From Phorcus lineatus (Eukaryota; Mollusca; Gastropoda; Trochida; Trochidae), in the NCBI GenBank assembly GCA_921293015.1, contig OV121097.1, forward strand, positions 13,145,940-13,209,939: a DNA stretch of 64,000 nt. The letters are read 5' to 3'. Shown here in pieces: positions 1 to 64,000 of this stretch; positions within the stretch are counted from its first letter, which is position 1, and each line of letters starts with the position of its first letter. The translations under genes and the position numbers were made by a program. Below the pieces are notes generated by a model. That model saw nothing but the letters and a program-made list of their open reading frames with translations. It did not search any database and was not told where the DNA came from.

Positions 1-1708
1 TTTTCTATTGTGTCTTGCCAAGAGACATTATAGATGTGAGTTCTTGCTGCTCTGCTTGACACTCAGCATTATATAAGGACAGAACAACAACTTAGCTGGT
101 GATGCACTGAAGCTGCCATGTGCAAAAAAATTAACAAATGGAATTGCAAGGTGTACAATGAAATGTGGCAATTAATGAGTTCTGTCATTATAAACAGTTA
201 ATCATAAGGAGACATAATGACGTTATTATTTAAAGGACATAAAGTTGCTGGTTACTTTCAGATGTTCTTCTGCAGAAGTGGCCAGATTCTATCTGTCTGC
301 ATACAGGGTCTGTCATATCTTGCAAATGGGGTTTTAATTTTAAAACCATAAACACACCTGCGAGTAATGACTGTAAAGTTTTCTGTTAACTGGTAAAAAG
401 TGAATATCACAACTGACAACAAGATTGAGCTGCACAGGTATGGAAAATATATATCAGCATTGGGAAAATTGCAATCATAATCGCACTTAAGAGTCAAGGT
501 GCAAAATCTCGAAGACTCTCAAAGGGTAAAGGATAAAATCAGAGCTAGGTTGATAGAACTCCAGCCTTAGAAAAAGACCTTGCTGACGGAGAGAGTCTAG
601 ATGCCAGAGCCTACAAACTGAAAGAGTACATGATAGAAAGAGTGCTAGCCGTCAGACTACCTGTTGAGTCCACAGAAAATGTAGAGGGGGGAACCAGGAT
701 AGACTATAAATACACAACTGCCTTGCTCGCTATTACTTCCAGGAGTCTGATCGACTTCGAATTGGACCATATTGGATGTGACTTCACAGGCTAAAGCATT
801 TTTTAAAAAACCTAGTTAGATTGAACAATGTTTTTTAAAAATTAACAGAATATTCCTGACGGAAGAACAGACATTGAGTTACTTAAGTCAAATTAAGGAT
901 ACTTAACGGTTCCGACTGCTTTAGCATTGAAAGGACGGGTTCCACAAAATGTCAAATTGATCAGGAAGGAATCACAAATTGATCATATATAGCATCAATG
1001 AGGTTTTAGCCTTTTTCTGATTACTTCAAATTTGCTTGAATTAATAGCAACAAAATGCCTACATTGTCAAAACAACATTTGCAACTGTTAAATAACCACA
1101 CCTCCTGTAAAGTTTACCAAAACAACTATTTCTCTTACAATTGATAAGCAACATGATAAACCTCTTTGTCAGACACTCCAATCTAAGATGTATCTAAGTA
1201 TTCTAGGGTTTATGTGCCCTGCCAGACATATAATGCTGGACAGTGGTAAACTCTATAAATATCTAGCCGCATACATCAGTAATTTCTACCAGAAGGTCGT
1301 TGGGCTATAGTGGTGTTTGAGTCAGAGCACTGGTGGAGACTGATGAAAACTAACAATTAGATTCTGAAATGTAAATGTGGTCATTGCATCTAAAATTTGA
1401 AGAACAAAATATAATAGAAAAAGAGACAGATATCTTCATTTTCGTAAAATCAATCTCTCAAGTTTTCTTGTAGACATACATGTGCTTTTATCTTCTTTCA
1501 GAATCTCACTGACAGACTAGTAGTAAAGGTCAGACTTCATTACTTTTACAACTAAAATGAACTTGACAAGAGATCTTAGAAATTAGAAAATACTGTGCAC
1601 TTTTTTTCAAACAATGTCTCAATATGTGTATATTATTGATAAACAAAACACAAGGATCAAACTCGCTTTCAAGTAAAAGAATTTTAAGTTAGTTCATTAG
1701 TTTCCTTT
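1..1708. other. No gene seen
   Basis: AT-rich, no convincing exon on either strand and no repeat I can place. This is downstream of gene 1. Confidence 0.5.
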
Positions 1709-1950
1709 GAGGTGAGGTGAGGTGATATGGGATTTAATGCCGCTTTCAAGAGTATTTCATTATATCGCTGCTGCTAGTATTATTGCAGTGAGAAAATCTG
1801 CAACACCATTGTGGCTAAGTATTGCGGTGAAACCTGCGAGCTTCGGCTGGAACAAGCGAACCATGGGTGGTAATTCGCTGAATAGTTTCCGTTGAACAAT
1901 GTACTCAATGCATAGTAACTTTTAAACATCCAGCATTTATGGACTCAAGG
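1709..1950 (+). mobile_element. SINE, molluscan family, copy 1
   Basis: Starts with gaggtgaggtgaggtg and gatttaatgccgctttc, then a body ctgcaacaccattgtggc and gcgaaccatgggtggtaat. The body recurs at 39695-39957 and, inverted, at 26398-26697. The head resembles the GAGTGAGTGAG...CGCC start of the abundant abalone SINE (from memory). Strongly diverged; no clear target duplication. Confidence 0.6.
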
Positions 1951-4900
1951 CTGAGATCTATTAATTTAAGGCAGTGATTCCTTGTCAAAAACAATTTGAA
2001 TTAAGAATAAAAAATCTATGGAATATTAGAACAATAAAATCAACTTCTAGTATGATGAAGGTGATGCAGTACGGTGCATTTTATCACAGCAGTCAATAAA
2101 GACTCTCGTAGGTGAACCAGTCCAAATTTGAGGTCAAGGTTTTCCATGACTTTAATTGTTTGTAACATATCTTGTTGATTAAACGACCTCTCTAAACGAT
2201 GGTAAGATATACAAGGAATAGGAATTTCTATTTCTTTTCATTATAACAATTAGAACTGAAAAGATGTACAGCAAAAAACCATAGTTATCAATACCTCAAC
2301 CCTATTGAAGAATGATAAAGTCTGAATTCATGTGAAGCACTGTAGTAGGCAAGCTACGTATGTTATGTATAAGCGATAAAAGTACTTCCGGAATATGACG
2401 CAGACTGAGATTATAAGTAGGTTTCCCCGAGTACAGCTATGCTGTAAATAACAGACTCGTAAACACCTTCTGATGTGCAAATAGCTCCACATTTCACTGT
2501 CTGTATATAACATAACAGAGAGTAACTATGTTATGACAGAAAAGGAGGTTAATAGTCTGTCTGTAGTCTCCTCAATATCCCAATCATTTCACCTAAAACT
2601 CTCTACAGCTCAATCTTGTCTTTTAACATTATCCTGAATATCATTTTAAAGTCTCCCTTCAACCTGTCTAATTCCTTCTTAACTTTGTCAAAAAATTCTT
2701 ATTCTTCTAAATTTGCATCTCAGAATCTTTTGCACTTGAATTTCAATGCATTTGGGTAACTTAGTGACCATAACAGGTGGTCCAAAAAGTCTTCTTCAAT
2801 GAAAATTCTATCCTGAGTTATCAAGGACAATCTTAGAAGCTTTAAGGTGCCTCTTTCAAGAATGAAAGATGTAAGGGATCTTCTTTCAAGCAGCAACCAA
2901 CATTACTTGGTATGCTAATCATATTTTGTCTTCAAAATACTCAACTCTCATACTTCACAGTGGAACAACCAAGGTGAAACAGCCTCCAGACGTAGGTCAT
3001 TGAAGATCAAACATGATGGCAGTTATGGCACTGGACTAATCATATAAATGATTAAAGAAAGGGTAGTCTCGCCATCAACCCAAGATGTTATATGTAAAAA
3101 ATCCAGAACAGAAACGTTACATGTGTCTGGGTAGGTTGACTCCTACAACCAACTCCGAAACACTTAGCATTACTGTTCAACCTTTTCTTGGATAACATCT
3201 TGGATAGATGGCAAACTACCCTCCCTTTAACTTTCTGTTTGTTCTGTCACTGTATTCTTCAGTGGATTCTCATGCCGTACCCCTACAAACTATTATTTTC
3301 ACAGGTTGTTTAGCGCTCCCACATTAGGTACAACCTACGATGAGCTGTATATACTGCAATACACCAACTCAGTTTTTATATATATATATAGGTAAGAAGC
3401 CTCAAAGGAATTGGAATTTTCACATTGTCATTCATCCAAAACATAGACCTATCAATTTCCAAGAGGTTTTATGCAAGATTATGGTGAAGTTAAGGTTAAA
3501 ACATTATGAACTGTGGTGTGTGGGTGTATTCTTAATCTACCAAGGTGAGGAGATCTAACATGGAGAGGGTTGCAGTGCTGAAATAATCAGGGACAATCTA
3601 TGATGAGAGGTATAAGATGCCAACACAAGATGGGAGATCTAGTTTCATACACAACCAGCAGCGCTACTTGTTAACATGTGGCCAAACAACAGGGTCAGCC
3701 GCTTATCATCATAGCCGATGAGTTTCCTAGTCAACAACCCCACCTCGTATTCATTCGTTCTAGATGAAAGAAATATTTCAATATCTTTGGCAATATCTTT
3801 CTAAGCTGAATTCTCTTATTTTTTTTACATTTTAGATTTTTCATGCCATTTCAGTTATACTTGGGGATAGCGTATCTCTTTCTGTGTTGTGGTTTAGTTA
3901 AGTTGAATTACCTGGTCATGGTCAAACTAATTCAGTATAACTAGTGTTAAATTCTATGGTAAACTATTTTTGATGATTACTGAAAGGTAAATGAGAGAAT
4001 CTGAGAAGTGTCCATTTAAACAAAAACTTTTGTACACTTTGTTTTTAACGCAAATAAGACTTTCACTTTTAGTAGTTTTCTGTTGGCTACTTCGGCTTTT
4101 GTCCAAGAGTTTGAATCCAAAATAGGGGTAAGAAACCTAAAAACCTTAGAAAAGTGTTTAATGTACTATTTCAAACAATGTTCACCGGTTTCACTCAAAC
4201 AAGGTTCATCAATCGTGTTGCAGACTTTCTTCCAGCAATGATTCTAGCTTTAGCTACATTTGCAGAATTTGCTTGTCGAAAATTCACAACATACAGACGT
4301 CAAATTCCTTGAGTAAGCAAGAGTTTAAAATAGAGACTAAATAATAATAGTAAATGTGCATTAGAAGGGCGCCTTTTCCATGTACACGGCACATGCTCAA
4401 AGCGCTAACACAATAATTATTTCCATGACTAGACTTGCAATTCTCAAATAAAGTCACCAATGTCAAAACCTAAAACTTCCTCATGTCACCCGATGGATTT
4501 GGCATCAATTCTGTAATCTACTAGCAACTACATGGACCTCCAAGGAAGCAGAACTGCAAGACTGCAGACCTCTTTGTCTTGAGGTGTGAACTAACCATTG
4601 AGCCATCATGCCCTTTAAGAAGCTTAATAGTGGAGTTAATATCTGTGCCTCATGGATCTTCATGCGGCTGTTCAAGCAATCAATAGTGTGATGAAGACAC
4701 TGATTGAGAAAACAGACTCCAAGATGAGGAAAAGTCTGGTGTATGAATAGTGACACCGTCAGCTGTTTTCGAGGTCACTGTCTCCTACTCTTCAGAAATG
4801 ACCATAAAATATTCTTTTAAATATGCCTGTTAACCCCTTTACATTGACGAAGATTTTCTATCTTTTCAAATATGAACATAAACATTTTTTACATTCCAAT

Positions 4901-7080
4901 TTGAAACAATTTTGTCTGAAGTTAGTATCCTGGTTGCAAATTTCCAGTCAATACCCTAAAATCCTGACACATTCTGAAATCTCATAGCTCAATTATAAAC
5001 ATCTTTAGACAAAACGTCATGCTCAACTATTTAATTTGATCAATGAAATAAAAACAGAAGTTTATTGATATACATATGTCCAGTTCAATATTTTCAGATA
5101 AGGCAATATCAGCAGGAATGTACTTTGCATAAGCTGCAGTTACCTTCCACCAATGTTAACTTTGGACTTGGAACATTTTTTGAGCAATACATCATAGCAA
5201 TATGACCAGATCAAAGCAATGCAGCCCTTTGATCTTTGAGAGATATAAAAATGCAATAATCATTATCAAAATTATCCTTTTCCTGAAACCAGAGTCATCA
5301 AAATGGAACAGCCATATATGCCATCTTTTCAATGAGACAAGAAATTTGAACTGAAACTTATGAGCAATGAATATCTTTAAAATACTGAATTACAAAATAG
5401 CATTTTACAAAATAGTTACACTGCACCTTATGATCCAACACCAAATGAATTGCTTTGATCAGACTTATTGTTTACCACATGAGGACAATATTTTAGACAT
5501 TAGAGGTGTGTCAAATGAATTAATCAATATTGCTTGAATGACTGAAATTATCAAAAAAACTGCCTTGAAAATCAGAAATAGGCAGGCCTAAAATGACACT
5601 GACCCCTAAATCTTGAAAACAGGCTTCTTACACTTTGGATCCAAGTAGCGTTCAAAGTAGCTGGATGCCTGTAGCTTTCAAATCAGGCCAGATGCCTGCG
5701 AGGCTATTTAGCTTATGCAATTTTTGAAAGACACAGTTAAGATGCGTATCTGCGTAAAATATGCATGGGTAATTCAGATAAATGCATTAAAAATAAAATC
5801 AATGAGTGACAGATACGCACAACTTTCCCAGAATACGAGTCAGATATTTGTTTACAAAAGTGATCATAACTTGTCAAAAAAAAGTTTCAGTTCTACATGT
5901 CTGATCTTTACATCTTGAATAATAGCCAACTTGATCCCAACCTGTTATATTTCTTTAAATAGAAATCACTTGTTTATTTACAAATTAAACATGTGGAAAA
6001 TATAACCAACGACTAACATTAAAAAAGATGCTAACTTGGGATGAGGATCTGAAAATGATAAACCTTGAAATTTTACTCCTCATTTTTTATAGTGAGGAGT
6101 GAAATACCCCTGAGTCCAAATAATTATCATGAGCCCTGAAGACAATAAGCCTAATCATTCCCAGACATGAGAGAGTTTGAGAAGGGCTATGTGTTTTCAA
6201 ACCACAATCCCTTATTCTATTCAAGAATCACAATTATTTATGTGAGTGGATGCATCCCTTGATCCAAAGCCAAAAATATCTACAAATGTTTAAACCATTC
6301 CCAAATAATTGACCTAATGGCCATTACGAGCAAATGGTCAGTTTGGAAGCAATGGTCAGTTTACCCTGACACTGAGTGTTTCACCAGACGTCTGATGGAC
6401 TTGCTATCAACACTCAGACCACTTAACTGGATTGGTGAGTCTAAGGTCTATTTACACTTCTTTCTTTCTTTATGCTTTCCTCATTTTCATATAAACCCTC
6501 AAAATGATACAATTACCCATGTTATTGCTACAGCTCCACACGTTAAATTTTTTTCACAAAATTTGCACCATAATTCAAATCAGAAGAAATGCTGCATAAA
6601 CCAGAAAATAGCCCGAGTCAGCAACCTGTTTCCATTTATATTGCCAACATACTTGGCCATAGATTTAAAAAACGTACACACGTGGAGGTCAATGTTTGCA
6701 AAGTCAGTATATTTTCACATTCAAACTGAAAAAAGACAAATGGGTGATGTCAATAAATGAACTGGAATATATGATTATCCTAAATTGGAAATTCCACTTT
6801 CAACCAAATACTATTTTGTCTCTACAGATACACTTAAATAATAAAATCAAGATCAAATCAAATAATGTGACCTACATTAGAAGATTCTATCCTAAAAAGT
6901 AGGTGGCAAGAATTTTTCACACACAATAATAACTTCAAGAGAAATATTACAAACATGCAAACCAAAGGTTAACAGGATCAACCAACAGAATCTAAAGCCT
7001 TATCTTTCAGAAGTACCCTGCAGTTTTTGTTTTCACAGATTGCTTATGAAGAGCCAATTAGCAGGGAAGAAAAACAGGGC
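1951..7080. other. Mostly featureless, AT-rich
   Basis: Apart from a short (TA)n at about 3376-3392 and the weak tRNA-like piece near 4.5 kb, I see no supported feature. A 21-codon minus-strand segment at 5606-5668 (ASSYFERYLDPKCKKPV then a stop) follows a fair acceptor but has no partner exon. The longest plus-strand ORF (6317-6760) has a good internal donor but no coding character after it. Confidence 0.4.
4530..4640 (-). mobile_element. Possible degraded tRNA-like SINE
   Basis: On the minus strand tggctcaatggttag resembles an A box. The expected B box is degenerate (gcagttctgcttcc). Weak evidence. Confidence 0.25.
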
Positions 7081-7204
7081 ATATCATTAATGTTTGAGTC
7101 GACCATCGGCAGCCTGGGCACTAAGTAGGGAGAAACAAGTAGCAAAACACTGGAATAGTCAACATTCCTCAAACATTCTCAGAGCAGAAGCCTCAAGCAG
7201 AAAC

Positions 7205-7800
7205 GCTACAAGTGGGTCTCCTCTCAGACAGATAGATCTAGTTCATGGATTTAAGATATAGGGATGGGAATAAGTTAAACCCTTGCCTGTGTCTTCATTA
7301 ATATTTGCTGGCCTTTATAAGGTTAAATATTCCATGTTTATAGGAGCTGTTATTGCAACAAATTGACCACTTTCAATGGTTAGCAAGTAATAGCATCTGG
7401 AGGTGCTATCAGCAGCCTGAGCACTCTCGGGAAGATAGACCTTGCAAGTAGTTCATTCTAAAGTAAAGCCATGGGAATAAATTAACCCTTCATCTGTGAG
7501 TCTGAGATTTTCTGAATATAGCCTATATTTTGCAAATGGCTAATCCTGATTATTTGTTGATTGCAAATTGTTTTCCAGTAAATTGACCATTTATAGTCAT
7601 ATGCTACTTATAATGACACAGGAGGTACCATTAGTAGCTTCAGCACTCTCAGACAGATTGACCTAGTTCATTCAAAGGTGTAAGGAATAAGTTAACCCCT
7701 ATTCAGTGAGTTCATGATTATTTTGATATTTTGCCAATGGCTAATCCTGATTATTCCATGTTTGAGTGCTGTGATTCCAGTAATTTGACCACTTATGATT
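7205..7800. repeat. Diverged ~220-bp tandem repeat, three units
   Basis: Three units share an ordered set of blocks: ctctc.gacagat..acctagttcatt, gggaataa.ttaaccc, gtgagt, ggctaatcctgattat and ttgaccactt. Block starts near 7215, 7425 and 7650. Identity is low, so the array is old. Confidence 0.55.
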
Positions 7801-8725
7801 TGATACCAATCATTCCATCTTTTATGGGATGAAGGAATATGACATAAGATGGTTAAGAAGCTTGCATCTTTAGGGTGGAGATATATTTGAAGAAATGCAC
7901 TCATGGCAAAGCAAAATTGCTGGAGTAACTGACAACTGGGAAAATACTGTCCATGAAGTTTGAAAATACTTTTACTATGTTGTTAAGACTTGTCGCTACT
8001 TCACTCATAAAAACAGGCATTACTTGGATTAAGATGTCAATGTCACGACATCAAAATTTGTCTATGAATTGGAAAATGCTTTAAAATTGTAAATTGAGTG
8101 TTCAAAATGGCCTTTACCCATGTACCAAAGAATAAATTTTGACAATAGCACTTTACTCAAAAGAAGCCTAATGTATTCTTGACTAGCAAATTCAAACCAA
8201 GACCTCAGCTATCAATCACCAGTGTCTACTCTCCATGAATATTCTCTATAAATCATACTGAGGGATATAATTCCACTGCACTGACAGATGTCTGATGGAC
8301 CTGCCTGCTGCCTGCTGTCAGTGATGCAAGATGAGATACCAAAGAATTTTCCCTTTTAGGTGATGATGCTTTTATTAGAAGATGCCAATCCGTGGCTGTG
8401 TGGCTTCCTTTGTAAACTCGATCTAATCATCTATCACTAGGCTCAATCAGTTTGATTATGTTTCAAATTCTTCTCATTTCATGTAACCAAAGCTTTTCCA
8501 GTAGGTTAAGGAAACCTTTCGATAGGAGTCATAAGTTAACAATGATGATTTTTTCAATGAGATTCTAACATTTCACTACAAGTTGTCAGCTTACCAAGTT
8601 TACTTAGCTAAAACAGAGAAACTAGGATATTGTTGGGTCATATCAATAAATAAATGGGATTTAGCCTCAAAGCCTTGATGTTCAAGCATTTATCTCAACT
8701 CTTTGAATCAGGTAAAACTTTTTTC

Positions 8726-8945
8726 TTCAGACCAAAGCCTTCAACTACTCCAGAATATCCAAACTGCCAAGCTGTAGATACAGCCCTTTTGGCTGTATGC
8801 AAACATGTAGAGATGTTCACACGTGTTTTTTTTTAAGTTCATCAACAACTATCAACACTACAGACCCTGACCTTTGTTAGACGGACTGACCTATGTACCA
8901 ATACACTCTGTGTTCTACCAACATCAAGACCTCTGGATTATGAGG
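8726..8945 (-). pseudogene. Decayed tandem copy of gene 1 exon 10 and its intron edge
   Basis: This stretch aligns with 9153-9362, about 425 bp away. Shared blocks include gacctatgtaccaata (intron side), acctctg-attat, atcaacaact, and caactactcc-gaat at the stop-codon side. The copy carries indels, a T-run where codons should be and a damaged acceptor, so it cannot encode the same end. It lies in the presumed 3' UTR of gene 1. Confidence 0.6.
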
Positions 8946-8953
8946 TCAAGAAG

Positions 8954-9025
8954 AGTGAGTGAGTGAGTTGTTGTTTAATGCCGCTTTGGCAATATTAGCG
9001 GCATTAGCGGTATGTGGTCATGAAG
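8954..9025 (+). mobile_element. SINE head fragment
   Basis: gagtgagtgagtgagttg followed by tttaatgccgctttggcaat. Only the first ~70 bp of the family are present. It sits next to the duplicated exon of gene 1. Confidence 0.55.
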
Positions 9026-9169
9026 AACTAATCAGAAAACATAAGGAATTTGATGAATACATTTGAAATGTGTAAATCTTTAGGAAATTGAACTTGATTT
9101 CTTTTGTCGAATAATCCCCATGAGATCTTCACTACAACAGAATACAATGGTCATCAGACCACCAAAGTT

Positions 9170-9294
9170 TTAACTACTCCTGAATGTGTAAACATCTCCC
9201 AGCTGTACAAAGAAGATGAATCGGTTGGGGGACATGTTAAGAACGCCGTACATGGTCAGTCTGTCCATCAACAACTTATCAACAGTTCGGACAC
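9170..9294 (-). CDS. Gene 1 exon 10 (terminal, TAA stop)
   Basis: After acceptor acaaacaatgctag it reads VRTVDKLLMDRLTMYGVLN then MSPNRFIFFVQLGDVYTFR and SS, with TAA at 9170-9172. It completes the glycine codon begun in exon 9. The intron between exons 9 and 10 contains the entire TTAA-flanked element at 9414-11858. A candidate polyadenylation hexamer (AATAAA on this strand) lies near 8371, giving a 3' UTR of about 0.8 kb. That UTR would include a decayed copy of this same exon. Confidence 0.7.
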
Positions 9295-12200
9295 CTAGCA
9301 TTGTTTGTAAGGATGACCTATGTACCAATATACTGGTGTTGTAGCAAACCTCTGAATTATTAATCAATCACGATGGCTAATCAAAAAATGCAAATTTGAT
9401 ACCACAATTTTAACCCTTCCGTTGCTGAATATTATTTTGACCAGTTTTGCCCCCGTGGCTGAATTTTCCAGCACTCGCCTCGCTACGGTAATAATGCAAT
9501 TAGCCCCTGTGGCCGAATTTTCCAGCGCCGCCAGATGCGACCGTTTTAACAACATATGGCGTGTTTACATCGCGGAATACGGACGTTGTCGTCGTTTTAT
9601 ACAAAGCTAGTCGGCGAATCCCGTGTTACAAATGGATGATACTTACTTGACACTTTGAATGAAATTTCTATCACACCTGGAACGGTTTCTACAACTGAAG
9701 TAAACTTGTTTTCAATTCGGGCGCCATAACTCAATAAATTCCAAGAGCGCATGCGCGAAATCAAAACGAAACTAAAGATGAATTGTTCCTCTTCACATCG
9801 ATATAAAAATTATTTTTATAATATGTCTGGAACGAATTTTACTAAATTTAAAAAATTGTCTTCATTTCAAACATTATAAAATCATTTAATCACTGAGTGC
9901 ACACATGCAAATTATATACGGAATTGAAGCTAATTTCTTGCTCTATATTTCACGATAAATTTTATTACGATACGCCATCCTAAACGAAAGATATAAATTA
10001 CGAAAACAGGGTAATGATAAATCCCGATAACGTTCTGACCCCCACAGTAATATTACTAAGCTAATAGCCCCGGGCAAACGCACGCGCTCAGCGCGTGCAG
10101 GCGGGATATCCCCGTTGAAACATACACTCACACTCAATATAAATTGTCTTTATTTCCAACTTTATAAATCATGTTATTCGCTTTGTATACATGCAAATTA
10201 TATATGGAATTGAAGGCAATTTATTCTTCTTTACGAAGAAATAAATCATAACAATCTTTTGCACTGTAATTAGAAGTTATTACCAACGAAACGTGGGTAT
10301 AGCTAGTAATAAAGTCTTTGATAATCGCCTTACTGCAACATATGTCGCATCGTTTCCACACGTTTTATTTTGATGCAAATATGGGCAAATTACACATGAA
10401 AATGAAGGTATTTATTTCTGCTTTACGATGATATGAAAATAATAAATATGTACCACTTGGTTTGGAATATATAAAGTTTGCAAAGATGGTACCCTCGGGT
10501 ATTTTAGAACAGATTTTGATAATTGCGACATCACTAACCGCTCCTTTATTGTCTAATTGTAATTTGCAAATTTTATATAGAATTGAAGACGATCCTTTCC
10601 TCTTCATTGTGATATAAAAATGTTGATAATGCGCTCTGCCGTTAAATGGATAGGAAGTGTAAAAAGCAGTTGAAAATAAATCGCTTCTCGGTCAACAAAA
10701 TATGAATAGAGAAATTGCCTGTTTGTGCGATGCGCGCCGGGTCCTTTCTGATTTTCTTGTACATACCAATTTTATATTGCAATAAAGATCATCCTTTTCT
10801 CTATATTTTGATATATGAAATTGCAAAATTTACCGAGAACTTTATGTGATATAAAGTGCGAGAAAATGGTAAAAACGTAAAGAATAAAGAAAAGTCACAA
10901 TTTTGCGGTACTTGCTGTATCTTTATTCTATATGGTGTATATAATTTTTTTATATCAAATCGAAGACAATTATTCCTTCTTTATCACGAGGTAATCAATT
11001 TCAAAATACGCCTAGCTGTTGAGAAGATATGAGCGAAAGAAAGGCACATGTCAAAATCGCCGTTCAGTTTACATGATTTGAATCGAGAAATTAGCTTTTT
11101 GTGCGGCGCTTGCTGTGTCTTTACTTATTTTTGCGCATGTACACATTTTACATGGAAAGAAAGACAATCTTTCTCTCTATCTTATGATATAAAAATTGTC
11201 AACATACGTTGAGCACATCATGTAAAAATTGGTGTGACAAAATGGTGTAAAACTAAAAATATGTAAAAATCACCTTTTTTGCGGCACATGCTGTATCTTC
11301 AATTCAGGTAGTGTAGTTATGTATTTAATATTGAATTGAAGACAATTTTCTGCTCTTTCAAATGATCCATTCGGTATTGAAATCCGCCCAAATGTTCAGA
11401 GCATAGGGCGTGCGATATAAGGTTGTACGTTTGGTGTGAGTGCAGGCTTGTAAGCAAACGATAGCACGCGCGGGACGGTAAGCTCGTGCGAGCGGGGAGA
11501 AAGTGCCCACAGGCTATTAGCACGTGCGGCGGGGAGTGGGGGAAAATTGAGTGATTTTAACGCTTATTTTCGGTACGATAAACATTATCAATACTCTCAT
11601 AACTTTCGGAGCATGTTCGCGCATTATTTAGAACACCAACGAAACAAAACACGGTTGCTTAGCGAGAGCCGGAACGAAAATACAAGCGTTGAACTGAGAC
11701 TACTGCTAGGCAATAAATTTCCGGGCTCCGCTACCGAGACCCGCGGTCATAATTAGTTAGCGTGAGAAAAATAGAGTGTGCTACTCGCATCCCGCTAAGG
11801 GGACTTGCGGGCAAAGCTAATTTCATCCCGGAATATTCCGGGACCCGCATCTTAAGGGTTAATTGTCTTAAAATCTAAGGGTAACTGAATATGATAAAGG
11901 CTCTGGTTTTTTAAACTGGATCATGTACCTGCCACAAAATGTACAAACATCAATCAAAATTGGATTTACCAAACTGAGAGTCCAAGGGCGCCAACTTATC
12001 CAAAATTGAACCAAGACCTGCCTGAAATGTCTTCTAAGATCCAGTAAATAGCCTCTTTTACAAACCAACTACCAAGGAAAGTGAAAAGACTTTGACTCAG
12101 TTGAAAAACCAAAAACCGAACAAAGCTGTTGAGTAGGCTGTCTGAACATATGAATTGATAAGTAACTATTCAAACCGAAGAACTGATAACGAACACTTAA

Positions 12201-15200
12201 ACATCAAAATAAACTCAATTCTAATCACAAGAAATGAAAGGATAATGATTCTGAAAATATTGAAATAAGCGCTACACACGTCATAAGATAAGAACTGATG
12301 ACGAATGTGAAATTACCCAAACAAACCAAACATACTGATCAGTGATCCCAAGAAAATCAAAGACAAGACTTTGACCAGCTACACATGAACTTTATCCCAA
12401 GATCAACTCCAGATGCAATGTAGCCATCCCAAAGACTTCACAAATACCTGGTCAGCGGAAACAACATGGTACCTCAGAGAAGCGAACTCCCTGATCTCTG
12501 AACTTCCTGTGAAGTGAAGGCTGGGATCTGTGTGCTGAGAGAGGAATGAACAATGGTCCAAAATGGAATGCAGAGGATTTTCTGGAAGAATGTTGAGAAT
12601 ATCAAGACCAGTGGTCAGAGAAACTAGTGTATAAAAAGAACACACAATATCATACTTTTGGTAATGCAATTTTTTTTTATATCGAGAATTGAGTTACACA
12701 AGATGCAAAGCAATTAATGTAACGCAAATACATAAAATATACATAAAGAATTACTTTTTCAATACATCAGGTCATTTTGGTCAAAAGGTAATTTTGAATT
12801 TTACCAAAGCAAAATCTATGTGTTTTGGCTACAATTTCATACAGAAGCAATAAAACTCTAGCAATTCAAAACTTGAAAATTACAATTTCTCAAATACAAT
12901 TCTGACATGTAAATTGTATGCTCCTTCCATATACTACATTTGTTTGTTCATTAGTCGCTTGTAACTCAATACTAATTTTGGAAAGCCATAACTGTGTCAC
13001 CTTTCACTGCCAATAATTACATGATAATTAAACAGTTTCAACAACATCTACCAGATAAGAGGTTTTGACGTCTGCTTCCTCCATTTCATGAAACATTTTT
13101 CATAATTCATTTGATAACTGGCAGGTGACGAGATCTCATGTATAGTATAGACACAAATGGAACTGATTATCATAAATATTTCTCTAAGAAAGTTACATAA
13201 TATATTAATATGTCCTGAGAACACATTCACAATAGTTCTATCAACCCTCATTTGATATTCTCTGATTTATTCAAAATCCAGCATCTTCCAAATTTACTCA
13301 TCACTCATCTAATGGAGTCAAGTTACATTTTCCTATATAAATTGTTATAATTTCATCGTTGAAAGAACCCAAATGTGTAACAAAGTTGGTAATTTAAGCG
13401 AAACCCTTCTTAATTTAGAAAACAGAACATAGTTTTCAAAATAGAATGAATGTCCTAAAACCAGAGGAAGATTTACCAGAGGAGATAAAATTAAAATTTC
13501 AACTGCTAATTCTCTTATCTTATCCTTTTTTCCCCACAAAACGCAACAGTTATCTTCTCATTGCTGACCATATTTGACCAGAAGAATAAGATCCTTTTAG
13601 CCCGCATCTTCCAAGGAGCATCACCCAACATCACTGTGATACTACCACAGGGTCTCTTCATGTTTGTTATTGAAGGATGTATCATCAGCTGTGTAACTCT
13701 CACACCTTCTCAAGTAACCTTTGACCCCGGGTCATCATCAGCGAGGGATGAAAGTTGAACCTCAAACAGCTGAGATCATGTTCTGGGCTAACTACTGCTA
13801 GATCTACATGATCAGAGCTAAATACATCACCATCAAGGAAGTTGTAGATGGACTGTACCTCTCTCAAGAATCTCTGTTTATTTCATACCAACAATTCACC
13901 AAAACCATTTAAGATTTCAAATAACCTTCACACTGCCATGGTTCTCTGTCAACACTGACATTTGGTTAAAGCTGCCGATATTGCTGTCATCCGAGACACA
14001 TTTGAAATTTCAAATAATAAATTAGAAAATATTTCTTCTTGATTGAAACTGTGTGAAATAGCAGCGTTTTTCAATTATTGCATATCAAACTTTGCTAATG
14101 CTCTTTGGTTGCCATTTTCATCTTTAATTATTTTGAGTATGACTTAAAACAAATCACTTCAACATTGTAGTTAAGAAGCTTAGCCATCAATCATTTTGAA
14201 AGTGGTTAAACTGATGTAACTTCAAACAGTTTCAAACCTGATGTCTAATATCTGTTAATTCATACTCAAGTTCATGCACTTTCTGACAAATTGCCAGCCC
14301 AAAATCATTTAGCTTACACAAACAAATACAGACTTCTTGCAAGAACAAACATCTGTGCTTGACATCTGTAGTGGTGTTCTTGACACTGACAGACATATGG
14401 ACAGACACTTCTGATAGACAGATAATCACGAGAGATGATAATACTGATCTGTGGATCACTTAAATACGAAGTTACTATTAACCTAAAACCTGCACGACAA
14501 GAATATTCAGGGACTAGCTTACCTTTATTTAGCAACAAATCCTTGGTAAATAGTTGTGAATTCCTGGCAATGCAGGATACCTTAAAATTTCAATATTTCA
14601 CTTCACAATAAATTATCTCTGACAAAATTATAAAATGATTCAAATATTATTCTTGAAAACCAATTATATATATCATAAACTAAAAATATCACAAACTTTT
14701 AGTACTGATTTATGAATGTAAGGATTTTAGATTATTTACACAGCCAACCATATCTGTTTTCAAATTCATTACAAAATGAACTTTCGACAAATAACACAAA
14801 TAAAGGGTTACATTAAAAGGTATAAATAGCTTAGAATTGAAATAACCAAAACAATCAGCAATGATATGAAGCTCTCCTTAGAAAGACACTTAAGATATCA
14901 TTTACACTTAAAGAAGTTTCTCATTGAAACAAAGTAAGCATGAAATAAGATAGGACAAAGAGGATCCCCCTGCAGACACATTAGAGCTTACAAGCTGCAC
15001 AGATGTAGATACTACACAAATGAGATACAAAATCTAGACTTGATGTGGGTCCTTACATCAGTATTTCAATGTAAACTTCATAAACAGATCATTGTAGATA
15101 CAAAGTAACAGATATCTCATCTTGGAACGATTTCAGCCTCCCAAAGTCATCTTCTGATTTATAGGGAATCTGATGAGTTAATGTAAAGATGTATTACTGA

Positions 15201-18200
15201 AATCAATTCATAAACCAAGGGAAATAATCTTGATGGGTTTGTCTTTCATTAACTTTAAGCCTGTAGGTTAAGAGTTATGAAATCATGGATTATCTCAAAG
15301 CTGATACACAACTCTTCTTCAAAATAACAAAACATAATTGATATGGATACTGTTAAACAGGCTACATGAATAACAAATGACACAACATATGTTCCTATCC
15401 AACCTAAGAGGGCTTGCAAGATTACCCTAAGTTTACATCTGCTTAGGCTTTTAAAATTTTCAGTGAAAGAAAACAAAATGGCCGACATGATAGGCAAAAG
15501 CAGAAGACATCAATGACTAAACCAGCGTCAGCTGCTATCATATCTGGCAGAAAGGTGAAAAAATACTACTGGATTTGTACAGCCTGAAAAAATATCTTGT
15601 CATTGATATGATCTATGATGGAAAAAAATTACTGAAGAGCTTCACTAAGAATGACTCTAAAAACATGATAAGATTTCACATTTATTTCTGATTTCAATGT
15701 CTTATCAAACTTAGTTCCAGCAAAGCAAATACATTCTCTTATCATGAACAGAAAAGTTAATTTTTTTTCCAAACATATTTCATAAAACTGTTTGTTTTGA
15801 TTGACCGGAAAATCAGGAAATGTAAATACAGATGAAAAAACAGTCAGACATGAAGTGAAATGAGATTAAATTCTACATTTTGCCTCCTTTGAGTCTACAC
15901 CTTTTACTTCTTTAAAATCAACTGACTTGAATCAAATCAAGCAGAAATTATCTTTTGAAACATAACTTCAAAAGGGTGCTGAAGATTTTAACCAAGCCCT
16001 TACCTGAAAGGTCTTGTGTATAAATCCGGCAGGATCTGGTCCATTGCATTTTGACTTTTACCAAACTTGTATCTCCAAGAATTCATCCTTATCAAGTCCT
16101 CACTTTCATATTTGCCAAATGAACATCTCTTTCAAATTTGCGAGATGTGAATGTGAATTTTTTGTAAAGGAAATCTTCAAAACTTCACCTTCTTCACCCA
16201 AATATTTCACCTCTGTTCATCAAAGCACAAGCCATAAATGTTTTGGTCACTGAAACATTTACTTATTTATTAAAAAATTTCCAAAATTTGTGACGCACAA
16301 ATGAAATGTTTTTTTCAGAGATCTCCAGGGTCCACATCTTTGTTACCAAAACGTCTCATCTCCAATTCTCAAAGCATAATGACCATTTATGAATGAAAAT
16401 ATTTCAGACAAGTAAAATTCACATCTTCATCACCCAAACATCTCTTTCAATATTCGCAAAAACCTAATGGCTATTTGCAAACGAAAATTTTTCGGAGGAG
16501 AGTTTGTGCAAACACAAAACAGAATACAACAGATTTCTGCTAGTCTGCTCATTTTGAAGGATAATTCCGCTTATAACTTTGAGAGACTTGGTACAATGAC
16601 GCCCATTCACTCTCCCAATGCTAGACAAACGCATCCTAATCCCCGAGAGTTCGACATGGCTCTACGACTAACGATACGCTGGAGAGAGATTACGGTAATC
16701 TGTTAGCTAACCAGGCTGGACAGCCTATCTATAGACAGGACATAAGGGCCCATTTAGTGAGGCAACTTCATATGGGGAATAGTTGGATCAATATCAGAAG
16801 GGGAAATCATTTAGCAATTACTTTTGAAATTAATTCATCAATTGACAAAGTGAGATTCACAAAGAAAATTGTTTGTTCAAAGTTCTTTTCATATAATACC
16901 TCATCTTTCTAGATTTAATACCCTGTGCTAAGTCATTAATTGTGATACTATGTACGAGGAGAACATCTTTCTCCAACATTAAAAACGAAAAAAAAATTAA
17001 TTTCTCACTGTAACATTAACTAGAAGGAAGATTGATTATTCAAGTTAACTATAAAATATATTTCAAATGAGAATTATTTCATAAAATGTTACCTTAAAAC
17101 CTTGGCCATTGTGATGGCTTTTCAACAGTTTTCAATGGTATCCAAATTTTTGCAATCCAAATAAATGATTTTCATTCAACACCACATTTCAAAAGTTTGC
17201 ATTTACACAAATCTTCTTCATTTTGCTATTCCAGCAGGTTTCCAGATGACTTTTACAGTTTTATCACACAGACTTTTTCACCGGACCATACTCCATCACT
17301 CAGAAACTGGCAGCATCAGATCCACTGAAGAGTCGATAAAAGAATATTCCTGATAGATTGGATTGTAAAAAATAATAAACACTCAATATCACTTGAACCA
17401 ATTTTGCCAAAAATAAACCTCGGAATATTTTACATAATATTTTCTTTAAGGTTTGTATCAAATTGATTACAAAAATTCAGTCATATTTTCTACCAATCAT
17501 AGATCAATATTAGAACTCCATTCTCAGAAGCCTGTTGCTCTAACCTAAAACAGTATAGTACATTTGAAATAAGAATTTCTTCTTTATGGCATTGCTGTCA
17601 GCATCTAACTGCAATTTCCCATTTACACAAAATTAACTCAATAAATGCACTCCATGTCACAGGGCTTGTTAGCACAGAAAAGAGAATTAACACTTCCAAC
17701 CTAAACTTCTTCCTTGAACAAGTGTATCCATTTTGTTGTTCTAAACCCACAGAACACACATCTTTAGTGCAGGCAATATCTCAGAAACTAATTTGTATCA
17801 AATCCACTGAGGAATAAAGTACAATTCCAATCTAGACTTCTTCCTTCAAACTGCCTCCAACTTTTATGTTCTAATTTCTTCATAGTTTCTTCATTATCAG
17901 AAATACACTCCATATTTCAGAAGCTTGTCTGCATCAAATCCACAGCAGTACAATAAGTACAATTCTAATCGAAATCTTCTTCCTTCTAGAACCTTCATCC
18001 TGTTGATTGTAACATTTGTAAAAGTTTTAATTGTTTCCTTCCTTTGTCTTGTCGCACAAATTCAGCTTGAAGGACTACGTTCAATTTCTTGAATAGATTT
18101 CCTCAGATCATCTTAACAAGAAGATTAACTTTTCCTTTGCGAAAAGTTTGTTTTGTTTTTACTCAAAACAGATGTTACATATGAGTCATTTGAGAAAAAA

Positions 18201-21200
18201 ACTATTTCAGCTAATTCCCTAATAGCATGTAGAATGATATTTATGTTTAGAACATATTTTAGGAGAAAAAGATTCAAATTAAATTAAATACATACAAATA
18301 AGGATACAAAAGGAATTGTTCAAAATCAAAATTATGCACATCAAATGATTCCAAATCGACTTTTTAGAGTAATATTTCAGAATTTTGTAAAAACCTTTTT
18401 CAAACAGATAACAAAATGACAAACTGACAAAAAAAGAAACTTAGAAACCAAATTAATTCTAACTGAAAATATTCCTACACAAAGATCCATAAAGACATTC
18501 CTTGAATAGTTACTGTCACAAAGTAAAGCCTCCTTTGCCATTATGAGAGATGCTTGAGATACAGCATGGCATTCCATAGAACCGTCACAGCCAGCATCTG
18601 GCAGAACATGAACAGACACAGATGTCTGGTCACTCTAGTGTGTCTGTACAGATGTCTGTCGAAATGTAAACAGAATAAACTTCCGCTAAATATTAACCCT
18701 GAGACGTCAGAGTGCATTACTCTAATATGTTGTGTGGAAGTCGAGTTTGCTAACTAACTCTAAATCGCTAATGGAACACATATATTTGAATCACTTCTGT
18801 GTGTAAGGGTTTTACAAGTCTGCCACAGTTCTCCATTCAAGTGACATCTAAATCCTTATGAAAAAAGTCTTGGTTTCTTAATTATTGTGAAAAATGGATT
18901 TTTTTGGGAGAAGAGTCAGTCGATGGTGACTAATTTGGAATCCGGATAGCCCTGCATCACCAAAGCAGACGTTCAAAACACATAACTATTCCCATGTTTG
19001 CTAATGCTGACATGTCACCCATCAAATGCCGTATCAACTTTCACCGTTTGAGTGTTTGAAAATACTTAGTGATATTCCATTCATTATTTTTCACAAAATG
19101 ATCACAATATTTCCCATTGAAACAGTTCTTACTTCTTGAAAATTCTGCTTTCTTTGTATCAAGACAAAATCTCTTATAGAAATTAGGAATCACAAAAAAA
19201 GTTGCAGTTGATTATCCATTAGTAAATGATCACACCACATCCACTGACATACTGAGACATACAAAATGTGCACCACTTATCACATCATACAGGACCAAGT
19301 GCTTCCTTGTTCAGGTCAAGATGCAGGAAATTGTAAACTATATCATTTTAATATCCTCTTTAGCATTCTCACAAGAAAAAGATTTTTATCTATTGGAGTT
19401 CAGCAAGAGGAGTTCTTGAAAAGAATCTTTGTCCCATGTATCAATTTGAGCATCAGTAACAGCATCAGAGTTACTCTTCAAGAATTCATGATGATTTATT
19501 TACTTCAATCAAGCATTCCATATCAGGAATATATAAAAATGATATAATCTCATATTAAATTACATAAATAAGAAAATGCCATTCTTAACTAAACAACAAA
19601 TCTTCTTCGTACAAATGTCAATCTTCAACTTGTGAAAACACTCCAAGAGCCTACTTTTATGAAAGATTTAAATCAATTGTCAAATATATCTGTATTGCTT
19701 GAATAGAGGAAATTCTTCATTGGCATTAATTGTACCAAGCAATTGGATGGGCTAGCCAAAGCATTTAATTGCTGAGCACAAACCAGGGTGCCAACCCTTT
19801 TCGTAACGTTTGACCAGGAATCGAACCCTTTCCTGAGGAGCAAAGGCTCTACCGGCTAAGTTACATCTTAATTCAACCCTTGGATTCTGTTTTTTTGCAA
19901 ACAGAAATTGTTGATTTTTAAATATTTAAAAATATGGTCTAAAAATAATTTCTCATATATCGCCTACCATATTGATAACATCAAGAGTAAGAAATATCAT
20001 TTGCAAAACATTTGCTTGTAAAAAATATTCCAATCAGACACATCTGAAATAGATTCACTTTCACTTCCTAATTCCTTATAAGTTTTATGAGTGCAACATG
20101 TCTGCCTTCTAATTTGACCTCTAGGTTAAACTGTCAACTGATACTTTGTTTAATTATTCACAACAAGTTTTGCAATGAGCACGAAACTTGATATTTGAGG
20201 GCAAATCATAAATGTGTAGGAAGGCAAAGACTATGTATAATTAATGTCCATGAGAAGATACACAGGTGCGAAACATTTACTACTGAATTATTACATTTGC
20301 AATATGAGCAGAAGTCAACAGCAATTTGGAAGAAAAATCATGAATGTCTATTTATGGCTTCAAACTGTAAAAATTCCAAAAACACTTTCTAATGTTTTTT
20401 CAACACCAGCAAACAAAATGTTGTTATTCTCAAGTCATGAAATGTATTCATGATAAATAATAAGTTGTACCAAACATCAAAATATTCTAGACTTTATTGA
20501 ATCCCATCTACTTCAAGGAAATGAGTCACTAAACATAACCATGACTCGCACCAATGGAAACAAACTCATGTCACAGAGGAATTCAAAGATATCTCTTAGA
20601 AAGAATTCACCATCATGTCGGAAGCATGCAAACTTGTTCATCTATTAAATGGCACAAGATTTCAAAACCATCTGAATATATAAGTAACAATTCAACACAT
20701 GAGGATGTAAACTGGATAAGCAATCTCCAACAAATATGTATGTAATGATGTGTATGTCACAAGGTGGAGCAACGTAACAGGAAGTTGTTTATTTCGGAGG
20801 TATGGGGAGGGGGAGTAACAATCCATTTCCTTCCTCTTACAGTCTTAATTGAAATATTTATTTTGACAAATGCTCACACTGTGAGTGTTATGTCATAAAT
20901 CATATGCTTTTCATAATCATTGCAAAAAAAATTCTATTTCTTTGTGAAATGCATATATGAGTGGATTTCAGAATTCGTCACTTTTTAAGTCCTTTCCTCC
21001 TCCCATGTACAAGGACTTATAAAATTGCATTTTTATTAATTCTGAATTATTATTACACATTTTCTGAACAAGTGGAGTACTATTTACAATTTTGAAAATT
21101 AATTATAATATTTTTTTCAGCATTTTAGTTGCCAATATTGGTCTAAATGCCCTGTCCCTGGGTGACCCCCACTCTCTGCTATGTTCTAAAACTCACAAAA

Positions 21201-24200
21201 TTTAACAATATTTTTTTGGTTTTCATGTTGTTCTGCTTTCCTTAGACAATAAACTTCAACCAACTATGATCAAGTTCGAGTTTCATTAATATTTTATTAT
21301 TTTTTTCTTTCAAAATATGCTTGTCCCTGGAATTCATGTCCTGACTGTTACCAATGTTAAAAATGCCAAAAATGAGGTCTCCCTCATGCTGTCTTGTTAC
21401 TCTACTTCCTGTTCTGGAGAGTTTACTTCCTGTCAAGCCATTTGAATTAATGGATTGAAGCACCAAGCTGTTTTAAAGACATTTTTCCCATTTGAGGAAA
21501 GTAGAATTACACCTAAGTCACCTTTTGTTGTCCTTCACTGTTACCAATACTTTATATTGAAAATGCGCATTTTTTGCAATACTAATTCATAAGATATACC
21601 TATTTGTGTGAATAGTAGCTGATGCCATGTGCTCTTCAGATTCATTGGGGCTCATCATTATTTTAACTGTGATTGAATTAAAAATGTCCCGACTGTTATT
21701 GTCCTGACCGTAACCACACACAATAGTAACGGTCAGGACAAAAATAGTAACGGTCAAGAAAAAATGATCACATACATGTAAAGCAAATACGAAATTTATC
21801 TTTTGATTCAGAATAACTTCTCTTAATTTATTAAGTTTGAACCCTTTGACCACTCAGCCTACTATCTCACAATCAAACAGATAAGAAATGTGTTAAAAGG
21901 TTAATAAGTTGGTTTGGGGTAACAGTCAGGACAAAAATAGTAACAGTCAGGACGAAGTTGTTACAAATTTCATGAAAACATTAAATTCTTATTGTTATTA
22001 TTCAAAATGGCAGTCTCTAATTTATTTATTGTTTACTGCTACGTGTACTTAAATCCATTTTGTACGAAAATACAGGTGACAAATTAAAGAACACTAGATA
22101 AGTTAATTTCCAGTAACAGTCGGGACAGATACCAGTAACAGTCAGGACAAAACTTTTTTTTTTTGCATAATCAAATGAAACTTTTAATTTGTAATAAAAA
22201 CATGAATGTGTATCTAATGCGTGTTAAAGTAAGTAATACTTACAACATATGATTTGCAAAAGACTAGATAAACAATTTGATTATGATTAAAACAAGGCAT
22301 TTGGGTAATGGTCAGGACATATTTGTCAAATACATCTAAAACAAATGAAAAGTTTTACTTTTGATTCAGAATAACTTCTCTTAATTTAGTAAGTGTGAGC
22401 TCTTTGACTACCGAAACCTACAATTTCACAATCAAACAGACATTGAATTAGTTAAAACGAAATAGGTTGATTTTGGGTAACAGTCAGGACAAAATTAGTA
22501 ATGGTCAGGACAAAGTTGTTACAAATTTGAGGGAAAAAAATCATTAAACAATTTTTATTATGACTACGATAGTAGTGTACTTGCACTCATTCCAAAGCCA
22601 TCAGGGAGCAACAATTCTCGACACAAGAATGTGGACCCTGACATATGGAAACTGATAGTGGAAGAATTAGAGCAAAGGAATTCAGACCATACACCTTGAA
22701 ATTAATTAAGCACCCTCCTTATCATACAAAATAAATCTTCATGTAAAGTACTGATTTAACAGTGGCATTTACCCGGTAGTGATTTCATTTTACAGGTAAG
22801 TACTGTTCAGTTGCAGCTGTTCAGTACTTGAAAAAACATCACTTTCCTTTTCAGAGTGGCAGCTGTAACTGAGGTAAATCAGATGAAACAAATATGCTGA
22901 AGTTGGAATTAAAAGGGTGGTGTTACTCTGAGAAAAAATATGCTTACGTAATTTATAGGTGTATAGTTTGAATTCCTATATTGTTTTGCTAAGGGGTCGA
23001 TCTTTATATTACTGGAGAGGTGGGCTTTGATTTATTTTGCACAAAATATGTCACCAAAATTTTCTCTTATAATATTTTGTTCAAAGCCTGGGCAAGAAAA
23101 ATGTTGTCCAAAATTTGTTGAACAGCTTAGAAAACGGAAGAAAGTAATTTTTATTGAAGGTGACTGAGTCTGAAAAAATAATCAATCATCACCAAAAATT
23201 CAATCCAATTCCCCCTAAAATATAATGGTCGGCCCCTAAAAAAAAATTTCAATTGATAGATTTCAAGTTAAAATGTTAATGTTAATTGGTAATACATGTA
23301 CTATACTGGTATTATGTTAACATTAACATCTTCTAGTCAAAACTGGTACAGTCAGCAACCAGATATATTTTGCTGAAGTTACTTATGTTTCAAGTTACTT
23401 ACTTAGTTTCAGTTACCGTATTGATGTTAGTCTGTTATCTATGGCCCTTGTTGTATCAGGAATTTATTTGTAATGTTACAGATGTTTTTTTAAAAATAAT
23501 TGGTTTTTGACTTAAAACAGAGCTATCAAAGAATATCTAATTGCGGTCAAGAAAAGATACCTATTTTATTGTAATCTTCCAAAATATGAAAGATTACTGT
23601 TTTCTTTAAACGTCCATATGACGGGTTTTAATATACATATGAGTATGTAAATGTCCTGACTGTTACCATATTTGTCCTGTACTGTTACTATTTTTTGGGT
23701 ATGCATCACCTGCAAAAAAATACAGTATCTTCATGACTGTTTTGCACAAAATGCTTTAATTTGTTACCATCTTTTAAAATCATATCTCAAATGTTAACAA
23801 AATATTGTGTTCTTTCACAAAGTTGGTCTTGTTACCAAGGGGGTCCTGACTGTTACCTAAAGTGTCCTGACTGTTTCACAAACCCGTAAGACCAACAACA
23901 GCAATATATCATTTCTTTATTTTAAGCTAATGTAATTTCATTTTAAACTCTTTACTTCTGCTGTGATGTCACAATAACAAAACAAAGTCATTTCATAGGT
24001 TTCCTTAGGTACAATTATGAGTTACAAAAACATATGTCATGACTGTTACCAGTTGTGTCCTGACTGTTACCAGTTGTGTCCTGACTGTTACCACTAATAA
24101 ATGACACCTATTTAATAATACTTGAAAAAAATGCAAGAAATTTATTGACATGAAGACAAAGAAAATCATTATTAGTATAATGTTTTCAGACAAAAAAATT

Positions 24201-27200
24201 TAAAAATTAGCTCACTAAGAAAATAATAAAACTTCTTTGGGTTTTCAGAGTGAAAATTTGCCTGGTTGTTGGTTTAATATGCTATATCTTGTTCTTAATA
24301 CATTTGAAAAGCACTTTAACTTTCATGTTAATATATTAAGAGTTATAAAAGTCCATTTGTAATTAAAATTATTATTTATTGGCAAAGACCAGGATAGTTT
24401 TTTCATGTAATTATCATGGTAACGGTCAGGACAATTTTCATTACTGTTAATTAGTTATGACTCATTAAACACATTACTGTTTACAGTTAAGCCTGCCATT
24501 TTGTATTGTTCGATAATACAATGTTTAAGGTTGTTATTCAAATAAAAAAAATTATTATCACATAGAGTTCATTTTCTGTGTTTGAGGTCTTGAAAAAGTG
24601 ACGAATTCTGAAATCCACTCATATCTGATAGAGTTCTGACAATGTTTCATAGTATCAAAACTCATGATATCTAATCTGACTATATACGTATCCTGATACG
24701 GTCTCTGTATCATGATACCTATTGTTGACTTGAGATTTTTTTATTTTGTAGGGTGCTCGTCAAAAGTTAAACCTTTTTTTTTATCAAGCATCCCTGAAAA
24801 TAGTGTATCAAGATATTTGGAGAATTCTGATGACTGATTCAAGACTGTATCGTATTGTAATGAGATGTTTTGATACGCAACATAACGAGAAATATCTGTA
24901 TCGTCACATATGATATTTGGAGAGTTCTGATGAGAGTTCTAGATACATAGCAAATCTTTAAAGAGCATATACAAGCTTTAAAGTCATAAACCCTATGCTT
25001 TTTAATTTAACATATATTTCACAAATCTATTTTTACTCAAGTTCCTATTTATATTTGGAGACTGTCAAGAATACTAATGACTTTTGAGAATACAAAACAA
25101 GTCTCAAAGAGGCATTGAAAACTAACAATAGAAAAGTTTTTGTTCAATGAAGTAAAAAATCTCTACAAAAGCATTAAATCATCCATTAGTTACCATCAAG
25201 CATTTCCATCACACATATTCATGATCAACACTTATTCATACAGTTCCTCAACCCCTGTCATGAGGTTAGTTGTGCTAACGTGAGAATGTATCACAGCTCT
25301 GTGTGGTGTCATGTTGCTTCCTATCTTCAATAGCTTCTAATAAGTGTCAATCTCCTATGCTTGGACTTGGAGCCTGTGGTCCTGATAGAGGCTAGAATAA
25401 CATCAAATATTACAGTACTTAGAGAAAACCCTCATTTTGACAAGCAGGTCTCAATCTTAGCTTGTAATAAATTTTCTGATTTAATAACGCATGTTCTTCA
25501 TATATATAATTAAATATGAACAGCTGTAATGAGAGATCTACTGGCTTATTGTTTCAGAGTATTTCTACATCTGCATTTAAATCTCATAACCTCTGACATT
25601 TCATGTAAGGGAATCGTTACAAATATATATATCTATCATTCATGGCCTAATAACTGACACATTTTGCATTACTTGAAAACTTATAAATGTATCTTGAGAT
25701 AATTTAACATATTTAAGCCTAAAATCTAAAATGATGTGTTGCAGTGATGCCATTTTATTTATACAACACTTCTATTACCTTGTTGAGCGAACAGGAAATA
25801 AGAGAAATATGATAATTCGATCAACAATAATGGATAAGCTAGATTGCCCCGGAAATTATTATTTGAAGAATGACACTTGGACTGACATGTAATTAAGGAA
25901 TATGATAATAGATGACAATGTCAATTTGTTACATTTAATTATCTCATAAATACTTACAGGAATACGGGTAATTAATATTTTTTGCTGACACTATGAAAAT
26001 TACCTATGTTGCTTTAAATGTTTGTTATAAATATGAATACTCCTTGCTTCATAAAATTTTGGACATCCCACCTAGAATGTTTTGATAAATAATATTTTAA
26101 ATATTTCAAAATGAAATGAGTTAGGAAAATAATCCATGAACTACCCAACATGAATTGGACAAATTTGATTACATAGAGTTTATTAGACATCACTCCTTAA
26201 AAAATGAATAATTTTCTTCCACCCATAACCTGTGCACAACATAACCAAGACTTCATCAGGAAATTTTAATATTTATTTCTACAACCCTTTTATACCTATA
26301 TAGTATTACTGTCAAAGTCTTGTCTCTAAAATAACAACCAAGATTTTACGGTAATTACCGTTTACCAGTTTTTCACAATTGATTCAATTCTTAAGGGATC
26401 AGAAAAGCCTGTGGTTAGCAAGTTTGACTTCGAGGTCCAGGGTTCGGATACCGCTAGGCGCTAAGCAACTTTGTCTGGAGTGGAGAACTGTTCTACACTC
26501 AGTAAGGTTCAGGTGCAATGCTACACTGAATATCAGCGCAGTACTACCCATGGTTTGCTAAATATTTCTAACAGGTACATGCACAATGCACAGCCACAAT
26601 AGTGTTGCAGGCTTTCACGCTGCAACAATACTAGCAGCTGAGCATAAATGAAATACTCTTGAAGGCAGTGCTAAACCCAAAATAACTTAACCTCATTCTT
26701 CGATTCTGTAAAACAAGACAAATATGCTATCAATGACCTCAACCAAAATGGTTCTGTATCTTAATTCAACAAAATCTATAATTGGTGATAGCTGTGAATA
26801 TTCATGTATACAAGAGTCATAACCAGTACAAACCAGAGCCTGGCACCTACATACTTATCTCCTGACAACTGATAACGAGTTGAAGAGTAATTACATGTTA
26901 ATTAGAAACACCGCTCAGTGTTTTCCTAACATCTCTAACACTAACAAAACTCCAGCTGTGGTTCTATTGCTGTTACTTTGAAGATGAAGCATGAAAAGGA
27001 AATCACTGCTTCTGCTTCTATAAAGACATCAGAACTTACAAATATGATTATTATTCCAACAGAGTTTGATTGAACATAATTTGTTAAATAAGTTATATGT
27101 TTGGGTTTGTTGAATGCAGCTAAAGTTGAATACTTAAAAGAGCAAATAGAATTTTAGCAAAAATGAAAATACAAAAACACTTACTCCAAAGGGGAAGAGT

Positions 27201-29525
27201 CAACAAACTAATTCAATACTTTTAAGTAATCTAGTAACTATAAATTACATATAAATTCATACTTTCAACTTGTAATGCAGCAGAAATTTAAAATTTTCAT
27301 AAGCATCAAAACTTCAGCTCTTCATTTTAAGCAAAAGATTTACAATTAACTTGGATTCCTTAACATGCCGAAATTTTTTAAACTCAAAGCACCACAAATT
27401 ATTGAAGTTAAGTTTTTCAATGAAAACCATAGCATGTTTACATGTAGCCAAGCAACGGTTTTCTCTTCAGTAAGAAACAAGGCTTCTTTTCTTATAGCTG
27501 TGGAATGTGGAATGCAGTCAGATGCTCTATTATTGTGCAGTCAGAGAAGAATGAATGCTGAGAGACGCTGCCTACGCTGCTCATGTGTACTAGCTTGCCT
27601 CATCTCACCTGTAGCTCCAAAGCAGGCTTGATTACAGGTGTTGCAGTGTGGCAGGCATGCAGTGGCACTTTCATAACGATTGTGCCGAAGCAAAGAAATT
27701 TGAAATTGTGGGTCGTTCATACATAATAAGGGTAAAGACTGTTTCCACTGTGGCTATGAGGCCCTTATTTGTATAAGGGTCCCTCTTTTTGTGATCAAAG
27801 TGCAACAAAATTACTAATATCTAATAGATTCCTTTGGAAAATGTTTAGATGGCAATAAGAAAAGGGAGGGTAGATGTTTAGTCAAGTGCAAATAATGAAT
27901 TGCCTGAAAATTTTCAGGCTTTAGGCAAACAAATCAGGCAAATAATTCAAATGAAATTACTAATTTTTCCAGTATTTTTCTTGCTTTTGAATTTGGCAAC
28001 ATGTTTAATGGTGAGTAATTGTACTAAAGAGATTTTTTTCTTCAGATTTGTTCAAATCACAATAACAACATACTTTCATACCTTATGCATATTGTGTTCC
28101 ATTCAAAGATCATTAAATTGAAATGTTAAATTTTTTTTTTAAATTTATAACAAATCAAATCATCCAAGAAGTGTAAGTAATTGTTAAAGGGCAGCATTTC
28201 TAAAGTATCTAGGACTAAGAAGACTATAATCACACAAAAAAAACATTGCAACTCCCATGTGAGAAAAAATATGCCCAAACATTATTCAATTTATGCAGAC
28301 ATGCGGCTTTCAATACTTTTCTTATATTCACATAATAAAAGTTTTTGTTGCATTACAAACACAAAATATTTAAATAAATAAAGATTGATACTTGTAAAAA
28401 CATGTCCGAATACACACAACAAACTCATTGTATACAACCCACAGTATCAACCAAGTTAGAAACAACACTACAGACTGCTAAACATTATAGGATTGTACAG
28501 AATAGACGCCATAAACACTGAGAGACAAAAGAAGTGTCAGGTTATATTATCTATCATCCCCCCTCCCCAATAGAATACTGTTATAGGTTTGCTGGAGGTA
28601 ATGGCATGGTGCCAAAATGCTCTTCGACAAAACATCTTCCACGTCAACAGATACTACGCACCACTCACAGGGATAAAACAAACTATGCACCTTTATATAT
28701 TTGCATCGTTACCCAAAGTATTTTATTTTCAAATCAATTAAAAATCATATGAAACAAGAGAGACTTTCTGTTGTAGTCTTGGTTAAGAATAAGATAGATA
28801 ATTGAAGGTCAATTTTCTTGAGTTGACAAAATGTTTGGTTGAATAATTGTTAATGATTAGAAGATTACAATTTCTAATAATTCAAATGAATTTAACATTT
28901 GTTTAAGCTGCAAGAAAATCAAAAAAATATTTAAAAGAGTCTTGCCATGATATGCATAAGATTATCAATACTGCTACTTGAGTAATTAAAATCGTATGAC
29001 AGGCACAATTTGCACTGTATATGTGTACGTTGAAAGACTTTGATACAGGCGCCATTTTCCTTTAAAATATTTCCAAATTTCAAAGTTTAAATAATGGAAG
29101 ACGAAACGGTTTCGTCTTATCTGTCCCAACTGTCTAGTTAAACAGGTGATTCACGTGTCTAAATATAGAGCAAAAGAAATATCAACCGCAGACACAATCG
29201 ATAAACAAGTAAACAACCCAAAATGATAAAACAACCAAATAAACACCTGTCATACTTTAATAGTTACCTAAATTATTTCAATATATACCTCATAATGAAG
29301 GCGTCTGACATTTATAATTCGCGCGCCCACCTGTGCTATTGACATAACACCATTCACAGGTAAAAGTCCGCGTATTTTGAAAGGCCAATCTGTCATCCAA
29401 AACAAAAACCAACGACTCGAATCACGCAGATGTATTCAAATGCGATGCAGTGTCTATACGCTAATAACTCACCTGCCATCGAGGTCAAGCGGCAATGTTG
29501 GGTCGAATCCTACTATTGAGTCCAT
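9170..29525 (-). CDS. Gene 1: unrecognised multi-exon protein, ~370 aa (10 exons found)
   Basis: Seen: ten short open segments on the minus strand bounded by GT-AG signals. From ATG to stop they are 29473-29525, 27609-27667, 18481-18597, 16004-16128, 14523-14563, 14238-14335, 13706-13873, 12448-12623, 11970-12021 and 9170-9294. Frame is kept across exons 1-2-3, 4-5-6-7 and 8-9-10. Joins 3-4 and 7-8 do not close with the best splice sites, so a small exon may be missing or another site is used. Features: a Cys-rich N-terminal part (CNTCNQAC), a charged stretch QKVHELEYELTDIRHQ, then a mixed globular-looking C-terminal half ending TFRSS. No signal peptide or membrane segment is evident. I do not recognise the family and assign no function. 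Introns hold a TTAA element, the 3.67-kb motif element and SINEs. That these exons form one gene is inference, supported by six matching phases. Confidence 0.72.
9647..9752 (-). other. Possible captured first exon inside the TTAA element
   Basis: On the minus strand ATG at 9750-9752 opens 35 codons (MRSWNLLSYGARIENK, then FTSVVETVPGVIEISFKVS) ending at a strong donor A|gtaagt. GCGCATGCGC, an NRF1-like palindrome, overlaps the ATG. It points out of the element toward its left end. A 35-codon open stretch can occur by chance. Confidence 0.25.
9770..11420. repeat. Highly diverged ~190-bp tandem array inside the TTAA element
   Basis: A block like gaattgaagacaatctttc, then 'ctctttatcacgatataaaaat', returns at about 9773, 9921, 10207, 10400, 10579, 10782, 10962, 11158 and 11334. 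From 10700 on each unit also has tttgcggcacttgctgtatc. Spacing is 176-203 bp in the second half. It is visible only by loose matching. Confidence 0.6.
11970..12021 (-). CDS. Gene 1 exon 9 (52 nt)
   Basis: Acceptor agacatttcag and donor CAGTTTG|gtaaat enclose AGLGSILDKLAPLDSQF plus one base. Both junctions are in frame: CAG|GCA with exon 8, G|GT with exon 10. Confidence 0.65.
12448..12623 (-). CDS. Gene 1 exon 8
   Basis: 176 nt after acceptor ctttttatacactag. It reads SLTTGLDILNILPENPLHS, ILDHCSFLSQHTDPSLHF, then TGSSEIREFASLRYHVV, ending GACCAG|gtattt. It leaves phase 0, which suits exon 9. A possible inner donor (CTGAG|gtacca) would shift exon 9 into another open frame, so it is not excluded. 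Confidence 0.65.
13706..13873 (-). CDS. Gene 1 exon 7
   Basis: 168 nt, 56 codons, with no internal ATG near its start. It reads RFLREVQSIYNFLDGDVF, SSDHVDLAVVSPEHDLS and CLRFNFHPSLMMTRG, ending GAGAAG|gtgtga. The acceptor is ataaacag. Natural codon use and an unbroken frame make this one of the clearest exons. An earlier, weaker donor (CGGG|gtcaaa) would link straight to exon 8 in phase. Just downstream, about 13515-13703, both strands are open (for example DAPWKMRAKRILFFW on the minus strand); I could not decide whether an exon is there. Confidence 0.72.
14238..14335 (-). CDS. Gene 1 exon 6 (charged helix)
   Basis: 98 nt reading VCICLCKLNDFGLAICQ and KVHELEYELTDIRHQ. It has acceptor ttgttcttgcaag and donor CATCAG|gtttga, which is non-canonical beyond GT. 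Its second half is rich in Glu, Leu and Lys and is likely helical. Frame agrees with exons 5 and 7. Confidence 0.65.
14523..14563 (-). CDS. Gene 1 exon 5 (41 nt)
   Basis: Short exon reading NSQLFTKDLLLNK between acceptor tgcattgccag and donor AAAG|gtaagc. It consumes one base from exon 4 and passes one on to exon 6. Frame holds on both sides, the main support for so small an exon. Confidence 0.65.
16004..16128 (-). CDS. Gene 1 exon 4
   Basis: 125 nt, 41 codons plus two bases, including SFGKYESEDLIRMNSW and AMDQILPDLYTRPF. It ends at a textbook donor (TTTCAG|gtaagg). The acceptor (tttgaaag) has a weak pyrimidine tract, so the start may shift by a few bases. The end joins exon 5 exactly, making Arg from AG+G. 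Confidence 0.6.
17270..18000. repeat. Diverged tandem repeats, ~150 bp
   Basis: Recurring blocks: ctcagaaactg..agcatcagatccactga, tctcagaaacta.tttgtatcaaatccac, tttcagaagcttgtctgcat, and acaattc.aatc.a.a.cttcttccttc. Block starts near 17290, 17517, 17650, 17780 and 17920. No convincing exon inside. Confidence 0.45.
18481..18597 (-). CDS. Gene 1 exon 3
   Basis: 117 nt beginning after acceptor ttctgccag and reading (D)AGCDGSMECHAVSQ then SLIMAKEALLCDSN. It joins exon 2 in phase. The donor used (GATCTTT|gtgtag) is weak and does not match the phase of exon 4. A donor 15 bases earlier (AGGAAT|gtcttt) would match but is also weak. The preceding intron is about 9 kb and contains the motif-array element. 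Confidence 0.5.
19736..19870 (-). mobile_element. tRNA-derived SINE fragment
   Basis: On the minus strand: A-box-like tagccggtagagc, then B-box ggttcgattcc at the spacing expected for a pol III promoter, followed by a non-tRNA tail. The arms do not fold into a full cloverleaf, so I call a SINE, not a tRNA gene. Confidence 0.55.
21338..24433. repeat. GTAACAGTCAGGACA motif array (~20 copies)
   Basis: Forward copies: 21726, 21747, 21919, 21940, 22113, 22135, 22305, 22477, 22498, 24419. Reverse copies: 21338, 21530 (degenerate), 21686, 21701, 23653, 23674, 23843, 23864, 24036, 24057, 24078. Copies within a pair start 21 (once 22) bp apart. Pairs start 190-194 bp apart in both blocks. The forward block on the left roughly mirrors the reverse block on the right. 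Flanking bases also repeat (gattcagaataacttctctt near 21803 and 22360). Confidence 0.85.
22452..22699 (+). pseudogene. ORF remnant in the motif element, unrecognised
   Basis: Open for 82 codons to TGA at 22697-22699, without a good ATG. It begins by reading two motif copies as GNSQDKISNGQDK, then YYDYDSSVLALIPKPSG and VDPDIWKLIVEELEQRN near the end. The last 45 residues look like real protein. A possible acceptor (ctacgatag) lies at about 22572. It could be the last exon of a lost transposase or a captured gene; no family recognised. Confidence 0.35.
24640..26390. other. Gene 1 intron, minor repeats only
   Basis: Two direct copies of gatatttggaga.ttctgatga at about 24812 and 24912, and several tatcatgatac-like palindromic words. 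At 25.25-25.42 kb the minus strand has an exon-like piece (EAIEDRKQHDTTQSCDTFS) with a stop upstream and no matching splice sites. Confidence 0.35.
26398..26697 (-). mobile_element. SINE, same family, inverted copy
   Basis: Read on the minus strand it begins near ggtttagcactgccttcaag, then tgcaacactattgtggctg, aaaccatgggtagtactg, and ends in a tRNA-like stretch with ggtatccgaaccctgg. It is the longest copy and suggests the family's tail holds a tRNA-like promoter in reverse. Confidence 0.6.
27609..27667 (-). CDS. Gene 1 exon 2 (Cys-rich)
   Basis: 59 nt reading ATACLPHCNTCNQACFGAT with donor CTACAG|gtgaga. It takes one base from exon 1's split codon and hands one base to exon 3, so both neighbours agree in phase. 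The acceptor (atgaaag) has a poor pyrimidine tract, so the 5' edge is uncertain. The CxxCxxxC spacing could bind metal, but no known zinc-binding signature is complete. Confidence 0.5.
29473..29525 (-). CDS. Gene 1 exon 1 (start codon)
   Basis: ATG at 29523-29525 opens MDSIVGFDPTLPLDLDG, then a strong donor (GGCAG|gtgagt). An in-frame TAA lies upstream with no ATG between, so this is the first possible start. The exon leaves two bases of a split codon. Read on the plus strand, part of it imitates a tRNA B box (gggtcgaatcc); I judge that a coincidence. Confidence 0.7.
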
Positions 29526-29700
29526 GACTCTTGTTTTTGGTAATCCTGTATCAAGCCATGTAGCTAAAATCCGTTAAATATTGACACACTATTCATCTCA
29601 ACATCTACGGTTCGCTAGTTCTTCCATCTTGTATTTAAAGGTACTGCGCGCATGCGCACTCCAGCTGCTGAAGCGGAAATGTATCCGATGAGGCCCACTT
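29526..29700 (-). promoter_or_regulatory. Probable 5' UTR and promoter of gene 1
   Basis: Upstream of the ATG the base composition changes from AT-rich to GC-richer at 29640-29700. GCGCATGCGCA at 29648-29658 matches the NRF1-type palindrome common in housekeeping promoters. No TATA box is evident at a useful distance. Promoter status is inference from position and motif. Confidence 0.4.
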
Positions 29701-31320
29701 GTGGTTTTCTGGCAAGAGTAACTGCTCTTGAACAGCATTAATACGTTTGATAAATTGTTGATTTTATATTTTTTTTGTTATTATTGAATGTATCATTATT
29801 AACAGTTATTCCAATCAAATAAATTTATCATCGTCGTGTTTAAATAATTTATTGCGTTTCCAACAATTTTGAACTATTGCACCAAAACGGAACGCATTCG
29901 TGGTTAAAAGGCGGGTGGACTAATTAAAACTGACATTTATTTCAAGAGGCGGTTTAAATATATAATATAATTGATATTATTTATGAACTAACTCTATCAA
30001 CTAAATAATCGCATTTAGTTGTTTTCATCCTTTTTTTTAAATATGAGGATGTTTTAGTTAAAATATGTCAAAATATTGAATAAATGCACTTTGTATAATC
30101 AATAATTTACTAGACTTTCTTTTATTTTTATGTTATGTTTCATATTATTTTCTATTCATGATACGGTTGACCTTATTTTTATTCCCGTGCTTTGACGCAG
30201 GAAAAAAAACTTAATCAAAAGTGTTTGATAACATTTGTATTCCTGACCACACAATTAGATTTTTAATACAATTTTGTTTGAAGATCTTTATTCATATAGC
30301 CCTTATTTTGCACAAAATCCTTTTGATTAACATTTTTATTTTGATGAGGAATCAATATTATTTTATCGCATAGAGGTTTTAAGCTACAGTTCAGTAACTA
30401 CGTTAATATTTATTTTGCTCACTTGAATACACGATATCGATTGAACATTGGTTGCTTACATTATTCATATTTTCCCTTTTTTGAAAAAAACAATTTGGTT
30501 TGAAATTATTATTTATGAATTAAAGTTTAAGCATTTGATCAGTTTTCTATTATCTTTTAGATGTTAGTTATAGTGTCCGCGTTGAGAAGCTCAAACTGAA
30601 AACACAAGATGCCGTGTTGCCCACCTTTTACGTACGCTTCATCCATTTGGCACCGTCTGAAGTCTAAATTCGTAGACCAGGTCGTTTAATATAATTAAAT
30701 CTAAACTTCGAAACCAAAATATCAAAATTTAAATCGATGAAGCAAAAAGGAAGCATCGATTTCGTTTTATTTTTGAATTTAGAAAAAATTGTAATGAATA
30801 TTTAATTCAGAATACCTGTGAACTGCCAAAATTTAATACACTTTAAACCTATTAGGTATTACAACGGAGATGTGTTGTGTCAGTAGCAGTTAAAAACTGT
30901 TATCAATAGTAGAATTCCCAAATTGGTAACATTCTTAAGGAAGGATATTATATAGAAGTATTATAGAAGTAAATAATTGAGAAACGTCGAATGTCGTTTT
31001 AGTATGTTCCAAAATATAAAGTTGATGGTTAAAGTCGCCAGACAAACAATCTTCTATGTAAGCAAATGATATTTACTTTACTACTTTGAAGTATTTTGTG
31101 CGTGAATTGTGAAATATCAACATTAACCACGTCACTCGAAATGTATTGCTACACGATGATATGTCTTTACAGTTGTCTGTCATTTTCCCTCCAGATTATC
31201 ATGGTCCACAGCCTGCACGCATCAAAAGTCTTGATTCTTGAATGCAATATCTTTAAAGAAAATCTAATTGATAGAAAAATTGCACCGATTCAGTTGAAAA
31301 ATTCTTTATATCTTAAACAC
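29700..31320. other. Intergenic spacer upstream of gene 1
   Basis: Very AT-rich. No exon, repeat or RNA gene recognised before the Tc1 fragment. Confidence 0.45.
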
Positions 31321-31461
31321 TGTTGGTAAATATTTTAGTAGCAACTGGTCGCACCGTCAATAAATACACTGGACCGACGAAAGTCGTTTGCTCCTGCATG
31401 CTGTTTATGGGAGATCCCTTGAATGGAGGACTAGGAATACACGTCTTGCCCCCGGAACATT

Positions 31462-31809
31462 TTGCCAAGAGTACGCGGAGGCTCCGTAGTGGAGGGCTTG
31501 TCCTCCGACTATGAACTGGATTTGGTGACTAGATTTCGTGCTGTAAACCATCATCCGGCAACTAATGCTGTGGTACGAATTCCATGGTCAGCAATGTCTC
31601 CTGATTTGAACCCAATCGAACATGTTTTGGACATCAAGGGCCGTCGGGTACAAGGAAGGATTCCTCCTCCACTAAAACTGAGGGAACTGGGGGCAGCACT
31701 TCATGAGAAGTGGCAGCGGATACCGATGGAACAATTAAGGAACCTGGTTTGGGGTATGCCAAGAGTGGATGCAGTTATTCAGGCACGTGCTGGCGGCACA
31801 CGTTACTGA
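31462..31809 (+). pseudogene. Tc1-like transposase C-terminal fragment
   Basis: Reads PWSAMSPDLNPIEHVLD, then GRRVQGRIPPP and AVIQARAGGTRY before TGA at about 31807. These match the Tc1 family's end: PWPA.SPDLNPIE with the last catalytic acidic residue, and ARGG.TRY. The N-terminal DNA-binding half and the first two catalytic Asp are missing. It sits in the spacer between the two genes. Confidence 0.8.
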
Positions 31810-31954
31810 TGTTCTCTGATTCCTTGGACACTGATCCACTTTATTTGGGCTGCTTTTACTTAGTGCTCATACCGTTTAAAAATTTGTTTATTCCAAATGA
31901 TCTGTGAATAATCCATCCTGCTTATTTGGTCTGTATACCAGGAAAGCTCTGTTT

Positions 31955-32330
31955 CCGAAATAAACCTCAAAACCCGCTCATCAAATCTTTCTGAAACTCT
32001 GCATGAGTATTACCCATGTACTGAAGTGGATCCTTTTGATATTTTCAACGTTCTGAAATTGTATTCCATTGACTCATGTGGAATGAAGACTCTGTACATG
32101 GAATGATTGTCTCCAAAGCGAAACTCACAAACCGCCCATCTCATCTTTCTGAAATTTTGAGCGTATAATATCAACCCACCGAAGTGGCGATTTTGATAAT
32201 TCCAGAACTGTGAAAAAATGTCCGTTTCCATGGAAACAAGTTTAATTTGGATTCTGTACAAGAATAGCTTTTGTGGACCACAACTCAAAAACGGCTTTCA
32301 TATCTTTCTAAAACTCTACTCAAAGGTTTT
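31955..32330. repeat. ~158-bp tandem repeat, three diverged units
   Basis: The block aac.c.caaa.cgc.catc.atctttctgaaact returns near 31964, 32120 and 32279, followed each time by a gta.t..accca-like stretch. Low identity. Confidence 0.5.
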
Positions 32331-32459
32331 ATTAGAAATATTTTGCGTTTCAAACATTCGAAAAATGGGGGACCGGAGGTATATGCCATCTCCTGAAGAC
32401 TTTTGTTTGGATCTGATGTTATGGATAACGTCACCCTCTGGTGAGATTCTTTTTTAATC

Positions 32460-33218
32460 CTGGTTAAAAGAAAACAAACAGTCACGTATGAGGCGCCATT
32501 ATTGTTTATTATATGCTTGTAATATTAATTTTATGTTAACAGAAGCTTATGATTAGTGTCAATTTAGAAATGTACACATTTATAAATCACATTGAAGGTT
32601 AGCATTAATAAGTTCAGTTTGAATCACTTTACTTCCTTTTCATTCATAAATTTTGAAATCTCATTAAAATAACGCCAAAAATATACCCGCCTGATCGTTC
32701 GCTATAAACCATTGATCTAAAATATATTAATTTGTATAGAAACACGAAATGTGAGCGATTGGCTAGATGTTATTTCAATGAGATTGAAGTTTTATGCAGA
32801 ATGGACATAAATAATAACATTTTATTTAGACCACTGAACAGTTACACAATTTGACATATTGGAGTCATATAAAACACATTCAGATAGATATATGAAAGTT
32901 AAATCAAGTGTGCCGTCTTTATATTTAAAAGCGTGTATAAAAAACAACAGCACACATTTCCTCCCATGTATATATTAATAAATAGATAAAAAACAAAAGT
33001 CTGGAAATGATTTCAATCCCCGACCGGTTTCACACTATTCAGTGATCATCATGGGGTCTTTATGACAAATATATATATATACACACCCATGATAGAGTGA
33101 CTACAGACATACATACTATCTAAAAAAAAGGTCAAGTTACAAATAAAACTGACATTTAAGAGAATAATAAACAACTGACATATCACAAACATACATTATA
33201 AGTTATATGTTATATCAT
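32460..33218. other. Spacer below gene 2, no gene seen
   Basis: AT-rich with (TA)n at about 33067-33081. A 60-bp GC-richer word at 33000-33060 (ccccgaccggtttcacact) looks like the edge of an unplaced repeat. Confidence 0.35.
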
Positions 33219-33243
33219 CTATATATATATATATATATATATA

Positions 33244-33327
33244 GGGAAGACAAGATTTTCTAGATAACAAATTCTTTATTCTGAATTTCACAATAAAGAA
33301 GTTGTTATCTAGAAAATCTGATTTCCC
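33244..33327. repeat. 36-bp stem hairpin next to a TA tract
   Basis: 33244-33280 (gggaagacaagattttctag, then ataacaaattctttatt) pairs with 33292-33327 across an 11-base loop, with few mismatches. A (TA)n tract at 33219-33243 abuts it. Each arm holds ttctttatt or aataaagaa, so the gene 2 transcript would carry AATAAA here. Resembles a tiny inverted-repeat element. Confidence 0.7.
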
Positions 33328-33449
33328 TTATGTATATGACTTCGTAATGTCGTTCAAAGACTTGACAAATGACAATCATGCAACAGAGGAATAAACACGC
33401 ACACCCATCCGAAAAAAACAATATTTTAAAAAAAAAAACACAAATAGAT

Positions 33450-33628
33450 TTAGACTTTGCGAGTGACGGCTCTTAAAATCCTCTCAGAAATAGCTGCCTT
33501 CTTTGCCTTTAGTTTTACACAATCCACGGGGAAATATCCATAACGCTTTTTTCCAGTCCCACGTTTCTTCATCCAGCCATACGCCATACCCAGTTTGTCC
33601 GCTGGAGTCTTCTGTTTAATAGTTTGTC
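33450..33628 (-). CDS. Gene 2, terminal exon: second half of SH3 and stop
   Basis: Acceptor aatttctatttaag. It reads QTIKQKTPADKLGMAYGWM, then KKRGTGKKRYGYFPVDCVKL and a basic tail AKKAAISERILRAVTRKV, with TAA at 33450-33452. GWxK...GxxGYFPxxxV is the conserved SH3 core (Trp, then GYFP); WM replaces the usual WW. The 18-residue Lys/Arg tail after the SH3 is unusual. About 125 nt past the stop lies a strong hairpin (33244-33327) that may sit in the 3' UTR. Confidence 0.85.
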
Positions 33629-36600
33629 CTTAAATAGAAATTGTGACGAATTTAATTTGATAACTGTTCAAAATAGCCAGCCTAAAAGTATTTAATTTAG
33701 TCTTTCTGATTTAAATCGTCCGTGTTCAGAGAAATAATTTTCATAATATACCCTCCTCTGAGGTACGAACCCTTTCGATTATTTCATCATTTCTTTTCAA
33801 AACTAAATCCATGTTACTTTTAAAAGCAGGCATCCACGAGACTTGTTACTTAAATTAATTAAATGTTCGTAAAATCATTTCGCTCCACACGCAAAGGTTC
33901 CGTAAAATCACCTTATCACACATCCTTCCCCTACTAAGGTAGCTCTATCATTCCTATTCCTATTCAACCTCTGTTCTAAAATGGCCTCTACTCGGGCTTC
34001 CAGTAGATTCCCCTGGCGGCATAAAATTGCAACATACACTACCTTGCAAAATTTCAGCCAATGAAAACACCTCATGCGTGAATACCATATTTGTTGTCAC
34101 ACAGGAATATGCAATGATACAGTCGCTTATTAAGACTAATGTATTCTGTAAAGAAGACTCAAAGTGCGAAGAGTATATTCGAATAGGAAAGCATACGGAT
34201 ATAACCGAGGCGTTTTGAATGATAACTTTTGAAACGGCGTCGCTGATTGCACAACTAACTTTCATTGCATCCAATCAGGTCGCATAGGAATTTGTGACGG
34301 AGCTACCTCTGCTGGGTGAAAATGCCTATCACGTAGTATGGAAAAAAGATATGCAGCTATGGGCTTTAACGCAAATGAATCACATTCTACTTCATAACGT
34401 CAAGCTCTTCCTTCAAAATACACCTACAATGTAATCTGAATATACCAAAAATTGAAAAATATTTGAAACTGAATTATTTGATAAACAATAATGATGAAGA
34501 CTAACTAAGGTTTTCTATCAATAGGAATCCAAGTAAAGATTTGTAAGGCTTAAAATAAAGTGATTTGTGATTAAGAAAGTGGAACTTTATTCCAGACTTA
34601 ATCAAAAGTACAAGGTCTCACCAATTCCAAAGCTGAGTTCACTTGGATTACGGCCCGTGTATGCTCGAATGGCCTTCACTTTCATGTTAGACCAAGCCGC
34701 AGTGGCCCCTGGGTAAAATTCATTCGCCGGAGACTCATTGACTAAACCTCTAAGAGGAGATATGGCGGTGTTTCGGAATGCAATAATCACAGGCCTATTT
34801 TCCTCTGTGTTTGGTATAGGAAGTGGAGGCCCAACAATGGGCGTGACCGTGTTCTTGGTGTGAGGAGTGTCGGTCCACCACAAGGTTTCGACCCTTCCGT
34901 CGAACTCTGGAGGTCGAGGTCGAATTTGAAGGGACGGGAGCTCGCCATGGGTTTGAACCAATGGTTCCACTGAAATAAGTGTACCAAAGTATGAGATAAA
35001 TTCTTTTAAAAAGGCGAGGGTTACAGGAAAATCACACAGGCCCTCGGATCATTAAAAAAATATATTAAAAATTTAAAATTTTTTATTTGAGAACACCCCC
35101 TGATTAGAATTGTTCCTCTGTTAATAGTATATGGAAAGGCCAGACACTCCATTCGCCCCCACCCGCTTTCTTGACCGAATGCTACAATAAATACGCACGC
35201 AATCAATATAAAATCTATGCAGACATGATGTCAAATGATTTGCCTTTCTACTCCAACTCACTTAAACAAATTAATCTTTGGGGTTATTTAATGAGGACGG
35301 CCGAAAGACGATTTCCACGCCCAACTTAATGCTGATGGGACAAATGGCCGCCCGTCACCTTGACCTTACGGGATGTGTGGCCGCAGCGACAGATCTCATT
35401 GGTTGCAAGAACGGAGAATTAGAGTTATCTGTTCCTAACTTTGCATCAAACCAATGAGATCTGTCGCTGCGGCCACACACCCCGTAGGTCAAGGTGACGG
35501 GCGGCCATTTGTCCCATCAGCATTAAATTGGGCGTGGAAATCGTCTTTCGGCCGTCCTCATTAAATAACCCCAAAGATTAATTTGTTTAAGTGAGTTGAA
35601 GTAGAAAGGCAAATCATTTGACATCATGTCTGCATAGATTTTATATTGATTGCGTGCGTATTTATTGTAGCATTCGGTCAAGAAAGCGGGTGGGGGCGAA
35701 TGGAGTGTCTGGCCTTTCCATATACTATTAACAGAGGAAGTTGTGCCTCTGTTGCTGGATGCGAGTCGTCTCATTGGCTGATAAGATAGCTAGCGATACG
35801 ACGCTTTTGGCCCGAAAGAGAAGGGTATTTGGAATTGCACCATGCCCACGCGTCGGTCCCTTTGATGTCGGCCGTGGTGTATCTAATAGTCTAATAATAT
35901 ATCTAATAAAAGTAACCATTGACCGTAGCTATCTCTTGGCTCGCTGCTGTTTAGCAAGCCAAGCCTATTGTTCACGCCAATAGGAAATTAGTTGAAAAGG
36001 ATGTAAATTTTCTAAAACATGACAAGTAATTCAAGTTTTTATGGCAACGAGCACAATAGACCGATCCATTTAGCCCCGCCCCTACAGGTTTTCGACCAAT
36101 CGGCGCGCCGTATTTTTGACCTACCTTCCCGCGATCGCTTCCTCGGACATCAACAGGCAACATGGTGGGCTGTCTTTATGACACAGGATTTTCGACCAGA
36201 CATTTTACGAAGAAATTGCAGTAATATCAAGTCAATATAGTCGATGGCAGTGTTAGTAACATTGCACAAAGGGTCCTTTATTTCAGAAAAATACATCGGA
36301 GACAGCATATCCGACTCATATCGGAGATGTATCAATAAAATAATGAGAGGTGAGTGCACCATGCTCGGCTTGTTTACATAAATAAAAGTGTGTTTTGGGG
36401 GTTATTTCAAGCTATATTTTCTAGTACAGTAAAATAAGTTGAATAAATTTAAAGGTAAGTTTGCCTCAGGCGAGGTGAATAAATAGAATCAAATATTCAA
36501 ATAATTCAAATAATATATTTCTAAAGGCTAAGTTGAAATAGATCGATAGAATTAAGCCATTTGTTCCCCGACAGGTTGGGGGTGAAACAAATAACACAAT

Positions 36601-39165
36601 AATTATTCTAATCAAACATTAAACAATTTGAAAGCTAAATAGATGTATGAATTGGAAGTTCATAGATTAAAAACTAATTTAATGATATTTTTCCAAGTTT
36701 CCATTAGATGTGATACCTATAAATAGAATGTCAGATTAGATAAAAAAAAAAATCTCATGAAAACATTGATGAAATACTATATTCATGGATTATACACAGG
36801 CCTAAAGTCTGTGAAAAGATCATCTCATTAAAAGGACACTTAATTCTTGAAAAATTCTTCAAAAATTCTTGAAAATATAGACATATAATTGATGACATTC
36901 TCTTCATGAATATATAATTGTCAAATAAGTTTTCGACAAAGGTGAAATAATTTAATGAATATGACCCTATATAGACACACAATCGTCATGTCTGTATAAA
37001 ATATTAAAAAACAACCAGCAAGTGGAGCCTTCTAACTAATTCTTACAGTTTGTATTGCTAGATCTATAATAATGATAATTTGGTCAGACTATTTATTTTA
37101 TCTGATTTGATAACACTGACTTTGTCAAAATGTCTATCTGATAAGTTTAATTAATGTCTTTTTATGTGAACAATCAATATAAACATTGCCAGTTTTTAAT
37201 TTATTTTGAAAGGCTGTTAATTATCACTATCATCAAACCATACAATCTTTCATTTATGTAATTTTGCAAACCAACAGAATATTTTCAGGTTTACACCCTT
37301 ATTGATTGTTAGATGAAAAGAAAAGTCATTTGGTGCATGAATAAAACACACCCATAAGCTTGTGAATTCTGAATTGAATTAATTATTGTTTCTTCATCAA
37401 ATGATATTGTTATTAAAAAAAAGCACATATCACATTCTCCCTATGAATTGCTATATAGTTAAATATTGATAGTTATCACAAGTTTCATGAGTAAAAACAA
37501 TTATAACTACTCTAAATACAGGTCATGTCCAGTCACTGGAGGAATGATTTAGTTACAGTTTATAATATATACATAAATACAGTTTTAAAATGATTAAAAC
37601 AGTCAAAATATTACATGATAGAACACTATAAAGGGAGATAACTGACATGTTACGATGTGTCATAAACTTTCCACGGGATTCAACTCATAGATTCATAAAA
37701 GAAGCTTGTTATTTTCACTGATGCTAGATTGATTTTTTAAAAACGACTGTGTTGAAGGCGAATACAATTTTAGAAAAGATCAGTCTGCGAGATGAAAATC
37801 ATGTGATCCAGTCCGTACGTGTTGCTATAAATAGGCAGTGCACGCACACATAATGCTTATGAACCACAGGATTTTACGATTTTTTCAGGGTCATATCCAA
37901 TCAGTTAATTTTCGAATATCTGAGTTACTTACCAGCAGTTCTCAGAAATGAAAAACACCTGAAACCATCAGCAAATTTATTGTTGCTCGATTTCACAATT
38001 AAATATAAATCAGGGCCCATTGACGCGACAGAGGACCTGTTTTCGTGTGATCAAATATTTTTAAACAGTTATTTTGTTCTAATTTCTGCAGTTACATTAT
38101 CAATATACTATATTTTCAATAATTCAACCGTTTCTGAGACATGACAAAACTCTAATTAGCCGTAGTCGTCGGCAGATTACTCGTACTCAAAAACACATGT
38201 GTCGGACACTTCCGCATGTTTGTCCGAGGTTTGCGGTTGCTAGGGGCGGTCGTTAGGGGGCGGGGCTTAATGGATCGGTCTATAGGCTACACATTCAAAC
38301 AAATTGAACTCAAAAAGATAATCCATTTTTCATTATTTGTGACGATGTAAGGTCGTCAATCATGTCATCCCACTCGTGACTCGACATTGTATCGAAACTG
38401 AATGATTACAAATTCAAATATCCCGCGCAGATCTCGTTCAGATTTTGACAACGTGCAATGTGGGCGTGGTACATCCTCGACGAATTCAGCTGTCAATCAA
38501 ACAGCGATCAGGTGTGGTGTAACTAGATCCACCTCTCGTTTATGGATGAAGTAACTACTACGGAGCTGAGCGGATTCACAAACGTCGATGTACCAGCTAG
38601 AATGTGTACGATGTTATATCTTCAAAGGGTCAAACATCTCATTACTCAAGCCTATTATCCTAAGTCATAAACAATCATGCTTCAAGCCAAAACTGCATGC
38701 GGCCATATGTTTGTGAACACCTTTTTAATCATTTTAGGAGGTAAAATTGATTCGAATAGCTAAACTGAACTTGGGACGTTGGTTTAGGACTCCTTGTGTT
38801 GATAATAAAAGATTGTCATGAAATTGTTCCATTTATATATCACTTTTGATTAAAACAATGCATCTATATCCTTGATGAAACAACAATATACGGCGAATGT
38901 TATCCTTTGGGTTTTGAGTGTTATGTTAAATATATTTGGGAATAGAGACATATATGTCGGTTCGACAGGGTTAAGGCTTTCGCCGTCAGTTTTAAACTAA
39001 AATTGCGGCTGTTGAATAACAATGAATCCTGTAACTTTACAAACGCAACTATTTATCCTCTAAATACATTTGTGTAAATTAAAATATCTAGAATTACCTT
39101 GATCCTCTTCAAGACTACATTCCTCGGGTCTGGAAAATAATATTCCACTAGTAAACCGAAAATAA

Positions 39166-39210
<45 letters not shown>

Positions 39211-42200
39211 GTACAATTATTACCTTTTTGACCATATAGCAAAATTGTTACCTTTTTGGCTCATTTTTTATTAGCTGCAAAATGACTTATTTAAGACTGT
39301 TAAAATATTAATTATCATTAAGCTAATAATAAAAAGTGGTTTTGAACAGTTAATTGTTATTTTTGAATTTTTTATGAGAATTATATTTTTTGTGAGCCAA
39401 AAAGGTGGAGCCAAAATTGTTAGGCATTTTTGTTCAAGCAAAATTTACAATTTTGGCTCTTAGCAAAATTATTACCTTTCTGGCACACCATGTTATCGCA
39501 TATATATTACAGTTTTGGCACCATGTAAATAAGCACAATATAGTTATTCCAGTAGATTCTATTATTTCTTTCATATATAAATTGTTCTAAACCTAATTGT
39601 ATGCATAAAAATCTCAAAAATGTGCCGTTTTACATCCTACGGTAAAATATTCATCATTCCTTCTCTCCCCAAAACTCATTTAGGTAATAACCAATATTCA
39701 AGAGTATTTCACTTATTCTGTGGCTGCTAATATTATTGGAGGGAGAAAGCCCACAACACCATGGTGGCCATGCAATACGGTGAAGCCTGTGAAACCTGCA
39801 AGCATCGTGCATCTGCTGGAACTAGCAAACCATTAGTGGTAGTGCAGTGAAATTCAGTATTGCACCAAAATAACTCAATGCGTGTAGAACAGTTCCCTAC
39901 TGCAGACAAAGTTGCCAAGCCTCTGGCAGGATTTGAATTCTTGAATTTCAAACATTGACAGCCGGAAAGTCAGTTTGCCATGAGCATATTTCCCTTTTCA
40001 ATAATTGCTTAATCAAACTTAATACATCACAGATATGCCTTTTTTGGCTTAGCCTTATGCTTGATTAACCTTTATATATCTTAAGCCAATGATTTCAACA
40101 AATTTATGTAACAAAATGTTTTTACTGCTTCACAGTCATGTTGAAACAGAAGACATAAATGATTTGATTATTTTTTATTGCAAACACAGAAATCTGTATA
40201 TTGTTTTTTACATGCATTTTGATGAGGCTCTTGTTGACAGAAGTATTGGAAAAGACAACCAATAACAAGAGCACAGGCCTTGATCGTTTCCACTGAAGTT
40301 GCCACTATGATCTCCTGAAACAGAACATGAAGTTCCATCACAATGTCTCTGTAGCTCTGTAAATATCAAAGAGCTATAACTCAATAGACATGGCATGGAA
40401 GGACAAGCTATACAAGCAATCCCAAATGGCAAATTATCATTTGAATATCGAGGAGAAAGCAGAAAAACTTTCACTTAAGCAGATGAAGACTGATTATATT
40501 TAAACGTTTTGATGTCGGGTCAAAAACAAATAAACAAAAAAATATTTTCAATATTCACATTGATTTTTTTAAATAACAATCTAGAACATTAAGTCTCATA
40601 ACAAAGGTGTTATTCTGAACAAAACTTTCCACTACCAACATCCTGCTACATCAGCGTATTTGTCTCTGCCCACCTCCATCATATACCCTGATACCCTGAT
40701 ATCCTTTGGCCTAAAACGCTTGTATCGCTAAATATAGCAAGCCAATGAAATGACTCGCATTCAGCAATAGCGACTTCAAAGAAATGTCAATTTAGGCAAT
40801 AAATAGCCATGAGTAACCAGCTGTAAGCAATACAAGCTGAGTCTCAGCTAGGCGGAGACAAAAACGCTGATGTAGCAGGATGCACTACAAACTGGTCTTG
40901 GTTAACCATCCTATAGTTGCACCCCTGCAACACCCTTATCTGTTAGATCATCAGTGAGATTTCAGATCTTATCCAGAAGAGGTCTGTTCAAAATTATGCA
41001 ATTTTACAATCTCTCAAAGTACAAAAGAAATTACAAATCAAAACTAGAAAAGGAATCATTGCTAGTATGTCAAACTTCTAGCATATATATTACCATTTTG
41101 GTTCAATATGTATATATTTAAGATGAGATCTGTTCCAACACTTTCCCTTTGACACTCTCTCCAAGTCCAAAGAAGCAGTTTATATTCTACAGATTAGTAT
41201 CTTAGCTACAACAAGAGCCCAACTACAAGTAGATCTTACTTATTTATCTTACATATTTATTACCATTTTGGCTCACAAGCCCTTAGGATTACATCTCAGA
41301 TGAGATCTGTTCCGACTTTGGCCTTTTGACACTCTCTCCCAGTCCAAAGAAGCAGTTAATATTCTACAGATAATTATCACAGCTACCACAAGAGCCCAAT
41401 TACAAGTAGCTCTTACTTCTAGTATATAAATTACCATTTCGGCTCACAAGCCCTTAGGATTATAGCTGAAATCTATTCCAAATAATATATTTTGAAACTC
41501 TCTCCCAGTCCAAAGAAGCAGTTTATATTCTATAGATTAGTATCACAACTACTATAAAAACTGAATTAAAAGTAGGTATTACTTTTAGCATAAATGCAAA
41601 CAAGGCAACAGGAATATATCTCAGATGAGACCTGTTCCAACTTTTGCCTTTTGACACTCTCTCCCAGTACAAAGAAACAGTTTACATTCTACAGATAAGT
41701 ATCAAAACTACTACAAGATCTCAATTACAAGTAGTTCTTACTCCCTTATATATATATTACCATTTTGGCTCACAAGCCCTTAGGAATACACCTTAGATGA
41801 GACCTGTTCCAACTTTTGCCTTTTGACACTCTCTCCCAGTCCAAAGAAGCAGTTCATATTCTACAGATTAGTATCACAATTTCCATAAGAGCTCAATTAC
41901 AAATAGGTCTTTCTTCTAGCATATATATTACCATTTTGGCTCACAAGCCCTTAGGAATACACCTTAGATGAGATCTGTTCCAACTTTTGCCTTTTGACAC
42001 TCTCTCCCAGTCCAAAGGATCAGATTATATTTTACAGATTAGTATCACAATTTCCATAAGAGCTCAATTACAAACAGGTCTTTCTTCTAGCATATATATT
42101 ACCATTTTGGCTCACAAGCCCTTAGGAGTACATCTCAGATGAGACCTGTTCCAAAGTTTGCCTTTTGACACTCTCTCCCAGTCCAAAGAAACACTTTATA

Positions 42201-45200
42201 TTCTACAGATTAGTATCACAGCTACCAGAAAAGCCCATAATTACAAGTAGCTCTTACTTCTAGCATATATATTACCATTTTGGCTCACAAGCCCTTAGAA
42301 TTACATTTCAAATGAGACCTGTTCCAACTTTTACCTTTTGACACTCTCTCCCAGTCCAAAGAAACACTTTATAGTCTACAGATTAGTTTAAAAATACCAT
42401 AAGGGCCCAATTACAAGTAGCTCTTACTTCTAGCATAAACATTACCATTTTGGCTCACAAGCCCTAAGGATTATATCTCAGATGAGATCTGTTCCAAATT
42501 ATGCTTTTTACAATCTCTCCCTGTCCAAACCAAAACACATATACTCTACTGATAAGTATCACAATTACCAAAAGAATTCAAAATTACAAGTAGCTCTTAC
42601 TTCTAGCATATATATTACCATTTTGGCTCACAAGCCCTTAGGAGTACATCTCAGATGAGACCTGTTCCAACTTTTGCCTTTTGACACTCTCTCCCAGTCC
42701 AAAGAAACACTTTATATTCTACAGATTAGTATCACAGCTACCAAAAAAGCCCATAATTACAAGTAGCTCTTACTTCTAGCATATATATTACCATTTTGGC
42801 TCACAAGCCCTTAGGAGTACATCTCAGATGAGACCTGTTCCAAATTTTGCCTTTTGACACTCTCTCCCAGTCCAAAGAAACAGTTTATATTCTACAGATT
42901 AGTATCACAGCTACCAAAAAAGCCCATAATTACAAGTAGCTCTTACTTCTAGCATATATAATACCATTTTGGCTCACAAGCCCTTAGGAGTACATCTCAG
43001 ATGAGATCTGTTCTAACTTTTGCCTTTTGACACTCTCTCCCAGTCCATAGAAACAGTTTATATTCTACAGATTAGTTTAAAAACTACCATAAGGGCCCAA
43101 TTACAAGTAGCTCTTACTTCTAGCATAAACATTCACCATTTTGGCTCACAAACCCTAAGGATTATATCTCAGATGAGATCTGTTCCAAATTATGCTTTTT
43201 ACAATCTCTCCCTGTCCAAACCAAAACACATATACTCTACTGATAAGTATCACAATTACCAAAAGAATTCAAAATTACAAGTAGCTCTTACTTTTAGCAT
43301 ATATATTACCATTTTGGCTCACAAGCCCTTAGGAGTACATCTCAGATGAGACCTGTTCCAAATTTTGCCTTTTGACGCTCTCTCCCAGTCCAAAGAAACA
43401 CTTTATATTCTACAGATTAGTATCACAGCTACCAAAAAAGCCCATAATTACAAGTAGCTCTTACTTCTAGCATATATATTACCATTTTGGCTCACAAGCC
43501 CTTAGGAGTATATCTCAGATGAGACCTGTTCCAAATTTTGCCTTTTAACACTCTCTCCCAGTCCAAAGAAGCAGTTAATATTCTACAGATAATTATCACA
43601 GCTAGCACAAGAGCCCAATTACAAGTAGCTCTTACTTCTAGTATATAAATTACCATTTCGGCTCACAAGCCCTTAGGATTATAGCTGAAATCTAATCCAA
43701 ATAATATCTTTTGAAACTCTCTCCCAGTCCAAAGAAGCAGTTTATATTTTATAGATTAGTATCACAACTACTATAAGAGCTGAATTAAAAGTAGGTATTA
43801 CTTTTAGCATAAATACAAACAAGGCAACAGGAATATATCTCAGATGAGACCTGTTCCAACTTTTGCCTTTTGACACTCTCTCCCAGTCCAAAGAAACAGT
43901 TTACATTCTACAGATAAGTATCAAAACTACTACAAGATCTCAATTACAAGTAGTTCTTACTCCCTTATATATATATTACCATTTTGGCTCACAAGCCCTT
44001 AGGATTACATCTAAGATGAGATCTGCTAAAACTTTTGCCTTTTGACACTCTCTCCTAGTCCATAGAAGCAGTTAATATTCTACAGATTAGTATCACAGCT
44101 ACCACAAAAGCCCAATTATAAGTAGCTCTTACTTCTAGCATAAATATTACCATTTTGGCTCGCAAGCCCTCAGGATTACATCTCAGATGAGATCTGTCCA
44201 AATAATGCCTTTTGACACTTTCTCCGAGTCCAAAGAAGCAGTTCATATTCTACAGATTAGTATCACAATTTCCATAAGAGCTCAATTACAAACAGGTCTT
44301 TCTTCTAGCATATATATTACCATTTTGGCTCACAAGCCCTTAGGATTACACCTTAGATGAGATCTGTTCCAGCTTTTGCCTTTTGACACTCTCTCCCAGT
44401 CCAAAGGATCAGTTTATATTTACAGATTAGCATCACAATTTCCATAAAAGCCCAATTACAAGTAGCTCTTACTTTTAGCATATATATTACCATTTTGGCT
44501 CACAAGCCATTAGGATTCCATCTCAGATGAGATCTGTTCCAACTTTTGCCTTTTGACACTCGTTCCCAGTCCAAAGAAACACTTTATATTCTACAGATTA
44601 GTATCACAGCTACCAAAAAAGCCCATAATTACAAGTAGCTCTTACTTCTAGCATATATATAACCATTTTGGCTCACAAGCCCTTAAAATTTCATCTCAAA
44701 TAAGACCTGTTCCAACTTTTGTCTTTTGACACTCTCTCCCAGTCCAAAGAAACAGTTTGTATGCTACAGATTAGTATCACAATTTCCATAAGAGCTCAAT
44801 TACAAACAGGTCTTTCTTCTAGCATATATATTACCATTTTGGCTCACAAGCCCTTAGGAATACACCTTAGATGAGATCTGTTCCAACTTTTGCCTTTTGA
44901 CACTCTCTCCCAGTCCAAAGGATTAGATTATATTTTACAGATTAGTATCACAATTTCCATAAGAGCTCAATTACAAACAGGTCTTTCTTCTAGCATATAT
45001 ATTACCATTTTGGCTCACAAGCCCTTGGAATTACATTTCAAATGAGACCTGTTCCAACTTTTACCTTTTGACACTCTCTCCCAGTCCAAAGAAACACTTT
45101 ATATTCTACAGATTAGTTTAAAAATACCATAAGGGCCCAATTACAAGTAGCTCTTACTTCTAGCATAAACATTACCATTTTGGCTCACAAGCCCTAAAGA

Positions 45201-48200
45201 TTATATCTCAGATGAGATCTGTTCCAAATTATGCTTTTTACAATCTCTCCCTGTCCAAACCAAAACACATATATACTCTACTGATAAGTATCACAATTAC
45301 CAAAAGAATTCAAAATTACAAGTAGCTCTTACTTCTAGCATATATATTACCATTTTGGCTCACAAGCCCTTAGGAGTACATCTCAGATGAGACCTGTTCC
45401 AAATTTTGCCTTTTGACACTCTCTCCCAGTCCAAAGAAACAGTTTATATTCTACAGATTAGTATCACAGCTACCCAAAAAGCCCATAATTACAAGTAGCT
45501 CTTACTTATATTACCATTTTGGCTCACAAGCCCTTAGGAGTATATCTCAGATGAGACCTGTTCCAAATTTTGCCTTTTAACACTCTCTCCCAGTCCAAAG
45601 AAACAGTTTATATTCTACAATTTAGTATCACAGCTACCAAAAAAGCCCATAATTACAAGTAGCTCTTACTTCTAGCATATATATTACCATTTTGGCTCAC
45701 AAGCCCTTAGGAGTACATCTCAGATGAGATCTGTTCCAAATTTTGCTTTTTGACACTCTCTCCCAGTCCAAAGAAACAGTTTATATTCTACAGATTAGTA
45801 TCACAGCTACCAAAAAAGCCCATAATTACAAGTAGCTCTTACTTCTAGCATATATATTACCATTTTGGCTCACAAGCCCTTGGAATTACATTTCAAATGA
45901 GACCTGTTCCAACTTTTACCTTTTGACACTCTCTCCCAGTCCAAAGAAACACTTTATATTCTACAGATTAGTTTAAAAATACCATAAGGGCCCAATTACA
46001 AGTAGCTCTTAATTCTAGCATAAACATTACCATTTTGGCTCACAAGCCCTAAGGATTATATCTCAGATGAGATCTGTTCCAAATTATGCTTTTTACAATC
46101 TCTCCCTGTCCAAACCAAAACACATATACTCTACTGATAAGTATCACAATTACCAAAAGAATTCAAAATTACAAGTAGCTCTTACTTCTAGCATATATAT
46201 TACCATTTTGGCTCACAAGCCCTTAGGAATACATCTCAGATGAGATCTGTTCCAAATTTTGCCTTTTGACACTCTCTCCCAGTCCAAAGAAACAGTTTAT
46301 ATTCTACAGATTAGTATCACAGCTCCCAAAAAAGCCCATAATTACAAGTAGCTCTTACTTATATTACCATTTTGGCTCACAAGCCCTTAGGAGTACATCT
46401 CAGATGAGACCTGTTCCAAATTTTGCCTTTTAACACTCTCTCCCAGTCCAAAGAAACAGTTTATATTCTACAATTTAGTATCACAGCTACCAAAAAAGCC
46501 CATAATTACAAGTAGCTCTTACTTCTAGCATATATATTACCATTTTGGCTCACAAGCCCTTAGGAGTACATCTCAGATGAGATCTGTTCCAAATTTTGCC
46601 TTTTGACACTCTCTCCCAGTCCAAAGAAACAGTTTATATTCTACAGATTAGTATCACAGCTACCAAAAAAGCCCATAATTACAAGTAGCTCTTACTTCTA
46701 GCATATATATTACCATTTTGGATCACAAGCCCTTAGGATTATATCTCAGATGAGATTTGTTCCAATTTTTGCCTTTTGACACTCTCTCCCAGTCCAAAGA
46801 AACACTTTATATTCTACAGATTAGTTTAAAAATACCATAAGGGCCCAATTACAAGTAGCTCTTACTTCTAGCATAAACATTACCATTTTGGCTCACAAGC
46901 CCTAAGGATTATATCTCAGATGAAATCTGTTCCAACTTTTGCCTTTTGACACTCTCTCCCTGTCCAAATCAAATCACATATATACTCTACTGATAAGTAT
47001 CACAATTACCATAAGAATTCAAAATTACAAGTAGGTCTTACTTAAAGCATATATATATTACCTTTGTGGCTCACAAGCTTTTAGGATTTTATCTCAGATG
47101 AGATCTGTTTCAACTTTTGCCTTTTGCCATCCTTTCTCATCAGCCTATCTATAATGGTCGCGTGGTTCCTGTGGTCCCAAGAGGTCATGGTTTCACCAAA
47201 TCTATATAATAGAATCCCCATCAAGTCTCTATACAAGATTTCACCTTTTTTGGCCTCTGGCTTCTGGAGAAGAAGATGAAAATAGGCTTATAGGGTGTGG
47301 ACCCTTGAGGTCACATGGTCAGAAGTATTTAATTAGAATCCTCATGCAGACGGACAGATGTCAAATGAGCTAAATTGTGAGGGGATGCCCCCAGGCCCTT
47401 ATGAGGGGCAACAGGGTAAAAAAAATCTACAATTTTAAATACCTATTTGCCAAGGTGTTTGATCTTAGGATTTTAGGTGTATAGAGCCAATGGATTTAGA
47501 GAGGAAGTAAAAAATAGAGCCATGGGCTCTGTAGTTCATCACACTTTTGATAGGAATAGGTGTTTGGGTTTAGACCATGGGGTCATGGGCAGTGTAGGAA
47601 AGATAGCTTGTCCCAACGTCCGAGACGGGTAACTTTGCTTGAGGACGGGCTGTAAAATTATTTAGTCTGTCCTTGTGTCGGGCCAATTTTGTCTAACCAT
47701 AAATGCATTTATATCTAATAACCCCGAGAGAAAAAATAAACAAAAGTAAATAGCCACATAAATTACGGACTAAAGGGCACTTGGCAGGTTTTGTTCATTA
47801 ATAATTCAATTACAGCAAAACTAAAATATTTTTTTTCAAATTATGCTCTCTTGGATAAGAAAATTCAGATATAAGTAAATCAAATCAAGTGACAAACGTG
47901 TTTACTTGTGTCAAGCAACTGAAACGTCAATCAAAGTCTTAGTCGACCTAGTGAAATAGCTGAAAGATTGCCGACACGCTAAACACAAACTCACTCACAC
48001 CAAGCTTGAGGGATGGACAAGACTTTAGACAGTGTTTGAAGGGCTAAAAAAAAGTCGATTGATTTCCATAAATGCATCTATCTTAAAACAAATCCCTAAA
48101 ACTTTATGATTCAGTTTTGATTCAAATTTTGTCACTCCATGATCCCTACATGAAAATGGACGTGTCCATCCATGCTGAGAGAGGGGACTGATGATGTGTT

Positions 48201-51200
48201 TTTGGGTCAAGGGGTCACCGAACCTACAATTCAGAATCCCCATTGTCTAAGGAGTCTACACACAACAATTAAGCTATCAAGGCCTTTTGGAACTGGAGAA
48301 GAAGATGAAAGTAGGATTTTAAGGTTTTGACCCCTCTGACCTCATTTGGGGTCAAGTGGTCACCAAACCTACAATTTAGAATCCCCAGTGTCCAAGGAGT
48401 CTTCACACACCTTTTCAGCTCTCTAGACCTTTTGGAACTAGGGAAAAAGATGAAAATAGGTTTTTCAGGTTTTGACCCCTCTGACCTCATTTGCGGTCAT
48501 GGGGTCACAAAATCTACAATTAAGAATCCCCATTGGCCAAGAACTCTACACACAACTTTTCAGCTCTCTGGACCTTTTGGAACTGGAGAAGAAGATTAAA
48601 ATAGATTTTTAAGGTTTTGACCCTTGTGACCCCATTTGGGGTCATGGGGTCACGAAATCTACAATTTAGAATCCCCATGTGCCAAGGAGTATGCACATAA
48701 AATTTCAGCTCTCTAGAGTCATTGGTTCTGGAGAAGAAGTCGAAAAAGTGAAAAGTTTACGGATGGACGGACGCCGGAAGCCATGCCATTCCATAAGCCC
48801 ATCGGGTCTTTCAGACCTGATGAGCTAAAAATGTTAAAAGTTTACAGATGCGGGACAACATGCCGTGATGTAAACCATCGGCATAATCAAAGTCTACATT
48901 GGTGCCGAGGAAACAGAAAAAAATAAAATTGATATAGAACTTAAACCCACAAAAGGGGCATCTACATGAATAATAGGGAGAATACCAAATATAGTGAGGA
49001 TGGGTCAAATGATGGTAATGATATGCTCCAGAAAAAAACCTGACCCTTCTGAGTCATGGCCTAGAAATTAAAACATCTTGGAATCATGTACATCATGAAA
49101 TTATGGTCGGATGCTAATACATTATGTCTCTCGAATTGCTTTTTTGGGAAAATTATCACTAAAAAGTGTTACTATATCACGTAAATTCAAAACATATATC
49201 ATATATATGAACATTTGTGAAGCCAAGCCCATTTGTCTGACTAGCCTATTGAAGACACAACTGAAACTAACAATGAAAATAATAGTAGACTTTTCTCCCA
49301 AACCTGCAATGTCACTTTGAAAGGGTGAAAGGAAGGCCAGGCCTGCAAGCAGTCACTTGAGGTCGAGTCCTGCTGCTCGTCCTTGACAAAATCGCGTAAC
49401 TATAAAAATAATATAAAACTTTTAAGTTTGAAACAGTAAGTAACTTAACATCAATAGTTACAAACAGACTGAGTAAGCTGTGATATAAACTGATTATGAT
49501 AATGAATTTTAGTTTTCAACATATCATTAATCACTCACATTTTTGCGTAAGAAATTGAAATATCAAAATTTGTCAATATATTCTGAAGCTGTCTTTACTT
49601 ATATGCCATGTTACAAATATTTGTTACAACCATTTGAAACATTAACTGGAGTTGAAAGTAATCACTAAATACATTAAAATAGCTGAAACATCTGGAAAAA
49701 CTATTTTCAAACTACCATACCAACAGTCATTTACATATTCTGATCCTTACAGACCTGAATTGGACAATGTGAACAAGATTTTATGCAAGGACATAAAATA
49801 TGTAATTTACAAACTATACCGCGTCACGTATGACATAGACTGAACATTATTTGTTCAATGCATTGCGTGCAAAAGTAACTTGTAAGTTGAAAAAGCTAAT
49901 GATGGTTAGATATGCTGTTGAATCTCTGTTTTCAGCTAAAAAGGTCTCTTGCTTCTGGAGAAGATGAAAAAAGGCATTTGGGGCAGGGTCCCTGTGGCCT
50001 AAATAAAGGGTCACAGGGTCACCAAATTGATAAATTAGAATCCTATCAGCTAAGGAGTCTATAAACAAAGTTTCAGGCCTCTTGCTTCCAGAGAAAAAGA
50101 TGAAAATAGGTTTTAAGGCATGACCCTAGTGGCACTTATTAGATGTCACAGGATCACCAAATCTGTAAAGTAGAAACCTCATTAATCAAGGAGTCTGTAG
50201 CCAAGATCTCAGGTTTCCTGAGCCAATGGTTCTGTAGAAGTAGATGAAAATCTCACAGATGCTGGACACTGGATGCCATGACATTTAATAAGCCCATTTG
50301 GCCTATCAGGCAAGATGAGCTAAAACAATACAAGTATCCAAGGGTTGCAGATGATATTTTAATCATAACCAACAGACGTTGATGTATTAGATTACAGAAG
50401 ATATAAGGTTTAAATATTATTTGTCATCTGAAAATCTTTCCTCAACAATTACATGTAACATAATTAGTCTCTAGACAGAAATCTGCCATTATTGTTTCTT
50501 GAGTAGTGAGGGCACATCAATCAGATTTCATCCCCAATCTCATTAGAATAGTATCTAAAATTCGGTTGTTTAAAACTTACCCAGAGTGCTTGATCGTTTA
50601 AGATCTCATGCTTTCAGCCTGATAAAGACATCCTGATGACCTGTGGCCTGGAATAGACCCCAAATTACTCTGCACAGCGTTAGGTTATCATCCATGGGGA
50701 CAAGCAACTCGTTCAGGTTTCATAAGATCTTCAGTTCACTTATCCACCATTGACCTGAAAAAAGCAGAATGAAAGTTTAATAGAAAATACTTAAAGTGGG
50801 TGAATTGGAGTCAAATATGTGCGCACACTGATTCAGTATTGTCACCACCTCTGGTGTGCAGTACACAACCAAAAGCACTTAAGAGAACCCACAAATCTAT
50901 TGGTAAATGACTGTTGGTGGGCATATGAAAACATGCAAACACCTAGTTGGGAATACAGCAATAGCAGAATAATTGTTCAAAATCATGTGACAATGTGTCC
51001 CAATTCATCCAGCTTTGAATCGGTACATCGCAAAAATGTGCATGAAACTTGGACCTGGTGCATTAAGGTGCAAATGTTGCATACTCCATAAGAAGCTGAT
51101 GTTGAAAAAATGTGTAATGAAGGGTGATATCAAGTGATTGAGGGGAAAAAAAGCCTGTATGAGCAGCAACGCTGGATTTTGATATTTTTTGGATTTTTAT

Positions 51201-54200
51201 ATATTTTAATGTTGATATGAAGATGTCGGTGAATTGTGTCTCCAAGCATTACTTGGAGAGAAATGAAATAAAGGTTCAAGGATGAACAATCTTCCCGTCT
51301 ATTTGAGGGACATTCAAGACCAATTTACAAACTTTGTCTAAAAATGTGAGCTTCATATACCAGTTGGTTTCTTAATATGATCCCGTGAAAATAGTTGCAC
51401 AAAAATTGTGAAAAGTTTGACAGACGATGCCAAAAAGACCCCAGAAGATTGGCAATGCCCTAAAACCACCTGGCTGTAGAGGCCAGACAAATAATAAACA
51501 AATAATAATAATACTGCACATTTGTATATTTTACATATAAAAATACATGCTGAAGACAATAATTTTAAAAAGTATCAATAAAAAGATAATGTCATTCTGA
51601 AAACTTCACCTTCTAAATAAATTTTGTATAAAAGACCCAAAAAATCAATTTCAAGGAGCCAGGTACAAATTTAATAAACCTAGAAAAATTTAGATTGCCT
51701 TGCTTCAAGTTCAAAGGATTCAAAACAATAAGCTCGTTAAGCCTTATGAGCCCAATGAGCAGAAAATTAAATCATTTTCTCTTTAGATATTCAGACTGTA
51801 CAATATTTACTATAAAGCATCTAAATAAAAAAATATCTGCCAACAGAAGTTTAACTGCCATATTGATAATCAAGTCCACAGTTCAGAGGCAAAGTTCCTG
51901 TGGTTGTTGTAGCCCTCATTGTGAGCCTCAGGGCCAACAAATATACAATTAATAGTCCTATGAAGCACTTCCTGCTTTTTGCTCTGAAGGTAAATAAATA
52001 TATATAAGGAGGTGACACACTGGCCATTTTAAGTGGCCGCATAGTCCCATATCATAAAATTGATTACCTTTATTGGATAAGTGACATCCACACAACATTA
52101 ACACTTTCCAGGCCTCCACTTTCTGCAGCAAAATATTAAATAGATTTTAAAGGCTTTCATTCTACAATAGCTTTATCTAAGAAGTCTGTTTACATCCCTT
52201 CAGATCTATTAGGCTTTTTGTTCTGGTTAAAAAGCAAATACAGCATAATCTCAAAGGATAGCAAAAGGTTTATTGATAACTGAACACTAGAATCAATGCC
52301 ATTAGCCAATCATAAGATCAAATTTTATAGAATAAAATCATTACATTAGATATACTTTGACTTACCTGGAGAATAATAGTTTCACATTCATACAGCCAAC
52401 ACTAACATTTTGCCCCCATGGCTTTTTTGACCGAGGTCAATGTAAGTCAGCGGCCAGTTAATTCCTGCAATGTTTCATAACTAGAATCAGAACAAGATAT
52501 CTCATGGTACTCATACCAACCATCATAAGACTTCTTTCATCTCCCCTCATCCAAAAAACCAACAAACACTTCTCCAATAAAATAACTACAGTCGGTGGCC
52601 AAAAGTCTGTTCGCACTGGTGATGTCACGGCTATTTTTAGAGTAGTCAACCCCAAAGTTTAAATGAGCATATCTATGTATATAATAGATACTTACCCAGA
52701 AATTTCAGAATTTAGGAGATATGACCCTGAGCCCGAAGTACATCTCGTCTTCGTATCGGCAATCTGTCATAAAGACTTCGATTGTAGACTGGACTAAGCC
52801 CACTCCAAATGTCATTCACTACACAGATAGATCCTGTCTCGAGTCAATGTCACCTAATCTTGCTTTCAGCTGATACTTAACAGTTTTCCATACATTCTCA
52901 ATGATATTAAGATCTGAGCTTTGTGTTGGCCACGGCAAAGTAGGAATATGATTTTAGTGTTTCCAACGATTAGCCCAAATGGACACATGACAAGGAGCAT
53001 TGTCTTCTTGAAAAATCCAGTTGCGATTAACAAAATGTCTGGCAACAACAAGCCATAAATGGTTGTCAAGAATGGTTATGTAGTTGTCTGTGTTTATGTT
53101 GCCATCAACAACCGTTAAAGTTCCAACACCAAATGCAGACACGGCCAAAACATTACTGAAAACTTCGAATTTCGTTCATTATCGGCTCGAGTTCCCAAAC
53201 AATCAGGCAAGCGCTCACTAGACTTCCTTCACACGTAATCTTTTCTATCTTTCCCAATCTGTATTTGAGTTTAATCAGCGCTTTCAAAGTTAACCTAGCC
53301 CTCTAAACAATGGCAACGTAACATTGTTTGCGAAAAGACTTTTGGCCAACGACTGTATATATAGAGATCGAATCATTGTGTGTTTCATGAAAAAACTGTA
53401 CAACACAACTCTAGTTTTTACAACCATTTTACATTTTAAAAGTCTGAATAAATGAGGGATTTTTCAATTATTTTTAATTTTTCTCAAACCTGTCTAAAAC
53501 AAATCAAAAGTTATCTTGAAAGAAAATGTGATGGTCTTTCTCTAAGATACTTAAATAAACCTTTTCATAAAATTTCTATAATTACCTTTTACTGCATTGT
53601 CATACATATAATTTTACTATATGGGTCAATCTTCCCATATAGGTAATAAATATACCATTGAAATAAAAATCAAATGTTACCTTCGTTAAGACATTAACTC
53701 TTTTAGTCAAACTATAAGCAGTCGTTTAGAAAAATAAAATGTCAAATCTTTACATTATGACTGAAAATGAAATTACTGACCAATAAGACTTACCATTGCG
53801 CTGTTTTACCATCAAATTTTTAAACTGAGGCCCAAAGCTCCTTTTGTCCTGTTAAAAAAAAAAAATATCAACATATGGTCAAGTTTGTATCAATAATATT
53901 TGTTTTTCCATATCTTTTCATAATGATATGGAGTGCTAAAAGAATTATCAACACTAAAATCCACATCTTTGGTCTTTATAGCTTGTCTTTGCTGACAAAT
54001 TGAATTTGAGGGGGTTAATTCATCTGAGTAACAGTTAGAACTGAAACACTGTCTTTGTTACAAATATTTGTGATCATGGACTACAATGATCAATTCGATT
54101 TATATCTTAAAGGTTTCTGATATAGCAGCAATGATGTTTTCAACAGATTTGATATCTAATGGCATAAATCCTGCATCTCTATGTACACTCAAGTAACCTG

Positions 54201-57200
54201 TTTTCATGGTCACCTATTTCACAGTATTTACAAATGATTAAGTTATCCTCTTACTGGCCATGACCAGTCAGCAGTTATTTTATTGATGGGTTGTTCTTAG
54301 CTGCAGAGCTGTAACTATATATTCTATTTTGGCTAGGCAACTGTAGCTATAGGTTGTTTTACATGGTCCCAAGCAGGAAATGGTCATTTTTTCATCCATC
54401 AAATTCTATTTAATAATTCTCTTCAGTGATGAAAATTAAATGAAATTTTAAGCTTTTCATGTATTACTATTTTTGGAGAAAACTTATGTTTGATTCTAAA
54501 AGTAAAATCGCAATAAAGTTTTTTCAAATAATATTTTCCTGTAAAGCTATATTGATCTTATCCTGAAACACCTAATATTGGGGTGTAATCTGTTCTATTG
54601 ATGAATAAGTGAAATCATAGAAAGCTTATTTCTTATATATATTTTGGTTATTAGTAGAATTTTCTTTTGCAAAGAAAGCAAGTTATTAATCGAACAGTTA
54701 AACATTGCTTGGATTGCTCACATTAAATCTTTAGCCGCATTAAATACAAGACATTTTGTGACTAAAAGGTTTCCTATGCCAAATTTACACTGAACAGAAG
54801 AATGACTTTTTTAACTTGACCAGAAATATGACATTTTATGTTCAATATTTGTGAAAATAAAATAATAATATTACTAAGTAAATACTTTCAAAATGTGTCA
54901 ATGTTAAATTAAAAGCTATTTTTCACTATAAATCTGGCCTAAGAGTAATTTAGGGGTCCGAATGACGAGGTATCTAAAATGTCTATAAAATGCTACCTAG
55001 TCCTTGAAAATACTAAAAGCTGAAATAAGTGACTGTAACATATTGTATAATTAGGCATCCTGGCGTTCGGTTGCAAAAAGGAAAATCATCATGAATTCGA
55101 GTGATTTTCAAGTTTGGTTGCAGTCCCTTACAGGCAACTGCTACCACATTATTTTTTGTCAAATATTCATCATTTTTCATGTCTTGGCTAATAAAAATTT
55201 GGTTGCGGGTAATACAAATTTGTTTTGAAAAGCTTACCAGATCAAATTGTTTGCAGCAGACTTCAAATTTACCTAACTTCAAAACGATCAAAACAACAGT
55301 TTCAGTTTGACATGTTCCCTCTGACACAATGTGTCACTTAATGCCATGCGCTACCTAACAGGTCTTTCAATTGGCTAATTCAGTATCAGACAGACCTTAA
55401 CATTTTCTATAAAATTTTGATGTTCCTTTTTAATTATTCATGATTGATTTTGATCGTATTTTTTAGATAGAAACTAGTCAATAAACTTACTTGCTGATGT
55501 TTATTTTCCATCAAAATTAGTTTGTAATCAGAGGCATCTGTTACAGCCAATGATACCATGGAGTAACCTGTTTTCATGGGTCACCTGTTTTCGTGGTATT
55601 TACAAAAGATGTCTATTCTCTCTAACCCCTTACTGCAGCCAGACATGTTAGCACTTATTTTATTCACCAGTTGTTCTGAATTGATCCAAGAAGGAAATGA
55701 TCACTATTTCCTCAATCTATTCACTGATTCATTTCAGTGATGAAAATCAAATGAAATTTCATGCTTTTCACATAACACCTTTTTTGGACAACATTTATGG
55801 TTCATTATAAAGGATACAATCCATGTATAATTTTTCAAACATTTTTTTCCAGTAAACCTATGTTATTCTAATCCTGAATCACCTGACTTTTGAGTATAAT
55901 ACCTATTCTACTTAAAAATATATGGAATCATAGAAAGGTTGATTCTTATATATTTTTGGCTATTTTTTAAGATTTTCCGGTGCAGTGAAAGCAAGTTATT
56001 GCTTGCAAAGTTAAACTTTGCATTGCTTGCTAATATTAAATCTTTAACTACTTGAAATGCAAGGTATTCGGTGACTAGAAGATTTTCTAATACTAAATAT
56101 GCTCTAAGCAGCCTCATGATTTCTTTACTTCACCATAAATAGACATTTTATGATAAATATTGACGAAAGTGAAATAATTCAATGACCCTGTAAATATTTT
56201 AAACACATGTCAACATCAATTTAAATGCTATTGTACACTATCGATCTGTGTTTAAAAGAAAGGAAAAATTGAAGTTGTGGCATGCCTTGTATTCTCATAA
56301 TTTTATATAATAGAAATACCATGAAAACAGGTGACACCAAATAAATTAATAACAATTTGCATCTGTTTTTAAAATGTGAACAAGATTTAACAAAAGAGTA
56401 AAAGAACTGTTTGTTTAACATTACCTGGTTGAAAAATATGTACTCTATCACTTTATGATGTTTAGGAAGTTTGACATTATCTTATAGAAGATTATTTCTT
56501 ATTACCACGGAAATAGGTAACACGAGGGTAATTTAGTTGAGATTTTACTGCCATTCGAATTCGTCTTGGGGCCACATTGTAAAAACAACCGGCAATTTAG
56601 GAATAATTTTGTCAAGGAATAAATACTTACCAAGACATGATAAACTATAGAGAATGTTAGATTCAAGGTTAGTAGAAAATTTCCATCCACTTTGTCAGAA
56701 AAGACAGCAAAGGACAACATGATCGAAAACTCGACTCGGTAGCTTTGAGCAAGTTGCCAATGTTTCATTAAAATGTAAATACTAGTAAACAGCCAGGTAA
56801 AGTTCCAACAGTTGCCACGTCATCATTTAGTTTCTCTCTGCAACCAGATTATGTTTAGTCAAGACTAAATTATACTCAAGATTTAATACCACGGAAACAG
56901 GTAACACTACAGTCTGTACGATACAACTGTGCCGAAGTGACACAAACAAGGCCAAAACGGTGATAAGACTGATTTACGACAGAGTCAAATCAGTGCTGCT
57001 ATCTTTTTTATTACTAAGATATTCAAATTTGCAAACATTAATTGGTATACTCACTGTGAATACATGAAACAGCAACGAAATGAAAGTCGGGCAGCCACTT
57101 GAAATGGAATGCTTGCGATGTTCACTTCCGGCGCGCTCAAATCGTGTTTACGATAAACTTTTCAGTATTTTGTTTATAGATGAAAATACCAAAAGAAAAA

Positions 57201-57779
57201 AATACTCCTTATGCATTTAAATTAGTAGCATGTAATAGAATGATATGCATTAGATCTAATATATCGACTTAATTATTACTATTAGCATCATATATGGTTC
57301 TCCGAAATTGTTACGCTGCGCTGCGACTGGAGCCAAATGACAAGAATGGTCGGCGACCAACTCTGATTGTGCGGCTGGATGTATAAAATGGAAAAACTTA
57401 TTTGAATATATAAACGATATGTTTTTGCATTTATTTTATCACGTAAATCAGCCTATTATATGCTAAAAGTTTGGATGTCATTATATACATTCAGTCTCGA
57501 GATTTAGCTGATCAAATATCGTGTGCCAAAAAGGTAAACCGAGATTATACATGAAAATATTTTCATGATTTTTACCAAAAAATATTTGTCAACAATTTTC
57601 ATTTTCAATTCCATATACCTCTAACAATACCAAAAAAGTATATTAGCTAATAATAAGATGTTCAGAAGTGTTGGATTTATTTGAATAGCCCGATGTTATT
57701 TTGGCTCCTCAAATGTGAGCCAAAAAGGCAGATGAGCCAAAAAGGTTCATGTATAAAGCCCAAAATGGTAATGATTGTA

Positions 57780-57824
<45 letters not shown>

Positions 57825-60800
57825 CTAATAACGAAGCTGTAGGTTTTAAATGTGACGACATTAGAGACTAACCATTTTCTTGAGAGTAACGAGATACAAG
57901 TTAATAATTCTCTTCCCGAAAAGCTATCCATATTTCTTTCAATTGGATAATATTTCGCGGTTCTTGTAGTTACATTTGCCACAAAAACACTATATTTCTC
58001 TCTATTCAATCGAATTTTTACCTACATACCAGATTTCTGTCTATTGAGAAATTTGTGCGAATCGCACGTTTGAAGGAACCCTTGTCTTCAGGGAACTAAC
58101 CAAATACCCATTGTCGCAAATTTTTCTACCAACTTTGATTGCAACCAATCGAGTTCTTTATTCCTGGTACAGAACGTGTTCCACTTGATACAGAGGTTGG
58201 GAGGGATTCATCTTCATGAGATATCGAAGTATGAAATAACTTTGGACTTGTGAATATAAAAAAGCTTGCTCTTTGTTTGTTGTTATTACCAGTTATTCAA
58301 AATACAATCTCTTAACACGAATTATTCAGTCGAATAACATCCTTATGGTCCCTTTTAAATAAGAATAAAGAGAAACAAAACCAAAATACATTGTAACTTT
58401 AGGAAACAACCGCTGTAGAAATTGGTTTGAAATTTTTGAAAAACATTTTGAATACTTGATTCATAACGATTCAATAAAAATGGGATAAAATAATCTAGAT
58501 GTCACGCATAAGCTTCTGTGTATTCTGTTTTCGTTAAAAGACTTTAACAAATGCCAACGCAAGTCTGTTCTCACATTTCTTGTACTTGAAGTTTTCTTAT
58601 CTCGTCCATGTCGGGTACTGTTTGTCCATTATACTCCTGTGAATGTGGTAACAATATAAAGTTTATTATACAAACTTTGGATTAAGCATATTAAGCACGA
58701 TTTAAATGCGACTCGAGAGTTTAAAGTCATATACTTTTTAAAGCAACTAAATAACTAATTATTATTGCCTACTAAAAGTTGACAGCTAAGATCAATCTTT
58801 CCTGGCGCATTTGCAAAACATATACGGGTAATGAGCCACTTTCATTGAATTTTCAGCTTGGAAATTTCATGTGTTCTACGTCACGGCTTTTGGGAAATGA
58901 CGTGATTAGATTGTCGTACGACAAAGGGGAGGGGTAGGGTGTTTTGAATTTCAATATTCAACCCTGAAAAATCTCATGGAGCGGGTCACCTTTCCGGCGT
59001 TGCGATTAGAAACCGCCGATTTACAGTCAACTGCTACTGACGTCTTGTAAGACTTGAACTGAGTTTGTGTTACACAATCATTTGAATTGAGAAGTTATGA
59101 AGTGAAAGAATAAAAGTAGGACGAGGGAAAGTTAAGTTGTTGGGTTTTTTTTCATTTGAAATAACTTTAGAAGGGCAACTTAGAATTTAGAACTTAAAAC
59201 TTAATTAGCATTTCGAAAGAGCTTTTTTTACAAATAAATATTCGGATTTTACTTTGTTTTAACAACCTTACTTCAAAGTGCGGAACTTGGTAGGTTTCCA
59301 TGTAAGGCTCGTGAATCTTCAGAACCTCTGTGTGTAGATCCACTGTCTCCAGGCCTTGGCGAAGATCATGCATGATGAACTGTTGCTCATGTCTAGAAAG
59401 GAACATGGTTTAAAGTCATATATACATAGGTGCATAAGTACTATTTACAGATAGCTGAAGGTACAAGTAGCTGTTGCAATGAATCAGTTTAAAGTGACAC
59501 AGAGTATGTTACATGAATTGAGTATATGGCTTAAATAAGAGCCAAACTAACATATACCCTGGGATAAATCCACCGCCGTTTTAAATTTACATTTTATCAC
59601 TCAATTGACAAAATAATGTTAATTTATGGTTTCAATTGTAATTTAAAAAAAGCCGTATAAATTTTAAGAAGCCGAAATTATGCGTCCCATTTACATGTTT
59701 ATTAGTTAAATGACCTACTTAGAACAAGAAACATACATCTGTCGTTTTATGATGTAAATACGTTTTCAAAATTACGTTTCAGTCATTGAAGCGGGTCACA
59801 GTCCGGTTTTCGATCACAAATCTCGACTAAAAGCTGTCAAACTTAATCAATGGTTCATTTGATCGCAAAGTATCGACTGTTACCAAAAAGACACATTTTA
59901 AAGCTTGTTGTTTTTTTACAGTGACAATATGAAGGTAGAACGTCGAAATTATGATCGAAAACCGGACAGTGGCATGTGTCAAATAGTCAAACGTAATTTT
60001 GGAGACTTATCTGAAACAGCCAGAAGGGCAGTTAGGAGTTGATAGTGTTTGTTAGGTTATATAACTAGTATCCGTATATATTGGACGTAATATCTACACC
60101 TCTGTGCATTTATAAGGCTGTGTTTAGATTTTCATGGAAAACCAAGATTTGTTATATATGTGTCTTTTGGACATGAAAAGTTAAGATGTTTTGATTTTAT
60201 ATCACCACATATGACATTTACGTTGGTATCAAAGGTAAATAATATGTTATGAAAATCACGGAGTGGCTCTTTAAATCGGCCATATAAATGTTAAGAAATC
60301 GAAATTAAGCGTCCTATATACATGTATACAAGTTAAATAGCCTACTTAGCAATATCAACTTATATTCGTCGTTGTATCTGCTAACTGCTACAAATAAGTC
60401 TCAGAAATTACGTTTGAGTCACTGACGCGCGGTATTGTCCGGTTTTCGATCACAAATGTCGACTATTTTCCTGTTTATTGTTACTATGCTTAATGATAGG
60501 CATTGAGATGTTAATTTTCAGAAACAGCCACTAATTCTCGATTAGATAACAACATTTATGAAGTTTGCCATAATTGACCCAAACAACATTATTGTGTGCC
60601 CCTTTAACAAAGACATTCATTTCATATATATACAAGTTAACTGATGCTTCAACTATAGAACTGAAATTTCCTATCTCCTTATTTGCGATAGGCTCAAGAA
60701 GTGTAACACACAAATGTCACCAAAGCAATCAAAGGTTTGATAATACCTTGTTGCTAGGATTTGATAAAGGCATATTACAGAAGGATTTTTTTATCCTTGG

Positions 60801-63800
60801 GGCTTATCGACAATGAATATTGCATATGAAATTAAATAAGATGCTTTAAAAAAGAACAATACCTTAAGGAACAAATATATCCATCCCTCTAATTGTTTTC
60901 ACCAGGACTAACAGATGTCGTATTTGATCAGTTTATAAATCTCGCACATGACTCCATCCGTGCCTTTCCTCACAAATGGGAAATCGAAGATATTGATGCA
61001 GAACTTACGATGTGTCGAGGTTTTCTGAGACGACGATCAACTGCTTGAAGGCTTCTTTTACCGAGTTGAGTCGTTCCTTTTCAAGTTGGTCGAACTCTTC
61101 TTTGATTTCTCGCATACTCTGGGGACAAGTCACGGTGTATTATTTTCAAATGCATATGCACCGAACCTCTAACAACCTCTAACAAAACATCATCGATAAC
61201 CACCATTGAAAATGTTCAGGTATATCTTGAATTGAACCAATCTACAAGAATGACTCTCCTATTGTGATCCAATCAGCGCAACTAGAAAAGTCTGGGTGAT
61301 ATCTTCATGATAAATGATATCAATTACAGTTTTCAGATACACTATTTACTGATTTTTCTTTTATTAAATCATCGTCTGAAATCAAAATGGAATAGCTCAC
61401 AGGAAAACAGTCTTAGTAGGAGTTACTTTAAAGCAGGGGTAATCGCTTCCAAAGAACAAGATTCCGTATAAACATGTATGATGTATAGTCCCTCGTTAAA
61501 AAAAAATGATTGTAACTGAGGTATACTTAATCGACTGATCTGTTACCACAATCTATGACCACTGATTTTGAAATATCTTTCCGTTACCATTACACTCTGT
61601 TCAGAACCTCACCCTGATATATACGGGTCGGTTCTCTTTCTCCTTCAAGACCTTCTTCTGGTACGTGAGTCTCGTTCTGACCACTTCCTGTTCCTGTTTC
61701 TCCAGTCTCATCTTCAGATCTTGGAATTTAGGGCACTTTGGACTGCGGTATCTCGTTCTGTGCATCTCGGCTTTCAGTCTATCGAACCTCCTGCAGTTTT
61801 TGTAGTAGGCCTGGACACAAATGAAATTTGTCTTGAATATCGTTATTTCATACATTTCTCCATCCTGCTCCTTTCTAATACCCTGAAAGGCATCTTTCGG
61901 GTCAAATGCCTCGTAGGGCTGGATCGACTTGATATTCGTGGTCCACCTGTTGTTTTCCCATCAAATGATATGGCGTTATGCAAGGAGATTGCGGCTACTA
62001 TCTTGAACTCAACGAATTTTTTTTTATCCAGGTTGTGTCGCTGTTGCTGGATGCGAGTCGTCTCATATGATGGTTAGATTGCTAGCGATACGAGGCTTCT
62101 GGCTTAAAAGAGAACAGGGTATTTGGAAGGAGATGAGCGGATTCAAATACGCTGATGACATTTCTCTTACATGTTTGCGATCGCACCTGCATATAAATAT
62201 ATATATCTATAGTTTTCATTATTCTCTTAGAGGCTACCCAATTCATTACTTACCAAATAATCATAATACGTATATCTTAAGACAGCAGTCGGTAGGGGTT
62301 GTAACAACATTTTATTGAACTGAAATAGGGAGAGTATCAGATATTGCAATTTCAGGAAACAACTTGTTACCTAATAATTGTTTAAATGAATCTAGAGAAA
62401 CAACATTCTCTCCCAACACAGCTAGCTCAAGTCATTAAAACGTCTGTTTGAATACGAGCACTTTTCGGGCTTCCTGTATATTCTCCTCGAGACAAAATTT
62501 CCAACACGAAGATTCAACCAATGAAAACATGTTTTACATTGACCGCATGGTTGTTGACAGTATTACGTATTACGGTGTTCAGCAGTGCTTTTATGTTAAC
62601 AGTCGAGTAATACTTAGATGTCCTGAAGTATATGGAAATGACCGAGGCTTTCCGATTGCACTACTTAATTTAATTTCATCCAATCAGGTTACCTCATTTC
62701 CATCCTGAGAAATGATCGTATTGAAACAGAAGTAAGTTCAGTATTTATGACTTGGATTATCTTTGTTGGAGAGATATTGGACAAGATTATGTTATGAGAA
62801 TCAGCTGGATTAATAATCAAGAGCAGAAACGGGACTGGAGAGAAACTTTACAGAGAAACTGAGCGACATGGGCAATTTTGTCGAGAAGTTTGAAGACCTT
62901 TGTGACGGATTAAACGCAATTATTCGCCAAACAGACTGCTTATAAAAATGTCATATTAAAGGTCACTCGTTCCTTACCCTCTTGGATCTGTGGACGTGGT
63001 TTATGAGCCGATTGTACAAGGTTTTCGTGTCCCGGAAGTGACGTAATGCTACCCTGATTCGCTCACAGTAGTTAGGAGCCATGCATCTGTTGGAATATAA
63101 AAAACTTGGTCAGTACTGAAATACTCACGTAAAGGAGAGTAAAGACTACCTTTTTCATTCTACCACCGTTATTCGAACTATAAGCGCCGACTTATTTTGC
63201 AATTGTGTATGTACCAATTTTGCAGGGGAAAGATTGTTTCGGCTATATTTCATCGTGTGTGATCTCATTAATAGTTGCTTTTGTAACTTTGCCGAGATTT
63301 ATCGTTTAGCAACACCCGCAACTCCGCAAAACTTTAATAACACAAACCACAGAAGCTTCTTTCGTATTCGATTTACTAAGGTTAATCTTAACATTTTTAA
63401 AACGATTCTAAATTAGCGTTTAACAATGTTGAATAGTAATTTGTAGAAGGAGGCTCATTTCATTAAAATCCAATACAAGCCTCCTGTACATCTTCACATT
63501 AAGAAGCGTCCGTAAAATCTAACTGAGGTAAAGACGGACATTATGATATAAGCTTAAACCAATCGTAATGTAGTGGAGCATTTAGATTTTATTTTAACGA
63601 GATTTAGCTTAAACATAATATTTGTAAGAAGACATCCGTTATTGACAGATAACACTCTCTAGCACGGTAAATCTATAAAAATAATATAAATGGAAGGACA
63701 CCTTTCCATGTGGAGAACGTAATTGGTTGAGTTGTGGTTGGGGCACAATTAATTGCCTATTTAATTAATTAATGTATCATGGTGTTGATTACTCGAGTCA

Positions 63801-64000
63801 TTAATTACACGAAAACAAACTGTACGTCCATTCTTGCTACTGTTAATTTTATCAACCCATTATAATATGAAGTGAATTTTTAAAAACCATCACGTAATCT
63901 TATCCTCTACATTGATAGAAATTGCCTATGAACTCACACTTTGAGGGTATCGAGGGGTCCACCGCCGCGACCAATTTCAGTTTGAACCTCGGCGTGTGTC
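33450..64000 (-). CDS. Gene 2: F-BAR-like and SH3 adaptor, PSTPIP/Cdc15-like architecture (5' end outside window)
   Basis: Eight exons on the minus strand join in frame: 63938-64000, 62978-63086, 61613-61810, 61009-61118, 59272-59392, 53794-53848, 34622-34969 and 33450-33628. Together they give about 395 residues and a stop. The first ~220 are charged and helical, like the core and end of an F-BAR domain. Then come a Pro-rich linker (PRPPEF, VGPPLPIPNT) and a C-terminal SH3 domain split by the last intron (KVKAIRAYTGRNPSELSFG, then YGWMKK and RYGYFPVDCVKL). Known of such proteins: the F-BAR dimer binds and curves membranes and the SH3 recruits actin regulators or dynamin. The SH3 call is firm; the F-BAR call rests on pattern and order. 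PSTPIP, NOSTRIN and fungal Cdc15 share this order and I cannot choose among them. The N-terminal ~60-80 residues are missing. Confidence 0.8.
33975..34320 (+). repeat. Dispersed repeat R2, copy a
   Basis: Shares with 62445-62725 the ordered blocks tcgggcttcc, agattc.cct, aaaattt, ccaatgaaaac, gaccgaggc.tt, gattgcac, and catccaatcaggt. Both copies are in gene 2 introns. Family unknown. Confidence 0.55.
34622..34969 (-). CDS. Gene 2, linker and first half of SH3
   Basis: 348 nt after acceptor acttatttcag. It encodes a proline-rich, probably disordered linker (RPRPPEFDGR, VGPPLPIPNTEENRP) and then the first SH3 strands: VKAIRAYTGRNPSELSF, matching the family pattern ALYDY....DELSF. The donor GGAATTG|gtgaga splits a Gly codon. 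The linker could itself bind SH3 domains. Confidence 0.85.
35113..35739. repeat. Near-perfect 291-bp inverted repeat with 44-bp spacer
   Basis: Left arm 35113-35404, right arm 35449-35739. Both ends read ttcctctgttaatagtatat inward, and the inner edges read agatctcattggtt. Only a few mismatches and one indel are visible (for example acgggatg against acggggtg), so the duplication is recent. It lies in the 18.8-kb intron of gene 2, just upstream of the linker exon. A transcript would fold into long double-stranded RNA. Open frames in the arms are by-products of the palindrome. Confidence 0.9.
35742..35845 (+). repeat. Dispersed repeat R1, copy a
   Basis: gttgctggatgcgagtcgtc, then gctagcgatacgacgctt and gggtatttggaa recur at 62036-62140. 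It abuts the right arm of the palindrome at 35113-35739. Confidence 0.65.
36056..38283. mobile_element. 2.23-kb element with GC-rich terminal inverted repeats
   Basis: Left end ATAGACCGATCCATTTAGCC, then CCGCCCC, recurs inverted at 38255-38283 (ATAGACCGATCCATTAAGCC). 26 of 28 bases match. Both ends are GC- and CpG-rich against an AT-rich middle. Flanking 8-mers (cgagcaca, aggctaca) are only partly alike, so no target duplication is established. I see no transposase; a short frame at 36243-36375 (MAVLVTLHKGSFISEKY) ends quickly. Confidence 0.65.
39167..39260 (+). repeat. TA microsatellite and inverted end motif, left copy
   Basis: (TA) tract 39167-39209, then GTACAATTATTACCTTTTTG at 39211-39230 and gttacctttttggctcat. 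The same order occurs inverted at 57715-57823. The motif ttacc.ttttggctc also stands in every monomer of the satellite at 40945-47130. Confidence 0.7.
39695..39957 (+). mobile_element. SINE, same family, copy in gene 2 intron
   Basis: tcaagagtatttcacttatt, cacaacaccatggtggcc, gcaaaccattagtggtag and tgtagaacagttccctactg match the other copies in order. Confidence 0.6.
40200..40372 (-). other. Open stretch resembling a terminal exon, unassigned
   Basis: After a plausible acceptor (ctctttgatatttacag) the minus strand reads SYRDIVMELHVLFQEIIVAT, then SVETIKACALVIGC, to a TAA near AATAAA. A second frame from an inner acceptor (gttctgtttcag) is also open. Neither fits the phase of gene 2. It could be an alternative 3' exon, a nested gene remnant or chance. 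Confidence 0.22.
40945..47130. repeat. 172-bp satellite array, ~36 monomers, with higher-order structure
   Basis: Landmark ttaccattttggctcacaag recurs every 165-175 bp (for example 42098, 42270, 42443, 42613, 42786, 42957 and 43132). Each monomer also has gatgagacctgttccaac, ttttgacactctctcccagt, tctacagattagtatcacag and attacaagtagctcttactt. Variant monomers repeat at set distances. An 'acaatctctccctgtcc' type lies near 42500, 43200, 45240 and 46090, four or five monomers apart within each cluster. A two-monomer block with a deletion at 41.40-41.77 kb returns at 43.62-43.99 kb. The array lies inside the intron of gene 2. The apparent ORFs in it are repeat artefacts. Confidence 0.95.
47135..47420 (+). 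repeat. Molluscan 'gaagaagatgaaaatagg' repeat, diverged copy
   Basis: ttctggagaagaagatgaaa, aggtcatggtttcaccaaat and tagaatccccatcaa match the family at 48185-48800. It follows the satellite directly. Confidence 0.6.
48185..48835 (+). repeat. ~150-bp tandem repeat ending in 'gaagaagtcgaaaaagtgaa'
   Basis: Four units share gttttgacccctctgacctc, atttggggtcatggggtcac, acaatttagaatccccat, ccaaggagt and tggaactggagaagaag. The last ends tttacggatggacggacgcc, then cgggtctttcagacctgatgagct. From memory, this tail is widespread in mollusc genomes. A noncoding repeat; ORFs in it are by-products. Confidence 0.75.
49925..50330 (+). repeat. Second copy of the molluscan repeat
   Basis: Two units with gcttctggagaagatgaaa, gggtcacagggtcaccaaat, ctaaggagtctata, and a tail catttggcctatcaggcaag-atgagct like that at 48800. 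Confidence 0.65.
50587..50756 (-). other. Splice-site-bounded segment without open frame
   Basis: A strong acceptor (ttctgctttttttcag) and strong donor (CTCTGG|gtaagt) are 170 bp apart on the minus strand, but all three frames have stops. It could be a noncoding or UTR exon, or a poison exon in gene 2. Confidence 0.25.
52589..53355 (-). mobile_element. Tc1/mariner element, internally deleted (767 bp)
   Basis: Ends CAGTCGGTGGCCAAAAGTCT and, inverted, CAGTCGTTGGCCAAAAGTCT, with similarity over about 40 bp. Flanked by TA at 52587-52588 and 53356-53357. Short TIRs with GGCCAAAAGT and TA duplication are typical of Tc1-like elements. It holds the transposase remnant at 52819-53160 and lacks the N-terminal half. 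It is in a gene 2 intron, 0.4 kb from the 55-nt exon. Confidence 0.88.
52819..53160 (-). pseudogene. Tc1-like transposase remnant (DD34E, interrupted)
   Basis: Reads MAVSAFGVGTLTVVDGNIN, then NWIFQEDNAPCHVSIWANRW, a TAA in frame, and IPTLPWPTQSSDLNIIENVW. The Asp of QEDNAPCH and the Glu of IIENVW are 34 positions apart if the stop is counted as a residue, fitting DD34E. The first Asp motif and DNA-binding domain are deleted. It is inactive. Confidence 0.85.
53794..53848 (-). CDS. Gene 2, sixth exon in view (55 nt, end of F-BAR region)
   Basis: It has a near-ideal acceptor (twelve or more T then aacag) and a strong donor (CAATG|gtaagt). It reads DKRSFGPQFKNLMVKQRN plus one base, exactly the phase needed to join the neighbouring exons (FE|DKR, and G+TG giving Val before EPLVQ). 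It lies 5.4 kb from the previous exon and 18.8 kb before the next. Confidence 0.75.
54190..54945. repeat. Diverged direct duplication, unit A
   Basis: Aligns with 55560-56255 (offset ~1370 bp). Shared blocks: gtaacctgttttcatgg, cttattttatt, gttgttct, tcagtgatgaaaat.aaatga, aagcttttca, aatcatagaaag.tt, gcaagttatt, attaaatctttaa. No coding signal. Confidence 0.6.
55560..56255. repeat. Diverged direct duplication, unit B
   Basis: See unit A at 54190. Its left edge has a double motif cctgttttcatgg and cctgttttcgtgg, 18 bp apart. Inverted single copies (accacggaaacaggtaac and variants) occur near 56318, 56502 and 56886. Confidence 0.6.
57700..57823 (-). repeat. TA microsatellite and inverted end motif, right copy
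   Basis: On the minus strand: (TA) tract, then GTACAATCATTACCATTTTG, gaacctttttggctcat and gcctttttggctcac. 18 of 20 bases match the left copy over the first block. Confidence 0.7.
59272..59392 (-). CDS. Gene 2, fifth exon in view
   Basis: 121 nt from acceptor gttcctttctag to donor TTTGAA|gtaagg. It reads HEQQFIMHDLRQGLETVDL then HTEVLKIHEPYMETYQVPHFE. Position and the LETVD... pattern suit the end of the F-BAR domain. Phase 0 out. Confidence 0.8.
59640..60460. repeat. Three-copy repeat, two direct and one inverted
   Basis: ggttttcgatcacaaat.tcgac with upstream aaattacgttt.agtca occurs near 59770-59830 and 60390-60460. The inverse (atgatcgaaaaccggaca, aaacgtaattt) is at 59945-60010. The first two extend ~190 bp (aagccgaaattatgcgtcc; aaatcgaaattaagcgtcc). 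It lies in a gene 2 intron. Confidence 0.65.
61009..61118 (-). CDS. Gene 2, fourth exon in view (coiled coil)
   Basis: Acceptor cttgtccccag, donor ACATC|gtaagt. It reads SMREIKEEFDQLEKERLNS then VKEAFKQLIVVSENLDT. The FxxLEKERLxxxKEAF pattern recalls the last long F-BAR helix, where family members have F..LE..R...L.... It ends on two bases of a Ser codon completed in the next exon. Confidence 0.85.
61613..61810 (-). CDS. Gene 2, third exon in view (coiled coil)
   Basis: 66 whole codons between acceptor catttgtgtccag and donor AGG|gtgagg. It begins AYYKNCRRFDRLKAEMHRT and continues FQDLKMRLEKQEQEVVRT, then YQKKVLKEKENRPVYIR. Strong heptad-like helix, highly charged, with GC content well above the flanks. 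One of the most secure exons here. Confidence 0.85.
62036..62140 (+). repeat. Dispersed repeat R1, copy b
   Basis: gttgctggatgcgagtcgtc, gctagcgatacgaggctt, gggtatttggaa; about 80% like the copy at 35742. Confidence 0.65.
62445..62725 (+). repeat. Dispersed repeat R2, copy b
   Basis: See copy at 33975-34320: tttcgggcttcctgtat, caaccaatgaaaacatg, aatgaccgaggctttcc, catccaatcaggtta. The open frame here (62448-62708) differs from that in the other copy, so neither is likely coding. Confidence 0.55.
62978..63086 (-). CDS. Gene 2, second exon in view (helical)
   Basis: Acceptor atattccaacag, donor AAGAGG|gtaagg. It reads CMAPNYCERIRVALRHF then RDTKTLYNRLINHVHRSKR. Basic residues along a long helix are typical of the membrane-binding face of F-BAR dimers; this is inference. 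Phase matches both neighbours: GT+A gives Val, phase 0 out. Confidence 0.75.
63938..64000 (-). CDS. Gene 2, first exon in view (cut by window edge)
   Basis: Reads THAEVQTEIGRGGGPLDTLK, then GT before donor gtgagt. The pattern (short acidic helix, Gly-rich turn, start of a long helix) fits the early part of an F-BAR domain. The exon continues beyond the window. Confidence 0.7.

Follow-up and report, generated by a model that had tools for sequence, protein, structure and literature searches.

What do regularly spaced pairs of a short sequence do inside a mobile element, and what keeps their spacing? The question is raised by a stretch of 64,000 nucleotides from the gastropod Phorcus lineatus (GCA_921293015.1, contig OV121097.1; hereafter the window), in which copies of a 15-bp sequence are arranged in pairs between sharp inverted ends.

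The element and its missing enzyme

The sequence-only reading had delimited the structure as 20955-24624, which is exactly the element at 20959-24620 together with both 4-bp target duplications, and its assignment to DNA transposons was confirmed by the ends, the target duplications and the presence of further copies. The element, a DNA transposon of 3662 bp, lies between copies of the duplication ATAT and is non-autonomous; it combines inverted ends, a fixed-length duplication, multiple copies and the lack of an intact transposase, as non-autonomous cut-and-paste transposons do. The terminal repeat is ~28-35 bp long; the 35-bp inverted arms described earlier are 97% complementary and take in the target duplication. 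The features outside the site arrays are as follows.

20955..20958, no strand: left target-site duplication ATAT (22/23 copies have identical 4-bp flanks)
20959..20986, plus strand: left terminal inverted repeat, GAGTGGATTTCAGAATTCGTCACTTTTT
22592..22699, plus strand: remnant of a transposase-like open reading frame (final codons and stop), from C-end comparisons
24593..24620, minus strand: right terminal inverted repeat
24621..24624, no strand: right target-site duplication ATAT

In total, 23 copies were uncovered in the host genome, all of them with both ends; 45 of the 46 ends were exact and one bore a single change, and a reversed control of the terminal repeat gave 0 matches in the same census. 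Alignment of 21 of the 23 copies, each with the window copy, gave a mean identity of 0.992. Within the site arrays of these 21, two copies carry an insertion of 4 bp, one lacks 8 bp and one has a single extra base, with no other change in length; just beyond the last left pair, two copies carry a 1-bp insertion. The spacing of the 15-mers does not vary freely between the aligned copies. Variable columns amounted to 8/285 in the sites and 159/3321 in the rest (p = 0.14, not significant), as the family is too young for a signal of site conservation. A search for the empty site of the window copy returned nothing beyond the two flanks of that copy itself and partial repeats. The element is recently mobile, without an enzyme of its own.

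Compared with the C-ends of relatives, the remnant was identical at 12/23 residues in L032, 14/33 in L029 and, more weakly, 8/19 in L031, and the window element would have arisen by losing almost an entire transposase gene. No copy combining the same terminal repeat with a transposase gene was found, two lone 3-mismatch matches to the repeat lying elsewhere. The transposase-bearing relatives that the sequence-only reading had proposed to look for do exist in the host genome, with other terminal repeats: two complete elements, L031 and L034, have GGGTC termini, lie between ATAT duplications and contain transposase-like reading frames that stay open for 1172 and 1265 aa, respectively. D205, D286, E319 and D328 are invariant in four aligned cores, E319 and D328 both being candidates for the third residue of a putative triad, and most cores of the compared families share 32-57% identity with a single reference. 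The family nearest by site sequence, L029/L030, has its coding region broken over several frames.

The site map and its recurrence across families

With <=3 mismatches, the 15-mer is matched 20 times in the window, and 19 of these matches fall within the element, in line with the number of copies first noticed; shuffles of the whole window contained 1.6 on average and 0/100 reached 20. The spacings also stood up, with seven same-strand pairs at 21/22 bp (six at 21, one at 22) and eight at 190-194 bp, for which random placement of the same 19 sites gave means of 0.09 and 0.21 and maxima in 10,000 of 3 and 4, respectively. The description of each block as facing one way was correct for the inward-facing pairs at each end and failed further out, where outward-facing sites come first, on the left at 21337, 21685 and 21700 plus a degenerate one near 21540, and on the right at 24419.

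21337..21351, minus strand: outward-facing 15-bp site 1, 393 bp from the left end
21529..21544, minus strand: degenerate outward-facing site 2 with one extra base, a GTAAC match at the position of site 2 of relatives, missed by the site model
21685-21699 and 21700-21714, minus strand: outward-facing sites 3 and 4, offset by 15 bp
21726..21761, plus strand: inward-facing pair 1 (21726, 21747; 21 bp)
21919..21954, plus strand: inward-facing pair 2 (21919, 21940; 21 bp)
22113..22149, plus strand: inward-facing pair 3 (22113, 22135; 22 bp)
22305..22319, plus strand: single inward-facing site, beginning a repeat of 21747-21978 displaced by 558 bp
22477..22512, plus strand: inward-facing pair 4 (22477, 22498; 21 bp)
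23652..23688, minus strand: inward-facing site at 23652 and, 22 bp further along, a degenerate partner
23842..23877, minus strand: inward-facing pair (23842, 23863; 21 bp)
24035..24091, minus strand: inward-facing triplet (24035, 24056, 24077; 21-bp steps)
24419..24433, plus strand: outward-facing right site, 202 bp from the right end

The right outward site lies 328 bp past the last inward site, and this distance is 327/328 bp in 5 of the 7 loci with a right array. On the left, site 1 and site 3 are 343-349 bp apart in 13/19 families while the 15-mer sequence changes, a count that takes in L038 and L045, which entered through spacing-aided searches only; the seeds of the site model were also chosen partly by spacing. 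L027 and L028 stand outside the counts, their analysis consisting of comparison with the window element and a 15-mer scan. Among four extra loci taken up as candidate new families, two proved to be copies of the L039 family and one of L042, and L051 lacked a map.

Because site 1 does not lie at a constant distance from the end (367-415 bp in 11 loci), the map was fitted with a free offset. The 11-site map of the window was re-found within 2 bp at 10 sites in each of L024, L032, L033 and L037, at 8 in L029 and at 6 in L031, compared with null maxima of 3-5 in 300 random-position sets, and the map of L042 recurred at 8/13 sites in both L039 and L040 (null maximum 3). Anchored at the terminal repeat, the window map exceeded the offset null in L024 (10/11), L031 (6/11) and L034 (6/11) and did not exceed it in L029 (3), L037 (1), L043 (1) or L032, L033, L039, L040 and L042 (0 each). 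L034, with its 6/11 sites within 3 bp in terminal-repeat register (offset null maximum 4), is quoted at the anchored value because the 7/11 obtained with a free offset sits in a register displaced by ~596 bp. The full map was not given by 6/19 families; it is partial in L041 (192 then 172) and L043 (191 then 148), and no map was found in L044, L046, L048 and L051. Exact GTAAC matches did not beat the null in L036, L038, L041, L043, L044, L045, L046 and L048.

Between successive inward pairs, the three spacers measure 155-158 bp, and their alignment across seven loci gave z of -1.4 to 2.3 relative to shuffles. The two outer-left spacers are still partly alignable (z up to 6.0), and ordinary homology may account for some of the constancy of their length. 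The platforms suggested earlier are supported in that the sites behave as conserved cis-acting elements would, and pairs two helical turns apart on a nucleosome-length period recur in relatives with fixed spacing and an inner spacer sequence that is not conserved. Such fixed spacing despite unrecognisable intervening DNA suggests that the spacing itself may be needed for jumping. Across 11 families, the sequence distance between the site motifs of families tracks the distance between the N-terminal regions of their proteins (Mantel r = 0.57; 0/5000 permutations as high).

The dyad pattern was not enriched genome-wide, with 46 matches versus 95 for the reversed control. About 19 of these 46 are near-identical and represent a further family, L048. 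Searches for relatives in IMG/VR and GTDB genomes yielded 48 and 77 pattern matches, respectively, with 0 confirmed.

With good though not complete confidence, the locus is explained as a recently mobile non-autonomous cut-and-paste transposon, mobilised in trans by a transposase from a clade that resembles Sola2 and carrying predicted binding platforms of fixed spacing; that transposase would be encoded in the same genome.

The DNA between the pairs

As judged from site maps and spacers, the arrays are most likely platforms for predicted transposase binding that lie one nucleosome or an equivalent bend apart. The 15-mers would be bound by the transposase, probably via its basic N-terminal region, with two molecules occupying each pair on the same helical face. 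Each ~156-bp spacer would form the wrap of a single nucleosome or an equivalent bent loop, which is proposed as the reason for its fixed length, and successive pairs, and finally the terminal repeats, could then be aligned in one synaptic complex.

A nucleosome between the pairs, as the sequence-only reading had imagined, is consistent with a phase-locked AA/TT signal. In 27 non-redundant spacers, AA/TT/TA steps are phased at 10.1 bp relative to the sites (random-phase p = 0.00045), the phase also being present in the spacer interior only (p = 0.004), and GC-rich steps run opposite to the AA/TT phase (p = 0.004). By spacer half, the phase is seen in the second (p = 0.015) and is not significant in the first (p = 0.15). 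Several results weigh on the other side: at the family level p was 0.08 after trimming of the spacer ends, the periodicity of the spacers is not above that of genomic windows of like composition (p = 0.30), and TA steps, which alone show no excess over shuffles (195/400 as high), do not share the AA/TT phase, which makes the nucleosome reading less likely. No phase locking was found among the 188-193-bp spacings (p = 0.36). The AA/TT phase thus lends moderate but not clean support to nucleosomes. That the transpososome recognises a nucleosome array and not only naked ends, the site pairs lying in linkers with one rotationally set nucleosome between them, is possible but rather doubtful.

A plausible alternative, itself short of being favoured, is a transposase platform without nucleosomes, in which DNA bending and direct protein-protein contacts set the spacing and the 10.1-bp A/T phase reflects intrinsic curvature. 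Phased AA/TT alone also yields curved DNA, and it is AA/TT rather than TA that carries the signal, with a strength equal to the genomic background; moreover, partners at 21-22 bp correspond to two turns of naked DNA. Against it, the spacer has nearly the length of a nucleosome core with a short linker, the period is 10.1 bp and not 10.5 bp with GC-rich steps in antiphase, and the units of L032 are spaced at either 190-193 or 179-183 bp, about one turn less.

It is unlikely that the sites serve a host protein or the expression of the transposase gene (as promoter, enhancer or insulator) instead of transposition. The longer array is indeed upstream of the transposase gene in coding relatives, but copies without the transposase core (the window element and L024) retain both arrays, the one past the gene as well, and a single host factor would not account for site sequences that are family-specific and follow each family's own N-terminal region within one genome.

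Superfamily placement and meaning

The transposon clade, which possesses a probable DDD/E-type core, looks Sola2-like, as placed by features other than a sequence match. A DDD-type triad was reportedly described for the Sola2 transposase by Bao et al. in 2009. Sola2 and the present group are alike in 4-bp AT-rich duplications, short or imperfect terminal repeats and a large transposase. Sola2 duplications follow AWWT (ATAT, AAAT and ATTT) in the excerpted text of PMC3627910; those of the window family agree in length and are looser in sequence, 14 of the 22 perfect ones being ATAT, which fits AWWT, and the other 8/22 departing from it (AGAT, GTAT, ATGT twice, AAAC, AGGT, ACCT and AACT). Unlike the window element, Sola2 showed no subterminal phased array in the literature searched (excerpts of PMC3627910). 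Searches of Pfam, NCBIfam and PDB gave nothing convincing, and Sola models in Pfam or NCBIfam did not match the transposase-like proteins.

The C-terminal region contains ADGDCLPHTGSVFAFG, which we take by eye to be OTU-like and which had no match in Pfam. Membership in Ginger or another named superfamily is nevertheless improbable: 4-bp duplications and, in part of Ginger, an OTU C-terminal domain occur there, but Ginger features TGTNR termini and an integrase-type core (excerpts of PMC2836005), whereas the present termini begin GAGT or GGGT and no integrase match was found in Pfam or PDB.

Comparable arrangements are known from other transposons. Galileo/Foldback elements of the P superfamily in Drosophila carry long ends whose tandem repeats hold several THAP sites for the transposase, located at about 70, 561-577 and 701-718 bp, and the excerpted portions of PMC3688188 describe neither paired phased sites nor spacing conserved between families; the terminal inverted repeats of at least 0.5 kb typical of that group are absent here. 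The short subterminal repeats of Hermes and other hAT elements are read by an N-terminal DNA-binding domain and, as here, are asymmetric between the ends, but those of Hermes crowd towards the tips (five of them within 55 bp of the start), with no nucleosome-length period in the excerpts of PMC10368747. Tetris TIR-220, apparently non-autonomous with ~220-bp internal tandem repeats, is treated as a satellite seed, with no paired sites described in the excerpts of PMC4079207. It is also very unlikely that the arrays are, in the manner of Tetris TIR-220 (PMC4079207), functionless satellite-like internal tandem repeats kept by copying and homogenisation. In favour of this, neighbouring ~193-bp units are near-identical in L024 and L037, units of L034 are strictly repeated at 193 bp and the window holds its 558-bp-displaced repeat. 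Against it, the same site spacing spans families with non-aligning inner spacers, and distances are likewise fixed for the outward sites, although these do not form tandem units.

Fixed spacing without alignable DNA separates geometry from sequence. Subterminal transposase sites are already known, but we are aware of no example where the spacing stays constant within a few bp across families with non-aligning inner DNA. With the site map it can be tested directly whether assembly of a eukaryotic transposase takes place on nucleosome-spaced chromatin or on naked ends, and site sequence, orientation, unit number and the one-turn shorter units of L032 provide a natural series for testing the spacing rule. 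The map is also a search key for relatives that ordinary homology would miss. Should the transpososome indeed read a nucleosome array, selection would hold the 343-349 bp of the outer sites, the ~156 bp of free DNA between pairs and the 15/12/21 bp around the dyad, while site sequence, even site orientation, and inner spacer sequence would turn over under this fixed spacing, and the transposon ends of this clade would be measured in chromatin units.

Copies, coding relatives and origin of the window element

The element at issue, which carries the site array, was delimited as follows.

20959-24620: DNA transposon, with ATAT duplicated at both flanks

The 958-Mb, 74-contig genome that holds the window (C39:13145940-13209939) was searched for copies. 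The terminal repeat GAGTGGATTTCAGAATTCGTCAC gave 46 matches forming 23 left-right sets, with 45/46 ends exact and one carrying a single change, and its reversed control gave 0 matches in the host genome; two solitary 3-mismatch matches lie at other genome positions. The ends expected by the sequence-only reading to be shared among copies were thereby confirmed, and the target duplication, which it had left to be defined, is 4 bp long, perfect in 22 of 23 copies and ATAT in 14 of those. The sole copy without a clean duplication, L014 (flanks AATA/TATT), likewise stands alone in having an altered first base in one terminal repeat. Since mean identity is 0.992 among 21 aligned copies (L021 and L022 being omitted for their nested insertions), the family is young and recently mobile. 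The nested insertions are each ~2.4 kb, with matched ends overlapping by 4 bp in L022 and 17 bp in L021. At site positions 21760, 21924 and 24039, 4/21 aligned copies, including that of the window, differ from the remaining 17, and a 13-bp insertion at ~23168 is present in 17 copies; assuming that the same four copies differ at each position, the window family probably comprises two subfamilies. Elsewhere in the window, 41121-47126 is a large tandem array with a period of ~173 bp (32 copies, 85% matches, from 41610), alternatively read as a 343-bp period from 41121, and 48200-48746 is a tandem repeat of 145 bp in 3.8 copies.

A second family in the same genome (loci L024, L029 and L030) has the 15-mer GTAACGGTCAGGACA and GGGTGGAATTC ends in the arrangement of the window family, with ATGC at both flanks of L024. 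Exact paired sites gave 73 genome matches, all located in elements of the window family and this second family; the control gave 0. The coding region of L029 and L030 is broken into several overlapping frames. These near-identical long elements lie ~90 kb apart on C25 and have a common frame break, L030 bearing further ones, and they are probably one copy duplicated together with its surroundings.

The L029 core matched 114 times across the genome, and complete loci or left halves were taken from these matches for families at 29-78% identity. Two candidates emerged for the transposase-bearing relative that had been sought: L031 and L034, both complete, have terminal repeats, ATAT duplications and transposase-like open frames, 1172 aa long in L031 and 1265 aa in L034. 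The proteins of the coding relatives have a basic N-terminal region with a start resembling MALSAAEK, D205, D286, E319 and D328 are invariant in the core (four cores aligned), and the C-terminal region looks OTU-like by eye; comparisons of the proteins with Pfam, NCBIfam and PDB gave no convincing match. The nearest named group is Sola2, of which GKG..DG.GG..KR is typical. Sola2 elements are reported with AWWT 4-bp duplications (PMC3627910), and 14 curated ones are reported from bivalves (PMC10294476). L046 and similar matches at 26-30% identity to the L029 core form a numerous clade of related transposases; as no array was recognisable in L046, the single locus of this clade examined, the site array may be confined to one branch.

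The window element contains no ORF of 150 aa. Its segment 22592-22699 matches the final codons of the transposase-like gene (12/23 identities with L032, E 7e-07; 14/33 with L029, E 4e-07; 8/19 with L031, E 6e-04), a remnant which points to descent from a coding element by internal deletion.

Site geometry across families

The window element contains nineteen 15-mers (<=3 mismatches), which are spaced at 21 bp and at 190-194 bp far more often than chance predicts; this bears out the regularity of 21 and ~193 bp first read from the sequence. Inward from each end, outward-facing sites come first, followed by inward-facing pairs. With outward sites numbered inward from the left end and located by family-specific site models, the distance from site 1 to site 3 is 343-349 bp in 13/19 families examined, where the seeds were picked partly by spacing (L038 and L045 being recovered solely in that way), the total of 19 is our own grouping of loci, and the 14 loci listed count as 13 families because L024 and L029 are one family.

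Distance from site 1 to site 3 in the window element and related loci
349 bp: L029, L038, L040
348 bp: window, L024, L033
347 bp: L031, L032, L036, L039
346 bp: L034, L042
345 bp: L037
343 bp: L045

L041 (192 then 172 bp) and L043 (191 then 148 bp, by k-mers) fit partially, and L044, L046, L048 and L051 did not yield the 343-349-bp map. When exact GTAAC matches were set against random-position nulls, the 11-site map of the window element passed in L024/L029, L031, L032, L033 and L037, the 13-site map of L042 passed in L039 and L040, and L034 passed in the register of its own terminal repeat, which brings the families that pass, apart from the two references, to eight; L036, L038, L041, L043-L046 and L048 did not pass this test.

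Sites 3 and 4 are spaced 15 bp in 11/13 families (14 bp in L045; L036 is without one of them), and the first inward site follows site 4 at 11-12 bp in window-type families, 23 bp in L038, and 18-19 bp in the three families with a flipped motif, L039, L040 and L042. A hand-worked comparison for L042 shows the outward-site footprints holding their mutual spacing to within ~2 bp, with a shift of one 21-bp step in the inward pairs. Partners within a pair generally stand 20-23 bp apart, and the usual unit length is 190-194 bp; among the exceptions are L032 (179-183 bp, about one helical turn shorter) and irregular steps in L031, L036 and L048. Site 1 lies at a variable distance from the left end (367-415 bp in 11 loci); even L024 and L029, members of one family, differ by 24 bp in this respect. 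Of the 46 genome-wide dyad-pattern matches, ~19 are near-identical; the one retrieved, L048 (G000:C1:48276080-48279080), represents another family, whose motif is GTAACAGTTTTGACA-like and whose dyad spacing is the 15 and 12 seen elsewhere, without the full map.

On the right side, 327-328 bp separate the last inward site and the outward site in 5/7 loci (324 bp in L031, 346 bp in L032), and in the four loci whose right end is known the outward site lies 200-204 bp from it. Spacers were compared among seven loci (window, L024, L031, L032, L033, L034 and L037). Three inward pair-to-pair spacers are 155-158 bp where both sites are present (4 or 5 loci each), with alignment scores not above shuffled (z -1.4 to 2.3). 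In the pair of outer-left spacers, which measure 174-178 and 140-142 bp, certain comparisons still reveal a degree of resemblance (z from -0.2 to 6.0 overall); length conserved without sequence is therefore a clean case for the inner spacers alone.

Multiple subterminal sites or nucleosome-length repeats are reported for Galileo (PMC3688188), Hermes (PMC10368747) and Tetris (PMC4079207). In a literature search with subscription papers mostly outside its scope, no title or abstract opening concerned phased, fixed site geometry conserved without sequence.

Spacer phasing, site motifs and a proposed complex

For the phase analysis, 27 non-redundant spacers were kept out of 43. AA/TT/TA steps fall in one 10.1-bp phase relative to the sites (0/400 shuffles as high; random-phase p 0.00045 per spacer and 0.009 at the level of 14 families). 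With 12 bp cut from each spacer end to exclude an A-rich motif-flank effect, p was 0.004 per spacer and 0.08 per family, and 0.15 and 0.015 by halves. GC-rich steps lie ~5 bp out of phase (p 0.004; 16/400 shuffles as high). TA steps alone show no excess over shuffles (195/400 as high) and take a phase different from AA/TT, unlike the textbook nucleosome signal. The site 2-to-site 3 spacers have a matching phase (p 0.003, 12 spacers), with p 0.036 whole and 0.22 and 0.07 trimmed in a strict set of 10. No phase signal was found in the 188-193-bp spacings (p 0.36), and periodicity strength was not above matched genomic windows (p 0.30). The phase signal lends moderate support to a rotational setting of the spacers and is not proof of nucleosomes.

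The site GTAACRGTCAGGACA becomes GTAACACCANAGACA in L034, GTAACAGGAGGGAA in L037, GTAATGAC in L038 and L041, and GTAACGTAGATTACA in L045. Motif distance tracks distance in the N-terminal region of the transposase (Mantel r 0.57, 0/5000 permutations, 11 families). The N-terminal-region tree is weak, with no starred branch; it groups L038 with L041 (84/98) and L039 with L042 (94/92), and L040, the third flipped-motif family, is not joined with the latter. The correlation is what binding by the transposase, not by a shared host factor, would predict.

Alongside the demonstrated target duplications, deletion origin and conserved geometry, a mechanism is proposed in which transposase molecules would bind each site pair on one helix face, and pairs would be brought into a stack by the wrapping or bending of each spacer. 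The outward sites near a dyad would nucleate the complex, which the terminal repeats would join last.
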